Of a stretch of DNA of 64,000 bases, positions 1-64,000 are shown one piece after another. Numbering within the stretch: the stretch's first letter is position 1; each line of letters opens with the position of its first letter. The position numbers were made by a program, and so were the translations under genes. Source of the DNA: Erythrobacter sp. SD-21 (lineage in GTDB: Bacteria; Pseudomonadota; Alphaproteobacteria; Sphingomonadales; Sphingomonadaceae); the NCBI RefSeq assembly GCF_000181515.1, contig NZ_ABCG01000001.1:310001-374000 (forward strand), in the 5' to 3' direction. The notes beneath the pieces are model-generated. The model had not been told where the DNA came from and made no database searches. It saw only the letters and a list, made by a program, of their open reading frames with translations.

Positions 1-220
1 TGTCGACGAAGGCGAGCTGCGTCGGGATGATCTTGGCCGAACCGGCAATGGCGGCGATCTTGTCGAGCCGCTCGTCCGGCACGGAGACCTGGCCGACATT
101 CGGCTCGATCGTGCAGAACGGATAGTTCGCAGCCTGCGCGGCCTGCGTTTCGGTCAATGCATTGAAAAGGGTGGACTTGCCGACGTTCGGCAGGCCGACG
201 ATCCCGCAACGGAAACCCAT
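1..220 (-). CDS. ychF: Redox-regulated ATPase/GTPase YchF (N-terminal part, cut by window edge)
   Basis: Only the first 73 codons are in the window; the rest runs off the left edge. The translation starts [17 protein letters not shown], which carries the P-loop (G1 motif GLPNVGKS) of the Obg/YchF family, followed by the YchF-typical region with [11 protein letters not shown]. YchF is a ribosome-associated P-loop NTPase with ATP preference that is linked to translation and oxidative-stress responses. It is the last gene of a minus-strand run rplY, pth, SDR, ychF. The ATG is at 218-220. Identity is clear from this N-terminus; nothing can be said about the C-terminal TGS domain. Confidence 0.93.
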
Positions 221-285
221 CGATTACTCCGGAAAAAATGTGTTGTGCGCGCCCTTAGCGCCGGTGCGCGCACAATGCCAGAGGA

Positions 286-1284
286 TCAGGCGTTATGAAC
301 AGCGCGCACCAGCGGGCCGAGACGGCTTTCGCCGAGCCATTCGACCTGTGTCTTCGCGCTGACTTCGTTGATGGCGATCTGGGGCTTGCTCCCGGGATGG
401 ACGGGCACCCTGAGGGGGCGGGTGCCGCTCGGCATGGCCAGGACCCGCGCCATGGCACGCGGGACATCCATCGGGTCGGCGCTCCGCCCGGACCCGTCTT
501 CCTCGCCCATCCGTGCGACCACCTGCGGATAGCCATCGAGATGGATGGCCTGCGCCCGGGCCTTGAGTTCGCCCGAATAGCGATTGCGGTTGACCCATAC
601 CTCGGTCGGATAGCCGCCGGGCTGGATCACGGTCACCCCGATACCGTGCGGGACCAACTCGTAAGCCAGCTGCTCTCCCATGGCCTCGACAGCAAATTTC
701 GTCGCCGAATAATGCCCAGAGTATGGCACGATGACGCGACCGAGCTGGCTCGAGACATGGAAGATATGCCCCTGCTTCCGCGCCCGCATATTGGGCAGGA
801 CCGCACGCACGAGTCGGTGGTAGCCAAGCACATTGGTGTCGAAGGCGAGGCGGGTGGCCTCCATGTCCTGCACTTCGACCGGCCCGGTGATGCCTACGCC
901 GGCGTTGTTGACCAGCACATCGAGACCGCGCCCGATCTCGCGCTCCGCCGCGCCAACCGCCTCCGTGACCTCATTGTCGAGCAGGACGTCGAGGCGCATC
1001 ACCCGAATGTCGAGACTATCGTCGCTGGCGAGCTGCTTGAGTTCATCGGCTTCGGGACGCGGGGTGTTGCGCATGGTGGCGAAGACAGTCGCGCCGAGGC
1101 GTGCGAAATGCTCGGCCGAAAGCCTCCCGAAGCCTGAGGAACAGCCGGTGATGAGAATCGCCTTGCCCGAAAGATCGGGGGCGGGCGCCTCCACCTTGTC
1201 TCCCTGCGCAGCGCGCGCAGTGGCGGCGATGGCGCCGGTTGCAGCAACCCCTGCAAGCAAGGTGCGACGGTCGAAATTGGGCAT
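286..1284 (-). CDS. SDR-family NAD(P)-dependent oxidoreductase with a Tat-like signal peptide
   Basis: A short-chain dehydrogenase of 332 residues. The N-terminus reads MPNFDRRTLLAGVAATG, a twin-arginine motif followed by a hydrophobic stretch and an ARAAQ cleavage-like site, so the enzyme is probably exported folded with its cofactor. The Rossmann glycine motif TGCSSGFG is near residue 50, NNAG near 130, and the catalytic YSATK is near 200, all as in classical SDRs. I chose ATG 1284 because AGGAGA lies just upstream; a GTG one codon earlier is possible. Substrate is unknown. The gene sits between pth and ychF, which are commonly neighbours in related genomes, so it may be an insertion into that run. 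Confidence 0.85.
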   Translation of the reverse strand: MPNFDRRTLLAGVAATGAIAATARAAQGDKVEAPAPDLSGKAILITGCSSGFGRLSAEHFARLGATVFATMRNTPRPEADELKQLASDDSLDIRVMRLDVLLDNEVTEAVGAAEREIGRGLDVLVNNAGVGITGPVEVQDMEATRLAFDTNVLGYHRLVRAVLPNMRARKQGHIFHVSSQLGRVIVPYSGHYSATKFAVEAMGEQLAYELVPHGIGVTVIQPGGYPTEVWVNRNRYSGELKARAQAIHLDGYPQVVARMGEEDGSGRSADPMDVPRAMARVLAMPSGTRPLRVPVHPGSKPQIAINEVSAKTQVEWLGESRLGPLVRAVHNA

Positions 1285-1317
1285 CACTGTCTCCTCTCCT
1301 GAGGAGACGTTAGCAGA

Positions 1318-1887
1318 TCATTCCTGCATTCGCAGCGCGATATCATTCATGAAGCGCACATCGTCGCCCGTGGCGAGCCATTCGGCTTCCGCGCCCATCG
1401 CGCCGAGCATGTCGGCAAGGGCGTCCATCTCGCTCTTGGCGTAATTGCCGAGCACATGGCCGGTCACACGGTCCTTGCTGCCCGGGTGCCCGATCCCGAT
1501 CCGCACGCGACGGAAATCGGGACCGAGATGCTGGTTGATCGAGCGCAGGCCGTTGTGCCCCGCAAGCCCGCCTCCACGCCGCACTTTCACCTTGAAGGGC
1601 GCAAGGTCCAGCTCGTCATGAAAGACGGTCAGGTCCTCGATGTCGAGCTTGTAGAAGCGCATTGCCTCGCCCACCGCGCGGCCGCTTTCGTTCATATAGG
1701 TTGCGGGTTTCAGGAGGACGATCTTCTCGCCCCCGATGCGGCCTTCCTGCACCCAGCCGGAGAACTTTTTCTGCACGGGGCCGAAACCGTGGATCTCGGC
1801 TAGGGCGTCGCACACCATGAAGCCGATATTATGCCGGTGCATCGCGTATTGCGGTCCGGGATTTCCAAGGCCTGTCCAGATTTGCAT
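1318..1887 (-). CDS. pth: Peptidyl-tRNA hydrolase
   Basis: Releases peptides from peptidyl-tRNA that has dropped off the ribosome, recycling tRNA. The 189-residue length matches the bacterial Pth1 family. Visible family residues are Asn9 in GLGNPG, the catalytic His19 in RHNIGF, the Asp in FHDELDL (E. coli Asp93) and the Asn in GHNGLRS. It is followed on the same strand by the SDR gene and preceded by rplY; rplY and pth are a common pair, with L25 (CTC-type) upstream. A 308-bp non-coding interval separates the two here. Confidence 0.97.
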   Translation of the reverse strand: MQIWTGLGNPGPQYAMHRHNIGFMVCDALAEIHGFGPVQKKFSGWVQEGRIGGEKIVLLKPATYMNESGRAVGEAMRFYKLDIEDLTVFHDELDLAPFKVKVRRGGGLAGHNGLRSINQHLGPDFRRVRIGIGHPGSKDRVTGHVLGNYAKSEMDALADMLGAMGAEAEWLATGDDVRFMNDIALRMQE

Positions 1888-1928
1888 GGGTGCGAGTTAG
1901 CGAATGTAGCGTGAGCGGCAAGGTCTGA

Positions 1929-2143
1929 GTTTTTTGTTTGCGCCCTCAAACGCCGGGCGCGACGCGTCCGCGTCGCTTGGCTTCGCCGCAGTAGCGGCGG
2001 CGCGCGGTCGCGCTTTGACTGCCGTGACGAGGAACCGGACCGGCGGAGGTCCGGCAAGCGCGACTGCGCGCCCGCAGCGGGTGCAGCTTGCTGCACATCT
2101 AGCGAGGACGAACCAGCGGAGGCGGGTTCGCAAAACAAAAAAC
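1929..2143. repeat. MITE-like or REP-like hairpin element with inverted terminal repeats
   Basis: The left end GTTTTTTGTTTGCG (1929-1942) is the inverse of the right end CGCAAAACAAAAAAC (2129-2143), with one extra base. Between them lie at least six perfect short dyads. Inverted ends plus internal hairpins and no coding capacity are the signature of a small non-autonomous or REP-type element, but a single copy cannot prove mobility. The right end also supplies the T-tract of the rplY terminator. Confidence 0.45.
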
Positions 2144-2172
2144 GCCGAGCTCCACGAGGGAACCCGGCGTTC
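2131..2172 (-). terminator. Rho-independent terminator of rplY
   Basis: Read on the minus strand, AACGCCGGGTTCC pairs imperfectly with the complementary arm ending CTCGGCGTT (2141-2172) and is followed directly by TTTTTTGTTTTG. It lies 24 bp beyond the rplY stop, so pth is probably transcribed mainly from its own promoter. Confidence 0.8.
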
Positions 2173-2195
2173 TTGGTGATAGGTGAGGCGAGAGC

Positions 2196-2888
2196 TTATT
2201 CGCTCTTGTCTTCCTGTTCCTGAGCGGCGTCTTCGTCTGCGCCCTGCTCGGTGGCCGGAACGTCCTGCGGATCGACGTCCTCTTCGACTTCTTCGCCTTC
2301 CGCGCCTTCGCTCTTCTTGAGCGCCGACGGAGCAACGAGGGTGGCGATGGTGAAGTCGCGGTCGGTGATCGCGCTTTCGCTGCCAGCGGGCAGCTTCACT
2401 TCGCTGATGTGGATCGAATCGCCGACTTCCTTGCCGGTGACGTCGATTTCGATCTCGCTCGGGATCTTGTCGTTTTCGCACACGAGGTCGAGTTCGTGAC
2501 GGACCACGTTCAGAACGCCGCCCTTCTTGAGGCCCGGGCTGGCTTCTTCGTTCGTGAAGACGACCGGAACCTGAACTTCGATCTTGCCGCCCTTGACCAT
2601 GCGGAAGAAGTCGACGTGCTCGGGGCGATCGTTGACGGGGTGAAGCGACACGTCCTTGGGAAGCGTCTTGATCTTCTTGCCACCCAGTTCGATCGTGACG
2701 ATCGAGTTCATGAAGTGGCCGGTGCCGAGCTGCTTGACGAGCTCCTTGGCTTCGACGTGGATCAGTATGGGTTCTTCCTTGCCGCCATAGATCACGGCGG
2801 GGACACGGCCATCACGACGCAGTGCACGGGAGGCTCCCTTGCCAGCCCGTTCGCGCGTCTCGGCCGGAAGTGTCAGAGCATCGCTCAT
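2196..2888 (-). CDS. rplY: 50S ribosomal protein L25/general stress protein Ctc
   Basis: The 230-residue protein is the long CTC form of L25, which binds 5S rRNA in the large subunit. The N-terminal beta-barrel part (about residues 5-95) carries typical L25 sequence ([20 protein letters not shown]), followed by the TL5/CTC C-terminal domain (about 100-190) and a very acidic tail rich in E and D. The length and acidic tail are normal for alphaproteobacteria. The gene is the first of the minus-strand run and ends in a strong terminator. Confidence 0.97.
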
Positions 2889-2996
2889 GTCGCTTACCTT
2901 TCGAATGCGATTGATATATTCGGTCCGCCACGCCTCCAGGGATGACCATGACGCCGAAGCGCGCGCCTATAGCGGGGCGGGGAGGAATTGCAAGGC

Positions 2997-3029
2997 AAAA
3001 GCCCCCCGCCTCGGGTAAGGCGGAGGGCT
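2997..3029 (-). terminator. Rho-independent terminator of the TraB/GumN gene
   Basis: On the minus strand AGCCCTCCGCC pairs with GGCGGGGGGC around a short loop and is followed by TTTT. It starts about 30 bp after the stop of the TraB/GumN gene. Confidence 0.8.
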
Positions 3030-3059
3030 CGTTTGCCAAACGGCGTGTGAAGCGCCTCC

Positions 3060-3995
3060 TTACTGGATGCGCGTGATCGCGATGTCCCGCTCGGCCAGAT
3101 AGTCCTGCACGCTCTTCTCGCCGGCGAGATGCCCGGCGCCTACGGCCATGAACACGGTGCCAGGAGTATCGAGACGCTCGTCGATCCAGCCCGCCCAATT
3201 CGCGTTACGGACGTAGAACAGGCGTTCCATCAGCAGCGGGTCGGTCTCGGCACCTTCCTGCAGCATGGCGGCAAGTTCATTGATATCGCCAACCTTCCAT
3301 TCCTCGATGATGCGGCCGAGCATGGCGACGCTTTCCTCGGGGTTTTCGACCGACTGGATCAGGTACGGGACCTGCTTGTTCAGCGGCAGGGAATCGAAGA
3401 TGTCGATCTGGTATTCGGCCGTTTCCAGCGCCGCGCGGCCAGTACCTTCAGGCACGGTCGCCTCGAGTACCTTTTCGACGCCGTTCTCGCCGTCAACGCC
3501 GGCCTTCTGCAAGGTGACCTGCAACACGGTGATGGCGGCGAACCAAGGCTCGAAACGATCGATTGCCTCTGCCGGAATGCCGGTCTGGGCGAGCCCGGCC
3601 TCGTATTTCGCGCGCTGCTTGTCGTTCATCAGCCCGCGCAGAGTCTGGCCTTCGGGGAGCATGGCCTTGCTCATCACCATCGGGGCGAGCGCGCTCATGC
3701 CCTCGGGCGTCATATCGACTTCGGTCACTAGCGTCTGCGAAGAGGTGATGGCATCGGCGACAAGGCCGCTGTTCCAGTCGATATCGGAGGGAAGGGCATG
3801 GACCGTCCCAAAGATGTAGATGATTGTGTCCTCGTCGGCCACTTTCCACAGTGCCGGTCCATCGCCGGTCGGCACGAAGGCAGGCTCGCTGGCCGCGACG
3901 GTTTCAGTATGGGCATAAGTGGCACAGCCCTGCAGGCCGAATGCGAGCGCAGCGGCGCAAATCGTCGTTTTCAAAAGGCGCTTTGCTTCGGTCAT
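3060..3995 (-). CDS. TraB/GumN family protein, probable lipoprotein
   Basis: A 311-residue member of the TraB/GumN (PF01963) family, an erythromycin-esterase/Tiki-related fold of unsettled function in bacteria. Family cues are GTVHALPSDI near the N-terminal strand, the repeated EVDM region and the C-terminal FMAVGAGHLAGEKSVQDYL. The N-terminus MTEAKRLLK followed by a hydrophobic stretch ends in LQGC at Cys24, a near-lipobox suggesting membrane anchoring in the periplasm. I chose the internal ATG at 3995 (GGAGAAG upstream) over an upstream start that would add 45 residues without signal-peptide character. It is divergent from glyQ. Confidence 0.85.
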   Translation of the reverse strand: MTEAKRLLKTTICAAALAFGLQGCATYAHTETVAASEPAFVPTGDGPALWKVADEDTIIYIFGTVHALPSDIDWNSGLVADAITSSQTLVTEVDMTPEGMSALAPMVMSKAMLPEGQTLRGLMNDKQRAKYEAGLAQTGIPAEAIDRFEPWFAAITVLQVTLQKAGVDGENGVEKVLEATVPEGTGRAALETAEYQIDIFDSLPLNKQVPYLIQSVENPEESVAMLGRIIEEWKVGDINELAAMLQEGAETDPLLMERLFYVRNANWAGWIDERLDTPGTVFMAVGAGHLAGEKSVQDYLAERDIAITRIQ

Positions 3996-4165
3996 AGTCT
4001 CTTCTCCTGTTTGCTGTCTTCTAGGGAACAACTTCCGCACTTGGAAACAGGTAAAGAGCCCAATGGCTTGGCGGGTGGAGAAAAGCTCGGGGACTTGGCT
4101 GCCACAGGCAAACCTGTTGCACTGCGGCATTGACCCGTTTTCACCCTTGCGCCATTGCGCGCCGC

Positions 4166-5065
4166 ATGGACCGTAATCCGCGTAAATCCTTCCAGGACAT
4201 GATCCTCGCGCTCCACGATTTCTGGAGCGCCAACGGGTGCCTTATTCTGCAGCCCTACGACATGCGTATGGGCGCAGGCACCTTCCACACCGCGACCACG
4301 CTGCGCGCGCTGGGCCCTGAGCCGTGGAACGCGGCCTTCGTGCAACCCTGCCGCCGCCCGACCGACGGCCGCTATGGCGAAAACCCGAACCGCCTCCAGC
4401 ACTATTTCCAGTACCAGGTGATCCTGAAGCCGAGCCCGGCGAACATCCAGGACCTCTACCTCGAAAGCCTGCGCGTGATCGGCATCGATCCGCTCAAGCA
4501 CGATATCCGCTTCGTGGAAGACGACTGGGAAAGCCCGACGCTGGGCGCTTGGGGCCTCGGCTGGGAAGTCTGGTGCGACGGGATGGAAGTCACCCAGTTC
4601 ACCTATTTCCAGCAGATGGGCGGCTTCGACTGCAAGCCGGTCGCGGGCGAGCTGACCTACGGTCTCGAACGCCTCGCCATGTACATCCAGGGCGTGGACA
4701 ACGTCTACGATCTGGATTTCAACGGTCAGGGCGTCACCTATGGCGATGTCTTCCTCGAGAACGAGAAGCAGATGTCGAAGTGGAACTTCGAAGTCGCCGA
4801 GACGGGTGCCCTGTTCGACCTGTTCAACAAGGCCGAGGCCGAGTGCAAGAACGCGCTCGCACACAACGTCCCTATAGCGGCGTACGAGCAGGCGGTGGAA
4901 GCCAGCCACATCTTCAACCTGCTGCAGGCCCGCGGCGTGATCAGCGTGCAGGAACGCGCCAGCTACATGGGCCGGGTGCGCGACCTCGCGCGTGGCAGCT
5001 GTGAAGCGCATATGGAAAAGGAAGCGCCCGTGTGGGCCGAGAAATATCCGGAGTGGTCGAAATGA
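4166..5065 (+). CDS. glyQ: Glycyl-tRNA synthetase alpha subunit
   Basis: Catalytic subunit of the bacterial alpha2-beta2 GlyRS. The sequence [14 protein letters not shown] followed by [17 protein letters not shown] is diagnostic; [16 protein letters not shown] and [12 protein letters not shown] are the class II motifs as seen in GlyQ. The 299 residues match the family. An in-frame ATG at 4130 would add 12 residues; I prefer ATG 4166 because the family begins close to SFQDM. It is followed 111 bp downstream by glyS, an unusually large gap for this pair that is filled by a repeat. Confidence 0.97.
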
Positions 5066-5081
5066 GCCCCATCGCACCACC

Positions 5082-5154
5082 CCCGTTCGGCCTAAGCCTG
5101 TCGAAGGCCAGCCGCAACGTTTCGCCTGCGCTTCGACAGGCTCAGCGCGAACGG
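5082..5154. repeat. Inverted repeat with GAGCCTGTCGAAG core between glyQ and glyS
   Basis: The left arm (5082-5106) and right arm (5130-5154) are inverse copies over 25 nt with three mismatches; both contain the core AGCCTGTCGAAG and end in CCCGTTCG. This sequence type is a dispersed intergenic repeat familiar from sphingomonad genomes. A related single arm is at 35785-35810 in this window. Confidence 0.75.
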
Positions 5155-5176
5155 GTGTTGGCATCGGAGGACGGCA

Positions 5177-7387
5177 ATGTCTGATTTCCTCCTCGAATTG
5201 CGCAGCGAAGATATCCCCGCTCGCATGCAGACAGGGGCCCGCGGCGAATTGGAAAAACTGTTCCGCCGCGAGATGGAAGCTGCCGGTGTTACGACGGGCG
5301 AGATCACCGTATGGTCGACCCCGCGCCGCCTTGCGCTGATCGCTCGCGACCTACCCGAAGCAACCGAAGCGGTCAGTGAAGAACTGAAAGGACCTCCGGT
5401 CGGAGCGCCGGATCAGGCGCTCGACGGGTTCTGCCGCAAGGCCGGGGTCGACAAAGGCTCTCTCGAAACACGCGAAGTTAAGGGCAGGGCGACCTACTTC
5501 GCCGTCAAGAACATTCCCGGCCGCGCGACGAAGGACCTGCTCGCCAAGGCGATCCCTGCAATCATCCGTGACTTCAGCTGGCCCAAGTCGATGCGATGGG
5601 GCGCAGCCTCGATCAGCACCGAGAGCTTGCGCTGGGTGCGCCCGCTGTCGGGCATCGTCGCGCTGCTGGGTGATGACGTGGTCGAATGCGAGGTGCATGG
5701 CGTTACCTCGGGTGCGGTTACGCTCGGCCACCGCTTCCACCATTCGGGCGACATCACCATCGGCAACGCCGACGACTATGCGATGAAGCTGCGCGCCGGT
5801 CACGTCATCGTTGACCATGAAGAGCGTCAGGACCTGATCCGCTCGGGCGCGGCCAAGGTTGCCACTGAAGTCGGTCTCAAGCTGGTCGAGGACGAAGGGC
5901 TGGTGATCGAGAATGCGGGCCTCACCGAATGGCCCGTACCGCTGCTCGGCCGCTTCGAAGAGGATTTCCTCGAGGTTCCGCCCGAGACGATCCAGCTTAC
6001 CGCACGTGTGAACCAGAAGTATTTCGTCTGTGAGAACGAGGCGGGCGAACTCGCCAACGCCTTCATCTGCACCGCCAATATCGAGGCGGAAGACGGTGGC
6101 GCCCGAGTGGTAGACGGCAACCGCAAGGTCCTTGCCGCCCGCCTGTCCGACGCGCGCTTCTTCTGGAATGTCGACCGCAAGAAGACGCTGGCCGTGCATG
6201 CCAAGGGGCTGGAGCGCATCACCTTCCACGAGAAGCTGGGCACCGTCGCCGACAAGGTGGACCGCGTGGCCAAGCTGGCTCGCTGGCTGGTCGAGGAAGG
6301 CATCGTCAAGGATGCCGACCCAGACATGGCCGAACAGGCCGCGCGCCTCGCCAAGGCCGACCTCGTCACCGAAATGGTCGGCGAGTTTCCCGAATTGCAG
6401 GGCCTGATGGGCGGCTACTACGCCCGCGCCGAAGGACTGCCCGATGCGGTGGCCGACGCAATCCGCGATCACTACAAGCCGGTCGGGCAGGACGACGAGG
6501 TGCCGACTGCTCCGGTGACTGTGGCAGTGAGCTTGGCTGACAAGCTGGATACGCTGGTCTCGTTCTTTGTCATCAAAGAGCGACCGACAGGATCGAAAGA
6601 TCCGTTTGCACTCCGTCGCGCAGCGTTGGGTGCTATCGAACTCATCCTCCAGAATAAGCTGCGGATCGAGATCGACTACGCGACTGCGAAAGCGGCAAAT
6701 CGGGTCTTCAGGCAGCATGAAAATCGCGAAGATCACGACGCTTGGTTCACCGAACAAAATAACGCTGAGCTATATCGCGCAGTACCCGATTTCTTTGTTG
6801 ACCGCCTGAAGGTTCAGCAGCGCGACGCGGGAGTTCGGCATGACCTGATCGATGCGGTTTTCGGACTCGCTGAGCGCAAGGACGAAATTGTAGGAAACCT
6901 CGCCCGCGTCCACGCACTCCAGTCTTTCATGGACACCGAAGACGGCGCCAACCTGCTCGCGGGCTACAAACGTGCCGCCAACATCCTCAAGAAGGAGGAC
7001 TGGCACGGCATCGAGGGCGAAATCGCTCGCACCGGCGAGGAAGACCCGCTCGCGCTGGTCGACGATCCCGACATGCGCGCCGTGGTCGAAGCCAAGATGG
7101 CCGAACGCCATGCGAAAGAGCTTTCCTACGCGCCCGAACCTGCCGAACAGGCACTGATGGATGCTCTTGCGACTTCGGAACCGGCGGCGGCCAAGGCCAT
7201 TGAGGCGGAAGACTTCTCTGCCGCGATGGCTGCTCTGGCAGCGCTTCGCGCACCGATCGACCGCTTCTTCGATGAAGTGACGGTAAATGCAGAGGAAGAA
7301 AACAAGCGGGCACATCGTCTCGACCTGCTTGCGCGCTTCCGTGCTGCAGTGCACAAAGTCGCCGACTTCAGCCGGATCGAAGGCTGA
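5177..7387 (+). CDS. glyS: Glycyl-tRNA synthetase beta subunit
   Basis: The 736-residue beta subunit binds tRNA(Gly) and completes the alpha2-beta2 GlyRS with glyQ. Family cues are LLELRSEDIPARMQ at the start, WPKSMRWG near 135, VNQKYFVCE near 280, the HD-like segment near 345-420 (GEFPELQGLMGGYYA) and the C-terminal anticodon-binding part (FFDEVTVNAEE). Residues 460-570 are encoded in less GC-biased codons than the rest (about 6560-6910), suggesting a recombined patch, although the protein family is continuous through it. Ends in a terminator hairpin. Confidence 0.97.
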   Translation: MSDFLLELRSEDIPARMQTGARGELEKLFRREMEAAGVTTGEITVWSTPRRLALIARDLPEATEAVSEELKGPPVGAPDQALDGFCRKAGVDKGSLETREVKGRATYFAVKNIPGRATKDLLAKAIPAIIRDFSWPKSMRWGAASISTESLRWVRPLSGIVALLGDDVVECEVHGVTSGAVTLGHRFHHSGDITIGNADDYAMKLRAGHVIVDHEERQDLIRSGAAKVATEVGLKLVEDEGLVIENAGLTEWPVPLLGRFEEDFLEVPPETIQLTARVNQKYFVCENEAGELANAFICTANIEAEDGGARVVDGNRKVLAARLSDARFFWNVDRKKTLAVHAKGLERITFHEKLGTVADKVDRVAKLARWLVEEGIVKDADPDMAEQAARLAKADLVTEMVGEFPELQGLMGGYYARAEGLPDAVADAIRDHYKPVGQDDEVPTAPVTVAVSLADKLDTLVSFFVIKERPTGSKDPFALRRAALGAIELILQNKLRIEIDYATAKAANRVFRQHENREDHDAWFTEQNNAELYRAVPDFFVDRLKVQQRDAGVRHDLIDAVFGLAERKDEIVGNLARVHALQSFMDTEDGANLLAGYKRAANILKKEDWHGIEGEIARTGEEDPLALVDDPDMRAVVEAKMAERHAKELSYAPEPAEQALMDALATSEPAAAKAIEAEDFSAAMAALAALRAPIDRFFDEVTVNAEEENKRAHRLDLLARFRAAVHKVADFSRIEG

Positions 7388-7395
7388 TTTTTTCC

Positions 7396-7419
7396 GGCGA
7401 AGTGTCAACTTCGCCTTTT
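7396..7419 (+). terminator. Rho-independent terminator of glyS
   Basis: GGCGAAGT (7396-7403) and ACTTCGCC (7408-7415) form a perfect 8-bp stem with a four-base loop, followed by TTTT, nine bases after the glyS stop. Confidence 0.85.
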
Positions 7420-7463
7420 GGCCAAAGGTCGCGGAATTCCGGGGCTGGAACACGTAAAACCGG

Positions 7464-7480
7464 GGTGACAGCCTGTCACC
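7464..7480. promoter_or_regulatory. Perfect palindrome upstream of ppdK, candidate operator
   Basis: GGTGACAGCCTGTCACC is an exact inverted repeat of 8-bp arms around one base, 24 bp before the ppdK start codon. No T-tract follows, so it is not a terminator. Position and symmetry fit a binding site for a dimeric regulator; which one is unknown. Confidence 0.5.
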
Positions 7481-7504
7481 TTTGTCAAGTTTGAAGGATT
7501 TCTT

Positions 7505-10168
7505 GTGACGGAAACGGTCTTCACCTTCGGCGGAAACGCTCCGCATACGAATGCCCGGCAGAAGGACAAGACCGTCACCGGCGGCAAGGGCGCGAACCTT
7601 GCTGAAATGGCCAGCATCGGCCTGCCCGTTCCTCCCGGCTTCACCATCGCGACCGAAGAGTGCCTGAAGTATCTCGCCGGGGGTTCGGATTTCTCCGAAA
7701 AACTGCGCAGCGACGTGATGGCCGCGCTGGCCCATGTCGAGAAGACCGTGGGCAAGGGCTTCGGCGATGCGGCAGACCCGCTGCTCGTCTCGGTCCGTTC
7801 GGGCGCGGCGGTATCGATGCCGGGCATGATGGACACGGTCCTCAATCTCGGCCTCAACGACGAGACCGTGCAGGGCCTCGCGAACACCAGCGGAGACGAA
7901 CGCTTCGCCTGGGACAGCTATCGCCGCTTCATCCAGATGTATGGCGATGTGGTGCTCGGCGTCGATCACGGCCTGTTCGAGGAAGCGCTCGAAATTACCA
8001 AGGAAGACAACGGCTATTACGCCGACACCGAGCTGAGCGCCGAGGAATGGAAAACGCTCGTCGCCGAGTACAAGTCTATCGTCGAGCAGGAACTGGGTAA
8101 GCCCTTCCCGCAGGACCCGGTCGAACAATTGTGGGGCGCGATCAGCGCGGTCTTCGACAGCTGGGACACCGAGCGAGCCAAGATTTACCGCCGCCTCAAC
8201 GACATTCCGCACGACATGGGCACGGCGGTGAACGTGCAGGCGATGGTCTTCGGTAATATGGGCGACACCAGCGCCACGGGCGTGGCCTTCACCCGCGACC
8301 CTTCGACTGGTGAGAAGGCTTATTACGGCGAATGGCTGGTCAACGCGCAGGGCGAGGACGTGGTCGCCGGTATCCGCACCCCCCAATACCTCACCAAGGC
8401 GCGCCGCGAGGGTGCCGGTGCCGACAAGCCGAGCATGGAAGAAGCCATGCCCGATGCTTTTGCCGAACTGGCACATGTCTTCGAATTGCTCGAAAAGCAC
8501 TACACGGACATGCAGGACATCGAGTTCACGGTGCAGGAAGGCAAGCTCTGGCTCCTCCAGACCCGGACCGGCAAACGTACGGCAAAAGCTGCGCTCAAGA
8601 TGGCGGTCGACATGGTGGGTGAGGGGCTGATCGACGAGAAGGCCGCAATCTTGCGCATCGATCCGATGGCGCTGGACCAGCTGCTGCACCCAACGCTCGA
8701 CCCCGATGCGCCGCGCGATGTACTGACAACGGGCCTGCCGGCCTCGCCGGGCGCGGCAAGCGGCAAGATCGTGCTCGATGCGGACACGGCCGAACTGTGG
8801 ACCGGCCGGGGCGAGAAGGTCATCCTCGTCCGCGTCGAGACCTCGCCCGAGGACATCCACGGCATGCACGCCGCCACCGGCATCCTCACCGCGCGTGGCG
8901 GAATGACCAGCCACGCCGCCGTGGTGGCGCGCGGCATGGGACGTCCTTGTGTTTCGGGCGCGTCGCAGGTCTCGATCGCGCGCGAAGGACGCACTCTCAC
9001 CATCGGCAATCGCGAGCTGAAGGAAGGCGACACCATTACGCTGGATGGCGGCAACGGTCAGGTCATGGCGGGCGAGGTCGCAACCATCGAGCCGGAACTG
9101 GCCGGCGATTTCGGCACGCTGATGGACTGGGCCGACAAGCACCGCCGCATGCGCGTTCGCACCAATGCCGAGACAGAGGAGGACTGCCGCATGGCACGCC
9201 AGTTCGGAGCCGAGGGCATCGGACTTTGCCGCACTGAACACATGTTCTTCGACGCGGGTCGTATCAGCGCGGTACGCCAGATGATCCTCGCCGACGACGA
9301 AGCGGGCCGCCGTAAGGCGCTGGCCAAGCTGCTGCCCGAACAGCGCAGCGATTTCGGCAAGATCTTCGAGGTGATGACGGGCTTGCCGTGCACCATTCGA
9401 CTGCTCGATCCGCCGCTCCACGAGTTCCTGCCGCATGGCGATGCCGAGTTCGAGGAACTGGCTTCGGCAACGGGCAAGAGCGTCGACCAGCTCAAACGCC
9501 GCGCGGGTGAACTGCACGAATTCAACCCCATGCTCGGCCACCGCGGTTGCCGTCTCGGCATCACCTATCCCGAGATTTACGAAATGCAGGCACGCGCCAT
9601 CTTCGAGGCTGCTTGCGAAGTGGCCAAGGCGAGCGGTGAGGCGCCGATTCCCGAAGTGATGATCCCGCTGGTCGCGACGCGCAAGGAGCTCGAATTGCTC
9701 AAGGCCGTGGTGGACCGCGTGGCGGGCGAGGTGTTCGAAGCCTCGGGCTGTAAGGTCGACTATCTCGTCGGCACCATGATTGAGCTGCCACGCGCCGCCC
9801 TAATGGCGGGTGAAATCGCGGAAGTCGGCGAATTCTTCAGCTTCGGGACCAACGACCTCACGCAGACCACGCTGGGGGTCAGCCGCGACGATGCGGGGCG
9901 TTTCCTGACCGAATATGTCGACAAGGGCATTTTCGCTCGTGATCCCTTCGTCAGCCTGGACATCGACGGTGTGGGCCAGTTGGTCGAACTGGCCGCCGAA
10001 CGTGGCCGAAAGACACGCGGCGACATCAAGCTCGGAATCTGCGGCGAACATGGGGGCGATCCGGCCAGCATCGCCTTCTGCGAGAAGACCGGTCTCGACT
10101 ACGTCAGCGCCTCGCCCTACCGCGTTCCGATCGCACGGCTCGCGGCAGCGCAAGCAAGTCTTTACTAG
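7505..10168 (+). CDS. ppdK: Pyruvate, phosphate dikinase
   Basis: Interconverts pyruvate, ATP and phosphate with phosphoenolpyruvate, AMP and diphosphate. The 887 residues match bacterial PPDK. Domains in order: N-terminal ATP-grasp domain (about 1-340, VSVRSGAAVSMPGMMDT), the phosphohistidine swivel domain with His470 in GGMTSHAAVVARG, and the C-terminal TIM barrel with the active-site Cys846 in LGICGEHGG. The start is GTG at 7505 with AAGGAT seven bases upstream. The stop codon overlaps the stop of the convergent methyltransferase gene (CTAG shared). A perfect palindrome upstream may be an operator. Confidence 0.97.
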   Translation: MTETVFTFGGNAPHTNARQKDKTVTGGKGANLAEMASIGLPVPPGFTIATEECLKYLAGGSDFSEKLRSDVMAALAHVEKTVGKGFGDAADPLLVSVRSGAAVSMPGMMDTVLNLGLNDETVQGLANTSGDERFAWDSYRRFIQMYGDVVLGVDHGLFEEALEITKEDNGYYADTELSAEEWKTLVAEYKSIVEQELGKPFPQDPVEQLWGAISAVFDSWDTERAKIYRRLNDIPHDMGTAVNVQAMVFGNMGDTSATGVAFTRDPSTGEKAYYGEWLVNAQGEDVVAGIRTPQYLTKARREGAGADKPSMEEAMPDAFAELAHVFELLEKHYTDMQDIEFTVQEGKLWLLQTRTGKRTAKAALKMAVDMVGEGLIDEKAAILRIDPMALDQLLHPTLDPDAPRDVLTTGLPASPGAASGKIVLDADTAELWTGRGEKVILVRVETSPEDIHGMHAATGILTARGGMTSHAAVVARGMGRPCVSGASQVSIAREGRTLTIGNRELKEGDTITLDGGNGQVMAGEVATIEPELAGDFGTLMDWADKHRRMRVRTNAETEEDCRMARQFGAEGIGLCRTEHMFFDAGRISAVRQMILADDEAGRRKALAKLLPEQRSDFGKIFEVMTGLPCTIRLLDPPLHEFLPHGDAEFEELASATGKSVDQLKRRAGELHEFNPMLGHRGCRLGITYPEIYEMQARAIFEAACEVAKASGEAPIPEVMIPLVATRKELELLKAVVDRVAGEVFEASGCKVDYLVGTMIELPRAALMAGEIAEVGEFFSFGTNDLTQTTLGVSRDDAGRFLTEYVDKGIFARDPFVSLDIDGVGQLVELAAERGRKTRGDIKLGICGEHGGDPASIAFCEKTGLDYVSASPYRVPIARLAAAQASLY

Positions 10169-10923
10169 TCTTTCCAGCCGGTTAGTGTCAGTATCTCGAA
10201 AGTTTCGAGTACGCGATCCTGGTCGTTCTTCGTGGTCAGGAACGCTGCGCGCGCGTTCTTCAGCGCTGCCTTGCCCAGCGGCGGAGCGGCGTTTGTAAGG
10301 CTCGACGTTAGTCCCTGATCGCGCAGGTCGGACACCAGCCGGTCGAGCGAACGGAAGGCCACTTCAAGGCTGCGGCTATCAACCACCTGACGCTTGAACA
10401 ATGCGCGCTGCATCAGCGCTGATGCCGCCGCGTTGTCGACCAGCGGATGCATCCGCGCCGCCGGCCGGTCGGGCTCCGCCGCGACCATAGCGCGGCGAAG
10501 ATTGGCGAGGCTGCCCGCACCGATCAGCGAAGCGATCAGCATTCCACCCTCGGCCAAGGCGCTGCGCAAATGGAGCAGGGCGCCGGGGAGATCGTTCACC
10601 CGGCCGAGCGAGGCGAGGCTGACGATCAGGTCGTAAGGACCGCCTTCCAGCGGCTGCTCTTCGTCCAGCGTGCGGACATTGGCCTCCTCCACCTGCGATC
10701 CGCGACCGCGAAGAGAAAGCGCGAGCGTTCCTGTCCAGTCGCCGATCACCAGCACGCGGGCCGGTTCGAACCGCATGAACTCCAGCCGGTCGAGCACATC
10801 CTCGACCATGTCGTCGAGAACATAGCGCGCCGCATCGCGCTGCGACTGGCGCACCAGCGCGCGACGGTAGCCTGCCTTGCGGCGCTGGCGGCTGAAGATG
10901 CGGGGAGGGGCCCTGTTATCCAT
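10165..10923 (-). CDS. SAM-dependent methyltransferase, NDUFAF5/BioC-like
   Basis: A 252-residue protein. The N-terminus has the basic RRKAGYRRALVR and AARYVLDDMVEDVLDRLEF pattern seen in the alphaproteobacterial relatives of mitochondrial NDUFAF5 and of BioC, followed by a degenerate class I glycine loop (VLVIGDWTGTLA) near residue 58 and motif DLIVSLASLGRVNDL near 100. The canonical GxGxG is not intact, so SAM binding is likely from the fold but not proven by motif. It is divergent from comF with 44 bp between starts. Confidence 0.72.
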   Translation of the reverse strand: MDNRAPPRIFSRQRRKAGYRRALVRQSQRDAARYVLDDMVEDVLDRLEFMRFEPARVLVIGDWTGTLALSLRGRGSQVEEANVRTLDEEQPLEGGPYDLIVSLASLGRVNDLPGALLHLRSALAEGGMLIASLIGAGSLANLRRAMVAAEPDRPAARMHPLVDNAAASALMQRALFKRQVVDSRSLEVAFRSLDRLVSDLRDQGLTSSLTNAAPPLGKAALKNARAAFLTTKNDQDRVLETFEILTLTGWKD

Positions 10924-10967
10924 TGCGCGTATCCATCGCGCGCTCCCCTGCCGCGCTTGCCAAATCC

Positions 10968-11756
10968 ATGCAAGCCATGCAGCAGGTTCCTATGGGGAGA
11001 GTAACCACGATAGGTCGGGCCGTTCGCGAGGGAATCGCGCCCTTCGTGGACCTCGTGTACCCACCTCGGTGTCCCGCATGCGGAGAAGCCATCGGCGAGC
11101 AGGGCGGGCTTTGCGCCGAGTGCTGGTCGGGCCTTGCGATCCCCGGCGACCCGAGCTGCGCTGCGTGCCAGCGTCCGTTTGGCGAGGTCGGGCCAAAGGA
11201 AGGATCATTCTGCGCACCGTGCCTCGAGAATGCTCCGATTCATGACGGGATCGCCGCCGGTACGCTGTATACCGAGGTCTCGCGCAAGCTCGTCCTTGCG
11301 CTCAAGCATGGACGCAGGATTGCGCTCGCCAAATTGCTCGCCCGGCTGATGACAGCGCGAATCCCGCCGACCGAGGGGGAGCGCCTGATCGTGCCGGTTC
11401 CGCTTCACCGCTGGCGGCTTTGGCATCGCGGCTTCAACCAGGCGGGGTTGCTGGCACGAGAGCTCGAGAAAGCGGGGTGTGGAACCTTGCTGGTCGATGC
11501 GATGCGCCGGACAAAGCGCACGCCCAGCTTGGGAGGGATGGGTGCGAAAGCTCGGGCGCGGGCGCTGGCGGGGGCCATCGAGGTCTCACGCCCCGAGCGA
11601 ATCGCGGGTCGAAATGTCTTGTTGGTCGATGATGTGCTGACCAGCGGGGCGACCAGCACGGCCTGCGTAAGAGCACTCAAGCGCGCGGGTGCGCGGACTG
11701 TGACGATTTCTTGTTTTGCGCGGGTGCTCGACGAAGCGCTTGATCATGCCCGCTAA
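10968..11756 (+). CDS. comF: ComF family phosphoribosyltransferase-like protein
   Basis: About 262 residues. Two zinc-finger-like cysteine pairs come first (CPACGEA with CAECW, then CAACQRP with CAPCL), followed by a type I PRTase domain whose PRPP-binding motif is VLLVDDVLTSGATS near the C-terminus. ComF proteins are needed for DNA uptake in naturally competent bacteria, but homologues are widespread and their biochemical role is unsettled. The start is uncertain: ATGs at 10968, 10977 and 10992 are in frame and none has a strong ribosome site; a TTG at 10923 would overlap the divergent gene. A candidate ncRNA converges on its 3' end. Confidence 0.88.
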   Translation: MQAMQQVPMGRVTTIGRAVREGIAPFVDLVYPPRCPACGEAIGEQGGLCAECWSGLAIPGDPSCAACQRPFGEVGPKEGSFCAPCLENAPIHDGIAAGTLYTEVSRKLVLALKHGRRIALAKLLARLMTARIPPTEGERLIVPVPLHRWRLWHRGFNQAGLLARELEKAGCGTLLVDAMRRTKRTPSLGGMGAKARARALAGAIEVSRPERIAGRNVLLVDDVLTSGATSTACVRALKRAGARTVTISCFARVLDEALDHAR

Positions 11757-11951
11757 GTGAAACGCCCAGGATCCGAAGATCCCGGGCGCCACGTGACGAA
11801 ATAAACCGGACCGTTTTGGTGCAGCCCCCCAGCATGCACCAGGTCCTATCCCTCATCGTTACCGGATGCGCCGCACATAAACCCCCATGCGGCTGCGGAT
11901 CCGGGACCCCCTGAACCTGGCGCTCTGCTGGCACCGTCGTTCCGGTGGGCA
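11757..11951 (-). ncRNA. Candidate structured ncRNA, 6S RNA-like rod
   Basis: A minus-strand transcription unit can be read here. Pairings are ACCGGA/TCCGGT (11805-11810 with 11941-11946), GGTG/CACC (11818-11821 with 11932-11935), CCAGCA/TGCTGG (11829-11834 with 11926-11931), CCAGGT/ACCTGG (11839-11844 with 11915-11920), then an open 17/10-nt bubble (11845-11861 and 11905-11914), then CCGGAT/ATCCGG and GCCGCA/TGCGGC closing a 12-nt loop. A promoter-like pair lies just upstream at 11958-11987 and a UUCG hairpin downstream at 11763-11788. The rod-bubble-rod architecture and length of about 195 nt resemble 6S RNA, but I could not confirm family sequence motifs. The strand is inferred from the promoter and terminator. 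Confidence 0.5.
11763..11788 (-). terminator. UUCG-capped hairpin, probable terminator of the candidate ncRNA
   Basis: On the minus strand CGCCCGGGATC pairs with GATCCTGGGCG around a UUCG loop closed by C-G, the very stable tetraloop, and is followed by TTTCACTT. On the plus strand the loop is CGAA and no T-run follows, so it is a better terminator for minus-strand transcription than for comF, which stops seven bases away. Confidence 0.6.
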
Positions 11952-11957
11952 GGCCTC

Positions 11958-11987
11958 ACATAACCTGCGAGTAGCTTCATCTCTCAA
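11958..11987 (-). promoter_or_regulatory. Sigma-70-like promoter for the candidate ncRNA
   Basis: On the minus strand TTGAGA (11982-11987) is followed after 18 bases by TTATGT (11958-11963). The predicted start, about position 11951, falls a few bases before the closing stem of the rod. It is a fair but imperfect match to the consensus; no other promoter evidence is available. Confidence 0.4.
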
Positions 11988-12019
11988 TTTGACCGTTCAT
12001 CAAACAGCGATCTGCGGCT

Positions 12020-12038
12020 AGTGTCGATTTTGGACACT
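12020..12038. promoter_or_regulatory. AGTGTC-N7-GACACT inverted repeat upstream of hisI
   Basis: Perfect 6-bp arms (12020-12025 and 12033-12038) with a 7-bp spacer, 55 bp before the hisI start. The rest of the interval 11988-12093 shows no gene. The symmetry suggests a protein-binding site; no known regulator is implied by the sequence. Confidence 0.4.
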
Positions 12039-12093
12039 CCTTGTGGTGATCCTGCAACAACCTGTCGTATTTATACAAAACCATGGAGCAATC

Positions 12094-12468
12094 GTGTCCT
12101 TCGACCCGTCCGAACGCGAAACCGGAAGCCAATTCCTGCCGAAATTCGACGAGAAGGGGCTCGTATGCGCCGTCGTTCAGGACACAGAATCGGGCACCAT
12201 CCTGATGGTCGCCTTCATGGACCAAGAGGCGCTCGACGCCACTCGGGAGACGGGCATCGCGCACTTTCATTCGCGTTCGCGCGGCAAGCTCTGGAAGAAG
12301 GGTGAGACGTCCGGAAATGTTTTGCGTGTGGAGGAGATCCTTGTCGATTGCGACCAGGATGCGCTCGTTCTGAGGTGCCGGCCGGCCGGCCCGACCTGCC
12401 ATACCGGCGCGGTGAGCTGTTTCTATCGCAGGCTCGAAGACGGTATTCTCCAACCCGTCAAGTCTTGA
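12094..12468 (+). CDS. hisI: Phosphoribosyl-AMP cyclohydrolase
   Basis: Third step of histidine biosynthesis, opening the ring of phosphoribosyl-AMP. The 124 residues are HisI only, without the HisE domain. Metal-binding motifs are visible: VDCDQDALVLRC and GPTCHTGAVSCF, plus SRSRGKLWKKGETSGN. I chose GTG 12094 with GGAG five bases upstream; an in-frame upstream start at 12043 would add 17 residues unlike the family. No other his gene is nearby. The stop codon lies inside a palindrome that probably controls the next gene. Confidence 0.95.
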   Translation: MSFDPSERETGSQFLPKFDEKGLVCAVVQDTESGTILMVAFMDQEALDATRETGIAHFHSRSRGKLWKKGETSGNVLRVEEILVDCDQDALVLRCRPAGPTCHTGAVSCFYRRLEDGILQPVKS

Positions 12469-12486
12469 CGCTTACGTAAACGTTGA
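12465..12486. promoter_or_regulatory. Palindrome in front of the MerR-family gene, probable autoregulatory operator
   Basis: TTGACGC (12465-12471), TTACGTAA core (12472-12479) and ACGTTGA (12480-12486) form an imperfect 22-bp palindrome whose left end doubles as a -35 (TTGACG), with TATTGG 18 bases further as a possible -10. MerR proteins bind dyads between -35 and -10. The TTACGTAA-centred form resembles, from memory, operators of LiuR-type MerR regulators of branched-chain and fatty-acid catabolism. Confidence 0.6.
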
Positions 12487-12495
12487 GCTATTGGC

Positions 12496-12945
12496 ATGGG
12501 CATGACCCAGCCGCTTCCGCATGCCGAAAACGATCGTCGCCACGCCGGCGCCCACCTCGAACGGCCCGACAAGCTCGAACGCGAACAATTCTCCATCTCC
12601 GATCTCACCAGCGAGTTCGGCTGCACGGCGCGTGCCTTGCGCTTTTACGAGGACGAGGGGCTCATCGCACCCTCGCGGGTGGGGCTGACGCGCATCTATT
12701 CCAAGCGTGATCGTGCGCGGCTCGCATGGATTATGCGCGCCAAAAACGTCGGCTTTTCGCTGACCGAGATCCGCGAAATGATCGACCTTTACGATCTCGA
12801 CGATGGCCGCGCCGAGCAGCGCCGCGTGACGCTGGAAAAGTGCAAGAAGCACGTTTCCAAGCTGAAGGCCCAGCGCGCCGATATCGACAGCTCGATAAAG
12901 GAACTGACCGAATTCATTTCGCTTGTCGAAGAACAGCTGGACTGA
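12496..12945 (+). CDS. MerR-family transcriptional regulator (LiuR/fatty-acid catabolism type)
   Basis: A 149-residue regulator. The winged helix of the MerR family is at about 33-100 (FSISDLTSEFGCTARALRFYEDEGLIAPSR), followed by a long dimerisation coiled coil (about 105-149). There are no conserved metal-binding cysteines in the C-terminal part, so it is not a metal sensor. It directly precedes an acyl-CoA dehydrogenase gene (56 bp gap), and its upstream palindrome fits control of lipid or branched-chain catabolism. No Shine-Dalgarno is visible for ATG 12496 or 12502; the promoter position would allow a leaderless start at 12502. Confidence 0.85.
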   Translation: MGMTQPLPHAENDRRHAGAHLERPDKLEREQFSISDLTSEFGCTARALRFYEDEGLIAPSRVGLTRIYSKRDRARLAWIMRAKNVGFSLTEIREMIDLYDLDDGRAEQRRVTLEKCKKHVSKLKAQRADIDSSIKELTEFISLVEEQLD

Positions 12946-13001
12946 AATTTTCCTCCCCCGGCGAGACGCCGACCGAACGACACTCTCTCCAAGGACTGAC
13001 A

Positions 13002-14807
13002 ATGCCCACCTACACCGCACCCACCCGCGACACGCGCTTCATCATCAACGAAGTGCTGGACCTTGCCAGCTACGGCAATCTTCCCGGCTTCGAGATGGCA
13101 ACGGACGATGTGACCGATGCCGTCATCAACGAGGGCGGCAAGTTCTGCGCCGAGGTCCTCGCCCCGCTCAACCGCGTAGGCGATGAGCATGGCTGCGTGC
13201 GCAACGATGATGGATCGGTGACCACGCCTCCGGGCTTCAAGGAAGCGTTCGACCAGTTCCGCGAGGCGGGCTGGGGCACGCTGGCGCATGACGAGGAGTT
13301 CGGCGGGCAGGGCATGCCGCACGTCCTCGGCTTTGTGATGGAAGAATTCATCTCCAGCGCCAATCAGGCTTTCGGCATGTACCCAGGCCTCACCAACGGC
13401 GCGATTTCGGCGCTGCTGGCCAAGGGCTCGGACGAGCAGAAGGCGATGTACCTTCCCAAGATGGTCTCGGGCGAATGGACCGGCACCATGAACCTGACGG
13501 AACCCCATTGCGGCACCGACCTCGGCATGATCCGCACCAAGGCCGAGCCGCTCGGCGATGGCAGCTACGCGATCACCGGCACCAAGATCTTCATCTCGGC
13601 CGGCGAACACGACATGAGCGAGAACATCATTCATCTCGTCCTCGCCAAGACCCCGGGCGCGCCGGATAGCACCAAGGGCATCTCGCTCTTCGTGGTGCCG
13701 AAGTTCCTTGTAAACGAGGACGGCACTCCGGGTGAGCGCAACGGCGTGATGTGCGGCTCGATCGAAGAGAAGATGGGTATCCACGGTAATTCGACCTGCG
13801 TGCTCAACTACGACGGCGCCAAGGGCTGGATGGTCGGCGAAGAGAACAAGGGTCTCGCCGCCATGTTCATCATGATGAACGCCGCTCGCCTCGGCGTCGG
13901 CATGCAGGGCCTCAGTCAAGCGGAGGTCGCCTACCAGAACGCAGTCGCATATGCGCTCGACCGCCGTCAGGGCCGTGCCCTGACCGGCCCGGCAGAGCCC
14001 GAAGCGCAGGCCGACCCGATCTTCGTCCACCCCGACGTTCGCCGCATGCTTATGGACGCGAAGGCCTTCACCGAAGCTATGCGCGCCCTCGCACTGTGGG
14101 GCGGCCTGCTGGTCGACCTGACGCACAAGGCCCAAACCGAGGAAGAGCGCGCCGAGGCCGATCTCCTGCTCGGCCTGATGACCCCGGTCATCAAGGGCTA
14201 CGGCACGGACAAGGGCTATGAAGTCGCCACAAACATGCAGCAGGTCTTCGGCGGCCACGGCTACATCGAGGAATGGGGCATGAGCCAGTTCGTCCGTGAC
14301 GCGCGTATCGCCCAGATTTACGAAGGCACCAACGGCGTGCAGGCGATGGACCTTTGCGGCCGCAAGCTCGCCCAGAAGGGCGGCGCGGCAGTGCAGGCCT
14401 TCTTCAAGCATGTGGGCGATGAAATCGCCGCGGGCAAGGAAATCGACGAACTGAAGGACATGGCCGAGGCGCTGGAAAAGGCGCTGGGCCAGCAGCAGGC
14501 CGCAACCATGTGGTTCATGAACAATGCAATGCAGAACCCCAACCATCTCGGTGCGGGCGCGCATCACTACATGCACATCATGGGTATCGTGACGCTCGGC
14601 CTGATGTGGCTGAAGATGGCCAAGGTCGCCGCATCGAAGCTCGCCAATGCGGGCGACGAGAAGGCGTTCTACGAACAGAAGCTCGCCACCGCGCGCTATT
14701 ACATGGACCGGTACCTGCCCGACGCCGGCGCGCTGCGCCGCAAGCTCGAGGCCGGCAGCGACAGCCTGATGGCGCTGGGCGAAGACGCCTTTCAAACGGC
14801 GGCCTGA
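13002..14807 (+). CDS. Acyl-CoA dehydrogenase (DmdC/FadE-like, ~600 aa with C-terminal domain)
   Basis: A 601-residue flavoprotein dehydrogenase of the long subfamily that contains 3-methylmercaptopropionyl-CoA dehydrogenase (DmdC) and many fatty acyl-CoA dehydrogenases. The N-terminal acyl-CoA dehydrogenase N domain begins with a short extension (TYTAPTRDTRFIINEVLDL); the middle domain has MNLTEPHCGTDLG; the C-terminal part has the catalytic-region motif YEGTNGVQAMDL and an extra C-terminal domain to residue 601. The start ATG 13002 has AAGGA upstream. It is probably co-transcribed with the MerR regulator; substrate cannot be told from sequence. Followed by a strong terminator. Confidence 0.93.
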   Translation: MPTYTAPTRDTRFIINEVLDLASYGNLPGFEMATDDVTDAVINEGGKFCAEVLAPLNRVGDEHGCVRNDDGSVTTPPGFKEAFDQFREAGWGTLAHDEEFGGQGMPHVLGFVMEEFISSANQAFGMYPGLTNGAISALLAKGSDEQKAMYLPKMVSGEWTGTMNLTEPHCGTDLGMIRTKAEPLGDGSYAITGTKIFISAGEHDMSENIIHLVLAKTPGAPDSTKGISLFVVPKFLVNEDGTPGERNGVMCGSIEEKMGIHGNSTCVLNYDGAKGWMVGEENKGLAAMFIMMNAARLGVGMQGLSQAEVAYQNAVAYALDRRQGRALTGPAEPEAQADPIFVHPDVRRMLMDAKAFTEAMRALALWGGLLVDLTHKAQTEEERAEADLLLGLMTPVIKGYGTDKGYEVATNMQQVFGGHGYIEEWGMSQFVRDARIAQIYEGTNGVQAMDLCGRKLAQKGGAAVQAFFKHVGDEIAAGKEIDELKDMAEALEKALGQQQAATMWFMNNAMQNPNHLGAGAHHYMHIMGIVTLGLMWLKMAKVAASKLANAGDEKAFYEQKLATARYYMDRYLPDAGALRRKLEAGSDSLMALGEDAFQTAA

Positions 14808-14824
14808 TTAAAACCACCCACACA

Positions 14825-14863
14825 AGAAAGGGCGCCTTCCGCGAGGAGGGCGCCCTTTTCTTT
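14825..14863. terminator. Bidirectional rho-independent terminator
   Basis: AAGGGCGCC (14828-14836) and GGCGCCCTT (14849-14857) form a 9-bp stem followed by TTCTTT on the plus strand and with AAGAAA upstream for the minus strand. It serves the convergent acyl-CoA dehydrogenase and cysK genes. Confidence 0.88.
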
Positions 14864-14880
14864 GGTTTAAGTAGGTGCGA

Positions 14881-15801
14881 TTATTCGGTCGGCAGGAAGT
14901 CCGGCACTGACAAATACCGCTCGCCCGTGTCGTAATTGAAGCCCATCACCCGGCTCCCAGCCTCAAGCTCTGGCAGCTTCTTCGCAATCGCCGCCAGCGT
15001 CGCGCCGCTCGAAATGCCGACTAGGAGGCCTTCCTTCGCGGCGCACTGGCGTGCCCATTCCTTGGCGTCTTCCGGTTCGACCTGGATCGCGCCGTCGATA
15101 GCGTCCGTGTGGAGGTTTTCGGGCACGAAGCCTGCGCCGATGCCCTGGATCGGGTGCGGGCCGGGATCGCCGCCGCTGATGACGGGCGAGAGAGTGGGCT
15201 CGACAGCATAGGCGAGCATTTCGGGCCAGGTTTCCTTCAGCACCTCGGCGCAGCCGGTGAGGTGGCCGCCGGTGCCGACGCCGGTGATCATCACGTCGAT
15301 CGGACTGTCGGAGAAATCGTCGAGGATTTCTTTTGCGGTGGTGCGCTTGTGGACTTCGAAGTTGCTCGGATTTTCGAACTGGCTCGGCATCCATGCGCCG
15401 TCGGTCTGCTCGACCAGTTCGGCCGCGCGCGAAATGGCGCCCTTCATGCCGCCCTCCTTGGGCGTGAGATCGAAGGTGGCGCCATAGGCCAGCATCAGAC
15501 GGCGGCGCTCCATGCTCATGCTTTCGGGCATGACGAGCACGAGTTTGTAACCCTTGACTGCGGCCGCCATGGCGAGGCCGATGCCGGTGTTGCCGCTGGT
15601 CGGCTCGATGATCGTGCCGCCGGGCTTCAGCTTGCCGGCCTTTTCGGCATCCTCGACCATGGCGAGGCCGATGCGGTCCTTGATCGATCCGCCGGGGTTG
15701 GCGCGCTCGCTCTTTACCCAGACCTCGTGGTCGGGGAACAGGCGCGAGAGGCGGATGTGCGGCGTGCCGCCGATGGTTTCGAGGACGGACTGGGCTTTCA
15801 T
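14881..15801 (-). CDS. cysK: Cysteine synthase A (O-acetylserine sulfhydrylase)
   Basis: PLP enzyme making cysteine from O-acetylserine and sulfide. The 306 residues show the PLP lysine Lys41 in NPGGSIKDR, the substrate loop PTSGNTGIG and the phosphate-binding loop [11 protein letters not shown], all as in CysK. Its ATG overlaps the stop of the upstream MFS gene by four bases (ATGA), so the two are translationally coupled. Confidence 0.95.
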
Positions 15802-17123
15802 GGCAATTGCTCCTGGAGCTTTTCTTCCGGGGGGGATTTTCGAAGGGGTTGTTCTTGCAATTCCTCAGGCGGGTCGAAGGTCCGGGTCGTGCGAAGAACA
15901 GGAAAGATTTTCGCCCACATGGCGACTGTAACGATCGCGCCTGTGCCGCCGGTCACGACCGCTGCGACCGGGCCGATCGCGTAGGCGAGGCTGCCGGAGA
16001 AGAAGTCGCCAAATTCGTTCGAGGCGCTGATGGTCAACAGGCTGACCGATGACACGCGTCCACGCTTCTCGTCGGGTGTGTGGAGCTGGATCAGCGACTG
16101 GCGGATATAGACGCTGAACATGTCCGCTGCGCCGACGATGAACAGCATCGCGAGGCTCAATGGCATGAAGGTCGAGAAGCCGAAGACGATGGTTGCGACG
16201 CCGAAGATGGCGACGGCCCAGAGCATCTTCGGGCCGACATTTGTTTTCAACGGCCGGAACGAGAACCAGAGCGCCGTGATCGCTGCGCCGACCGCAGGGG
16301 CCATGGCAAGCTGGGCCAGGCCGGTCTCGCCGACCTCCAAAATATCGCGGGCATAGACGGGGAACAGCGCGGTCGCCCCCGCAAGGAAGACGGCGAAGAG
16401 ATCAAGCGTAATCGTGCCGAGCACCATCTTGTTGCGCACGACGTAGCGCAGCCCCTCGACCATGGCGTAGATGGGGCGCTGGTTCTGCGGACGCGGGGGC
16501 TGGGGGACCTTGCCGATAAAGGACAGGGCGGTGATCGAGATGACGAAGAGCGCGGCTGCGGTGATGTAGGGCAGCGAGGGGAAGATCGCATAAGTGTAGC
16601 CGCCTACCGCTGGCCCCACGATCATGCCGACCTGCCACGAAATGCTCGACAGGGCGATCGCGTTGGGCAGGATCGTCTTCGGCACGAGGTTGGGGGCGAG
16701 GGCCGACAGCGCCGGCCCGGCAAACGCACGCGCGATGCCGAGCAGGATCGCCACTCCGAAAATCCACGGCAGGCTCACCGCGTCGGTCCAGGTGAGCCAG
16801 GCGAGCAGGCCGGCGCAGACCAGTTGCAGCAGGACCGTCAGGCGGCCCAGATTGCGTCGGTCGAAATGGTCCGCCGCCCAGCCGCTGAAAGGCGTGAGGA
16901 TGAACAGCGGGACAAACTGCAGCAGGCCGATCAGTGCCAGCTGGCCCGAACTTTCGGCAACGCTCATCCCACTGTCGCGCGCGATGTTGTAGGTCTGCCA
17001 ACCGATGATCAGCATCATCGCGTATTGCGCCAGCGTCATCGACAGGCGCGACAGCCAGTAGGCGCGAAAGTTGGGAATCCTGAGAGGCGAGGTCTCGGGG
17101 GAGGGCGCGGTTTCGGACGTCAC
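15798..17123 (-). CDS. MFS transporter, EntS/MFS_3-like
   Basis: A 441-residue membrane protein with about 12 predicted helices. The motif-A-like loop [17 protein letters not shown] follows helix 2, and the fold resembles the MFS_3 group (EntS, putative exporters). The C-terminal tail after the last helix is long, charged and rich in E, P and Q. It overlaps cysK by four bases, which suggests one mRNA; a role in cysteine or sulfur-metabolite export is conceivable but only context-based. Confidence 0.85.
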
Positions 17124-17203
17124 GCCAAACGCATGGCAGGCGCCCCTTCGCTTGTGAAGAGACGCCTGCTTGCTCGTTTAGAAACGAATGTTGGTGCTTG
17201 CCC

Positions 17204-17542
17204 TCAGCGCAGCTTGCGCAGGCGCGGATTGGGCTGGAGCGTGTCGATCATGGCGAGGAAGTCATCGACGCGAATGATACGCTCGAACTGGAAGCCGGCG
17301 CGGTTGTCGCGGCACCAGATGCAATAGGCTTCGATACGGCCGATCACCGGCAGCCTCACGACCACGCGTTCGCCTCGGCCAATCCCTTCCGCATCGTCGA
17401 TCATGAAGCCGTTGGCGGAAAGATTGGCGATATGCATGCGCATGTCGCCCTTGCCGTAATGTTCGGCGATGACCGGGTGGTCGACCGGGTGCCGCGCCAT
17501 CCGGCGCTGGTCGGTTACGCTGAGTTGTGCTCCGGCGCTCAT
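17204..17542 (-). CDS. PilZ-domain protein
   Basis: A 112-residue single-domain protein. The c-di-GMP-binding signature of PilZ is visible: an arginine-rich RRMARHPVDHPV near residue 13 and NLSANGFMIDD near 40. This fits a stand-alone c-di-GMP effector, partner unknown. I chose ATG 17542 (AAGGG ten bases upstream) rather than an upstream start that would add 27 residues with no match. It lies downstream of tyrS on the same strand. Confidence 0.82.
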   Translation of the reverse strand: MSAGAQLSVTDQRRMARHPVDHPVIAEHYGKGDMRMHIANLSANGFMIDDAEGIGRGERVVVRLPVIGRIEAYCIWCRDNRAGFQFERIIRVDDFLAMIDTLQPNPRLRKLR

Positions 17543-17654
17543 GCGGTGTGAACCCTTTTGATGTTCTTGTGACCCGCACCTTATTGCCCTCGAAAGGCGA
17601 ATAATTGGTAAACCGGCTCGCAAGTTTTCGCGAGGGAACGCCCGCTAATTCCAG

Positions 17655-18884
17655 TCAACGGCAGATAATCGCGTGTTTCTTCTTGCCGAGCGAAAGCTTT
17701 GCCTGAGCGCCATCGGCCACTTCGACCAGATATCCCGGATCGGTCACCGCTTCGCCGCCGAGCTTCACGGCCCCTTCGGAAAGCTTGCGCTTGGCTTCCT
17801 TGCCCGAAGCGCAGAAGCCGAGGCCCGTCAGTACCGCGCCGATGCGCATGCCTTCCGCGCCGACGGCCAGAGTCGGCAGATCCTCGCCTGCGCCGCCGCC
17901 TGCGAAGGTTTCCGCCGCCGTGCGCGCGGCAAGATCGGCCGCTTCGGATCCGCGGACAAGCGCGGTCACTTCATTGGCAAGGATGGTCTTGGCCTGATTG
18001 ACCTCCGCACCCTCGAGGCTTTCTAGGCGCGCGATTTCGTCCAGCGGCAGGTCGGTGAAGAGGCGCAGGAAACGGCCCACATCGCGATCATCGACATTGC
18101 GCCAGTACTGCCAGAAGTCATAGGCGGGCAGTTGCTCCTCGTTAAGCCACACGGCGCCGGCCGCGGTCTTGCCCATCTTGGCTCCGTCGGCAGTAGTCAG
18201 CAGCGGCGTGGTCAGGCCGAAGAGCTCGCGCCCGTCCATCCGGCGCGCCAGTTCCATGCCGTTGACGATATTGCCCCACTGGTCGCTCCCGCCCATCTGG
18301 AGGCGGCAGTCGTAACGCTGCGCCAGCTCGCGGAAATCGTACGCCTGCAGGATCATGTAATTGAATTCGAGGAAGGTCAGCGGCTGCTCGCGGTCGAGGC
18401 GCAGCTTGACAGAATCGAAGGTCAGCATGCGGTTGACCGTGAAATGCGGGCCGACATCGCGCAGCAGCTCGATATAGCCGAGCTGACTTAGCCATTCGTC
18501 GTTATTGACCATCACGGCATCGGTCGGCCCTTCGCCGAAGGTCAGCAACCGCTCGAACACCGTGCGGATCCCAGCGATATTCGCCTCGATCCCCGCATCG
18601 TTTAGCATTTTACGGCTCTCGTCTTTGCCCGACGGGTCGCCCACCTTGGTCGTGCCGCCGCCCATCACCACGATCGGCTTGTGTCCGGCCTGCTGGAGGC
18701 GGCGCAGCATCATGATCTGCACCAGGCTACCGATGTGCAACGACTGGGCAGTGGCATCGAAACCGATGTAACCGGGCACGACCTGCCGCGCGGCAAGACC
18801 GTCCAGCCCTTCCGGATCGGTAATCTGGTGGATATAGCCGCGCTCTTCGAGCAGACGCAGGAGTTCGGATTGGTAGGTGCTCAT
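17655..18884 (-). CDS. tyrS: Tyrosyl-tRNA synthetase
   Basis: Class I synthetase charging tRNA(Tyr). The 409 residues show the HIGH-type motif HIGSL near 50, the tyrosine-site GGSDQWGNI near 195, a KMSKS-type motif KMGKT near 235 and a C-terminal S4 RNA-binding domain (about 340-409). This is the standard TyrS type of alphaproteobacteria. It is divergent from the DOMON-like gene with only 26 bp between the start codons, so its promoter must overlap or lie within the neighbour. Confidence 0.97.
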
Positions 18885-18910
18885 GACGGAGCGCCCGCTA
18901 GCATGGGGAT

Positions 18911-19459
18911 TTGGCTTTGGAAACGCATGAACTGGAAGCCCACCGCGCCTATCCTCCGCTGGAGGTGACGTCTGTCGCGGCGCGGATCGTTTCGCGGGAC
19001 GAGAACTGGCTGCGCCTGCGCTGGCGGATCGAGGGCACGGGCAAGCTGGTCGTCCCGGGTTTCGCGGGCAAGGGCAGGGCGGACGAGCTGTGGCGCGCGA
19101 CCTGTTTCGAGCTTTTCCTCAAGCCCGACGGCGGCGAGGCCTATTGTGAGTTCAATCTCTCGCCTTCGGAACGCTGGGCCGCTTATGATTTCAGCGCTCA
19201 GCGCGACGGGATGGAGAACCGCCCCGTCCCGCGCGAGCCGGAATGTACCATGCGGCAGGGAAGCAGCTTTGCGATATTCGACGCAGCGATCCCCGCGGCG
19301 GCACTTCCGCAAGGAGACTGCGCCGCCGGTCTGACGTGCGTGCTGGAAGAAGAGGGCGGCATCAAGAGCTTCTGGGCGCTCTGCCACCCCGGCGATCAAC
19401 CCGATTTCCACGATCCCGCTTGCTTCACTGCGCGGCTTGCGGCACCGACAAGCGCATGA
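18911..19459 (+). CDS. DOMON-like domain protein adjacent to NamZ
   Basis: A 182-residue protein resembling the small DOMON-like family found next to mur recycling genes in sphingomonads. Cues are the WxLRWRIEG strand near 33, [13 protein letters not shown] near 63, [17 protein letters not shown] near 80 and the C-terminal [16 protein letters not shown]. There is no signal peptide. A stop codon at 18899-18901 and the absence of ATG or GTG leave only TTG at 18911 or 18917 as the start. The stop overlaps the ATG of the NamZ gene (ATGA), so the two are coupled; a ligand-binding role in muropeptide recycling is inferred. Confidence 0.78.
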
Positions 19460-20658
19460 AATTCGGCATTGATCGTCTCCTCACCGAAAGCGAACTGCGC
19501 GCGCCTCTGGAAGGCAAGCGGGTCTCGCTGATTGCACATCCGGCTTCCGTCACCGCGCAACTCGAGCATTCGCTCGACGCGCTGATCGAACGCGGGATCA
19601 ACGTTACCTCGGCCTTCGGTCCGCAGCATGGCCTGAAGGGCGATAAGCAGGACAATATGGTCGAGACCACGGACGAGACCGACCCGCGTTACGACATCCC
19701 CGTATTCAGCCTCTATGGCGAAGTGCGCCGTCCGACGGGACAGGCCATGTCGACGGCCGATGTGTTCCTGTTCGACTTGCAGGACCTCGGCTGCCGTATT
19801 TACACCTTCGTCACAACCTTGCTTTACGTGCTGGAGGAAGCGGCGACGGCGGGAAAATCGGTCTGGGTGCTCGACAGGCCCAACCCGGCAGGCGGTCCGG
19901 TTGAGGGCACGCTGTTGCTGTCCGGACAGGAAAGCTTCGTCGGCGCCGCGCCGATGGTGATGCGGCACGGCATGACCATGGGGGAGATGGGCCACTGGTT
20001 CGTTGAGCACTTCGGGCTCGATGTCGATTACCGCGTCATACCGATGGAAGGCTGGAAGCCCGGAAAAGCGCCCGGCTACGGTTGGCCGCAGGAGCGCGTC
20101 TGGATCAATCCCAGCCCCAACGCCGCCAGCCTGAACATGGCGCGCGCCTATGCCGGCACGGTCATGCTCGAGGGCACCAATCTGAGCGAGGGCAGGGGAA
20201 CGACCCGCCCGCTGGAGATCCTCTTCGGCGCGCCCGATATCGACGCGAGCGAGGTTCATGCGGAAATGAAGCGCATTGCGCCGATGTGGCTGCGCGGCTG
20301 CCGTTTGCGCGAATGCTGGTTCGAGCCGACCTTCCACAAGCATGCAGGAACGCTCTGCAACGGCTTGATGATCCACGCGGAAGGCCCATTCTACGATCAC
20401 CACGAATTCAAGCCGTGGCGTTTGCAGGCGCTCGCGTTCAAGGCGATCCGCAACCTCTATACCGATTACGAAATCTGGCGCGATTTTCCCTATGAGTACG
20501 AGTTCGACCGTCTCGCCATCGACGTGATCAACGGCGGCCCCGCCTTGCGTGAATGGGTGGACGACAGCGAAGCCGAACCGGGCGACCTCGAAGCGATCGC
20601 CCATGCCGACGAGGAAAGCTGGCGCGAAACCATCGCGCCGCACCTGCTCTATGGCTGA
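19456..20658 (+). CDS. namZ: DUF1343 protein, NamZ-type exo-beta-N-acetylmuramidase
   Basis: The 400 residues match DUF1343, now known as the exo-lytic N-acetylmuramidase family that removes terminal MurNAc from peptidoglycan fragments. Family cues are the N-terminal LIAHPASV, FGPQHGLKGDKQDNM, DVFLFDLQDLGCRIYTF, VLDRPNPAGG and LEGTNLSEGRGTTRPLE. No signal peptide is evident, so action is probably cytoplasmic on imported fragments. It is coupled to the DOMON-like gene by a four-base overlap. Confidence 0.88.
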   Translation: MKFGIDRLLTESELRAPLEGKRVSLIAHPASVTAQLEHSLDALIERGINVTSAFGPQHGLKGDKQDNMVETTDETDPRYDIPVFSLYGEVRRPTGQAMSTADVFLFDLQDLGCRIYTFVTTLLYVLEEAATAGKSVWVLDRPNPAGGPVEGTLLLSGQESFVGAAPMVMRHGMTMGEMGHWFVEHFGLDVDYRVIPMEGWKPGKAPGYGWPQERVWINPSPNAASLNMARAYAGTVMLEGTNLSEGRGTTRPLEILFGAPDIDASEVHAEMKRIAPMWLRGCRLRECWFEPTFHKHAGTLCNGLMIHAEGPFYDHHEFKPWRLQALAFKAIRNLYTDYEIWRDFPYEYEFDRLAIDVINGGPALREWVDDSEAEPGDLEAIAHADEESWRETIAPHLLYG

Positions 20659-20661
20659 TCC

Positions 20662-21003
20662 TCAATTCAGCTTGCGCAGTTTTACCTCGGCCTCGACCTC
20701 GGGAAGGGGGCGGACGTCCGACGTGTCCTGCCGCATGACCATTACGGCGCACCCGTCGATGCTCTGGTCGACCGCGGCAATGAAGTAAGCGTCATCGGAC
20801 GAGGCCGGGCTTTGGTCGAGCTGGGGTTGGCCGCTGGCTGCACGAACCTGCGTTATCCGCTCGTCGCAATTGCGCGCTGCCGTTTCCTCGGAGCGTTCGG
20901 CGGCTTCGGTTTCGGCTCCCGGCTCCCCCCGTTCGACGTCGGTCGACTGGGCGAGCGCTGCGCTGGCTACGAGGGAAAGGGCGCCAAGGGCTAGCAGTTT
21001 CAT
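20662..21003 (-). CDS. Hypothetical secreted protein
   Basis: I do not recognise this 113-residue protein. It has a good signal peptide (MKLLALGALSLVASAALA then Q), an acidic segment with many Glu and Ala, then a small domain with two cysteines (NCDERITQVRAASG and SIDGCAVMVM) that could form a disulfide in the periplasm. I chose ATG 21003 because AGGAGA precedes it. It is convergent with the NamZ gene, three bases apart. Confidence 0.7.
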   Translation of the reverse strand: MKLLALGALSLVASAALAQSTDVERGEPGAETEAAERSEETAARNCDERITQVRAASGQPQLDQSPASSDDAYFIAAVDQSIDGCAVMVMRQDTSDVRPLPEVEAEVKLRKLN

Positions 21004-21048
21004 ACTATCTCTCCTTTGCACCACTTATACAGGAATTGACGATACCTC

Positions 21049-21883
21049 TCAATCGGTTGGCGGTTTCACCGTCTGCACCAGGCTGACCAAAACGAAACTG
21101 ATCAGCATCAGCAGGTACCAGCTGCCGAGCTTTGCCAGGCTGACCAATTCCCAGCAGTCCTCCTGCCCCGGGTAATTCCACGCGTTGGCGAAAGTGGCGA
21201 TGTTCTCGGCGAACCAGATAAACAGCGCGACGAGAAGGAAGCCTAGCAGCAGCGGCATCCAGCGGTGCACGCGCCAGTTGCGGAAGTGGACCCTGGTATT
21301 GCGGAACAGCCAGAAGTGATCGCGAAGAGGAGGATGCGGATGTCCGGCAGCCAGTGGTGGGCGAAAAATTGACATAGATCGCCGCGGCCAGCGCATAAGT
21401 CGCCCAGCGGGGTGGATAGGCGGAATAGCGGAAGTCGAAGATGCGCCAGACGCGAGCGATGTAGCTGCCGACGCTGGCGTACATGAAGCCGGAGAACAGA
21501 GGGACCGCCCCGACATGCAGGAAGCTGTCCTCGGGATAGATCCACGACCCTGCGGCGGTCTTGAACAGCTCCATCACCGTGCCGACCACGTGAAAGATCA
21601 GGATGACCTTCGCCTCGTCCCACGTCTCCAGACGGAACAGCAGCATGCCGGCCTGTATTACCAGCGCCGCCAGCGTGAGGAAATCGTAGCGGTGGAGCGC
21701 AGCATTGTCGGGGTAGAAGAAGTGGGTGAGGAGCAGCAGCGCCAGCAACAGCGCGCCGAACAGGCATGCCCAGGCCTGCTTGAACCCGAAGAGCAGGAAT
21801 TCGTAGAGCCCCAGCTTCCAGCCGCTGCCCGGATCGAATGTCTCGAGGCGCTGGCGGACGGCCTCGAAGCGCGTATGCCTCAA
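21049..21883 (-). pseudogene. DUF817 family membrane protein, broken by two single-base deletions
   Basis: The N-terminal part (21883 to about 21365) reads as DUF817 with several membrane helices. At the T-run (A5 at 21364-21368 on the plus strand) the frame shifts by one base; [18 protein letters not shown] continues in a second frame; at about 21316 another missing base moves the family sequence ([18 protein letters not shown]) into a third frame that runs to TGA at 21049. Either this is a decaying gene or, because both losses are in short homopolymers about 50 bp apart, the sequence has two read errors. A frame read without correction stops at 21005 with a nonsense tail. Confidence 0.75.
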
Positions 21884-21887
21884 CGGC

Positions 21888-23069
21888 TTACCCCTGCTTG
21901 CGGCTCAATTCGCGCATCGCGTCGTCCAGCCCGTCGAGCGTGAGCGGATACATCCGGTCGTTGACAAGGTGCTTCATCACCTTGGTCGATTGCGAATAGC
22001 CCCACTGTTTCTCGGGCACGGGGTTCAGCCACACGGTCGCCGGATAGGTGTTCACGACGCGCTGCATCCAGGTGGCGCCCGCTTCCTCGTTCATATGCTC
22101 GACGCTGCCGCCCGGATGGGTGATCTCGTAGGGGCTCATCGCCGCATCGCCGACAAAGATGATCTTGTAGTCGTGCCCGTATTTGTGGAGCACGTCCCAA
22201 GTCTTGGTCCGCTCCTGCCAGCGGCGGCGGTTGTCCTTCCATACGCCCTCGTAAAGGCAGTTGTGGAAGTAGAAGAATTCGAGGTTCTTGAACTCGCTGG
22301 TTGCCGCGCTGAACAGCTCTTCGGTGACCTTGATGAAAGGATCCATCGACCCGCCGACGTCGAGGAAGAGCAGCAGCTTGACCGCGTTGTGCCGCTCGGG
22401 TCGCATGCGGATATCGAGCCAGCCCTGCTTGGCCGTGCCGCGGATCGTGGCGTCGAGATCGAGCTCGTCCGCCGCGCCCTCACGCGCGAAGCGGCGCAGG
22501 CGGCGCAGTGCCATCTTGATGTTGCGCGTGCCCAGTTCCTTGGTGTTGTCGAGGTTCTTGAACTCGCGCTTGTCCCACACCTTGATCGCACGCTTGTGCC
22601 GGCTTTCCCCGCCGATCCGCACGCCTTCCGGATTGTAACCCGAATTGCCGAAGGGCGAGGTGCCGCCCGTGCCGATCCACTTGTTGCCGCCCTGGTGGCG
22701 CTTTTCCTGTTCCTCAAGCCGCTTCTTCAGCGTCTCCATGATCTCGTCCCAGTCGCCCAGGCTCTTGATCTTCTCCATCTCCTCTTCGGAGAGGAATTTT
22801 TCAGCCACCGCCTTCAGCCAGTCTTCCGGCACATCGACCGGGTTCTGGCCGTAATCGGTCATGATGCCCTTGAAGACCTTGGAGAACACCTGGTCGAACC
22901 GGTCGAGCAGGCCTTCGTCCTTCACGAAGGTGGCGCGGCTGAGGTAATAGAAGGCTTCCGGCGACTGCCCGATCACTTCTTTTTCGAGCGCTTCGAGGAG
23001 CGTGAGATGCTCCTTGAAACTGGCCTGGATCCCTGCGGCACGGAGCTCGTCGACGAAATTGAAAAACAT
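21888..23069 (-). CDS. VWA-domain protein, CoxE-like
   Basis: The 393-residue protein begins [13 protein letters not shown] and carries the CoxE-type helical N-terminal part (about 1-200), then a von Willebrand A domain with a MIDAS-like motif [10 protein letters not shown] near 240 and a threonine/aspartate site further on. Such proteins work with MoxR AAA ATPases as chaperone systems that insert cofactors or activate protein complexes. The matching MoxR gene lies 1.6 kb upstream on the same strand, but a receptor gene on the opposite strand stands between them. The CoxE partner enzyme is not in the window. Confidence 0.88.
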
Positions 23070-23205
23070 GCCGATTCCCTATCGCGGCAGGGGCGGGCGC
23101 GCCACCCCTTATCAAACCATGTAAAATTCCGACAAACTTAACCGACCGCTAACCATTGTCCCCTAGGAGGCAGGGTGAACGAGACCAATAAGGGGGTCGG
23201 CAGTA

Positions 23206-24606
23206 ATGGAAGCCAGTGCAATCGATGCGAAGGGCGCATCGGCGCTCGATCGTATTCCCGAGGCTTGCGGCAAGGTCACCGTAGGGTGTTCCGATGTCGC
23301 CGGCATCGTCCAGGCGGTGCTCGACAGCTCGGGCGTTTTGCGTGCCGAACATGTCGAACTTCAAGGCACCGTCAAGGAACTCGAAGCCGACCAGCGCAAG
23401 GTTGCCGAGGCCAGCGACGAGGCGCGCATACTCTCGGCTCGTGCGATCGAACGCCTCAACATGGGGACGAGCCAGATCCAGTCCTCGCTTTCGCAGATCA
23501 CCAACCTTCTCGACCTCGTCGAAACGCTGGCGACGCACGTCACCGGTTTCGCCGCTGCGATGGACCAGGTTAAGCGCTGCTCACAGGACATCGAGCAGAT
23601 TGCCGAGACCACGAACATCCTCGCTCTCAACGCTACCATCGAGGCGATGCGTGCGGGCGACGCCGGTCGGACCTTTGCGGTTGTCGCGAACGAGGTGAAG
23701 ACCCTCGCCGGGGAAACCCGCAAGGCGACCGACGAGATCAGCGACGTGATCGAAACGCTGGGCAGCGAAGCCGCCACCGTGATCGAACGGATCGAAGCAG
23801 GCGCCAAGGCATCGAACGAGGCCAAGACCTCGGTCGCCAGCATCGATGCGACCATCGCCGGCGTCAGCCAACTGGTGGAAGAAGTCGATCAACAGAACGA
23901 CCAGATCACCCGCGCCACCGGCATGATGACCGAGCACGTCGACCGCGTCTCGGCGGTGATCGACAGCTTCGACCGCGCCGCCAACGAGAACGAGCAGCGC
24001 CTCGAAACCGCGCATGAGCGGATCGAGGAACTCGAGCTTACCGCCAGCGAGATGTTCGACCGTATAGTGCAGGCCGGCCTCTCGCCGCAGGACAGCGCCA
24101 TGGTGGAAGCCGCTCAGAAGCGCGCCCGCGAAGTCGAACAGCTTGCCGAAAAGGCAATCGCCGAAGGCAAGCTCTCGCTCGACCAGTTGTTCGACCAGAA
24201 CTACGTCCAGATCGAGGGCAGCAATCCGATCCGCTATCGCACCGGCCTGATGGACTGGGCGCATGACCATTGGCGCCACGTCCTCGACGATGCCGCCGAA
24301 GGCGACGGTCACGTGATGGCCGCTGCCTGCACCGATATGGCGGGCTATCTTCCGACGCACCTGACGCGCCATTCGCAGGCCCCGACCGGAAATTATGAGG
24401 TCGACGTGCGGAATTGCCGCAACGGTCGCAAGATCCTCGACCCGATCGACCAGCGCGCCAAGAAGAGCAGCGCGCCCTATATGATGGCGGTCTATCGCCA
24501 GGAAAACGACGGCAAGAGCTACCGCGTGGTCCGCAATGTCTATGTGCCGGTCATCATCAACGGACGCCGCTGGGGCGATTTCGAACTCGCCTACAGCTTC
24601 TGCTGA
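23206..24606 (+). CDS. Soluble methyl-accepting chemotaxis protein
   Basis: A 466-residue receptor without transmembrane segments. The signalling hairpin tip is at about 128-165 (ETTNILALNATIEAMRAG and FAVVANEVKTLA), flanked by long coiled coils. The C-terminal 150 residues (LDPIDQRAKKS, VRNVYVPVIINGRRWG) form a sensory-like domain seen at the end of other cytoplasmic MCPs, with no ligand assigned by me. The start ATG 23206 follows AGGGGG; a stop codon is in frame 30 bases upstream. No other che gene is in the window. It ends in a strong terminator. Confidence 0.88.
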   Translation: MEASAIDAKGASALDRIPEACGKVTVGCSDVAGIVQAVLDSSGVLRAEHVELQGTVKELEADQRKVAEASDEARILSARAIERLNMGTSQIQSSLSQITNLLDLVETLATHVTGFAAAMDQVKRCSQDIEQIAETTNILALNATIEAMRAGDAGRTFAVVANEVKTLAGETRKATDEISDVIETLGSEAATVIERIEAGAKASNEAKTSVASIDATIAGVSQLVEEVDQQNDQITRATGMMTEHVDRVSAVIDSFDRAANENEQRLETAHERIEELELTASEMFDRIVQAGLSPQDSAMVEAAQKRAREVEQLAEKAIAEGKLSLDQLFDQNYVQIEGSNPIRYRTGLMDWAHDHWRHVLDDAAEGDGHVMAAACTDMAGYLPTHLTRHSQAPTGNYEVDVRNCRNGRKILDPIDQRAKKSSAPYMMAVYRQENDGKSYRVVRNVYVPVIINGRRWGDFELAYSFC

Positions 24607-24625
24607 CGCCCGAGAGTTGCTCAGG

Positions 24626-24666
24626 AAAAAGGGGCCGGGAAGCGCAGCGCTTTCCGGCCCCTTTTT
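24626..24666. terminator. Bidirectional rho-independent terminator
   Basis: AAAAAGGGGCCGG and CCGGCCCCTTTTT flank an imperfect inner stem (GAAGCGC with GCGCTTT). The T-runs on both strands serve the convergent MCP and MoxR genes. Confidence 0.9.
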
Positions 24667-24682
24667 GCGTGTAGTGAACTGA

Positions 24683-25537
24683 TCAGGTCTGGCGGCGTGC
24701 CATGAAGGCTAGGCGCTCGAACATCATCACGTCCTGCTCGTTCTTGAGCAGCGCACCATGGAGTGGCGGAATGGCCGAGTTCGGGTTGCTGTCCTGCAGC
24801 ACGTCGAGTGGCATGTCTTCGTTAAGCAACAGCTTCAGCCAATCGAGCAGTTCGCTGGTGCTGGGCTTCTTCTTCAGGCCCGGCACTTCGCGCAGCTCGT
24901 AGAAGATTTCCATCGCCTTGCTGACGAGGTTCTTCTGGATGTCGGGGAAGTGGACCTCGATGATCTCGCGCATCGTGTCACGGTCGGGAAACTTGATGTA
25001 GTGGAAGAAGCAGCGGCGCAGGAAGGCGTCGGGCAATTCCTTCTCGTTGTTCGAGGTGATCACCACGATCGGGCGTTCCTTCGCCTCGATCCGCTCATGC
25101 GTTTCGTAGACGTCGAAGCTCATGCGATCGAGTTCCTGCAAGAGGTCGTTCGGAAACTCGATATCGGCCTTGTCGATCTCGTCGATCAGCAGCACGGGCA
25201 GCTCCGGCGAGGTGAAGGCCTCCCACAGCTTGCCCTTCTTGATGTAGTTCGAGATGTCGTGAACGCGCTCGTCGCCCAGCTGGCCGTCGCGAAGGCGGGC
25301 TACCGCGTCGTATTCGTAAAGGCCCTGCTGGGCCTTGGTGGTCGATTTGACGTTCCACTCGATCAGCGGGGCGTCCAGCGCCTTGGAAATTTCATGCGCC
25401 AGCACCGTCTTGCCCGTGCCCGGCTCGCCCTTGACCAGCAGCGGACGGCGCAGCGTGACCGCAGCGTTCACCGCCACCTTCAGGTCTTCGGTGGCGATAT
25501 AGGATTGGGTGCCTTCGAAACTGGTCGGCTCTGACAT
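24683..25537 (-). CDS. MoxR-family AAA+ ATPase
   Basis: A 284-residue AAA ATPase. Walker A GEPGTGKT is near residue 38, Walker B VLLIDEIDKAD near 118, sensor-1 region VVITSNNEKELPDAFLRR near 155 and the C-terminal helical lid follows. This size and sequence match the MoxR group paired with CoxE-like VWA proteins. It is separated from that VWA gene by an oppositely oriented MCP gene. Confidence 0.9.
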   Translation of the reverse strand: MSEPTSFEGTQSYIATEDLKVAVNAAVTLRRPLLVKGEPGTGKTVLAHEISKALDAPLIEWNVKSTTKAQQGLYEYDAVARLRDGQLGDERVHDISNYIKKGKLWEAFTSPELPVLLIDEIDKADIEFPNDLLQELDRMSFDVYETHERIEAKERPIVVITSNNEKELPDAFLRRCFFHYIKFPDRDTMREIIEVHFPDIQKNLVSKAMEIFYELREVPGLKKKPSTSELLDWLKLLLNEDMPLDVLQDSNPNSAIPPLHGALLKNEQDVMMFERLAFMARRQT

Positions 25538-25614
25538 CGGTTTTCCCTTGCAACTTTCCGAGCAGCGTTAGGGGCTTGTCGGGGACCACGCAAGGGTGCT
25601 CCCCCGGTCGAGTT

Positions 25615-26187
25615 CTAGGCGCGGTCGAGAGCACCGATTTCCGCATCGATCTTGCGGGCAACATGGAGATTTAACCAGGCAACGAACGCGAAGAACGCGG
25701 CGGTTGCTACAAACGGAAACCATACGCCTTCCAAGCCGCTCGCAAAACCGACTTCGCGCGACACACGCAGGAATGTCGCTCCGTAGATCATCAGGATTCC
25801 TGGCACCAAGGGCGCGAGATACCACGCCGGAACGCCGCGGAGCAGATCACGCTGCCGCACGAGTTGAGCGCGATAGTGTGCGCGGCAGGAGTCTTCCGGA
25901 CGGCGCTGCAGGTTCGATCCGGCACGGGCCAGCTTCCAGATAACGAACAGTACTCCGACTATGACGGTAATCCCACCCGCGGCATAGTCCCACAGGCCTA
26001 CGCTTCCTGCCGCAGCAGTTGCCGGTCCGAAAAGGGCCACCACAAGCCCGGCTGCGATGTATTCGATCACATTACGACGTCGAATGGTCTTTTCGAACGC
26101 AGTTGTGCGGGTGTCACAGGCTCCGGGCTCACTGAAATCAGCGGAGTGGTTACGGTCGGTCCAGAATTTGAAGTCGAAATCCTTCAT
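25615..26187 (-). CDS. Four-helix membrane protein coupled to an ECF sigma factor
   Basis: A 190-residue protein that I do not recognise. It has a cytoplasmic N-terminal part of about 45 residues and four hydrophobic segments (near VIEYIAAGLVVALFG, AAGGITVIVGVLFVIWKL, LAPLVPGILMIYGATF and FPFVATAAFFAFVAW). Its ATG at 26185-26187 (GAGGA upstream) overlaps the sigma-factor stop by four bases. That position is typical of an anti-sigma factor, but no zinc-binding HxxxCxxC motif or ASD domain is visible, so the role is open. Confidence 0.7.
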   Translation of the reverse strand: MKDFDFKFWTDRNHSADFSEPGACDTRTTAFEKTIRRRNVIEYIAAGLVVALFGPATAAAGSVGLWDYAAGGITVIVGVLFVIWKLARAGSNLQRRPEDSCRAHYRAQLVRQRDLLRGVPAWYLAPLVPGILMIYGATFLRVSREVGFASGLEGVWFPFVATAAFFAFVAWLNLHVARKIDAEIGALDRA

Positions 26188-26699
26188 GTTTCGGTGTCCT
26201 CGTTGAATTGGTTGGCAAGAAGGGTCTTGAGCCGATGGATACGGGTTGCGACATTGGCGGGTCCGAGACCGGTCACATCGGAGATTTCCTTGCCGGTTTC
26301 CCCTTCCAGCCACAGCATCATCACTTGGGCATCGAGCGTGGGAAGGCGGCGGATCATCGCATGTGCACGGGCGACGGCGAGGCTTTCGCCGGCCTCGAGT
26401 TCGGCATCGCCTGGCTCTGGGAGATCGTGGATTTCTTCAAGTGGAACCGGTTTCGCTCGGCGGCTTTCGCGCAAGCGGTGCTCTGCCGCGACATTGTGTG
26501 ACACGCGGTAAACCCAGGTCTTCAAGCTGCATCGTCCGTCGAAGCGAGCAAAGCTACGAAACAGCTCGCAATGGATGTCTTGTTCGAGGTCGCGCGCCTT
26601 GTCCGCATCGAACTCGACTGCGCGAGCCAGACGGGCGATGGCGGGAGCGAAATTCTCTCCTGCCTCGCGGTACAGATCGTGTTGTTTCGCTCCGTTCAT
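26184..26699 (-). CDS. ECF-type RNA polymerase sigma factor
   Basis: A 171-residue sigma-70-like factor of the extracytoplasmic type. Region 2 is about 20-85 ([19 protein letters not shown] and [14 protein letters not shown]), and region 4 about 110-160 ([30 protein letters not shown] with the helix-turn-helix [15 protein letters not shown]). It is coupled to a four-helix membrane protein and divergent from the hydrolase-OsmC gene. Regulon unknown. Confidence 0.88.
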
Positions 26700-26774
26700 G
26701 TATCCTTAGTCCGTGCTCATGCGTATTTCTTACACCAAGCCGCGAAAAAACTTGTCCGTGAATGGGAAAACTGC

Positions 26775-27995
26775 ATGCCGACCGAGAACATCACCATTCC
26801 CACCGACGCGGGGCACGAGCTTACCGGCTCGCTGGAGCTTCCCACCGGCCTCATGCGCGGCGCGGCGCTGTTTGCGCATTGTTTCACCTGCACGAAGAAC
26901 AGCAAGGCGGCGGTGGCCATATCCCGTGCCCTGGCGGGCGAAGGCATCGCCACGCTGCGCTTCGATTTTACAGGGCTGGGCGGCAGCGGCGGGGATTTCG
27001 GGCGCGCAGGGTTTGCCGTCGATGTGTCGGATCTCGTTGCTGCAGCGGCGGATTTGCTCGACCGCTTCGCCCAGCCCATCCTCCTCATCGGGCACAGCCT
27101 TGGCGGCGCGGCCGTACTGGCAGCAGCGGACGATATCGGCTTCGACAAGATCGCCGCCATCGCCACCATCGGCGCGCCTTCGGACATTCCCCATGTCCTC
27201 GCCAATATCGAGGGCGACCTCGAAGCCATCCGCGAGACGGGGCAGGGCGAGGTTCGGATCGGTGGGCGCGAGTTCACGCTGGGCCGCGAATTCGTCGAAA
27301 AGGTCGAGAACACCGACCTCCTTGCCGAAGTCGCACGGCTGCGCAAACCGCTCATGTTCCTCCATTCGCCCATCGACGATGTGGTCGGCATCGAGCACGC
27401 CAGCGCGCTGTTCCAGGGAGCCAAGCACCCTAAGAGCTTCGTCAGCCTGGAAGGCGCAGACCACCTGCTGCTGCGGGAGGAGGACGCGCAATTCGTCGCC
27501 AGCGTCATCGCTGGCTGGGCGCACCGCTATCTTCCCATGCGCGAAGACTGGCCGATGCCGGACAAGGGCGTGGTCACCTGCATGGGCCATGGCAAGTTCG
27601 GAACGGAGATTCACACGACTTCGCATCGCTTCATTGCCGACGAGCCCAAGTCGTATGGTGGAGACGATACCGGACCCACGCCCTACGACCTGTTGCTGGG
27701 CGCGCTTGGGGCCTGCACTTCCATGACGATGAAGATGTACGCCGACCGCAAGCAGTGGCCGCTCGAAGGTGTCCAGATCCACCTCACCCACTCGCGCGAT
27801 CATGCGAAGGATTGCAAGGATTGCTTGGCGGAAGAGGACGGTATGCCTCACCAGCTGCTGACGCGGGTAATCGCGATTACCGGTTCAAAGCTTGATGAAG
27901 ACCAGCGAAAGCGCCTGCTGGAAATCGCGGACAAATGCCCTGTTCACAAGACGCTGGAAGGCCGCATCTCGGTCGAGACGCGGCTTGCGGATTAG
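26775..27995 (+). CDS. Alpha/beta hydrolase-OsmC fusion protein
   Basis: A 406-residue protein in two parts. Residues 1-250 are an alpha/beta hydrolase with the nucleophile elbow GHSLGG (Ser near 107), Asp in SPIDDVV and His in GADHLLL. Residues 260-406 are an OsmC/Ohr domain with both reactive cysteines, in GACTSM and KCPVHK, which detoxify organic hydroperoxides. The fusion is known in many bacteria. The start ATG 26775 follows GGGAAAA. The stop overlaps that of the convergent receiver-kinase gene (TTAG shared). Confidence 0.92.
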
Positions 27996-29005
27996 GACGG
28001 GTCGGTCCTGACCACGAAGCGGTGGCTGGTCCCGGTCTCGCACTCAAGCTGCTCGAGATTGGTCCCTAGGGACCGCGTGATCGCCTTGATGATCCGCATG
28101 CCGAGGCCTGTTCCGCTGGGGCCTGCGCCTTCCGCGATACCGCCGCCATTGTCGCTGACCGTGACGCTGTAACCATCGTCCAGAGCGACAAGGACAACAT
28201 CGACGCGCCCCTTTTCGCCTTCGGCGAAAGCGTATTTGGCCGCATTGCTGACCAGTTCGTTCACCACGACGCCGACGTTTACCGCATCGTCCGGCGAAAC
28301 TTCGACGTGATCGGAGGTGTAGGTCAGCTCCACACAGTCGTCAGTTTCGGACATGTTTGAGCGGAATTCCTCCACCAGCGTGCCGAGGTATTCGTCGAGA
28401 TCGATCGTAGTCAAATCGCCGCGAGTGTAGAGGTTCTGGTGAACCTTGCCGATCGCCTTGATGCGGTTCTGGGTCGCCTCCAGCGCGTCCTTGGCGTCTT
28501 CCGAATCGGTCTGGTTCGCCTGCATGGCGACGAAGCTCTGCACCATCTGGAGCGAATTGGAGACGCGGTGGTGGACTTCGCGCACCAGCATTTCCAGCCG
28601 TTCATTGGCTTCACGCAAACTCGCCTCGGCCTCGCGCTTTTCGCGTTCGAGCCGGTCGCGGGCAAAGGCTTGGCGGAAGCGGCTGTCGAGTAGGTCGAAG
28701 AAGCTGTCGCCGACCGTCTTTACCACGAAATCGGTCGCGCCCGCGTGGATGGCCTCCACCGCCACGGCAGTGTCGCTGTCGCCGGTCACGAACACGACGG
28801 CGGGATGGCCTCCCATTTTCACGATGTCGTCGAGCATCTGCCGGCCGCTCTTGACCGGCATGTGGTTGTCGATCGCCACGAGGTCGTATTTCGTTCGCGC
28901 AATGCAGGCGAGACCTTCTTCCGCGCTCTCGGCGGTCTCGACGTCGAAGCCGCGTTTGCCCAGGGCGCGCTGGATCAGCCGCCGCAGGCCGGCGTCATCG
29001 TCCAC
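27992..29005 (-). CDS. Receiver plus HWE/HisKA_2-type histidine kinase
   Basis: A 337-residue signalling protein. An N-terminal receiver (about 1-115: acidic pair, phospho-Asp in [13 protein letters not shown], Thr in FVTGD, Lys in FVVKT) is joined by a coiled coil to a histidine-kinase domain with [18 protein letters not shown] near 140 (phospho-His), and an ATP-binding domain with [13 protein letters not shown] and DNGGGI. Such receiver-HWE/HisKA_2 proteins act as response regulators with kinase output. The only in-frame conventional start is GTG 29005, which removes the first receiver strand; an ATA codon at 29027-29029 would restore KKILYV and overlaps the stop of the upstream gene. Confidence 0.85.
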
Positions 29006-29025
29006 ATAGAGGATCTTTTTCGGTT

Positions 29026-29469
29026 CTATTGATCGTCTGCCGAAGGGACCTGGATCACGGAGAGGAACAGGCCAAGCTGGCGGATTGCGTCGGCGAAACT
29101 TTCATAGTTCACCGGCTTGGTGATGTAGACGTTGCAGCCCAGATCGTAGCAGCGCTGGATCTCGACCGTGTCGTCGGTCGTGGTCAGCACGACGACGGGG
29201 GTGCGATGCAGCTCGTCGTCCTGCTTGATCTTCTCCAGGATCGACGTGCCGCTCATATCGGGCAGGTTGAGGTCGAGCAGAACCAGTGCCGGTCCCCCGT
29301 GCGCCGGGCCGCTGGGATCGTCGAAGAGATACTCCAGCGCCGTCGTGCCATCGGTGAAGTGGTTGATGTCGTTCGAAATACCGGCGCGGCGAATGTTCTT
29401 TTCGATCAGGCGTGCGTGGCCTAGGTCATCTTCGATCATGACGATGCTGACGGTTTGCTGGGAATTCAT
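29026..29469 (-). CDS. Single-domain response regulator, Rcp1-like
   Basis: A 147-residue stand-alone receiver. Phospho-Asp is in VLLDLNLPDMSG, the Thr in VVLTTTDD and the Lys in ITKPVNYESF; the C-terminal helix with VPSADD is typical of Rcp1-type partners of phytochrome-like kinases. No DNA-binding domain is present. It overlaps the upstream CHASE3 kinase gene by four bases (ATGA) and the downstream receiver-kinase gene follows directly. Confidence 0.92.
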   Translation of the reverse strand: MNSQQTVSIVMIEDDLGHARLIEKNIRRAGISNDINHFTDGTTALEYLFDDPSGPAHGGPALVLLDLNLPDMSGTSILEKIKQDDELHRTPVVVLTTTDDTVEIQRCYDLGCNVYITKPVNYESFADAIRQLGLFLSVIQVPSADDQ

Positions 29470-30962
29470 GCAAGTGCCTCCTGGGCAACAAAATTTGCGG
29501 GAAGTGAAAGCCTAAATCTGGAGCCGCGGTCAAGTTCGGATTCGACCTCGATAGTGCCGCCCAGACGATAGGCGAGGGCGCGGACATTGGCGAGGCCGAG
29601 GCCTTCACCCTCCCGGTCTTGGGTGCCGGCGCGGCGAAAAAGCTCGAAAATCCGTTCCTGGTCTTCAGGGGCGATGCCGCGGCCATTGTCGATCACATCG
29701 ATGCGCACCGTGCCGACGGCCTGGCTGCCCTCGATAATTATTTCGCCCGCGCGGTCGGGGCTCGAATACTTGATCGCGTTCTCGATCAGGTTCTGGAGGA
29801 TCTGCTCGACCGCGATTCGATCGCTTTCCAGTTCGGGTATAGATTTCACCTCGACGGTGGCGCCCGCATCCTCGGCCGTCTGGTGGATGGAATCGGCGAT
29901 GTTCTGTGCCAACTCCTCCATATCGAGCCTTTCAGGCTGCAGCTTGCGCCGACCCTGTCGCGACAATTCGAGGATGGAATTGATCAGCCGGTCCATCTTC
30001 TCGGTCGAGGAACGGATGAAACCCAGGGCCTCGGGGAGGTCCTCGTCGACCGCCAGCCAGGTTGCCTCGTCACGCAACTTGGGATTGGCCTCGTAGAGGT
30101 CCTCCAGATGCGCGTGAATGATCTTGCGCGCTTCGTCCAGTTCGGCGGTGAAGCCGAGCACGTTCACCAGCGGCGAGCGCAAATCGTGGCTGACGATATA
30201 GGCGAAGCGCTGGATTTCTTCATTCGCGCGCATCAGTTCCGCCGTGCGGTTTTGTACTGCCTTCTCGAGACCCAGATTGGCATCGCGCAATCCGATTTGC
30301 GCAGCGGACAGCTCGCGGTTGTAGCGGAGCACTACAAGGACCGCACTGATGAGGACGCCTAGTAGCAGCAGAAGCGCGATACCCCCGACGACATAGAAGA
30401 GCTTGAGGCTGTCCAGCTGTGCACGATTGCGGCGGACGAGTTCTTCCGCTTCGAAAACCGACATTTCTTCCGCGATCTGCCGTATTCCCTGCGTGATAAG
30501 CACACCGGTATCCTCGTTGAAGTCGAGGTCGCGGGCCTCGTCAAAGGCCTCATCAGGATCGCTAAACATCGCGTCGATGAGCACGGTGCGCTGTGCGTTG
30601 AGGGTCTTGATCTGGTCAAGCCGCTCGCGCTGTTCGCGGGTCACCAGCAGATCGACAAGCCGCGCCTGCTCGGTCTCGAAATCGGTGCTGGCTTCGCGCA
30701 CCGTTCGGGCGAAGGCTGGATCGGGTTGCAGCAGGAAGCCGCGGCGTCCGGCGGAAATCTGCTCGCTATAGGTTGCCAGACTGTCGATCGCGGCCTGGCG
30801 TTCCAGGACAAGCTCCACCTCGTCGGTATCCTCCGAGATCGAACCCAAGGTGACGATGGCGGCGATGATCGCAACGGCCAGCAGGCCAAAGCCCACCCCG
30901 AGCAGGTAGAGCACCCGGCGACGGCCGATATTCTCGTAACGTTGGCGAACGGCCTCGGGCAT
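29466..30962 (-). CDS. CHASE3 sensor histidine kinase
   Basis: A 498-residue membrane kinase. A first helix near 16-40 is followed by a CHASE3 periplasmic domain (about 45-190: RQAAIDSLATYSEQI, AGRRGFLLQ) and a second helix near 190-215, then a coiled coil, HisKA with the phospho-His in IVSHDLRSPL near 262, and a HATPase domain (LIENAIKYSS, DNGRGIAPEDQERIFE, GEGLGLANV). It heads the three-gene signalling module. The ligand or cue is unknown. Confidence 0.9.
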   Translation of the reverse strand: MPEAVRQRYENIGRRRVLYLLGVGFGLLAVAIIAAIVTLGSISEDTDEVELVLERQAAIDSLATYSEQISAGRRGFLLQPDPAFARTVREASTDFETEQARLVDLLVTREQRERLDQIKTLNAQRTVLIDAMFSDPDEAFDEARDLDFNEDTGVLITQGIRQIAEEMSVFEAEELVRRNRAQLDSLKLFYVVGGIALLLLLGVLISAVLVVLRYNRELSAAQIGLRDANLGLEKAVQNRTAELMRANEEIQRFAYIVSHDLRSPLVNVLGFTAELDEARKIIHAHLEDLYEANPKLRDEATWLAVDEDLPEALGFIRSSTEKMDRLINSILELSRQGRRKLQPERLDMEELAQNIADSIHQTAEDAGATVEVKSIPELESDRIAVEQILQNLIENAIKYSSPDRAGEIIIEGSQAVGTVRIDVIDNGRGIAPEDQERIFELFRRAGTQDREGEGLGLANVRALAYRLGGTIEVESELDRGSRFRLSLPANFVAQEALA

Positions 30963-30983
30963 AATGGCTCTTCTGTCAGGGAC

Positions 30984-31355
30984 TTATGAGAGGGCCGTTA
31001 GCGCGGTTATGCCGAAGAAGAAAGCCAGCATGAGGGCCGTGGCAAGGCGCCAGGCGAAGGATGCCGTCGCCATCCCGCGCTCCATCGCGAAATGCCAGAT
31101 GACACCGCTCGCCAGCAGCGCCACAGCGACCATGACCAGCGGCGGAAGTCCGAGCACGCCACGCACGATCCCGAAAAGGACCGGCTGTGCGATAATCTGC
31201 AAGAGCAACGCACCGGCGAACCATACGATGGGAACGGGGCGGTAGGTTGCATCCACGCTGGCCCAGTCCGGCACCGAGGCATCGGGGCGCGAGATCCGTC
31301 GGTCGTCGTAGACGATGTCGTCTTCGCGCGGATCCTTGTAGGGTCCCTCACGCAT
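30984..31355 (-). CDS. Small membrane protein overlapping parE
   Basis: A 123-residue protein that I do not recognise by name. A charged N-terminus (MREGPYKDPREDDIVYDD) is followed by three hydrophobic segments (WFAGALLLQIIAQPVLFGIV, LVMVAVALLASGVIW, LATALMLAFFFGITAL). Its ATG lies inside the end of parE (8-base overlap), suggesting translational coupling. Confidence 0.72.
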   Translation of the reverse strand: MREGPYKDPREDDIVYDDRRISRPDASVPDWASVDATYRPVPIVWFAGALLLQIIAQPVLFGIVRGVLGLPPLVMVAVALLASGVIWHFAMERGMATASFAWRLATALMLAFFFGITALTALS

Positions 31356-33336
31356 CGATCATGTCACGATCGAACTCGCCCGCGTTGTTTTGGATGAAGT
31401 TGAAGCGGTGTTCGGGGTTGCGGCCCATGAGCTGGTCGACCAGTTCCTTCACCACGGCGCGCTGTTCGAATTCGGCGGGCAGGGTAATGCGGATGAGGCT
31501 GCGGGTGTCGGGATCCATGGTGGTCTCGCGAAGCTGCGCAGGGTTCATTTCGCCCAAACCCTTGAAGCGGCCGACTTCGACCTTCTTGCCCTTGAAAACG
31601 GTCTCCTCCAGCTCCTTGCGATGCTCGTCGTCGCGGGCGTAGCGGCTCTCCTTGCCTGCGGTCAGGCGGTAGAGCGGAGGCTGGGCGAGATAGAGGTGCC
31701 CATTGCGCACGATGTCCGGCATCTCCTGGAAAAAAAACGTCATCAACAACGTGGCGATATGCGCGCCGTCGACATCGGCGTCGGTCATGATGATGATGCG
31801 GTCGTAACGCAGGTTTTCCGCGTCGCAGTCCTTGCGCGTCCCACAGCCCATGGCGAGACTGAGGTCGGCGATTTCGCTGTTGGCGCGGATCTTGTCGGCG
31901 GTGGCCGAGGCAACGTTGAGGATCTTGCCGCGGATCGGCAGGATCGCCTGCGTCTTGCGGTTACGCGCCTGCTTGGCGCTGCCGCCTGCCGAATCGCCTT
32001 CGACGATAAAAAGCTCTGTCTCGCCGTCGCCTTCGCCCGAACAATCGGTGAGCTTGCCCGGCAGCCGCAGCTTCTTGGCGTTGGTCGCGGTCTTGCGCTT
32101 GATTTCGCGTTCCTGCTTGCGGCGCAGGCGCTCGTCCATGCGCTCCATAACCTGGCCGAGCAGCGCCTTGCCGCGGTCCATGCTGTCGGCGAGGAAATGA
32201 TCGAAGTGGTCACGCACCGCGTTTTCGACGAGACGGGCGGCTTCGGGCGAGGTCAGGCGGTCTTTGGTCTGGCTCTGGAACTGCGGATCGCGGATGAAGA
32301 CCGAAAGCATGACTTCCGCACCGACCATGATGTCGTCGGCGGTGAGGTCTTTCGCTTTTTTCGTGCCGGTCAGTTCGCCGAACGCGCGCAGCCCTTTGGT
32401 AAGCGCGGCGCGCAGGCCCTGTTCGTGGGTCCCACCATCAGGCGTCGGCACGGTGTTGCAGTACCAGCTGGTCGACCCATCGGAATAGAGTGGCCAGGCG
32501 ATGGCCCACTCGACGCGGCCCTGTTCCATGCCGTCGGTTTCAGGGAATTCCTGGCTGCCGGCGAAGGGCTGGGCGGTGACGCATTCGCGGCCGCCGATCT
32601 GCTCGGCCAGATGGTCGGCGAGGCCGCCGGGGAATTTGAACACGGCTTCGGCGGGCACATCGTCCGAGGTGAGGCTTTCGGCGCATTTCCAGCGAATTTC
32701 GACACCGGCGAAGAGATAGGCCTTCGAACGGGCGAGCTTGAACAGGCGCTTGGCGCTGAACTTGCGGTCGCCGAAAATCTCGGTGTCAGGAATGAAGGTG
32801 ACGGTGGTGCCGCGCCGGTTGGGCGTCGGCCCCAGTTCCTCGATCCCGCCTTTGGGCGCGCCCTTGGAGAATTCCTGCGCGTAGAGCGTCTTGTCGCGCG
32901 CCACCTCGACGCGAGTGTAATCGGACAGCGCGTTGACCACGCTGACGCCGACCCCGTGCAGGCCGCCGCTGGTCGCGTAGGCCTTGCCGGAGAATTTGCC
33001 GCCCGAATGCAACGTGGTGAGGATCACTTCGAGCGTGGATTTGCCCGGATACTTCGGATGCTCCGCCACCGGCATACCGCGTCCGTTGTCGGTGATGGTG
33101 ACGCGGTTGTTTTCATCGAGACGCACTTCGATCCGGCTCGCATGCCCTGCAACCGCCTCGTCCATCGAGTTGTCGAGCACTTCGGCGACAAGATGATGCA
33201 GCGCGCGGTCGTCGGTCCCGCCGATATACATGCCGGGGCGGCGGCGCACGGGTTCGAGGCCCTCGAGAACCTCGATCGAGGAAGCGTCATAATCGCCGGA
33301 GGATGTCGGCGTGTTTTCGAACAGATCGTCGGACAT
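31348..33336 (-). CDS. parE: DNA topoisomerase IV subunit B
   Basis: ATPase subunit of topoisomerase IV, which decatenates daughter chromosomes. The 662 residues show the GHKL ATPase (RPGMYIGG, VLDNSMDEAVAG, TDNGRGMPV), transducer region, and TOPRIM domain (LFIVEGDSAGGSAKQ, ILPIRGKILNV, DADVDGAHI). ParE rather than GyrB is supported by the length and by ARNRKTQA; GyrB of proteobacteria is about 800 residues. parC is not in the window. Confidence 0.93.
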   Translation of the reverse strand: MSDDLFENTPTSSGDYDASSIEVLEGLEPVRRRPGMYIGGTDDRALHHLVAEVLDNSMDEAVAGHASRIEVRLDENNRVTITDNGRGMPVAEHPKYPGKSTLEVILTTLHSGGKFSGKAYATSGGLHGVGVSVVNALSDYTRVEVARDKTLYAQEFSKGAPKGGIEELGPTPNRRGTTVTFIPDTEIFGDRKFSAKRLFKLARSKAYLFAGVEIRWKCAESLTSDDVPAEAVFKFPGGLADHLAEQIGGRECVTAQPFAGSQEFPETDGMEQGRVEWAIAWPLYSDGSTSWYCNTVPTPDGGTHEQGLRAALTKGLRAFGELTGTKKAKDLTADDIMVGAEVMLSVFIRDPQFQSQTKDRLTSPEAARLVENAVRDHFDHFLADSMDRGKALLGQVMERMDERLRRKQEREIKRKTATNAKKLRLPGKLTDCSGEGDGETELFIVEGDSAGGSAKQARNRKTQAILPIRGKILNVASATADKIRANSEIADLSLAMGCGTRKDCDAENLRYDRIIIMTDADVDGAHIATLLMTFFFQEMPDIVRNGHLYLAQPPLYRLTAGKESRYARDDEHRKELEETVFKGKKVEVGRFKGLGEMNPAQLRETTMDPDTRSLIRITLPAEFEQRAVVKELVDQLMGRNPEHRFNFIQNNAGEFDRDMIDA

Positions 33337-33397
33337 GACGACAGGCTATATCGCGCAAGGCCCGCCCCGCAAGCAGGACCGCAAGGTTATCCGCCTG

Positions 33398-34543
33398 TCA
33401 GAAGCCCTTCGGGGCCGGCGACACGATCTCGACATCGCCACTGGTTACGCGGCGCACCTCCATCGCGCGTTCGACCACGCCGTTGCGCTGGAAGCGGAAG
33501 GGACCATCGACCCCGTCGAAACCGCCCGACTGGAACAAGACATTCGTGGGGAAGGGCCGACCGACCCTCCAGTCCCGCGCGGCGCGCAGCGTCAGGAGAA
33601 CGGCGTCATAGCCGAGCGTTGCGACCCGGTAGGGCTGTCCGCCGAAACGCTCCTCGTAGCTGCGCACGAAGCCGCCATAGCGCCCGTCGATAACCGCCGA
33701 GAACAGCGCACCGCGAAGGGCGGTCGATCGCAGGACCGCGCTATCGCCGCTCCATCGTTCGGTGCCGAGGATGCGCAGGCCGCTGGACTTCACCCCTTCG
33801 GCGCCGCGGATCGAATTGCTCCCGCCATCGGCGATCAGCACGGCATCGAAGCCGCCGCGCTGTTTGAGCCGCCCGGCTGCACTCACCACCGAAGTGTTGG
33901 TGCGCGAATACCTCTCGCCCGCGACCAGATTGCCGCCATGGTCCGACAGCGCCGAGCGCAGCGCCGCCTCGGCGCGGTTGCCGTAGTCCCCGTCGGGCGC
34001 GAGAATGGCGAAAGCGTCCGCTCCATTGTCGCGCGCGTATTCGACGCTGCGGGCGATCGACTGTTCGGGGATATGGCCCATCACGAAGACACCGGGTCCG
34101 GCGACGGTGGCATCGTTCGAAAAGCTGATGATCGGTACACCGGCGGACGAGGCTTCGGCGCGCACCGACACCACGTTGCTGCCGAGCAGCGGCCCGAGAA
34201 TCACCTTGTTGCCATCCGCAATCGCCTTGCGCGCGGCGGCCTGTGGCCCCTGAGCGGTGTCATAGGTGGTGATGCGCAGGTTGTCGGCCTCGGTATCGAG
34301 GATCGCCATGGTAGTCGCGTTGGCAATCGCCTGTCCGACCTCTCCGTTCTGCCCCGACAGGGGTACGAGCAGCGCCACGCGGTGAACCCCCTCGTCCTGC
34401 GGCAGGCTGGTCGCGCTCGGCTCGGGCGTGGGCGTGCCGGTCGTCGGCGTGTCGCCGCCCTTGGGAATGATCGAACAGCCCGAAAGCAGGACCGCGCCTG
34501 CGGCCATCATCATGTTGCGCCGGGTGACAAATGCTCGGTTCAT
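33398..34543 (-). CDS. LpoA-like penicillin-binding protein activator lipoprotein
   Basis: A 381-residue periplasmic-binding-protein-like (Peripla_BP_6) lipoprotein. The N-terminus has a TRR motif then hydrophobic stretch ending in the lipobox LLSGC. The body begins with VALLVPLSGQNGEVGQAI and the fold continues as in branched-chain amino-acid binding proteins and the C-terminal domain of LpoA. Divergence from rsmI, followed by yraN, reproduces the E. coli lpoA-yraN-rsmI neighbourhood, which supports a role in peptidoglycan synthesis. It lacks the N-terminal TPR domain of E. coli LpoA. Confidence 0.8.
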   Translation of the reverse strand: MNRAFVTRRNMMMAAGAVLLSGCSIIPKGGDTPTTGTPTPEPSATSLPQDEGVHRVALLVPLSGQNGEVGQAIANATTMAILDTEADNLRITTYDTAQGPQAAARKAIADGNKVILGPLLGSNVVSVRAEASSAGVPIISFSNDATVAGPGVFVMGHIPEQSIARSVEYARDNGADAFAILAPDGDYGNRAEAALRSALSDHGGNLVAGERYSRTNTSVVSAAGRLKQRGGFDAVLIADGGSNSIRGAEGVKSSGLRILGTERWSGDSAVLRSTALRGALFSAVIDGRYGGFVRSYEERFGGQPYRVATLGYDAVLLTLRAARDWRVGRPFPTNVLFQSGGFDGVDGPFRFQRNGVVERAMEVRRVTSGDVEIVSPAPKGF

Positions 34544-34581
34544 TCTTGCCGCGTCCCTCGAATGTGGTTCATGGGGGGAGG

Positions 34582-35436
34582 GTGAGCGACAACGCCCAAC
34601 CTCTTCCCGAAGGCCTTACACCCGGTCTTTACCTTGTTGCCACCCCTATCGGGAATCTCGGCGATATCACCCTGCGCGCCGTGGACATCCTGTCACGCTG
34701 CGACGGGGTGGCGTGCGAGGATACGCGGGTTACGGGCAAGCTGCTGAAGCATCTCGGCATTTCCAAGCCGCTGTGGCGCTACGACGATCACAGCGAGCAT
34801 CGCGACCGGGGCCGTCTCGTCGAATCGATGCGCACCCGCGCGGTGGCGCTGGTCAGCGATGCGGGTACGCCGATGATCTCCGATCCGGGCTACCGCCTCG
34901 TCAACGATTGCCGGACCGAGGGGATACCCGTCACCAGCCTTCCGGGGGCGTGTGCCGCCGTGGTCGGCCTGACGCTAGCCGGGCTGCCGAACGACCGCTT
35001 CCTGTTTGCCGGCTTCCTGCCTGCCAAGGAGAAAGCGCGGCGCGAGACACTGGAGGAATTGGGCGCCACAGACGCCACGCTGGTATTCTACGAGACCGGG
35101 CCACGCCTCCTCAAATCGCTCGCCGCGCTGCATGAGGTCATGCCCGAGCGCGAGATCGCCGTCGCGCGCGAGCTCACCAAGCTCCACGAGGAATGCCGCC
35201 GGGGCCTCGCCGACGGGCTGTTGGCCTATTACGACGCGCATCCGCCAAAAGGCGAAATCGTCCTTCTCGTCGGCCCGCCTGAAGAACACGCGCCCAGCGA
35301 TGCCGATGCGGACGCCATGCTGCGCGAGGCGATGCAGACGATGAAGGCCAGCCAGGCTGCCGCGCAGGTATCGAAAGCCACCGGTCTCGATCGCAAGACG
35401 CTCTATGCCCGCGCGATGGAGATGAAATCCGAATGA
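34582..35436 (+). CDS. rsmI: 16S rRNA (cytidine(1402)-2'-O)-methyltransferase
   Basis: RsmI methylates the ribose of C1402 in 16S rRNA. The family N-terminus GLYLVATPIGNLGDIT and the motifs CEDTRVTGKLL, VSDAGTPMISDPGYRLV and LAGLPNDRFLFAGFLP are present. The start is uncertain: GTG 34582 gives the family length (284 aa) but GGAG lies only one base upstream; GTG 34564 or ATG 34531 would add 6 or 17 residues, the latter overlapping the divergent lpoA-like gene. Confidence 0.92.
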   Translation: MSDNAQPLPEGLTPGLYLVATPIGNLGDITLRAVDILSRCDGVACEDTRVTGKLLKHLGISKPLWRYDDHSEHRDRGRLVESMRTRAVALVSDAGTPMISDPGYRLVNDCRTEGIPVTSLPGACAAVVGLTLAGLPNDRFLFAGFLPAKEKARRETLEELGATDATLVFYETGPRLLKSLAALHEVMPEREIAVARELTKLHEECRRGLADGLLAYYDAHPPKGEIVLLVGPPEEHAPSDADADAMLREAMQTMKASQAAAQVSKATGLDRKTLYARAMEMKSE

Positions 35437-35783
35437 AGCGGCAAAGGGCCGAACAAAGCGGCCGCGACGGCGAAACGCGCGCTGCGTTCTGGCTCAAGGC
35501 CAAGGGCTGGCAAATCCTCGATACCCGCGTGAAGACCCCGGCGGGCGAGATCGACATTGTCGCGAAACGCGGGAAACTGGTCGCGTTCGTCGAAGTGAAG
35601 TGGCGCAAGAGGCGTGAGGAACTCGACCACGCGATCGACCAGCGCCGGCTCGCTCGGGTTGCCGCGGCGAGCGAGGCGGTGGCGCATCGTTATACGGGCG
35701 AGGGCGAAGATATTCGCGTGGACGTGATCCTCCTTGCGCCCGGCGCGTTCCCTCGGCACATCGCCAACGCCTGGCAGCCCTGA
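35433..35783 (+). CDS. yraN: YraN family (UPF0102) nuclease-like protein
   Basis: A 116-residue protein with the restriction-endonuclease-like core of UPF0102: AEQSGRDGETRAAFWLKAKG, the catalytic-type EIDIVAKRGKLVAFVEVKWR (D-x-n-E-x-K) and a trailing basic region. The ATGA overlap with rsmI indicates coupling. Function is unproven. Confidence 0.9.
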   Translation: MKRQRAEQSGRDGETRAAFWLKAKGWQILDTRVKTPAGEIDIVAKRGKLVAFVEVKWRKRREELDHAIDQRRLARVAAASEAVAHRYTGEGEDIRVDVILLAPGAFPRHIANAWQP

Positions 35784-35784
35784 T

Positions 35785-35810
35785 CCTTCGACGGGCTCAG
35801 GATGATCGGA
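35785..35810. repeat. Single arm of the CTTCGACRGGCTCAG repeat family
   Basis: CCTTCGACGGGCTCAGGATG lies between yraN and gshB and matches the arm of the 5082-5154 inverted repeat in its core (CTTCGAC-GGCTCAG). It is part of a 34-bp gap. Confidence 0.6.
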
Positions 35811-35817
35811 GTTTGAA

Positions 35818-36786
35818 ATGACCCTACGCGTCGCCGTCCAGATGGACCCGCTCGAAAGCATTAAGATCGCGGGCGACAGCAGTTTTGCGCTTATGCTCTC
35901 CGCGCAGGAGCGTGGGCACGAGGTCTGGCATTACGACGTCTCCAGCCTCGCGTGGCAGAGTGACGGCACGCCTGCCGGAAAGATCACGGCCCATGCCGCG
36001 CCGGTGACGGTACAGCGGGTGGAAGGCGACCACTTCTCCGCCGGGGAGCGTCGCCGCATCGACCTCGCGCAGGATATCGACGTCATTCTGATGCGGCAGG
36101 ACCCGCCGTTCCATCTGGGCTATATCAGCGCCGCCTTCCTGCTCGACCGGTTAAAGGGCACGACGCTGGTCATCAACGACCCGCGCGAAGTGGTGAACGC
36201 GCCGGAAAAAATGTTCGTGCTCGACTACGCGCGGTTCATGCCGCCGACGATGATCGCGCGCCATCTCGACGATCTGAAAGCCTTCCAGCAGGAACACGGA
36301 TCGGTCGTCATCAAGCCGCTCCACGGCAATGGCGGCAAGGCGATCTTCCGGCTCGACGCGGACGGCACCAACCTGTCGGCGCTGAGCGAGGTCTTCGATA
36401 TGACATGGCCCGAGCCTCACATGATCCAGCCCTTCCTTCCGGAAGTTTCGGAGGGCGACAAGCGGATCGTGCTGGTCGACGGAGAATTCGCAGGCGCAAT
36501 CAACCGCTTCCCCGGCGAAGGTGAGTTTCGTTCGAATCTCGCGCAGGGCGGCCATGCGGAATCGGCCACGCTGACGCCGCGCGAGGAGGAAATATGCACG
36601 GCGATGGGGCCGGAGCTGAAAAAGCGTGGCCTCGTCTTCGTTGGGATCGATGTCATCGGCGGAAAATGGCTGACCGAAATTAACGTGACCTCCCCCACCG
36701 GCATCGTCGCCATCGACAAATTCAACGGTACCGACACGGCGGGGCTGATCTGGGACGCGATCGAGCGCCGTCACGCGGCCATGTGA
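35818..36786 (+). CDS. gshB: Glutathione synthase
   Basis: ATP-grasp enzyme joining gamma-glutamylcysteine and glycine. The 322 residues show VAVQMDPLESI at the start, RQDPPFHLGYISAAFLLD, the ATP-grasp glycine loop KPLHGNGGKAIF, and VGIDVIGGKWLTEINVTSPTG near the C-terminus. gshA is not in the window. Its stop abuts the stop of convergent xerC. Confidence 0.97.
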   Translation: MTLRVAVQMDPLESIKIAGDSSFALMLSAQERGHEVWHYDVSSLAWQSDGTPAGKITAHAAPVTVQRVEGDHFSAGERRRIDLAQDIDVILMRQDPPFHLGYISAAFLLDRLKGTTLVINDPREVVNAPEKMFVLDYARFMPPTMIARHLDDLKAFQQEHGSVVIKPLHGNGGKAIFRLDADGTNLSALSEVFDMTWPEPHMIQPFLPEVSEGDKRIVLVDGEFAGAINRFPGEGEFRSNLAQGGHAESATLTPREEEICTAMGPELKKRGLVFVGIDVIGGKWLTEINVTSPTGIVAIDKFNGTDTAGLIWDAIERRHAAM

Positions 36787-37686
36787 TCAGTCCTCACGCT
36801 CGCGCGGGTGGGCATTGCGATAGGTGTCGAGCAGGCTGGCAGCGTCGACCTTGGTGTAGATTTGCGTCGAGCCGAGGCTCGCATGGCCAAGTAGCTCCTG
36901 CAGGCTTCGAAGATCGGCTCCCGCTCCGAGCAGATGCGTCGCGAAGCTGTGCCGCAGGGCATGGGGTGTCGCGGTGTCGGGCAGGCCGAGTGCGCGCCGG
37001 GCGCGTGCGGTCGCCTTCTGGACCACCCCCTGTGAGAGCACGCCGCCTTTGACGCCGCGAAACAGCGGGTCCTTCGGCCCGAGCGGCCAAGGACATTGCT
37101 TGACGTAGGTGGCGACCGAGTCGCGAACGAGAGGCAGCAGCGGCACGACGCGCTGCTTGTTGCCTTTGCCGGTGACGGTGAGCGTTTCGCCCAGCGGCAG
37201 GTCGCCGCCCTTGAGCGAAAGCGCCTCTGATATCCGCATGCCGGCTCCATAGAGAAGCAGCAGCACCGCCCGATCGCGCGCGCCGACCCATCCGTCGACA
37301 GCCAGTTCCTCTATCGTCTCGGCAAGGCCGATGGCGTCATCGGGGGTGACGGGACGGGGGAGGCCCTTCTTCAAGCGAGGCCCGCGCATCCGCGGCGCGT
37401 CGGTCTGCTCGTGGCCAGCCTGCGCGCGGGCAAAACCAATGAAGGATTTGAGCGCCGACAGTTCCCGCGCGGCCGATGCGTTGGACAGGCCATCGCTGCG
37501 CCGCGAGGCGAGATGCGTGCGCAGCTTACCAGCCGAGAGCTCGGCGATTTGGTCGAATTCATGGAGATGGAGGCGGGAGAGCAACCGCTCGGCTGCCTTG
37601 TGATAAGCGCGGACCGTGTGCGGCGAGCGACGCAGGCCGTGCGCCAGGTGATCGTGCCACGCGCCGAGGACCTCCTGACGGCTCAA
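36787..37686 (-). CDS. xerC: Tyrosine recombinase XerC
   Basis: Resolves chromosome dimers at dif with XerD. The 299 residues have an N-terminal SAM-like core-binding domain (about 1-100) and the catalytic domain with Arg in GAGMRISEAL, HxxR in HALRHSFATHLL, His in LGHASLG and nucleophile Tyr277 in TQIYTKV. XerC is favoured over XerD by the N-terminal part and length. Its ATG overlaps the stop of hemW (ATGA), with hemW downstream. Confidence 0.9.
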   Translation of the reverse strand: MSRQEVLGAWHDHLAHGLRRSPHTVRAYHKAAERLLSRLHLHEFDQIAELSAGKLRTHLASRRSDGLSNASAARELSALKSFIGFARAQAGHEQTDAPRMRGPRLKKGLPRPVTPDDAIGLAETIEELAVDGWVGARDRAVLLLLYGAGMRISEALSLKGGDLPLGETLTVTGKGNKQRVVPLLPLVRDSVATYVKQCPWPLGPKDPLFRGVKGGVLSQGVVQKATARARRALGLPDTATPHALRHSFATHLLGAGADLRSLQELLGHASLGSTQIYTKVDAASLLDTYRNAHPRERED

Positions 37687-38837
37687 GGGCTGACCAGTTC
37701 CGCCGGGACGATTTCGCCGAGCAGGGCATCGAGTAGCGGCATGCCGGCGTCGGTGACGAAGAGACGCTCGCCCTCCATCCTTACGAGGCCGAGGTCGCCA
37801 TAGAGCGCCAGCTTGGCCGGCTCGACAAGCTGCGCACGTTCGACCCCGAAGCGGCCCTTCAAATCCTGCAGGTCCACGCCCTCGGTCAGGCGCAGCCCCA
37901 TGAGCATCGCCTCGCTCGCCTGTTCGCGCAGACCCAACACGCGATGCTCGGCAATGCCATCGCCCTGCGCGGTAACCGCGGCGAGGAAGTTCTCCGGCTT
38001 CTTGTGCCGCGTCGTCGCCACGCCCCCGCGCCGTCCATGCGCGCCAGGACCGATGCCGTGGTAATCGCGATAGCGCCAGTAGGTGAGGTTGTGGCGGCTC
38101 TCCTCGCCCGGCCGCGCGTGGTTGCTGATCTCATAGGCCGGCACACCGGCGGCGGCGGTCATCTCGCGGGTGAGGGCGAAGAGATCGGCCGCGGGGTCGT
38201 CGGCCAGCGGATCGAACACTCCGCGCCGGACATCGGTGGCGAAGCGGGTAGAGGGCTCGATGGTCAGCTGGTAGAGCGAGAGGTGCGAAGTGCCGAGCGC
38301 CAACGCTTCGGACAATTCCTGACGCCATTCGTCCTCGGTCTGGTCGGGGCGGGCATAGATCAGGTCGATCGACACGCGGTCGAACAGCCTCTGCGCCGTC
38401 TCTGTCGCTTTCAGTGCCTCCTCGACACCGTGCAGTCGCCCGAGGAATTTGAGCACATCGCCCCGCAGCGATTGCACGCCTAGCGAGACGCGGTTGATCC
38501 CCACATTCGCCAGATCGGCAAAATTGGCCGCCTCGACCGAAGAGGGATTGCCTTCGAGCGTGATCTCGATGTCCGGCGAAAAGCCCCACAGACGTTCGGC
38601 CTCGCGCAGCAGTGACGCCACCAGCGCAGGTGGCATGAGCGAAGGTGTTCCTCCGCCAAAAAAGATACTTATGAGCGGTTCTTCACTTTTCGTCGCAGCA
38701 AATTCCGCGCGCATGTCGGCGAGCAGGGCGGCTTCCCACTCAGCCATATCGGTGCGTTCGCGTACATGGCTGTTGAAGTCGCAATAGGGACATTTCGCGA
38801 GGCAGAAAGGCCAGTGGATGTAGAGCGAACGGGCCAA
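37683..38837 (-). CDS. hemW: Radical SAM heme chaperone HemW
   Basis: The 384-residue protein carries the CxxxCxxC cluster as Cys12, Cys16 and Cys19 in FCLAKCPYCDFNSH and the coproporphyrinogen-oxidase-like fold with GGGTPSLM and LGVQSLRGDVLKFLGR. It lacks the extra cysteine pattern of HemN, which matches HemW, a heme chaperone, not the anaerobic oxidase. The start is TTG at 38837 with AAGG seven bases upstream; no ATG or GTG fits the family N-terminus. Confidence 0.9.
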   Translation of the reverse strand: MARSLYIHWPFCLAKCPYCDFNSHVRERTDMAEWEAALLADMRAEFAATKSEEPLISIFFGGGTPSLMPPALVASLLREAERLWGFSPDIEITLEGNPSSVEAANFADLANVGINRVSLGVQSLRGDVLKFLGRLHGVEEALKATETAQRLFDRVSIDLIYARPDQTEDEWRQELSEALALGTSHLSLYQLTIEPSTRFATDVRRGVFDPLADDPAADLFALTREMTAAAGVPAYEISNHARPGEESRHNLTYWRYRDYHGIGPGAHGRRGGVATTRHKKPENFLAAVTAQGDGIAEHRVLGLREQASEAMLMGLRLTEGVDLQDLKGRFGVERAQLVEPAKLALYGDLGLVRMEGERLFVTDAGMPLLDALLGEIVPAELVSP

Positions 38838-38884
38838 GATATGCCTTCACATCAAATTAAGCAGAACCACGCCAGAAAAGCGGC

Positions 38885-39466
38885 ATGGACGGGTCGAAAA
38901 TCATCATCGCGGCAGGCGCCGCCATCGCTGCGCTATGTGCCACGGGTATTACGGTGGCTGCAAGCGCGAGGGAAAGCGCGTCACCGGCGCAATATCGGGC
39001 GCATGAACGCTATGACAACCGCATGAGCGACCGGCTCGCCGTGCGGATGCTCGACGCGCACAATCGGGAGCGCGAGCGGCTCGGCCTGCCGCGCCTGAAG
39101 TGGAACCGTGCGCTGGAGCGCGAGGCGAAGCAGTGGGGCCATGAACTGGCTCGCAAGGGGCGGCTCGAGCACGCCGACTTGCGCACGCGCAACTCCACCG
39201 GCGAGAACCTATGGATGGGTAGCCAGGGCCAGTGGGATGTGGTCGTCGGACTCGACATGATGATCGACGAGAAGAAGCACTACACCCACGGCAATTTCCC
39301 CGAGATCTCCCGCACCGGGAAATGGGCCGACGTGGCGCATTACACCCAAATCGTGTGGCGCGACACGAAGGAAGTCGGCTGCTCGGTGGTCAACGATCGC
39401 GGGTGGGACGTGCTGGTTTGTCGTTACTGGCCGGCCGGCAATGTCTGGGGCCAGAAAGCTTACTGA
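38885..39466 (+). CDS. CAP-domain (SCP-like) secreted protein
   Basis: The 193 residues begin with a signal peptide (MDGSKIIIAAGAAIAALCATG) and continue as a CAP superfamily domain: LDAHNRERERLGLPRLKWNRAL, WGHELARKGRLEH, GENLWMGS, and VAHYTQIVWRDTKEVGCSVV with the conserved H, E, E/H cavity residues. The role in bacteria is unclear; it is probably periplasmic or extracellular. Convergent with rdgB, with the two genes touching. Confidence 0.9.
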   Translation: MDGSKIIIAAGAAIAALCATGITVAASARESASPAQYRAHERYDNRMSDRLAVRMLDAHNRERERLGLPRLKWNRALEREAKQWGHELARKGRLEHADLRTRNSTGENLWMGSQGQWDVVVGLDMMIDEKKHYTHGNFPEISRTGKWADVAHYTQIVWRDTKEVGCSVVNDRGWDVLVCRYWPAGNVWGQKAY

Positions 39467-40093
39467 TCACCCGAATTGCTCGGCGACCATCTTGGCGAAG
39501 GCATCGGCCCGGTGGCTGATGGCGTGCTTTTCCTCCGGCGCGATTTCGGCGAAGGTCTGGTCGCGGCCCTTGGGCACGAAGACCGGGTCATAGCCGAAGC
39601 CCGTCTCTCCGCGCGGCGGCCATGTGAGTGTGCCGGGCGCGGTGCCCTCGTAGACCACCTGCTCGCCATCGGGCCAGGCTAGCGCGAGGACACAATGGAA
39701 GGCGCAGGATCGGTCCACATCGGCACCCTTCTGCTGGAGCATCCCTTCGACCTTGCCCATGGCCATGTACCAGTCGCGGCCCGGGTCGCCTTCGAAATGT
39801 TGCCGCTCGGCCCAGTCGGCGGTGTAGACCCCGGGGCGCCCGTCGAGTGCATCGACCGACAACCCGCTGTCGTCGGCTAGGGCGGGAAGGCCGGAGGCCT
39901 CCGCCGCAGCCCGCGCCTTCAAAAGCGCGTTCTGGACAAAGGTAGTCCCGGTTTCCGGCGGTTCGGGCAAGCCCAGCGAACCTGCGGAGATGCACTTGAC
40001 CCCATAAGGATCGAGAAGCGCCGAAATCTCCTTCAATTTGCCCGCGTTGTGCGTGGCAATCACGAGGCTGCCCGAACCGATCCGGCGTGTCAT
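39467..40093 (-). CDS. rdgB: XTP/dITP pyrophosphatase RdgB/HAM1
   Basis: Cleans deaminated purine nucleotides from the pool. The 208 residues begin with [16 protein letters not shown] and contain [23 protein letters not shown] and [16 protein letters not shown], all diagnostic of the ITPase family. The ATGA overlap with rph shows that rph and rdgB form one operon, a frequent pair. Confidence 0.96.
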
Positions 40094-40806
40094 TTGCGCG
40101 TGGCCTCGTCCTGCGCGCGGAAGATGTCTGCGCAGCCCATCTGGGCGAGGCGGAGGAGGCGCAGGAAGGCTTCCTCGTCATAGGGCGCGCCCTCGGCGGT
40201 GGCCTGCGCTTCGGCGATCTTGCCGCCTTCGATCAGCACGAAGTTCGCGTCCGCATCGGCGTTGCTGTCTTCGGGATAGTCGAGGTCGAGCACCGGCGTG
40301 CCCTTGTAGATGCCGCAGGACACGGCCGCGACCTTGGCGGTGATCGGGTCTTCCACGAGGTCGCCCGACTTCATCAATTCGTTGACGGCAAGGCGAAGGG
40401 CCACCCATGCGCCAGAGATTGAGGCCGTGCGCGTGCCGCCGTCCGCCTGGATGACGTCGCAATCGAGCGTGATCTGCCGTTCGCCGAGCTTCTTGTGATC
40501 GACTACGGCGCGCAAGCTCCGCCCGATAAGGCGCTGGATTTCCTGCGTTCGTCCGCTCTGCTTGCCCTTGGCCGCTTCGCGCTGGCCGCGGGTGTGCGTG
40601 GCGCGCGGGAGCATGGAATACTCGCCCGTGACCCAGCCTTCGCCCCTGCCGCGAAGCCACGGCGGGATGCGTTCTTCGACGGATGCCGTACACAGCACCT
40701 TGGTCTCGCCGAAGCTGATCAGGCAGCTGCCCTCGGCGTGCTTGGTGTAACCGGTTTCGATGGTGATGGCGCGCATTTCGTCGGGCGCGCGTCCTGAAGG
40801 TCGCAT
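40090..40806 (-). CDS. rph: Ribonuclease PH
   Basis: Phosphorolytic exoribonuclease that trims the 3' ends of tRNAs. The 238 residues match the family: [12 protein letters not shown] at the start, [33 protein letters not shown], and the C-terminal [21 protein letters not shown]. It overlaps rdgB and is divergent from hrcA, with 85 bp between them. Confidence 0.97.
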
Positions 40807-40853
40807 GATTTCTCCAATGCAGTCGAATCTCTGTCATGCGGGTTAGGCGCTTG

Positions 40854-40873
40854 CCCCTTGAGGCCGCAAGGGG
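40854..40873. promoter_or_regulatory. CCCCTTG-N6-CAAGGGG dyad in the rph-hrcA intergenic region
   Basis: Perfect 7-bp arms 19 bp before hrcA. TTGAGG at 40858-40863 with TAGATA at 40880-40885 (16-base spacer) could be a hrcA promoter; its start would coincide with the ATG. It is not a CIRCE element, which has arms TTAGCACTC/GAGTGCTAA. Confidence 0.4.
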
Positions 40874-40891
40874 AGTGGTTAGATAGAGCAC

Positions 40892-41935
40892 ATGAAATCC
40901 CTACCGCTCACCGATATGTCCGACCGCGCCCGCGAGATTTTCCGGCTCGTGGTCGAAGGCTATCTGGAGAGCGGCTCTCCCGTGGGATCGAAAGCACTTG
41001 CGGGCGAGGGCACGGTAAACCTGTCGCCGGCCTCCATCCGCTCGGTGCTGGCGGAGTTGGAACAGCGCGGCCTCCTTGCCGCGCCGCACACCAGCGCTGG
41101 CCGGATGCCGACCGACAGCGGACTGCGCCTCTTCGTAGACGCGATGATGCAGGTGGCCGAGCCGACCGCACAGGAACGCGCCGCGATCGAGCAGCGGATC
41201 GGCCACCCCGGACCGATCGAGCGCGCGCTTGAACAAACCAGTGCGTTGCTTTCCGACCTTTCGGGCGCGGCGGGCATGGTGATGGTCCCGCGCCGCGAAC
41301 CGCGCCTAGCGCAGGTTTCGCTCACCGCGCTCGACGCCAACCGCGTGCTCGCCGTGCTGGTGGGCGAGGACGGACAGGTTGAGAACCGCATTCTCGCACT
41401 CCCCGCGGAAGCGCTGGGAACCTCGCTCGAACAGGCGAGCAATTTCCTCACCGCCAAGGCCGCCGGACGCACGCTCGCCGAGGCAGCGGTCCTGGTCGAG
41501 CGCGAGATTGCCAGCGAACGGAGCGCCCTTGACGAGGCCAGCCGCGATATCGTTGCGCGCGGTATCGCCATGTGGTCCGAGGACGCTTCGCATCGTCCGG
41601 TGCTCATCGTGCGCGGCCAGGCGAACCTGCTCGACGAAAGCGCGCTCGCCGATATCGACCGTGTGCGTTCGCTGCTCGACGATCTCGAAAACAAGCAATC
41701 GGTCGCGACCCTGCTCGAAAACGCGCGCGAAGCGGAAGCCATGCGCATTTTCATCGGCAGCGAGAACCGGCTCTTCTCGCTTTCCGGCTCATCCGTAATT
41801 GCCGCGCCCTATCGCGACGCGCAGGGAAAGGTGGTCGGTGTGTTGGGCGTGATCGGCCCCACGCGGTTGAATTACGCGCGCGTCGTCCCCATGGTGGATT
41901 TCACGGCCCGATCCTTGGGCAAGAGAATAGGCTGA
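40892..41935 (+). CDS. hrcA: Heat-inducible transcriptional repressor HrcA
   Basis: Represses groESL-type heat-shock genes at CIRCE sites. The 347 residues have a winged-helix N-terminus (IFRLVVEGYLESGSPVGSKAL, SPASIRSVLAELEQRGLLA, HTSAGRMPTDSGLR) and a GAF-like HrcA domain with the C-terminal IGPTRLNYARVVPMVDFTARSL. No CIRCE element is seen upstream of hrcA or dnaK here, so its targets lie elsewhere. It is followed 14 bp downstream by grpE. No ribosome site is visible. Confidence 0.95.
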   Translation: MKSLPLTDMSDRAREIFRLVVEGYLESGSPVGSKALAGEGTVNLSPASIRSVLAELEQRGLLAAPHTSAGRMPTDSGLRLFVDAMMQVAEPTAQERAAIEQRIGHPGPIERALEQTSALLSDLSGAAGMVMVPRREPRLAQVSLTALDANRVLAVLVGEDGQVENRILALPAEALGTSLEQASNFLTAKAAGRTLAEAAVLVEREIASERSALDEASRDIVARGIAMWSEDASHRPVLIVRGQANLLDESALADIDRVRSLLDDLENKQSVATLLENAREAEAMRIFIGSENRLFSLSGSSVIAAPYRDAQGKVVGVLGVIGPTRLNYARVVPMVDFTARSLGKRIG

Positions 41936-41949
41936 CAGGGTTTTTCCAA

Positions 41950-42552
41950 GTGACCAACGAGAACACGAACGAACCGCAGGACAAGGCGGTCGATGAAGAA
42001 GTAGCGCGCGAGATGGAAGGCGTGCCCGAACACCTGCGCGACAATGGCGGCGAGGACGAAGACGCAGCTGATGAAGCGCTCGACGATGCACTTGCCAGCC
42101 TGCGCGGCGATCTCGAGACCGCGAAGCAGGAAGTGCTTTACGCTCGTGCCGAAACGCAGAACGTGCGCCGCCGCATGGAAAAGGACGTTCAGGACGCGCG
42201 CAATTACGCCGCGACCGGTTTCGCCCGCGATATCCTCAGCGTGGCGGACAATCTCGGCCGTGCGCTCGACGCCATTCCCGCCGAACAGCGCGAGGACGAG
42301 AAGCTGAAAGGCTTTATCGCCGGTATCGAGGCGACCCAGCGCGAGCTGGAAAAGGTCTTCAACCAGAACGGCATCACGCGCATCGCCGCCAAGGGTATGC
42401 CGCTGGACCCCAACCAGCACCAGGCGATGATGGAAATCCCGACCGCGGATGCGGAGCCGGGGACCATCGTGCAGGAAATGCAGGCCGGCTACATGATCAA
42501 GGATCGTCTCCTGCGCCCGGCCATGGTCGGCGTGGCGAAGAAACCGGACTGA
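41950..42552 (+). CDS. grpE: Nucleotide exchange factor GrpE
   Basis: Co-chaperone that releases ADP from DnaK. The 200 residues have an acidic N-terminal region, a coiled coil (LRGDLETAKQEVLYARAETQNVRRR), then the beta domain with PNQHQAMMEIPTADAEPGTIVQEMQAGYMI and LLRPAMVGVAK, diagnostic of GrpE. The start is GTG 41950; an upstream open frame overlaps hrcA and is not family-like. hrcA-grpE is an operon here, while dnaK-dnaJ is 4.7 kb away. Confidence 0.96.
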   Translation: MTNENTNEPQDKAVDEEVAREMEGVPEHLRDNGGEDEDAADEALDDALASLRGDLETAKQEVLYARAETQNVRRRMEKDVQDARNYAATGFARDILSVADNLGRALDAIPAEQREDEKLKGFIAGIEATQRELEKVFNQNGITRIAAKGMPLDPNQHQAMMEIPTADAEPGTIVQEMQAGYMIKDRLLRPAMVGVAKKPD

Positions 42553-42577
42553 TATTCACGACATCGGGAGAGAGACG

Positions 42578-44329
42578 ATGAGGACTGCCCTTTTGACGAG
42601 TGCGGTCCTTGCCGCCTCTGCCTTTGCCACACCGCTCAACGCGCAGGACAGCGCGGACGAGCGGGTGATGGCGCTCGCCGACGAGTATTACGACTACAAT
42701 CTCGCCGAATACCGCATGACCGAGACCGAGAGCGGCAGCACTGAATGGGGCGACCGCCTGTGGAGCGTAACGCCCTCGGCCCAGCAGGCGCGAGCGAGGC
42801 GCTATGCGCAGATCCTCGAACGGCTGGAAACGATTGATGGGGAGGCGCTGTCAGCAGAAGCACGAACAAACGCGCTGGTCCTGCGCACCTTGCTCGAAAG
42901 CGATATCGGTGATGCGCGTTTTTCCGAATGGGAGATGCCCTTCGACAGCGACAGCAATTTCTGGTCCTACCTCGCCGGCCGCAGCGCTTTCTCGACGGTC
43001 GAGGATTACGAGAACTACATCGGCCGGATGAACGATCTGCCTCGCTATTTCGCGGAACATACATCCAACGCCCGCGCCGGGCTGGAGCGCGGCTTCAGCG
43101 TGCCCCGCGTGACGTTGGAGGGACGCGATGTCTCCATAGCGGCCTATGTGGTGGAAGACTATCGCGATAGTCCGTTTTGGAAACCGTTCGAAGATATGCC
43201 TGATCGCATCCCGTCCGAGGTGCAAACACGGCTAATGCGTGAAGCTCGCTCGGCCATTCAGGGCGAAGTGACGCCCGCCTATCGCAACTTGCTGACATTC
43301 TTCCGCGAAACCTACTTGCCGGAAACGCGTACAACGCTCGGCGCGAGTGAGTTCCCGCAAGGCGAGACCTATTACGCCCAGCAAATCCGCCAATACACCA
43401 CGCTCGACCTGACTGCCGAACAGATCTACCAGATCGGCCTCGAAGAGGTCGCGCGCATTACGGCCGAGATGGAAAAGGCGAAGGACGAGGCAGGCTTCAC
43501 CGGCACGCTGGCCGAATTCATCACTTTCCTGCGGACCGATCCGCAATTCGTCGCCGATACGCCCGACGAACTGATGGGCGTGGCCGCCTACACCGCCAAG
43601 CGCGTAGACGACAAGCTGGGCGAGTATTTCGGCTTCCTCCCGCGCTTCCGCCATGGCCTGCGCCCCGTCGATCCAGCCATAGCGCCCTTCTACACTGCAG
43701 GGCGCGGCGGGCTCGAATACTGCCAGATCAACACGCACGACCTGCCGTCGCGCCCGGTCTACAACATCCCCGCGCTCACCATGCACGAATGCGCACCTGG
43801 CCATTCCTTTCAGGCAGCGATCGCCCTCGAGCAGGACGACGCGCCCCGCTTCCGCCGCCAGACCTATTTCTCTGGTTTCGGGGAGGGCTGGGGACTCTAC
43901 ACCGAATATCTCGGCAACGAGATGGGTATCTACCGCACGCCCTATGAGCGGTTCGGCCAGCTCTCCTACGAGATGTGGCGCGCGGCGCGTCTGGTAATCG
44001 ATACGGGCATCCACCACTATGGCTGGACCCGCGAACAGGCAGTTAAGTATCTTTCCAGCCACACGGCGCTATCCGACCGCGAGGTCGGGACCGAGATCGA
44101 TCGCTATATCAGCTGGCCGGGGCAGGCGCTCGCCTACAAGCTGGGCGAAATGACCATCCGCCGCGTGCGCGAGAAGGCCGAAGAGGCGCTTGGCGAAGAT
44201 TTTGACATCCGCAAGTTCCACGATGTGGTGCTCTCGCTCGGCTCGGTGCCGCTGCCGGCCCTCGAAGAACGGATAGACGCTTTTATCTCCGATGGCGGGC
44301 AGGGACTGCCGGGTGTGACTTACGACTGA
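42578..44329 (+). CDS. DUF885 family secreted metallopeptidase-like protein
   Basis: The 583 residues begin with a signal peptide (MRTALLTSAVLAASAFATPLNAQ) and match DUF885. The zinc-type motif HECAPGHSFQ near 400 and GFGEGWGLYTEYLG near 430 supply H-E-x-x-x-G-H and a downstream Glu, as in the family, which is thought to contain metallo-carboxypeptidase-like enzymes. Substrate unknown; location probably periplasm. Start has GGAGAGAGACG upstream. Confidence 0.88.
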   Translation: MRTALLTSAVLAASAFATPLNAQDSADERVMALADEYYDYNLAEYRMTETESGSTEWGDRLWSVTPSAQQARARRYAQILERLETIDGEALSAEARTNALVLRTLLESDIGDARFSEWEMPFDSDSNFWSYLAGRSAFSTVEDYENYIGRMNDLPRYFAEHTSNARAGLERGFSVPRVTLEGRDVSIAAYVVEDYRDSPFWKPFEDMPDRIPSEVQTRLMREARSAIQGEVTPAYRNLLTFFRETYLPETRTTLGASEFPQGETYYAQQIRQYTTLDLTAEQIYQIGLEEVARITAEMEKAKDEAGFTGTLAEFITFLRTDPQFVADTPDELMGVAAYTAKRVDDKLGEYFGFLPRFRHGLRPVDPAIAPFYTAGRGGLEYCQINTHDLPSRPVYNIPALTMHECAPGHSFQAAIALEQDDAPRFRRQTYFSGFGEGWGLYTEYLGNEMGIYRTPYERFGQLSYEMWRAARLVIDTGIHHYGWTREQAVKYLSSHTALSDREVGTEIDRYISWPGQALAYKLGEMTIRRVREKAEEALGEDFDIRKFHDVVLSLGSVPLPALEERIDAFISDGGQGLPGVTYD

Positions 44330-44391
44330 CCGGGAACGCCCGTGTCTTCCTTCCGTAGTCAATTCAACAGGGACGCTGACGGAGAGTAGCT

Positions 44392-44682
44392 ATGAAAAGC
44401 AAATTGTTTATCGCACCCGCGATCGCTCTATCGAGCCTGAGCCTCGGAGCGTGCGCCCAGAATTATGGCGTGGAAGGTGCGGTTGCAGGAGCTGCGGCCG
44501 GTGCAGGCCTTGCGGCAATTACCGACGGGGACATCGAAACCTACGCTCTGGCCGGCGCTGCCATCGGCGGGGTTGTCGGGTATGCTACTGACAAGAACGA
44601 CGAGTGCGATGGCTATTACGGAGATGGTCGTTATGTCGACGACGACTGCCGTTACGACGATCGCTACTCACGTTATTGGTAA
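44392..44682 (+). CDS. Glycine-zipper lipoprotein
   Basis: The 96-residue protein has a lipoprotein signal ending LGAC, then a glycine/alanine-rich repeat (GAVAGAAAGAGLAA, AGAAIGGVVGY) typical of glycine-zipper outer-membrane proteins, and an unusually acidic and tyrosine-rich C-terminus (DGYYGDGRYVDDDCRYDD). Start ATG 44392 follows GGAGAG. Role unknown; probably an envelope component. Confidence 0.82.
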   Translation: MKSKLFIAPAIALSSLSLGACAQNYGVEGAVAGAAAGAGLAAITDGDIETYALAGAAIGGVVGYATDKNDECDGYYGDGRYVDDDCRYDDRYSRYW

Positions 44683-44707
44683 TTTTTTGAGGGTTGATCC
44701 TAAGGTT

Positions 44708-44736
44708 GGGGCGCTCCGAGAGGAAGCGCCCCTTTA
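44708..44736 (+). terminator. Rho-independent terminator of the glycine-zipper gene
   Basis: GGGGCGCT (44708-44715) and AGCGCCCC (44725-44732) form a perfect stem with a nine-base loop, followed by TTT. Confidence 0.78.
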
Positions 44737-44741
44737 AGTTC

Positions 44742-45905
44742 TCAAACCGTCTGCACGCGGTTCTCGTCACGGTGCTTTTTAAGGTATTTCATGAACGGTG
44801 TACCGCCGGTGCCGACGTCGGGATCGTTGCCCGCAATCGAACCGGCCTGCTTGTTGATGTAGCTCGCCGCATATTCGAGATGCCGCGTGCGGAAGCGGGC
44901 CGACTGCTCGAGACAGGCGTTGAAGGCGTCCTTCAGCTCCTGGCTGTCGCTCGCGCTGACGAAATCGCGCAGTGTCGAATGCTTTGCGAGGTCTTCGATA
45001 AAGCGGCGGTGCTCGACCGGACGGTACTGGTGCAACTCATCGAGGAACTGGCGCAGCGGGTCTTCGCTATGGCCGACCTGGAACAGCGCATCCATCGCCG
45101 GGACGATGCTGGATTGCGAGCCGGTCTGGCCGCGGAAAGCCTGCGGCTTGCCTTCGTACCGGTCCATGCCTTCGTAAACGAGGCCGCCACCTTCCAGCGC
45201 GGGGTTATTGGCCCAGCCGTGGATGTAAGGGCGCACGCGATGGAAGTAGATGTAAGGGTCGCACTGCTCGGGCATCCGGGCGAAGTGGCCGTAGATACGT
45301 TCCCAGGCCTCGTCCATTTCCCTGAGCAGCCGGGTCGCCTCGACCTCGTCGCCTTCCTTCGCGAGCGTCACCAACCGCGCGGCGTCGTCGAGCAGCACGC
45401 CCGCTTCGGCCTCGATCGCGACGTGGACGAGCACGAACCAGTTCTCGTCCGCTCCGCACAGGAAGTTCTGGTGCATGGCGATGTTGTCGAGCGAGATCGG
45501 CCCCGACTTGTCGAGCCGGTACCAATTGTCGAGCACATAGCCGGAATAGGGCAGCAGGGGCGCCTGCCCGAGCCGGTCGGCAAGCGCGCACATGGGGCGC
45601 GAGAGGTTTGCCGGGAGATGCTTGGGCGGGGTCGTCTCGCCCCAGACATAGGCCTGCACGAGGAAGGAATAATGCACCATGGCGGTGCGGACTTCTTCTT
45701 CCGCGGCGGTCTTGGCCCAGTCGTCAATCTCTGGGTTGGGAAGGGTATCGAGCCAGTGCCGCACGCGGCCAGAGGTCAGCAGTGCGGAGAGTTTTCCGGC
45801 GGCTTCAACGATCGGTACGAAGCGTTCGGGAAGAGTGATTTCATCGATTTCGTAATGCGAAAGATAGCCGCGCTCGCGGCTCATACCGTAGTCTTTAAGC
45901 TCCAT
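44742..45905 (-). CDS. Indoleamine 2,3-dioxygenase family heme protein
   Basis: A 387-residue heme dioxygenase of the IDO superfamily, which opens the indole ring of tryptophan. The proximal heme ligand is His342 in RTRHLEYAASYI, followed by DVGTGGTPFMKYLKKHRD as in animal IDO; FRGQTGSQSSIVPAMDAL carries the residues that bind the heme propionate and substrate side. Bacterial IDO homologues are scattered and few are characterised. No kynurenine-pathway gene is nearby; the neighbours are unrelated, so the substrate is open. Confidence 0.88.
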   Translation of the reverse strand: MELKDYGMSRERGYLSHYEIDEITLPERFVPIVEAAGKLSALLTSGRVRHWLDTLPNPEIDDWAKTAAEEEVRTAMVHYSFLVQAYVWGETTPPKHLPANLSRPMCALADRLGQAPLLPYSGYVLDNWYRLDKSGPISLDNIAMHQNFLCGADENWFVLVHVAIEAEAGVLLDDAARLVTLAKEGDEVEATRLLREMDEAWERIYGHFARMPEQCDPYIYFHRVRPYIHGWANNPALEGGGLVYEGMDRYEGKPQAFRGQTGSQSSIVPAMDALFQVGHSEDPLRQFLDELHQYRPVEHRRFIEDLAKHSTLRDFVSASDSQELKDAFNACLEQSARFRTRHLEYAASYINKQAGSIAGNDPDVGTGGTPFMKYLKKHRDENRVQTV

Positions 45906-46021
45906 TTTGATGACTCATCGCCGGGCGCGGGTTGGGCCGCCCGGTCAATCCGTGCATTCGTATCCATTGTAACCGGTTGGCTCAACCGGGGGGCAGTGGA
46001 AAACTTGGCAATGACGTAGGG

Positions 46022-46495
46022 TCAACCAGTCGCACCAGGGAAGCGGACGAGGAGGTCGTAGGCAGCAGGATCGGCTGCTCCTGCAAGCTTGACTCCATTG
46101 CGAAGCCAGAAGGCGTGCTTGACGATTTCGGCCTGTTGCTCGATCCCGTAGCGATCGAGCGACCAGCCGGGCTTGAGCGAATAGTCATACCGTGCCCACG
46201 GCATGCGGTGGGTGACCAGATACCACTCACCCTTGGTCTGGACCTGCCAGACATGGACCAGTTCGTGTATCAGAAGGCCCTGACGGATCACGCTCTCGCG
46301 CGAGAAATCCTCGCAGTAGTTGGCGGAATTCGGATGGAAATGAAGATGGCCGCGCGGCGCCATCGTAATCTTTCGGGGCTGGAACGGAAACCATTTGCGC
46401 CGGCGGATCGTGACGCGCGCATAATCGATTGCATCTCCGAAGACGCTGCGCGCAAGGGCGATTTCGCCCGGGGTGAGGGGCCGTTCCCCGCCCAC
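46022..46495 (-). CDS. Small HExxH metallopeptidase-like protein (vgr-related)
   Basis: The 157-residue protein has a zinc-peptidase motif HELVH at 77-81 (LLIHELVHVWQ) with a third ligand candidate Glu in RYGIEQQAEIV near 119-123, and the DUF4157-like frame LTPGEIALARSVFGDAIDYARV. Related sphingomonad proteins are annotated as vgr-related. There is no signal peptide. The start is GTG 46495; no strong ribosome site is seen. Activity unproven. It precedes no partner; a PCu(A)C gene lies upstream on the same strand. Confidence 0.75.
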   Translation of the reverse strand: MGGERPLTPGEIALARSVFGDAIDYARVTIRRRKWFPFQPRKITMAPRGHLHFHPNSANYCEDFSRESVIRQGLLIHELVHVWQVQTKGEWYLVTHRMPWARYDYSLKPGWSLDRYGIEQQAEIVKHAFWLRNGVKLAGAADPAAYDLLVRFPGATG

Positions 46496-46557
46496 CGGAC
46501 AGGCGGAAGGGACCGGCTCCTCGTGACTTTCGACCCCGAGCGTATCGCGAAGATCGT

Positions 46558-47043
46558 TCAGCGATCGTCCCCGGCGGCTTGGATCTCCGCGGTGAAGCTG
46601 TGGGGCTTGTTCCCCGCCGCGACTAGCGTGACCTCGGCCGTGCCGCCTGCGGCCATGTCCTCGGGCAGTTCGAAGACCATTATGTGCATGCCGCCCGGGG
46701 CGAATTCGAGGCTGCTTCCCGGCTGGATGGTCTGGGGATGCGCTTCGCCCATCACCATCTTGTCGCCTTCCATGATCGACTGGTGCATTTCCGCCCGGCC
46801 GGCGCCTTCGACGGTGGCGTTGCGGAAGGTCACACTGCGATCACCCTTGTTGGCGAGATCGAAGTAGACAGCGGCCGGATTGCCGGCGACCGGAGGCAGG
46901 ACCAGTCGGGCGTTGGTAATCTCGATCCCGGCGATAGTGTTCGCGGGGGCGGCTTCTGCGGGCTGTTCGGCTTCGCTCCCGCAGGACGCGAGTGGAATAG
47001 CGGCACCGGCAAGCATCAGCGCGGCAATAATCGGTTTGTTCAT
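46558..47043 (-). CDS. PCu(A)C-type copper chaperone lipoprotein
   Basis: A 161-residue periplasmic copper chaperone that delivers Cu to cytochrome oxidase assembly. The lipobox is LASC in the signal peptide. The copper site is visible as MHQSIMEG, KMVMGEAH and GGMHIMVF, i.e. H-x10-M-x21-H-x-M-like spacing. No cox or sco gene is adjacent. It may be the first gene of a two-gene minus-strand unit with the metallopeptidase-like gene. Confidence 0.92.
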   Translation of the reverse strand: MNKPIIAALMLAGAAIPLASCGSEAEQPAEAAPANTIAGIEITNARLVLPPVAGNPAAVYFDLANKGDRSVTFRNATVEGAGRAEMHQSIMEGDKMVMGEAHPQTIQPGSSLEFAPGGMHIMVFELPEDMAAGGTAEVTLVAAGNKPHSFTAEIQAAGDDR

Positions 47044-47091
47044 GGCAATTTCCCTCTTGTGATAGGCGCAAAAAACTAGCGCAGGCCATCC

Positions 47092-47119
47092 CTTGTGCCA
47101 AGGAAAAGCGCTCTTATAT
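47092..47119 (+). promoter_or_regulatory. Heat-shock (RpoH-type) promoter of dnaK
   Basis: CTTGTG (47092-47097) and CTTATAT (47113-47119) with a 15-base spacer match the alphaproteobacterial sigma-32 pattern (CTTGAA and CYTATNT). It is 101 bp upstream of the dnaK start; the rest of 47044-47220 shows no gene and no CIRCE element. Confidence 0.6.
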
Positions 47120-47220
47120 CGCCCCTGTAATACACCGTTTTATCGAGCTGCCGACGGGTTTTGCCACTTACGGGAAACCAGCTGCGCAGCGTCCAATGAC
47201 TTGAAACAGATGGGGAAACC

Positions 47221-49152
<1,932 letters not shown>

Positions 49153-49172
49153 GACGCCTGATGAAAACTCCG

Positions 49173-49204
49173 CCCCCACCGGTGCCGCTGCGCTCCGGTG
49201 GGGG
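49173..49204 (+). terminator. Intercistronic hairpin between dnaK and dnaJ
   Basis: CCCCCACCGG (49173-49182) pairs perfectly with CCGGTGGGGG (49195-49204) around a 12-base loop, followed by TAAGTTTT rather than a clean T-run. It is either an attenuating terminator that lowers dnaJ expression or a stabilising 3' end for dnaK mRNA. Confidence 0.6.
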
Positions 49205-49227
49205 TAAGTTTTAGGGCGGGGATTGCC

Positions 49228-50352
49228 ATGTCAGCTACCGAAATCGATTTCTACGAAGTGCTCGGCGTCAGCCGCGATGCGGATGGCGCGGCCATCAAGA
49301 GCGCCTATCGCAAGCTCGCGATGAAGCATCACCCGGACAAGAACCCGGGCTGCACCGAGAGCGAGAACACCTTCAAGGCGATCAGCGTCGCTTATGATTG
49401 CCTCAAGGACCCGCAAAAGCGCGCAGCTTATGATCGGTATGGCCACGCAGCCTTTCAGAACGGCGGCGGCCCCGGCGGGGCGCATGGCAACGCCGATTTC
49501 GGCGATATCGGCGACATCTTCGAGACCATCTTCGGCTCCGCCTTTGGTGGCGGCGGCGGGCGTGCCCGTCCGCGGCGCGGAGCAGACCTGCGCTACGATA
49601 TGGAAATCGGGCTGGAAGACGCCTTCCACGGCAAGTCGACCGAAATCGAGATCGAGGTCAGCAAGGCCTGTGACACCTGCCACGGTTCGGGTGCGCAGCC
49701 CGGCACCCATGCCCGCACCTGCAATCTGTGCGGCGGGCAGGGCAATGTCCGCGCGAAGCAGGGCTTCTTCGTGGTCGAACGGCCGTGCCCGAATTGCCAC
49801 GGCGCGGGCGAAGTCATCACCTCGCCCTGCCGCGACTGCCGCGGCGAAGGGCGCGTGGACGTTCCGCAAAAGCTGGAGGTCGATATTCCTCCCGGCGTCG
49901 ACACCGGCACACGCATCCGCCTTTCCGGCAAGGGCGAAGCGGGTCCGCGCGGCGCGCCTGCGGGCGATCTCTACATCTTCGTCCATGTAAGGCCGCACGA
50001 GATTTTCCAGCGCGAAGGCACCACGCTCGCCACGCGTGTACCGATCAGCTTCACCAAGGCTGCGCTGGGCGGATCGATCGAAATTCCCGGCCTCGATGGC
50101 GAGGAACTCACTCTCGAAATTCCGGCCGGTATCCAGTCGGGCAAGCAACTGCGTCAACGCGGCGCAGGCATGCCCGTGCTGCAGGGGCGCGGACGCGGGG
50201 ACATGGTGGTCGAGATCGCGGTGGAAACGCCGACGAAACTTAGCAAGGAGCAGCGCGCGCTGCTCGAACAGTTCCGCGAGCTGGAAACGGGCGACGAATG
50301 CCCGCAGTCCAAGGGCTTCTTCGACAAGATCCGCACTGCTTTCGGCAGCTGA
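49228..50352 (+). CDS. dnaJ: Chaperone DnaJ (Hsp40)
   Basis: The 374-residue protein has the J domain with HPD (MKHHPDKNP) near 30-36, a Gly/Phe-rich segment, four CxxCxGxG zinc repeats (CDTCHGSG, CNLCGGQG, CPNCHGAG, CRDCRGEG) and the C-terminal substrate domain. This is full-length type I DnaJ. I chose ATG 49228 with GGGG upstream over a GTG-type upstream start. It is convergent with the patatin gene, ten bases apart. Confidence 0.97.
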   Translation: MSATEIDFYEVLGVSRDADGAAIKSAYRKLAMKHHPDKNPGCTESENTFKAISVAYDCLKDPQKRAAYDRYGHAAFQNGGGPGGAHGNADFGDIGDIFETIFGSAFGGGGGRARPRRGADLRYDMEIGLEDAFHGKSTEIEIEVSKACDTCHGSGAQPGTHARTCNLCGGQGNVRAKQGFFVVERPCPNCHGAGEVITSPCRDCRGEGRVDVPQKLEVDIPPGVDTGTRIRLSGKGEAGPRGAPAGDLYIFVHVRPHEIFQREGTTLATRVPISFTKAALGGSIEIPGLDGEELTLEIPAGIQSGKQLRQRGAGMPVLQGRGRGDMVVEIAVETPTKLSKEQRALLEQFRELETGDECPQSKGFFDKIRTAFGS

Positions 50353-50361
50353 TCGCGACGA

Positions 50362-52677
50362 TCAGGCGAGACGTTCCTCGATCTCGCCCCTGATCCCGTC
50401 GATCAGCGCGAGATCGAGACGACCGGCCTCTTCCTCCTCGTCGAGGATGGCTAGGAACGCGCGCCGCTTGAAATCGCGGCACCGTGCCTCGGGTAGCGGC
50501 GTGTCCAGCGTCGAGCAGGTGATATCGATCATCCGCTCGGCTCCGTGCAGCCGGCCCCAGAGGTAGTCGTTCTCCCGGTAGGCACGGCTGAAGAAAGCCC
50601 CGAAATTGTAGAACTCGATCCCGCGCAAGGTCGCCAGCGTGCCGCCGTCGCGCAGGCTGCGCGCGTCGTCCGGACTGATGCGGTCGACCTTGACCGGATC
50701 GAATTCGGTCAGCCCCTCGTGCCGCAGGAGCGGGAGCGTGGCGACATCGTAGAAAGGGAAGCCGAGATAGGCGAACAGCATGCGCCGCCGCAGATTGTCG
50801 GGCATTACCGAAAGCGCCTCGGCGAGCATTTCCTCCGCCCGGTCGTCGAGTTCGATGAGCAGGCGCCGGCTCTCCACATGATCGAGCAGAGCCGCGGGAT
50901 CGCGAAGCGCGCCCTGTGCGATCTCGCCGAAGGTGTCGCCCAGTGCAGCGGCTCCCTCCTTCTCGAAATAGAGCGACAGGATCGCGTAGATCGTGTTCCG
51001 GCCCTCTTCGAGCGCGGCGTCCGGTATCTCGGGATCGGCTTCCCAGTCGCGGGCCAGCCGCCTCGCCAGCAGGCGCAACCGGCGGATACGAAAACCGATA
51101 TCGTGTTCCCGGAAGAACAGGATGGCTTCGCGCGTCGCGCCCCCCTTGTCGCTCGCGAGCGTATCCAAACCGCGGCGGCTGAGTTCGCCCCTCAGCGCTT
51201 CCTCGATCGTTCCGTGATCGGTCAGGTGAAGGGTCGGCGCTTCCTGCCAGGCGAGCTTCGCGAGGCGCGTGACGATCCCGCTGACCTTGGCATGGGCGTA
51301 GGACTGGAAGGCATAGCCTGCCTGTTCGGCCGCCGCCTGCTGCGCTTTCTGACGCCACGCTTTGAGCCGCTTGGGCGTGGGGCGATCGAGGAACAGTGTG
51401 TAGCCGAACAGCTTCTCCACCGTCCGTTCGACATCCGGTCTCAGCGCCTTGATAATGCGCGACAGGCGCTCGGCCTCACGGCTTTGGCCTTCCAGCTGTT
51501 CGAGATTGTCCCGGATCGGCTGCTCGCGCGGGATGGTCGACAGGGAACCGAAGATCGAGGAGAAGAATCCGACATCGCCGGTCCGGCGTGCATGCCTTTC
51601 GCCGAAGCGGTCGGGGCGCGGATCGACATAGACGAAACGCCGGTCGATCTCGCGCTGGGCCGGGCGGCCACGCAAGGCGGCCATGGCCCCGCCGAAGGGC
51701 TTGTTCACCAGCACCGACCCGTCAATCAGCGAGACGCTTTCGACATTCTCGCGCATCACATGGACGGGCATGATCCGCTCGAGGAAATCCTCGCGACTTT
51801 GCCAGTCGTGTTGGCATTCCGTTGCAAGGCTATCGATCTCTTCCAGCTTGAGCGGAGGAAAGGCGCCGGGGAAACTCGCCGTAGCGCGCGCCGCGAAGAC
51901 AAGCTCCATCGGGTCCGCCAGGCTCACTCCGGCAAAGCCGGGGGTCTTGCGCCGGAAGGTGATCGGCATGCGATGCTCGCTGTCCTCGACGACCGGAGGG
52001 CTGTTGAGGCGGAGGAGTTCGAGATAGCCGTGAAAATCGGTCGCCGTCACGAACAGGTCGAGCGGGTGGTTCGGCGGAAGGAGCGGCGCCTCGCGCGGGG
52101 TCGCGGCCATGGAAGCAAAGGCCCGCGCCAAGAGGCGGGAGAAGCCGAGGCCCGAGAAAGGCGGTTCGAACCACCGTCCGCGGATAAGATGCGAGACCTT
52201 GCGCCGCACTTCCTGCCGGGTTTCCGGCGCCACTTCGGCCGCGATCTCGGTGCCCGGCCGGCTCAGCATCCAGGTCGCGAAGGGCTGGGCCCAGATCTTG
52301 CCGCCCGGCCAGCGCAGTTTTGCTTCCGGATCGGTCAGCTCGTCAACATCGGCCATCTCCAGCCACAGGTCGGTGAGCGGTTCGAGGCTCTGGCCGGAGA
52401 AGATGGCCTGGGCAAGGAAGACCGCATTGATGCCGCCCGCGCTCGCCCCGCTGGCGATATCGGGCAGGATGCGGAGGCGCAGTTTCTCGCTGGCCTCGAT
52501 CTCTTCGAGCATTTCAAGATAGACCGTATGCGCCCCGCCGCGCTTTTCGTGGTCCGCATGGAAATCGCGGCTCGCGCGGGCAAGCTGCCACACTTCGCGT
52601 GTGACGCCGTGCATGTAGACTGCCAGGCTGACCCCGCCATAGCAGACAAGCGCGATCCTCAGTTCCTTCTGCCGCAT
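50362..52677 (-). CDS. Large patatin-like phospholipase
   Basis: A 771-residue protein. The patatin domain at about 8-380 shows the serine hydrolase motif GASAGG (ASGASAGGINAVFLAQ) and the catalytic Asp in LIDGSVLVNKPFG; the N-terminal IALVCYGGVSLAVYMHG gives the oxyanion region. The C-terminal half (about 400-771, DUF3376-like) is helical and unassigned by me. No signal peptide; action on membrane lipids or lipid intermediates is inferred from the family. Start ATG 52677 with AAGGAAGG upstream; longer upstream frames lack family signal. Divergent from radA. Confidence 0.85.
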   Translation of the reverse strand: MRQKELRIALVCYGGVSLAVYMHGVTREVWQLARASRDFHADHEKRGGAHTVYLEMLEEIEASEKLRLRILPDIASGASAGGINAVFLAQAIFSGQSLEPLTDLWLEMADVDELTDPEAKLRWPGGKIWAQPFATWMLSRPGTEIAAEVAPETRQEVRRKVSHLIRGRWFEPPFSGLGFSRLLARAFASMAATPREAPLLPPNHPLDLFVTATDFHGYLELLRLNSPPVVEDSEHRMPITFRRKTPGFAGVSLADPMELVFAARATASFPGAFPPLKLEEIDSLATECQHDWQSREDFLERIMPVHVMRENVESVSLIDGSVLVNKPFGGAMAALRGRPAQREIDRRFVYVDPRPDRFGERHARRTGDVGFFSSIFGSLSTIPREQPIRDNLEQLEGQSREAERLSRIIKALRPDVERTVEKLFGYTLFLDRPTPKRLKAWRQKAQQAAAEQAGYAFQSYAHAKVSGIVTRLAKLAWQEAPTLHLTDHGTIEEALRGELSRRGLDTLASDKGGATREAILFFREHDIGFRIRRLRLLARRLARDWEADPEIPDAALEEGRNTIYAILSLYFEKEGAAALGDTFGEIAQGALRDPAALLDHVESRRLLIELDDRAEEMLAEALSVMPDNLRRRMLFAYLGFPFYDVATLPLLRHEGLTEFDPVKVDRISPDDARSLRDGGTLATLRGIEFYNFGAFFSRAYRENDYLWGRLHGAERMIDITCSTLDTPLPEARCRDFKRRAFLAILDEEEEAGRLDLALIDGIRGEIEERLA

Positions 52678-52748
52678 CGCCTTCCTTTGTGCACAGCTGC
52701 ACGGGTAAAGGCAATTGCGTTCCACAAATGTTCTGTTAGTCAATCGCC

Positions 52749-54113
52749 ATGGCAAAACCCAAGAAACGCTATGTCTGCCAGGCCTGTGGCTCGGTTTCGC
52801 ACCGGTGGCAGGGGCAATGTGCCGATTGCGCGGAATGGAACACGCTGACCGAAGACGCCCCGGCAACGGTGTTTTCAATGAAGCACGATCTGTCGAGCGG
52901 GGGCAGGGCGGTCGACTTCGTCGATCTTGACAAACCGGGCGAAATGCCGCTGCGCCAACGGACGGGGCTGGCCGAATTCGACCGGGCACTGGGCGGCGGT
53001 CTCGTGCCGGGCAGTGCGATCCTGATGGGTGGCGATCCGGGTATCGGCAAGTCGACGCTGCTGTTACAGGCCGCGGCCAAGGTCGCGCGCGAGGGGCATA
53101 GCGTCGCCTATGTCAGCGGCGAGGAAGCCTCGGGACAGGTCCGCATGCGCGCCGCGCGCCTCGGGCTGTGCGATGCGCCGGTGAAGCTGGCGGCGGCGAC
53201 CAGCGTGCGCGATATCCTGACTACGCTCGGCCAGATGGAAACGCCCAAGTTCCTCGTGATCGATTCGATTCAGACCATGCATTCGGACACGATCGAGGGC
53301 GCGCCCGGTACGGTCAGCCAGGTGCGCGGCTGTGCTTTCGAGCTGATCCGCTATGCCAAGGAAAACGGCGTCGCGCTGGTGCTGGTCGGCCATGTGACGA
53401 AGGACGGGAATATCGCCGGGCCGCGCGTGCTCGAACATATGGTCGACGTGGTGATGAGCTTCGAGGGCGAGCGCAGCCACCAATACCGTATCCTGCGCGC
53501 GCTCAAGAACCGCTTCGGCGCGGTGGACGAGATCGGCGTCTTCGCCATGGCGGGCGATGGACTGGAGGAGGTTGAGAATCCTTCCATGCTGTTCCTGTCG
53601 GGGCGCGACCAACCCTTGGCGGGCAGTTCGGTCTTCCCCGCGATGGAAGGGACGCGGCCCGTGCTGGTCGAGATCCAGGCGCTGATCGTGCGGCTGCAAT
53701 CGGGCGCGACCCCGCGGCGCGCGGTGGTAGGCTGGGACAATGGCAGGCTCGCGATGCTGCTCGCTGTGCTGGAATCGCGCTGCGGCCTCTCTTTCAGTTC
53801 GGCGGAAGTCTATCTCAACGTGGCGGGCGGCTATCGCCTGTCGGACCCCGCCGCCGACCTTGCCGTTGCCGCAGCGCTGGTGAGCGCGCTGGCCGACAAG
53901 CCTCTGCCGCAGCGCAGCGTTTGGCTGGGCGAGGTCAGCCTGGCCGGCGAAGTGCGCCCGGTCGCCCATGGCGGCGTGCGCCTGCGCGAAGCCGCCAAGC
54001 TGGGGTTCGACAGGGGCTTCGGTCCGCCCGATGCGAAGAACGGTTCGGCGGAACTCCAGTATGGAGAGCTGGGACAACTCGCGAACCTCGTTGACCGGGT
54101 GATGAGCAGTTAA
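52749..54113 (+). CDS. radA: DNA repair protein RadA
   Basis: Recombination helicase-like protein that aids branch migration. The 454 residues begin with a zinc finger (YVCQACGSVSHRWQGQCADC), followed by the RecA-like ATPase with Walker A GGDPGIGKS near 95 and the RadA-specific KNRFG motif (ALKNRFGAVDEIGVF) near 250, and the C-terminal Lon-protease-like domain (about 340-454). cvpA follows on the same strand. Confidence 0.97.
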   Translation: MAKPKKRYVCQACGSVSHRWQGQCADCAEWNTLTEDAPATVFSMKHDLSSGGRAVDFVDLDKPGEMPLRQRTGLAEFDRALGGGLVPGSAILMGGDPGIGKSTLLLQAAAKVAREGHSVAYVSGEEASGQVRMRAARLGLCDAPVKLAAATSVRDILTTLGQMETPKFLVIDSIQTMHSDTIEGAPGTVSQVRGCAFELIRYAKENGVALVLVGHVTKDGNIAGPRVLEHMVDVVMSFEGERSHQYRILRALKNRFGAVDEIGVFAMAGDGLEEVENPSMLFLSGRDQPLAGSSVFPAMEGTRPVLVEIQALIVRLQSGATPRRAVVGWDNGRLAMLLAVLESRCGLSFSSAEVYLNVAGGYRLSDPAADLAVAAALVSALADKPLPQRSVWLGEVSLAGEVRPVAHGGVRLREAAKLGFDRGFGPPDAKNGSAELQYGELGQLANLVDRVMSS

Positions 54114-54122
54114 TAAACCCCA

Positions 54123-54136
54123 AACCCCTAGGGGTT
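54123..54136. repeat. Perfect palindrome between radA and cvpA
   Basis: AACCCCTAGGGGTT is an exact 14-bp palindrome just after the radA stop; with ACCC and GGGT just outside it could extend to a cruciform. No T-run follows, and cvpA begins 11 bases later, so a role in 3'-end formation or coupling is possible. Confidence 0.5.
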
Positions 54137-54147
54137 ATTTGGGTCTT

Positions 54148-54693
54148 ATGACGGGTTTCGATCTTCTTTTCCTTCTGATCGTCGGCGTGGCAGCCGTCGG
54201 CGGGTTCATGCGCGGCTTCCTCCAGGAGGTGCTTTCGCTCGCATCGTGGATTCTGGCCGCCTTCGCGATCCGGTTCCTGCACACGCCGCTCACGCTGGCC
54301 TTGCAGGACTGGATCGGTGCCGGCGTGACGACTTCGGTTCTCGCATTTACCTTCCTGCTGCTGATCCCCTATGCCGCGATGAAGGTTATCGCGAACAATG
54401 TCGGGCAAGCCTCGCGCGGCTCGGTCCTCGGCCCGATCGATCGGGTGCTCGGCTTCGGATTCGGCGCGCTCAAGGGCTTTGTCATCGTCGTCATCGCTTT
54501 CTCGGTCCTCGTGCTCGGCTACGATTCCGTGTGGGACTATCGCGGGCGCCCGGTGTGGATTACCACGGCGCGCAGCTACGAAGTGGTCGACGCCGGGTCA
54601 CGCTCCGTGGTCGAAGTTCTCGCCCAACGCCGCGCCAAGCTGCGCGGGGAGGAAGCAGCAGCTGCGGTCGATGCCGAAGCGCAGGCCGAGTGA
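54148..54693 (+). CDS. cvpA: CvpA family membrane protein
   Basis: A 181-residue protein with four hydrophobic segments in the first 130 residues (FDLLFLLIVGVAAVGGFMRG, then LSLASWILAAFAIRFL and later ones) and a charged alanine-rich C-terminus, typical of CvpA/colicin-V-production proteins. I chose ATG 54148 over TTG 54139. Its stop overlaps the GTG start of the IscU-like gene by three bases. Confidence 0.85.
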   Translation: MTGFDLLFLLIVGVAAVGGFMRGFLQEVLSLASWILAAFAIRFLHTPLTLALQDWIGAGVTTSVLAFTFLLLIPYAAMKVIANNVGQASRGSVLGPIDRVLGFGFGALKGFVIVVIAFSVLVLGYDSVWDYRGRPVWITTARSYEVVDAGSRSVVEVLAQRRAKLRGEEAAAAVDAEAQAE

Positions 54694-55115
54694 CACAGGC
54701 GGTTCGCCGGGCGCTCTATTCGCCTGAACTGCTCGCGCTTGCCGTCGAGCTGGCCGACCATCCCTACGATGCTGATGCGCCCCTCCAGGGTCAGGCACAT
54801 TCGCGTAGCTGCGGGAGTTCGATTGCTCTCTCCCTCGACCCGGCAAGCAGGCTGGGCCTCAGGGTGACGGCCTGCGCGGTAGGGCAGGCATCCGCCGCGA
54901 TCTTCGCGCGTCATTTCGACGCCCATCCGGTGGCTCGACTTTCGGCGACGCACAACCAGATCGAGCGCTGGCTGGGCGGCGCGGAGGAACGTCCCGACTG
55001 GCCCGGCATGCAAATTCTCGAGCCCGCGCGCGCCTATCCCGGCCGCCATGGCGCGATCCTCTTGCCGTGGAGAGCCGCCCTCGATGCGCTTTCCAAGGGC
55101 GGGGCGGGGCGCTAA
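54690..55115 (+). CDS. IscU/NifU-N-like iron-sulfur scaffold protein
   Basis: A 141-residue relative of the IscU/NifU N-terminal family. Two of the three cluster-ligand positions are cysteines (SRSCGSS and VTACAVGQ); at the third (family RK.CALLPW) this protein has RHGAILLPW with Gly in place of Cys. It may therefore hold a cluster differently or act as a non-canonical scaffold; this form is common in sphingomonads. The start is GTG 54690, overlapping the cvpA stop. Confidence 0.8.
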   Translation: MTQAVRRALYSPELLALAVELADHPYDADAPLQGQAHSRSCGSSIALSLDPASRLGLRVTACAVGQASAAIFARHFDAHPVARLSATHNQIERWLGGAEERPDWPGMQILEPARAYPGRHGAILLPWRAALDALSKGGAGR

Positions 55116-55155
55116 GTCCCTTCGCCACGTCGCGATAGAGAGGGGAGCGAGAACA

Positions 55156-56817
55156 ATGGCAGGGGCAGCAGCCTTGCAGAGGGAACCGACCGAAAAGGAA
55201 ATTCGCCTGGTCATCGCCGCGTCGAGCGCGGGGACGATCTTCGAATGGTACGACTTTTTCATCTATGGCACGCTGGCCGGCCTCATCGGCGCGGCCTTCT
55301 TCCCGAGCGGTAACGAGACGCTGCAAATCCTGCTGGTCTGGGCGGGCTTCGCCGTCGGGTTCGGCTTCCGCCCGCTTGGCGCGATCCTTTTCGGCTATCT
55401 CGGGGACAGGCTGGGGCGCAAATACACCTTCCTCGTCACCGTCACCCTTATGGGTATCGCGACGGCCGGCGTCGGCCTGATCCCCAGCGCGGCGAGTATC
55501 GGCCTCGCCGCCCCCATCATCGTAATCGGCCTCCGCATCCTGCAAGGACTTGCGCTCGGCGGAGAATACGGCGGCGCAGCGATTTATGTTGCAGAGCACG
55601 CCCCGCCCGAGAAACGCGGCTTTTATACCAGCTTCATCCAGGCAAGCGTGGTCGGCGGCTTCGTTCTCTCGATCGTCGTGGTCCTCGCCTGCCGCGCCAC
55701 AATCCCGGCAGAGGATTTTGCCGAATGGGGCTGGCGCATCCCCTTCCTGCTGTCGATCGCGCTGCTGGGCATCTCCTTGTGGATGCGCCTCAAGCTGTCG
55801 GAAAGCCCGGTGTTCCAAGCCATGAAGGAAGCGGGCGAGACTTCGTCCAACCCCTTCAAGGAAAGCCTGACCTATCCGGGCAATCCCAAGCGCATCTTCG
55901 TGGCGCTGTTTGGCATCACCGGCATCCTGACCACGATCTGGTACACCGCGTTCTTCTCCTCGCTCAGCTTCCTGCGCCGCGACATGCGGGTCGATGAAAG
56001 CACGGTGGAGTGGATCCTGTTGATCGCCGGTTTCATCTCGATGAGCTTCTACATCGTGGTCGGCAAATGGTCCGACCGGGTGGGCCGCAAGAAACCAATC
56101 ATCATCGGCGCAATCGCTACGCTGGCGCTGCTCTTCCCGATCTTCTGGACGATGGGCAGCCTTGCCAATCCGGGTCTCGCGCAGGCGGCGAAGGACAATC
56201 CTGTCGTCGTCACCGGCCAGAACTGCACCACCGATCCCTTCGCCGACCTGTTCGACCGGGAGCAGAGTGGCTGCGGCAAGATCCTCGAAACGCTCACCGC
56301 GAGCGGGGTCAGCTACACCGTCGAGGAGGGCGAGACGCTCGGCCTGACCGTGGGCGGCGAAGAGGTTGCGCTGGGCGCGAACTGGGCGGGCGATCCGGCC
56401 GCGCGCCGCGACGGTTTGCAGGACGCGCTTTCGGGCCGTGGCTTCGACTTCTCGAAACAGACCCCGCCTCTCACCAACATCCTCGGCATCGGGGCGCTGC
56501 TGCTGGTGTGCGGGATGCTGTCGGCGCTGACCTATGGCTCGGTCGCTGCGCTCCTCACCGAGATGTTCCCGGCCAAGATCCGCTACAGTTCGATGTCGAT
56601 CCCCTATCACATCGGTGCAGGTTATCTCGGCGGGTTCCTGCCGCTGATCGCCGGCATCATCGTGGCGCGCACGGGCGACGTCTATGCAGGTCTCTGGTAT
56701 ACGATGGCGGTGGTGGCCTTCGGGCTCATCGTCGCCTGGTGGGGCTTGCCCGATGGGCCGCCGACGGACTTCGAAGAGTCGAATGAGCTGCCTCCCGTAG
56801 GCCCGGCCATACCGTGA
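55156..56817 (+). CDS. MFS transporter, metabolite:H+ symporter (MHS/ProP-like)
   Basis: A 553-residue MFS protein. EWYDFFIYGTLAGLIG and GYLGDRLGRKYTF (motif A) near the start, with LQGLALGGEYGGAAIYVAEH, identify the MHS branch (ProP, KgtP, ShiA relatives). An extra soluble segment of about 100 residues lies between helices in the second half (GQNCTTDPFADLFDREQSGCG), with two cysteines that could pair in the periplasm. Start ATG 55156 follows GGGGAG. Substrate not assignable; an organic acid or osmolyte is typical. Confidence 0.87.
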   Translation: MAGAAALQREPTEKEIRLVIAASSAGTIFEWYDFFIYGTLAGLIGAAFFPSGNETLQILLVWAGFAVGFGFRPLGAILFGYLGDRLGRKYTFLVTVTLMGIATAGVGLIPSAASIGLAAPIIVIGLRILQGLALGGEYGGAAIYVAEHAPPEKRGFYTSFIQASVVGGFVLSIVVVLACRATIPAEDFAEWGWRIPFLLSIALLGISLWMRLKLSESPVFQAMKEAGETSSNPFKESLTYPGNPKRIFVALFGITGILTTIWYTAFFSSLSFLRRDMRVDESTVEWILLIAGFISMSFYIVVGKWSDRVGRKKPIIIGAIATLALLFPIFWTMGSLANPGLAQAAKDNPVVVTGQNCTTDPFADLFDREQSGCGKILETLTASGVSYTVEEGETLGLTVGGEEVALGANWAGDPAARRDGLQDALSGRGFDFSKQTPPLTNILGIGALLLVCGMLSALTYGSVAALLTEMFPAKIRYSSMSIPYHIGAGYLGGFLPLIAGIIVARTGDVYAGLWYTMAVVAFGLIVAWWGLPDGPPTDFEESNELPPVGPAIP

Positions 56818-56824
56818 TCGCCGC

Positions 56825-57862
56825 TTGAGCAGCCTTCCGCCTCCGACCCTCAGACTCGACCTCGACCGCGAGGCGCTGGCGGCCAACTGGCGCGCGCTCG
56901 ACCGGATGTCGGGATCGGCAAGGGCTGGCGCGGCGGTGAAGGCCGATTGCTACGGCCTCGGCGTAGAGCATTGCGTGCCGGTGCTGCGCGATGCGGGATG
57001 CGGCGATTTCTTCGTCGCCCATTGGAGCGAGGTGGCTGCGGTCGTCGAACACGTCGATGCAGCGCAAGTCGCGGTGCTGCACGGCCCGCTCGATGGAAAC
57101 GAGGTGGCCTATGCACGCGAAACGGGGGCGTTGCCGGTTATCGACTCTGTCCGTCAGGCCAAGCTCTGGGCCGAGAGTGGGGGTGGGCCCTGCCATCTGA
57201 TGGTCGATAGCGGCATCAACCGCCTCGGCATCTCGCCACAGGAAATTTCGAACCCGGTTGTGCAGGCGCTCGATGTGCAGGTTCTCCTGAGCCATCTCGC
57301 CTGCGCGGACGAAGACAGCCCGATGAACGCGCGCCAGCTCGAGACTTTTCGTGATGCGATCCAGCGCGTCGAGCACTGCGAGACTAGCCTCGCCAACAGC
57401 GCCGGGATCGCTCTGGGCAGCGACTATCATTTCGATCTCACCCGCCCCGGCCTCGCGCTTTATGGCGGCGTACCGAGGCCTGAACTGGCGGACCATATCG
57501 GGCAGGTCGTTTTTCCCAAGGCGGCCATCATCCAGACCCGCCAACTCTCCGCCGGCGATGGCGTGGGCTACAACGCCACCTTCACCGCGCCGGTCGAAAT
57601 GCGCGTTGGCGTCCTCTCCCTGGGCTATGCCGACGGCATCCTGCGCAGCTGGGGTGGAGCAGCGTTTCGCAGCGGCGAAAAGCGGCTTCCGATCCTAGGC
57701 AAAGTGTCGATGGATATGATCGTGATCGACCTTTCGGACGCTCCCGAACTGGGCGAGGGCGACTGGGTCGAACTGCCCTATCACCTGCCCGATGCTGCGC
57801 AGCAAACCTCTCTAACGCAATACGAATTGCTCACCGTACTGGGTAACCGCTTCGCCCGCTGA
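56825..57862 (+). CDS. alr: Alanine racemase
   Basis: PLP enzyme producing D-alanine for peptidoglycan. The 345 residues show the PLP lysine Lys39 in AAVKADCYGLG, the catalytic Tyr in VGYNATF near 250 and the family motifs HLMVDSGINRLG and SLGYADGILRSW. The start is TTG 56825; no ATG or GTG near the family start is available. It follows the transporter gene by 7 bp. Confidence 0.93.
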   Translation: MSSLPPPTLRLDLDREALAANWRALDRMSGSARAGAAVKADCYGLGVEHCVPVLRDAGCGDFFVAHWSEVAAVVEHVDAAQVAVLHGPLDGNEVAYARETGALPVIDSVRQAKLWAESGGGPCHLMVDSGINRLGISPQEISNPVVQALDVQVLLSHLACADEDSPMNARQLETFRDAIQRVEHCETSLANSAGIALGSDYHFDLTRPGLALYGGVPRPELADHIGQVVFPKAAIIQTRQLSAGDGVGYNATFTAPVEMRVGVLSLGYADGILRSWGGAAFRSGEKRLPILGKVSMDMIVIDLSDAPELGEGDWVELPYHLPDAAQQTSLTQYELLTVLGNRFAR

Positions 57863-57877
57863 GAGCATGTGTTGCGC

Positions 57878-57890
57878 TGCACATTGTGCA
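57878..57890. promoter_or_regulatory. TGCACA-T-TGTGCA palindrome upstream of phaR
   Basis: Perfect 6-bp arms about one base, 45 bp before phaR. PhaR proteins often repress their own genes through TGC/GCA-rich sites, so this may be an autoregulatory operator; this is inferred from family behaviour. Confidence 0.45.
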
Positions 57891-57934
57891 AGTGCTAAGC
57901 GTGGCTGCAACGCACAACGGGGAGTAACAGCGAC

Positions 57935-58489
57935 ATGGCCAAGCGGACCGCCGAGGGCGAACCGATCATCATCAAGAAATACGCCAACCGGCGACTCTAC
58001 AACACCGATACCTCAAGCTACATCACGCTCGACGATCTGGCGAAGATGGTCCGCGACAATGTCGATTTTCAGGTCGTCGACGCCAAGACCGGTGACGATA
58101 TCACGCATACGATCCTGACTCAGATCATCGTCGAGGAAGAAAGCCACGGCGGCCAGCAAATGCTCCCCGTCAGCTTCCTGCGCGATTTGATTTCGATGTA
58201 CGGAAATTCAATGCAGTCGATGATGCCGAGCTATCTCGAAGCGAGCATGGCCAATTTCCGCAAGAACCGTGAACAGCTCCAGGCAGCTTTTGCCAAGGGC
58301 ATCGAAGCCAACCCGCTGGCCAAGATGGCCGAGGCGAACCTCCAGATGATGCAGAACGCGGCCGAAGCTTTCATCCCGGCGACCCGCCGCAATGTCGATA
58401 ACGCCAAGAAGGATGCCGACGGCGAACTGGCCGAGATGCGCAAGCAGATGGCCGCGATGCAGAAGAAGCTGGACGAGCTTAGCAAATAA
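57935..58489 (+). CDS. phaR: Polyhydroxyalkanoate synthesis repressor PhaR
   Basis: The 184 residues begin with the PHB/PHA accumulation regulator DNA-binding domain: IIIKKYANRRLYNTDTSSYITLDDLAKMVR, followed by VVDAKTGDDITHTILTQIIVEEE, and a C-terminal helical region. PhaR binds PHA granules and DNA and controls phasin genes. No pha synthase is in the window. ATG 57935 follows GGGGAG. Confidence 0.95.
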   Translation: MAKRTAEGEPIIIKKYANRRLYNTDTSSYITLDDLAKMVRDNVDFQVVDAKTGDDITHTILTQIIVEEESHGGQQMLPVSFLRDLISMYGNSMQSMMPSYLEASMANFRKNREQLQAAFAKGIEANPLAKMAEANLQMMQNAAEAFIPATRRNVDNAKKDADGELAEMRKQMAAMQKKLDELSK

Positions 58490-58536
58490 TTGCATCGGCG
58501 CGCCCGCCGACCCTCAAGCAAGATACAGGAATTCTC

Positions 58537-60078
58537 GTGGCCCAGATCCGCCATGCCCTCACCGCCCGCCGCGCCGACGATTTCGCAGCCTGGTACCAAG
58601 AAGTCATTTCCGCCGCCGAAATGGCCGAGGAATCGGGTGTGCGTGGCTGCATGGTCATCCGGCCGTGGGGCTTCGGCATCTGGGAGCGCATGCAACGCCT
58701 GCTCGACGACCGGATCAAGGCGACGGGACACGAGAACGCCTATTTCCCGATCTTCATTCCGCTCTCCAATTTCGAGCGGGAAGCGGAGCATGTCGAAGGC
58801 TTCGCCAAAGAAATGGCGGTTGTTACCCATCATCGCCTGATTGCGGGCAAGGATGGCGGTCTGGTACCCGATCCCGAGGCCAAACTCGAAGAACCGCTGG
58901 TCGTGCGCCCGACGTCGGAAACGATCATCGGGGATGCGATGGCGCGCTGGATCCAGAGCTGGCGCGACTTGCCACTGAAGCTCAACCAGTGGGCCAATGT
59001 CGTGCGCTGGGAAATGCGCACCCGCATGTTCCTGCGCACCAGCGAATTCCTCTGGCAGGAAGGCCACACCGCCCACGCCGACGAGGTGGAGGCGAAGGAG
59101 CACACGCTGCGTATGCTCGAAGTCTATCGGGCCTTCGCCGACGAGGACCTCGCGCTGGCGGTCGTCCCCGGCGAGAAGCCCGAGAACGAGCGCTTCCCCG
59201 GTGCGGTCGAGACCTGGTCGATCGAAGCGATGATGCAGGACGGCAAGGCGCTGCAAGCTGGCACCAGCCACTACCTCGGCACCAATTTCGCCAAGGCCAG
59301 CGGGATTAAATACCAGAACAAGGAGGGCGGCGAGACCTTCGCCCACACCACCAGTTGGGGTGTGTCGACCCGCATGGTCGGCGGTGTCATCATGACCCAT
59401 GGCGACGACGATGGACTGCGCCTGCCGCCCAAGATCGCCCCGCAGCAGGTGGTGATCCTGCCCATGCTGCGCGACAAGCCCGAAGACGACGCCCTCATCG
59501 AATATTGCGAGGCCCTGCGCGCCACGCTCGCCAGCCAGCAGGTGCTGGGCGAACCGCTGCGCGTCCTCCTCGACACGCGCCCCGGCAAGGCGGCCCAGAA
59601 GCGCTGGGACTATGTTCGCAAGGGCGCGCCGATCATCGTCGAAGTCGGTGGCCGCGACATGGAGAACGGCGTCGTCTCGATGCTCCGCCGCGACCGCCTG
59701 TGGGACGCAGAAACTGGCAAGCCCGCGTTCCAGACGCCGACGCGCGACGTCGCCGGCCAGACCATTCCCGATGTGCTCGCCGATATCCAGTCCGCGCTGC
59801 TGACCGAAGCACGCGAACGCCGCGACGCGAACATCACGCGCGGCGTGAGCGACTTGGCCGAGGTCGAGCAGCACTTCGCCGCCTCGCGCTATCCGGGCTG
59901 GGTCGAAGTCCAGTGGTCGAAGCCGACCGGCGCGGCGCTGGAAAAGGTCGTCGAGCGTCTGAAGGAACACAAGCTCACCGTCCGCAACGTCCCCATGGAT
60001 GCGGCGCCGGTGGACGGCGTCTGCATCTTCACCGATGAGCCTGCGACCGAGCGCGTGCTGCTGGCCAAGGCTTACTGA
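58537..60078 (+). CDS. proS: Prolyl-tRNA synthetase, archaeal/eukaryal type
   Basis: The 513-residue class II enzyme begins with the motifs IRPWGFGIWERMQ and LVVRPTSETIIGDA, contains MFLRTSEFLWQEGHTAH (motif 2) and ends in a conserved tyrosine (LLAKAY), as in archaeal and eukaryal ProRS. It lacks the bacterial INS editing insertion. The C-terminal zinc-binding domain region is present in short form (GVSDLAEVEQHF). Start GTG 58537 with AGGA upstream. Confidence 0.95.
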   Translation: MAQIRHALTARRADDFAAWYQEVISAAEMAEESGVRGCMVIRPWGFGIWERMQRLLDDRIKATGHENAYFPIFIPLSNFEREAEHVEGFAKEMAVVTHHRLIAGKDGGLVPDPEAKLEEPLVVRPTSETIIGDAMARWIQSWRDLPLKLNQWANVVRWEMRTRMFLRTSEFLWQEGHTAHADEVEAKEHTLRMLEVYRAFADEDLALAVVPGEKPENERFPGAVETWSIEAMMQDGKALQAGTSHYLGTNFAKASGIKYQNKEGGETFAHTTSWGVSTRMVGGVIMTHGDDDGLRLPPKIAPQQVVILPMLRDKPEDDALIEYCEALRATLASQQVLGEPLRVLLDTRPGKAAQKRWDYVRKGAPIIVEVGGRDMENGVVSMLRRDRLWDAETGKPAFQTPTRDVAGQTIPDVLADIQSALLTEARERRDANITRGVSDLAEVEQHFAASRYPGWVEVQWSKPTGAALEKVVERLKEHKLTVRNVPMDAAPVDGVCIFTDEPATERVLLAKAY

Positions 60079-60087
60079 TAAGGAAAA

Positions 60088-60173
60088 CGTCACCCCGGCC
60101 CCCGAGCCGTGGTCCCGCTTGTTGCTGGGACCACGTAGTAAAAGCAGGACCCCGGGTCAGGCCCGGGGTGACG
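60088..60173. repeat. Nested inverted repeat between proS and the M28 peptidase gene
   Basis: Outer arms CGTCACCCCGG (60088-60098) and CCGGGGTGACG (60163-60173) enclose a second pair GTGGTCCC (60109-60116) and GGGACCAC (60127-60134), plus GACCCCGGGTC. This 86-bp GC-rich element resembles dispersed intergenic repeats of sphingomonads. It could form a strong hairpin acting as the proS transcription end. Confidence 0.65.
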
Positions 60174-60214
60174 AATGATTTGTAATTTCAACCGTTCATG
60201 GCAAGACTGCGGTC

Positions 60215-61561
60215 ATGAGAAAGCTCCTCCCGCTTGTCGCCCTCATCGCCACCCCGCTTGCCGCGCAGGACGCCGATCCGGCGGGGAGCGTTTCGCAAGA
60301 GCGGTTGAGAGCCGATATCGACACGCTCGTCGGTTTCGGCACGCGGCACACTTTATCCGAACAGGACAATCCCACGCGCGGCATCGGCGCTGCGGTCAAC
60401 TGGGGGCTCGCCGAATTCGGGCGGATTTCCCAAGGCTGCGATGGCTGCCTCGAAATCGTCGCGCCTGAGCGGATCGAGGAAGGCCGCCGCCTGCCGCGCC
60501 CCACGCGCATCCGCAACGCCGTCGCCATCCAGCGCGGGACCGAGAGGCCGAACGAGGTCGTGATTGTCCAGGCGCATATCGACAGCCGCGTGACCGATGC
60601 GATGGACTGGGAAAGCGATGCGCCCGGCGCCAACGACGACGGGTCGGGCACCGTGCTCGTTCTCGAAGCGGCGCGCGCGCTGAGCCAGCGGCAGTATCCC
60701 GTCACCATTGTCTACGCCCTCCTGTCGGGCGAGGAGCAGGGCCTGTATGGTGGCCGCCTCATGGCCGATTACGCCGCGGAGCAGGGCTGGCAGGTTAAGG
60801 CGGTCCTCAACAACGATGTCGTCGGGAACAGCTGCGGCAGCGACGGCTTTTGCGACCCCGACCATGTGCGCGTCTTTTCCGAAGGCCCGCGCGCCGATCT
60901 GACCGATCCCATCCGCGCCGCGCAGCGCCGCGAGGGTGGGGAGAACGACAGCCCGAGCCGCAATCTCTCGCGCTGGCTCGACAATCTCGCCGACGAAACC
61001 GAGGGCGGCCTCGACGTGCGCCAGATCTGGCGAGTGGATCGCATGGGTCGCGGCGGCGACCAGATTCCCTTCATGGAGAAGGGCTTCCCCGCCATCCGCA
61101 TCGCCGTTGCGGTCGAGGATTACGAGCACCAGCACCAGGACCTGCGCGTGGAAGATGGCGTGACTTATGGCGACACGGCGGACGAGATGGATTTCGCCTA
61201 TCTCGCCAAGGTGACCCAGTTCAACATCCGCGCGCTCGACAAACTGGCGCGCACCCCCGCGCCGCCCGCTGCGGCGGCCGAGGCTGCGGTCCAGACATAT
61301 ACCGATGTGGCCTGGAGTGAGGTGCCCGGCGCCATAGGCTACACCGTCTGGCATCGGCGCACGGACGAACCTTATTGGCGCGAGGAGCCGGTAATCGAAA
61401 ACGTCGTCGCCACTAACGCGCGGCTTGAAGGTGTGCGCGGCGACGACTGGATTTTCGGCGTCAGCGCAACGGGTGCCGATGGGGTCCGCAGCCCCGTCTC
61501 CAGTGCGGTTCCGGCCGGACAATTTGCGCCGATCCCCGCGGAAGAGGGTGACACCAAGTAA
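60215..61561 (+). CDS. Secreted M28-family metallopeptidase
   Basis: The 448 residues start with a signal peptide (MRKLLPLVALIATPLAAQ). The M28 zinc sites are visible: His/Asp region VIVQAHIDSR with GANDDGSG, Glu pair in LLSGEEQGLYG, and NNDVVGN; the C-terminal about 100 residues (VQTYTDVAWSEVPGAIGYTVW) are fibronectin-III-like. Aminopeptidase activity in the periplasm is inferred. The start follows a repeat region. Confidence 0.9.
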   Translation: MRKLLPLVALIATPLAAQDADPAGSVSQERLRADIDTLVGFGTRHTLSEQDNPTRGIGAAVNWGLAEFGRISQGCDGCLEIVAPERIEEGRRLPRPTRIRNAVAIQRGTERPNEVVIVQAHIDSRVTDAMDWESDAPGANDDGSGTVLVLEAARALSQRQYPVTIVYALLSGEEQGLYGGRLMADYAAEQGWQVKAVLNNDVVGNSCGSDGFCDPDHVRVFSEGPRADLTDPIRAAQRREGGENDSPSRNLSRWLDNLADETEGGLDVRQIWRVDRMGRGGDQIPFMEKGFPAIRIAVAVEDYEHQHQDLRVEDGVTYGDTADEMDFAYLAKVTQFNIRALDKLARTPAPPAAAAEAAVQTYTDVAWSEVPGAIGYTVWHRRTDEPYWREEPVIENVVATNARLEGVRGDDWIFGVSATGADGVRSPVSSAVPAGQFAPIPAEEGDTK

Positions 61562-61573
61562 CGGCGTTCCCAT

Positions 61574-63880
61574 ATGGCGCGCATGAAAAAACAGAATAGA
61601 ACCGGGCGGCCGCAGGGGCTGCCCAGCAAAGAACAGATAATCGAATTCATCCAGAGTTCCGACAAGCCAGCCGGCAAGCGCGAAATCGCCAAGGCTTTCG
61701 GCATCAAGGGGCAGGAAAAGATCGCGCTGAAGAAGCGCCTCAAGGACATGGGCGAGGAAGGCCTGATCGACGGAAAGAAAACTGCCTTTCACAAGATGGG
61801 CGGCCTGCCCAAGGTGACCGTGCTCAAGGTCGTCGAGATCGACGATGGCGAACCTATCGCGATCCCCGAAAGCTGGGATTCCAATGCGCCTAGCAAGCCT
61901 CCGCGGATCGTGGTCAAGGAAAGCAAGAAGCTCGCGGCGCTGAAGCGTGGCGACCGTTTCCTCGGGCGCACCGAAGAGCGCGGGAAGGGCTGGATCGCTC
62001 ACCCGATGAAGAAGCTGCCCGCGCGCACCGAAGGGCTGATGGGCGTCGTCGAGATGGACGGCAGCGGCAAGCCCTGGCTCGCCCCGGTGGACAAGCGCGT
62101 GCGCAACTCCTCGCCCATCGGCGATCTTGGCGAAGCGAAGGAAGGCGAGCTCGTGCTGGCCGAACCCATGGGCAAATCTCCTCGCGCCAAGGTGAAGGTG
62201 GTCGAGGTGATCGGCGACCCGCTGGCACCCAAGAGCTTCAGCCTCATCGCTATTGCCAAGCACGGCATCCCGCACATCTTCCCGCCCGAAGCGCTGGAAG
62301 AGGCACAGGCTGTTGCCGATCTCCCGCTCAGCGAGGAAAAGCGCGAGGACCTGCGCGACGTGCCCATTGTCGCCATCGATCCCGCCGATGCGCGCGACCA
62401 CGATGACGCAATCTGGGCTGAACCCGACGGGGAAGGGGGCTACAAGGCCATTGTCGCCATTGCCGACGTGTCCTTCTACGTCCGGCCCGGAGGCAAGCTC
62501 GACCGCGAAGCGCGGAAGCGCGGCAACTCCGTCTATTTCCCCGACCGTGTCGTGCCGATGCTGCCGGAAATCCTCTCCGCCGATGTCTGCTCGCTGGTCG
62601 AAAACGAAGACCGTGCGGCCATGGCCTGCCACATCCGCATCTCGCCCGAAGGCAAGGTGACGAAGTGGCGCTTCACTCGCGCCATCGTCCGGCTCGCGGC
62701 CAACATTGCGTATGAGGATGCGCAAAAAGCCATAGACGATGGCAGCGCGGACGAGACGCTCAAAAACCTCTGGGGCGCCTGGAAGCTACTCTTCAAGGCG
62801 CGCGAGGCTCGCGACCCGCTGGACCTCGAACTGCCCGAGCGGCAGGTACGCCTCAACGACGAGGGCGTAATCGAGGAAATCGCCGTGCGCGAACGTCTCG
62901 ATGCGCACCGGGTGGTGGAAGACTTCATGATCGCAGCCAATGTCGCGGCGGCGAAGGCGCTGGAAGAAAAGGCCGCTCCCGTAGTTTACCGCGTGCACGA
63001 GACACCGAGCCGCGAAAAGCTGATGGCGTTCAAGGAATACCTCACCAGCCAAGGCAAGAGCTTCGCCATGGGGCAAGTCATCACGCCCGGTCTCTTCAAC
63101 CGCATGCTCAAGGACATCGTCGATCCGGCGGAAAAGGCGCTGATCATGGAGGCGGTGCTGCGCAGCCAGACGCAGGCCTATTACGGGCCGGCCAACGCCG
63201 GACACTTCGGTCTTGCGCTGGGTAGCTACGCGCACTTCACGTCCCCGATCCGCCGGTATGCCGACTTGCTGGTGCACCGTGCGCTGGTGGATGCCTACAA
63301 GCTCGAACAGCCCAAGCCGAAAGGCGCCATTCCCGACGCCTCGGGTCTCTCCGACCGCGACCGCACGGCCCTGGGGCAGATCACCGACGCCATCAGCCAG
63401 ACCGAGCGCCGCGCGATGGAGGCCGAGCGCGACACCATCGATCGCTATGTGGCGGCATGGCTCTCGGGCCGCGTGGGCGAGGTGTTCGATACCCGCATCA
63501 CCGGCGTGCAGGGCTTTGGCTTCTTCGCCACCATCGAGAATCTCGGTGGTGACGGGCTTGTCCCCGTCTCCACGCTCGGCCGCGAATACTTCCGCTATGA
63601 CGAGGGCGCGCGCGAGCTTGTCGGTGAAAATACCGGCAAGACCTATGCCGTTGGCGACCGTTTGAAGCTGAAGCTTGCCGAATCCAACGCGCTCACAGGA
63701 GCGCTGAAGTTCGAATTGCCTGACAGCGAAGGCGGCGCGCCGATCGAGAAACGCGGCGAGCGCCTGCAGCACAAGAAGAAGGCGCTGAAAAAGGGGCAGG
63801 GCGCACCCCGCCAGAAGCATGCACAGGGGCAGAGAGGCCGTCCGGGTAACATCCGCCACCAAGGCCGAAAGAAGAAGTAG
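61574..63880 (+). CDS. rnr: Ribonuclease R
   Basis: A 768-residue 3'-5' exoribonuclease that degrades structured RNA. Winged-helix and cold-shock-like parts come first, then the RNB catalytic domain with DPADARDHDDAIWAE (metal-binding Asp cluster) and HFTSPIRRYADLLVHRAL, then an S1 domain and a lysine-rich C-terminal tail (KKKALKKGQGAPRQ). ATG 61574; a second in-frame ATG at 61583 is possible. No ribosome site is visible. Confidence 0.96.
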   Translation: MARMKKQNRTGRPQGLPSKEQIIEFIQSSDKPAGKREIAKAFGIKGQEKIALKKRLKDMGEEGLIDGKKTAFHKMGGLPKVTVLKVVEIDDGEPIAIPESWDSNAPSKPPRIVVKESKKLAALKRGDRFLGRTEERGKGWIAHPMKKLPARTEGLMGVVEMDGSGKPWLAPVDKRVRNSSPIGDLGEAKEGELVLAEPMGKSPRAKVKVVEVIGDPLAPKSFSLIAIAKHGIPHIFPPEALEEAQAVADLPLSEEKREDLRDVPIVAIDPADARDHDDAIWAEPDGEGGYKAIVAIADVSFYVRPGGKLDREARKRGNSVYFPDRVVPMLPEILSADVCSLVENEDRAAMACHIRISPEGKVTKWRFTRAIVRLAANIAYEDAQKAIDDGSADETLKNLWGAWKLLFKAREARDPLDLELPERQVRLNDEGVIEEIAVRERLDAHRVVEDFMIAANVAAAKALEEKAAPVVYRVHETPSREKLMAFKEYLTSQGKSFAMGQVITPGLFNRMLKDIVDPAEKALIMEAVLRSQTQAYYGPANAGHFGLALGSYAHFTSPIRRYADLLVHRALVDAYKLEQPKPKGAIPDASGLSDRDRTALGQITDAISQTERRAMEAERDTIDRYVAAWLSGRVGEVFDTRITGVQGFGFFATIENLGGDGLVPVSTLGREYFRYDEGARELVGENTGKTYAVGDRLKLKLAESNALTGALKFELPDSEGGAPIEKRGERLQHKKKALKKGQGAPRQKHAQGQRGRPGNIRHQGRKKK

Positions 63881-63933
63881 GCGGAACGGCTGCCGGGCTG
63901 TCCTCATTGGTTGAGCAAAGGAGAACAAATCCC

Positions 63934-64000
63934 GTGCTCATTCCCGGACAGCCCGTCCCCGAACTCGACCTGCCGCTGACCATCGATGCCCGCTTCGAAC
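63934..64000 (+). CDS. Peroxiredoxin-like family protein (N-terminal fragment, cut by window edge)
   Basis: Only 22 codons are in the window: GTG start at 63934 with AAGGAGA seven bases upstream, giving MLIPGQPVPELDLPLTIDA. This N-terminus resembles the AhpC/TSA-like peroxiredoxin family; the catalytic cysteine region lies beyond the edge, so the family is provisional. Confidence 0.55.
   Translation, partial: MLIPGQPVPELDLPLTIDARFE

Follow-up and report, generated by a model that had tools for sequence, protein, structure and literature searches.

6S RNA (RF00013) resembles the RNA described here in being about 200 nt long, in having a gene of its own and in ending at a terminator. Among alphaproteobacterial trans-acting small RNAs, GsrN of Caulobacter is activated by sigma-T and uses a C-rich loop to pair with mRNAs that are G-rich; a figure legend of that account gives Erythrobacter litoralis as having no apparent gsrN-like gene (PMC5869019). 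Our RNA is like GsrN in lineage, presumed trans action and unpaired sequence of biased composition, but its segments are G-rich where the GsrN loop is C-rich, a comparison made by description only and from a partial source (PMC5869019). The SuhB sRNA of Sphingopyxis granuli TFA is described, in the excerpt available, as trans-encoded, 61 nt long, Hfq-dependent and conserved in its genus; set beside it by description only, the present RNA is far longer, at about 210 nt, and its family consensus has eight helices (PMC6563040). For Zms4 and Zms6, two sRNAs from the sphingomonad relative Zymomonas mobilis, comparison is likewise by description only in the passages available (PMC7064620, PMC6970203).

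The window, by which we mean the whole 64,000-nt stretch of Erythrobacter sp. SD-21 DNA that was analysed, carries an RNA gene on the minus strand at about 11970–11757, between comF and hisI. A first-pass annotation had recognised here a complete noncoding transcription unit, which it likened to 6S RNA while allowing that the RNA could be an unnamed one. Both the transcription unit and the alternative of an unnamed RNA draw support from covariation, from synteny, from the fixed register of the promoter region and from Rfam 15, which returned no match at gathering score anywhere in the window. The likeness to 6S RNA did not survive: the RF00013 covariance model, proposed as a check, found no match on 11650–12120 even at E ≤ 10, a threshold at which this interval gave only two weak and unrelated Rfam matches. 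The genome's own 6S gene lies elsewhere (G000:C12:17960-18127, equivalent to L124:2461-2628), aligned over the whole RF00013 model with 43.6 bits, slightly below the gathering score of 46.4. 6S RNA was matched in 39 of 41 genomes at E ≤ 1 and exceeded the cut-off in only 27 of them, which suggests that sphingomonad 6S RNAs may be under-annotated.

Rfam searches of 20 relatives' loci gave no match at E ≤ 0.1, and over 14 loci linked to lolC or proS only tRNAs scored above cut-off. At one of those 14, ar35 (RF02346) aligned over the RNA with 27.9 bits, best at the terminator; we rejected this identity because the score is terminator-driven and far under the gathering value of 45. ar35 itself gave no match on the window region at E ≤ 10, nor in 20 other loci at E ≤ 0.1. 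Our literature searches, of partial coverage and mainly of open papers, yielded no recognised description of this RNA. It is thus probably an undescribed regulator, matching no Rfam 15 family.

Comparison among relatives supports the strand, helices H1–H5 and H7, the conserved segments, the register of the control region and the gene neighbourhood, and it reveals a relative elsewhere that has the same control element (Table 1). On the minus strand, 11952–11757 folds at -99.1 kcal/mol (z -4.0), lower than all 200 shuffles, whereas the plus strand of the same interval folds less well (z -2.9, with 2 of 200 shuffles equally low). G-U pairs outnumber A-C mismatches in the conserved helices by 252 to 48, an excess that identifies the minus strand as the RNA strand. 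When open reading frames closed within the RNA were compared across relatives, none was common in position, and a small-protein gene was dropped as a reading for that reason. The convergent neighbour scores below the respective cut-offs for both NCBIfam GntX (100.4 bits) and ComF (85.1 bits) and above them for Pfam DZR_2 and Pribosyltran; the true start of hisI, judged from the sequence, is probably at about 12084.

Table 1. Features of the RNA locus, with the pairing and conservation recorded for each in the 52-sequence alignment or among relatives
Feature	Position	Strand	Remarks
comF/gntX-type gene	10923–11756	+	Convergent neighbour of the RNA gene
hisI (phosphoribosyl-AMP cyclohydrolase)	12043–12468 as listed ORF	+	Divergent neighbour; NCBIfam NF000768, 147.5 bits (cut-off 126)
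Predicted transcript	11757–11970	-	About 210 nt, both ends predicted
Upstream element TGTTGCAGGATCACCACA, consensus TGTTGCA-N2-ATAACCACA	12042–12059	-	50/52 relatives
A-tract CAAAATC	12026–12032	-	22-nt spacing from the TGTTGC end to the AAAAT start
-35-like hexamer TTTGAT	11999–12004	-	At +55 from the TGTTGC start; bounds by eye
-10-like hexamer GATGAA	11976–11981	-	At +78 from TGTTGC; bounds by eye
H0, 5' hairpin GCAGGUU...GGCCUGC	11949–11968	-	Between promoter and model start
H1 (CCgGAAC/GUUCaGG) around H2 (GGUGC/GCGCC)	11910–11945	-	52-sequence alignment: H1 89.8% of cells paired, two-sided changes in 5/6 pairs; H2 95.8%, 3/5 pairs
Segment GGUUCAGGGG	11908–11917	-	GUUC paired in H1, G-run partly unpaired
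H3 hairpin CGGAU..GC.GCCGC / GCGGC.GC.AUCCG	11863–11903	-	Shortened or absent in some relatives; 89.8% and 87.0% paired, two-sided changes in 12/12 pairs (52 sequences)
Unpaired segment GAUGAGGGAU	11848–11857	-	UGAGGG in 46/52, full 10-mer in 28/52
H4 (GGACCU/CGGUCC) around H5 (GGUGCA.GC/GC.UGCACC), G-rich loop	11808–11846	-	52-sequence alignment: H4 93.2%, H5 95.4% and 91.0% paired; two-sided changes in 14/14 pairs
Segment UUCGUCACG before terminator	11792–11800	-	UCGUCACG in 52/52, UUCGUCACG in 50/52
H7, intrinsic terminator-like hairpin GCGCCCGGGAUC-UUCG-GAUCCUGGGCGU	11762–11789	-	52-sequence alignment: 98.5% paired; of 12 pairs, 4 invariant and 5 with two-sided changes

The fold that the comparison supports is a chain of hairpins, with no rod. 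In the final alignment of 52 sequences, 42 of the 52 base pairs of this fold show two-sided changes (425 such cells), and 93.7% of cells are paired; shuffles reach 76.5%, and partners slid by 1–3 columns no more than 50.8%. These counts lean towards the model, since the alignments were fitted to it and the sequences are related rather than independent; despite this, the margin is a wide one. The first-pass annotation had proposed a rod of nested stems and a search for compensatory changes in relatives, which turn up in the hairpin chain, the rod stems staying near shuffle level. Specifically, the helices peculiar to the rod (GGUGC/GCACC and GCGCC/GGUGC) are paired in 69.8% of cells in 38 sequences, against 69.2% in shuffles, whereas local hairpins formed from the same letters reach 97.6% (shuffles 74.4%). 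A trace of rod signal is left, in that slid partners of the rod helices pair at most 56.3% and their two-sided cell count was reached by 19 of 500 shuffles.

The sequence elements listed in that annotation are indeed in place: TTGAGA at 11987–11982, TTATGT at 11963–11958, ACCGGA/TCCGGT and the C(UUCG)G hairpin. The pairing that it assigned to ACCGGA/UCCGGU as outermost stem holds in 71.7% of cells in 25 relatives, as opposed to 94.7% for GGAYCN/NGRUCC (H4), where 3 of 6 pairs show two-sided changes. When the segments are compared side by side, the GGAYCN that follows GAGGGAU pairs with the NGRUCC that precedes UUCGUCACG, through exchanges that include GGACCG/CGGUCC, GGAUCG/CGAUCC and AGAUCC/GGAUCU. 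After this reading H1 and H4 were substituted for P1 (ACCGGA/UCCGGU) and P3 (GGUUC/GGAYC) of an early fold, the basis of covariance models R1 and R2. In the 25 sequences of alignment A7, H1 and H4 are paired in 89.6% of cells and P1 and P3 in 84.4%; two-sided pairs number 3 for the former (reached in 100 of 500 shuffles) and 4 for the latter (55 of 500). Model R3, which contains H1 and H4, raises the scores of many distant relatives (L056 from 146 to 184 bits, L077 from 70.5 to 130) and lowers that of the window's own core, 11950–11756, from 205.7 bits with R1 to 182.6. An alignment-free test of H4 gave a weak result: pairing was perfect in 25 of 38 sequences, where 2000 permutations averaged 17.8 and peaked at 25, three rows mis-anchored on the wrong G-run being kept. 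As a single sequence that includes the 5' hairpin, the RNA of the window folds into a rod-like helix, GCGCCAGGUUC/GGACCUGGUGC. The earlier hand-fold was therefore reasonable for one sequence, and the RNA of this species could adopt a different fold.

The region of H0, taken as 27-nt stretches from 52 relatives, has a mean z of -1.63 against mononucleotide shuffles, with z ≤ -1 in 40 of 52 and above 0 in 6. A small hairpin, H6, occurs in about 40 of the 52 relatives and is absent from the window RNA. Of the terminator that had been claimed, the C(UUCG)G hairpin is present and the TTT tail is not quite as stated: the letters that follow are GUUUC, a weak U-run that would be poor for Hfq. CGCCCGG of the terminator is found in 48 of 52 sequences and GGGGG somewhere within the RNA in 50 of 52. 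GUUCAGGG is present in 40 of the 52.

The control region points to a promoter upstream of the one annotated before. TGTTGC-N5-8-CACA or -CAACA lies within 170 nt upstream in 50 of 52 relatives, compared with 0.05 occurrences on average, and at most 1, in 500 mononucleotide shuffles of the upstream regions; in the window's own genome the pattern occurs once, allowing up to 2 mismatches. The spacing of 22 nt between TGTTGC and AAAAT recurs in 42 of 48 loci having both, a T stands at +55 from TGTTGC in 50 of 51 loci and an A at +79 in 49 of 51. With H7, these features give the RNA a control region and a terminator of its own. No promoter emerged from a consensus sigma-70 scan, which makes an activator likely. 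TTATGT, earlier taken as the -10 hexamer, falls inside H0 (11968–11949), and TTTGAT (12004–11999) and GATGAA (11981–11976) keep a conserved register; together they place the transcription start, by our estimate, near 11970 rather than at about 11951.

As far as the R2 and R3 models and the patterns reach, the RNA is confined to one family, the one to which the Erythrobacteraceae among the named records belong. At the DNA level, 22 of 41 genomes searched gave matches, all in the window's genus (22 of its 25 genomes and none of the 16 from other families); of the three same-genus misses, G004 and G022 were recovered with R1 and G010 lay outside the R1 sample. Each of the 23 stretches matched within the genus, among which two share one place, is flanked by comF and hisI. 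R1 matched 136 of 296 genomes of the order, and R3 matched 213 of 396 at E ≤ 0.001, in 37 of 84 genera and a single family. At 47 bits or more, R3 finds 150 places in 26 genera. Some of the remaining 63 matches, which score under 47 bits, may be due to chance, since the model E-values are rough and unrelated Burkholderia and acidobacterial loci reach 23–27 bits with E below 0.001. Among 59 loci whose neighbours were read (L056–L114), comF adjoins 42, and hisI as well in 41. The remaining 17 adjoin a lolC/lolE-type gene (10 loci), proS (6) or neither (1), these gene names coming from one representative each.

A scan of named public genomes with a 19-base pattern returned at least 119 stretches. 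Among those listed, 55 reach at least 49 bits with R2 (33 of 80 and 22 of 39), and all 55 carry sphingomonad titles; Actirhodobacter was placed in the Erythrobacteraceae by look-up, and the other genera we take to be sphingomonads. Two unrelated loci, from Burkholderia and Acidobacteriota, match R2 at 26.5 and 22.9 bits and are taken as chance, and the remaining 62 of the listed loci gave no R2 match at E ≤ 0.01. Over 289 genomes of the class, R2 matched 12, of which 4 belong to the family and 8 lie outside it at 22–31 bits; six of these eight loci were inspected, none has TCGTCAC before the hairpin, and the out-of-family matches were set aside. We also discarded a second R2 match in the own genome (28 bits), which lies over the terminator at the end of a gene that by eye resembles clpB, and locus L103, a second weak match in a genome whose first is syntenic and which is taken as chance.

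A shorter relative of the RNA adjoins lolC or proS in 16 of the 17 loci away from comF. Its kinship with the comF-linked RNA rests on motifs and promoter geometry, the R2 scores being 30–49 bits. UCGUCACG, read from the sequences, is present in 14 of the 16, and the upstream element in 11, with 5 having none. In all 11 that have the element, [GA]TGACA, a pattern picked after inspection of these sequences, starts exactly 55 nt after TGTTGC. The distance from TGTTGC to the -35 is thus 55 nt at both types of locus, and this shared geometry supports descent of the two forms from one ancestor, with the control region as part of the RNA gene. A pattern for the lolC/proS form matched 69 of 396 genomes from the order, spread over 5 genera, and a single one of 385 from the class, a member of the same family. 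The proS-linked loci L096, L107, L108 and L114 yielded no TGTTGC element and have an RNA diverged in its 5' half, with the module GGGGGCUGRCGA...UCGUCACGC intact. L101:1256-1351 (minus strand), in a relative, shows a weak match to the ROSE thermosensor (37.6 bits, gathering score 45) immediately ahead of an Hsp20-like gene.

We propose, with moderate confidence, that this locus encodes an independent, structured sRNA of about 210 nt that acts in trans, belongs to one family, stands outside Rfam 15, is driven by an activator and pairs with mRNAs through its G-rich segments. In this mechanism, an activator would bind the TGTTGCA..CCACA element and bring about transcription from about 11970, and the RNA would fold into a hairpin chain that displays CAGGGG, UGAGGG, the GGGGG loop and UCGUCACG. 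The G-rich segments and UCGUCACG would base-pair with C-rich sites in target mRNAs and so alter their translation or stability. The two-domain Hfq of the genome, encoded at G000:C19:390495-390920 as a single 234-aa frame whose two Sm domains both exceed the Pfam cut-off, may assist in this pairing. Antisense pairing with C-rich mRNA sites seems to us the simplest reading of unpaired G-rich segments, and action in trans is favoured by the lolC- or proS-linked relative, whose control element is the same. Counting against the proposed role, no more than 27 and 28 of the 52 sequences retain the full 10-mers GGUUCAGGGG and GAUGAGGGAU, respectively.

The main rival to the antisense reading is a protein-binding role, as scaffold or sponge, in which a protein rather than mRNAs recognises the segments and the UCGUCACG-terminator region. 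We consider it unlikely overall, and it draws some strength from the invariance of UCGUCACG across all 52 sequences, from a lower terminator stem that barely varies, and from an RNA that is larger and more branched than GsrN and SuhB (PMC5869019, PMC6563040). Set against this, the G-rich 10-mers vary, the partner protein is only hypothetical, and the obvious client of a sponge, CsrA (PF02599), was not found in the own genome by a search that was positive in 3 of 14 control genomes; a CsrA sponge was rejected on that ground. ProQ was not found in the own genome either. Slightly more doubtful is the bolder suggestion of an undescribed global regulator in which a dedicated protein is bound by the G-rich segments and the UCGUCACG-terminator module, or in which these switch between exclusive folds as GUUC pairs with GARY or with GGAYC. 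If true, it would imply a dedicated activator with its element once in the genome, and a sphingomonad counterpart of 6S- or Csr-type control that works on another principle.

A conformational switch proper is improbable. Four strands, GARY, GGUUC, GGAYC and GRUCC, would pair either 1 with 2 and 3 with 4 (H1 and H4) or 2 with 3, and the competing states are indeed widely available: in 25 relatives the 2:3 helix GGUUC/GGAYC, which competes with both H1 and H4, can form in 98.4% of cells, H1 (GARY near the 5' end with GUUC) in 84.2% and H4 as given above. Yet the 2:3 helix shows no two-sided changes, so that covariation cannot separate it from chance, and there is no downstream gene for a switch to control.

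We give as little credence to a cis-acting role, in which the locus would be a leader, an attenuator or a terminator used from both sides between comF and hisI, and the upstream element would serve hisI. The locus does adjoin hisI, with the upstream element about 25–42 nt from its probable start, and the hairpin could terminate transcripts of both neighbours. Against this, the G-U excess assigns the RNA to the other strand from comF and hisI, the lolC- or proS-linked relative carries the same element, and the next gene on the RNA strand begins about 830 nt further on, past comF. Identity with 6S RNA, whether the only one of the genome or an additional one, as a rod whose central bubble binds RNA polymerase, is very improbable indeed, for the length, terminator and GC-rich rod-like helix in the single-sequence fold are outweighed by the negative RF00013 search, by the separate 6S gene, by 6S matches in 39 of 41 genomes and by rod-specific helices near shuffle level in what comparison resolves as a hairpin chain.

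Sphingomonads include pollutant degraders and marine photoheterotrophs, and our literature searches turned up few small RNAs from them. In our judgement its size, the strength of its constraint and its retention in at least 26 genera mark this RNA as a possible central regulator. Given a consensus fold, unpaired segments and a control element, both its targets and its activator are open to direct test. The element at 12042–12059 also lies about 25–42 nt before the probable hisI start, where the protein that binds it could affect hisI as well; an operator common to the RNA and hisI is conceivable.
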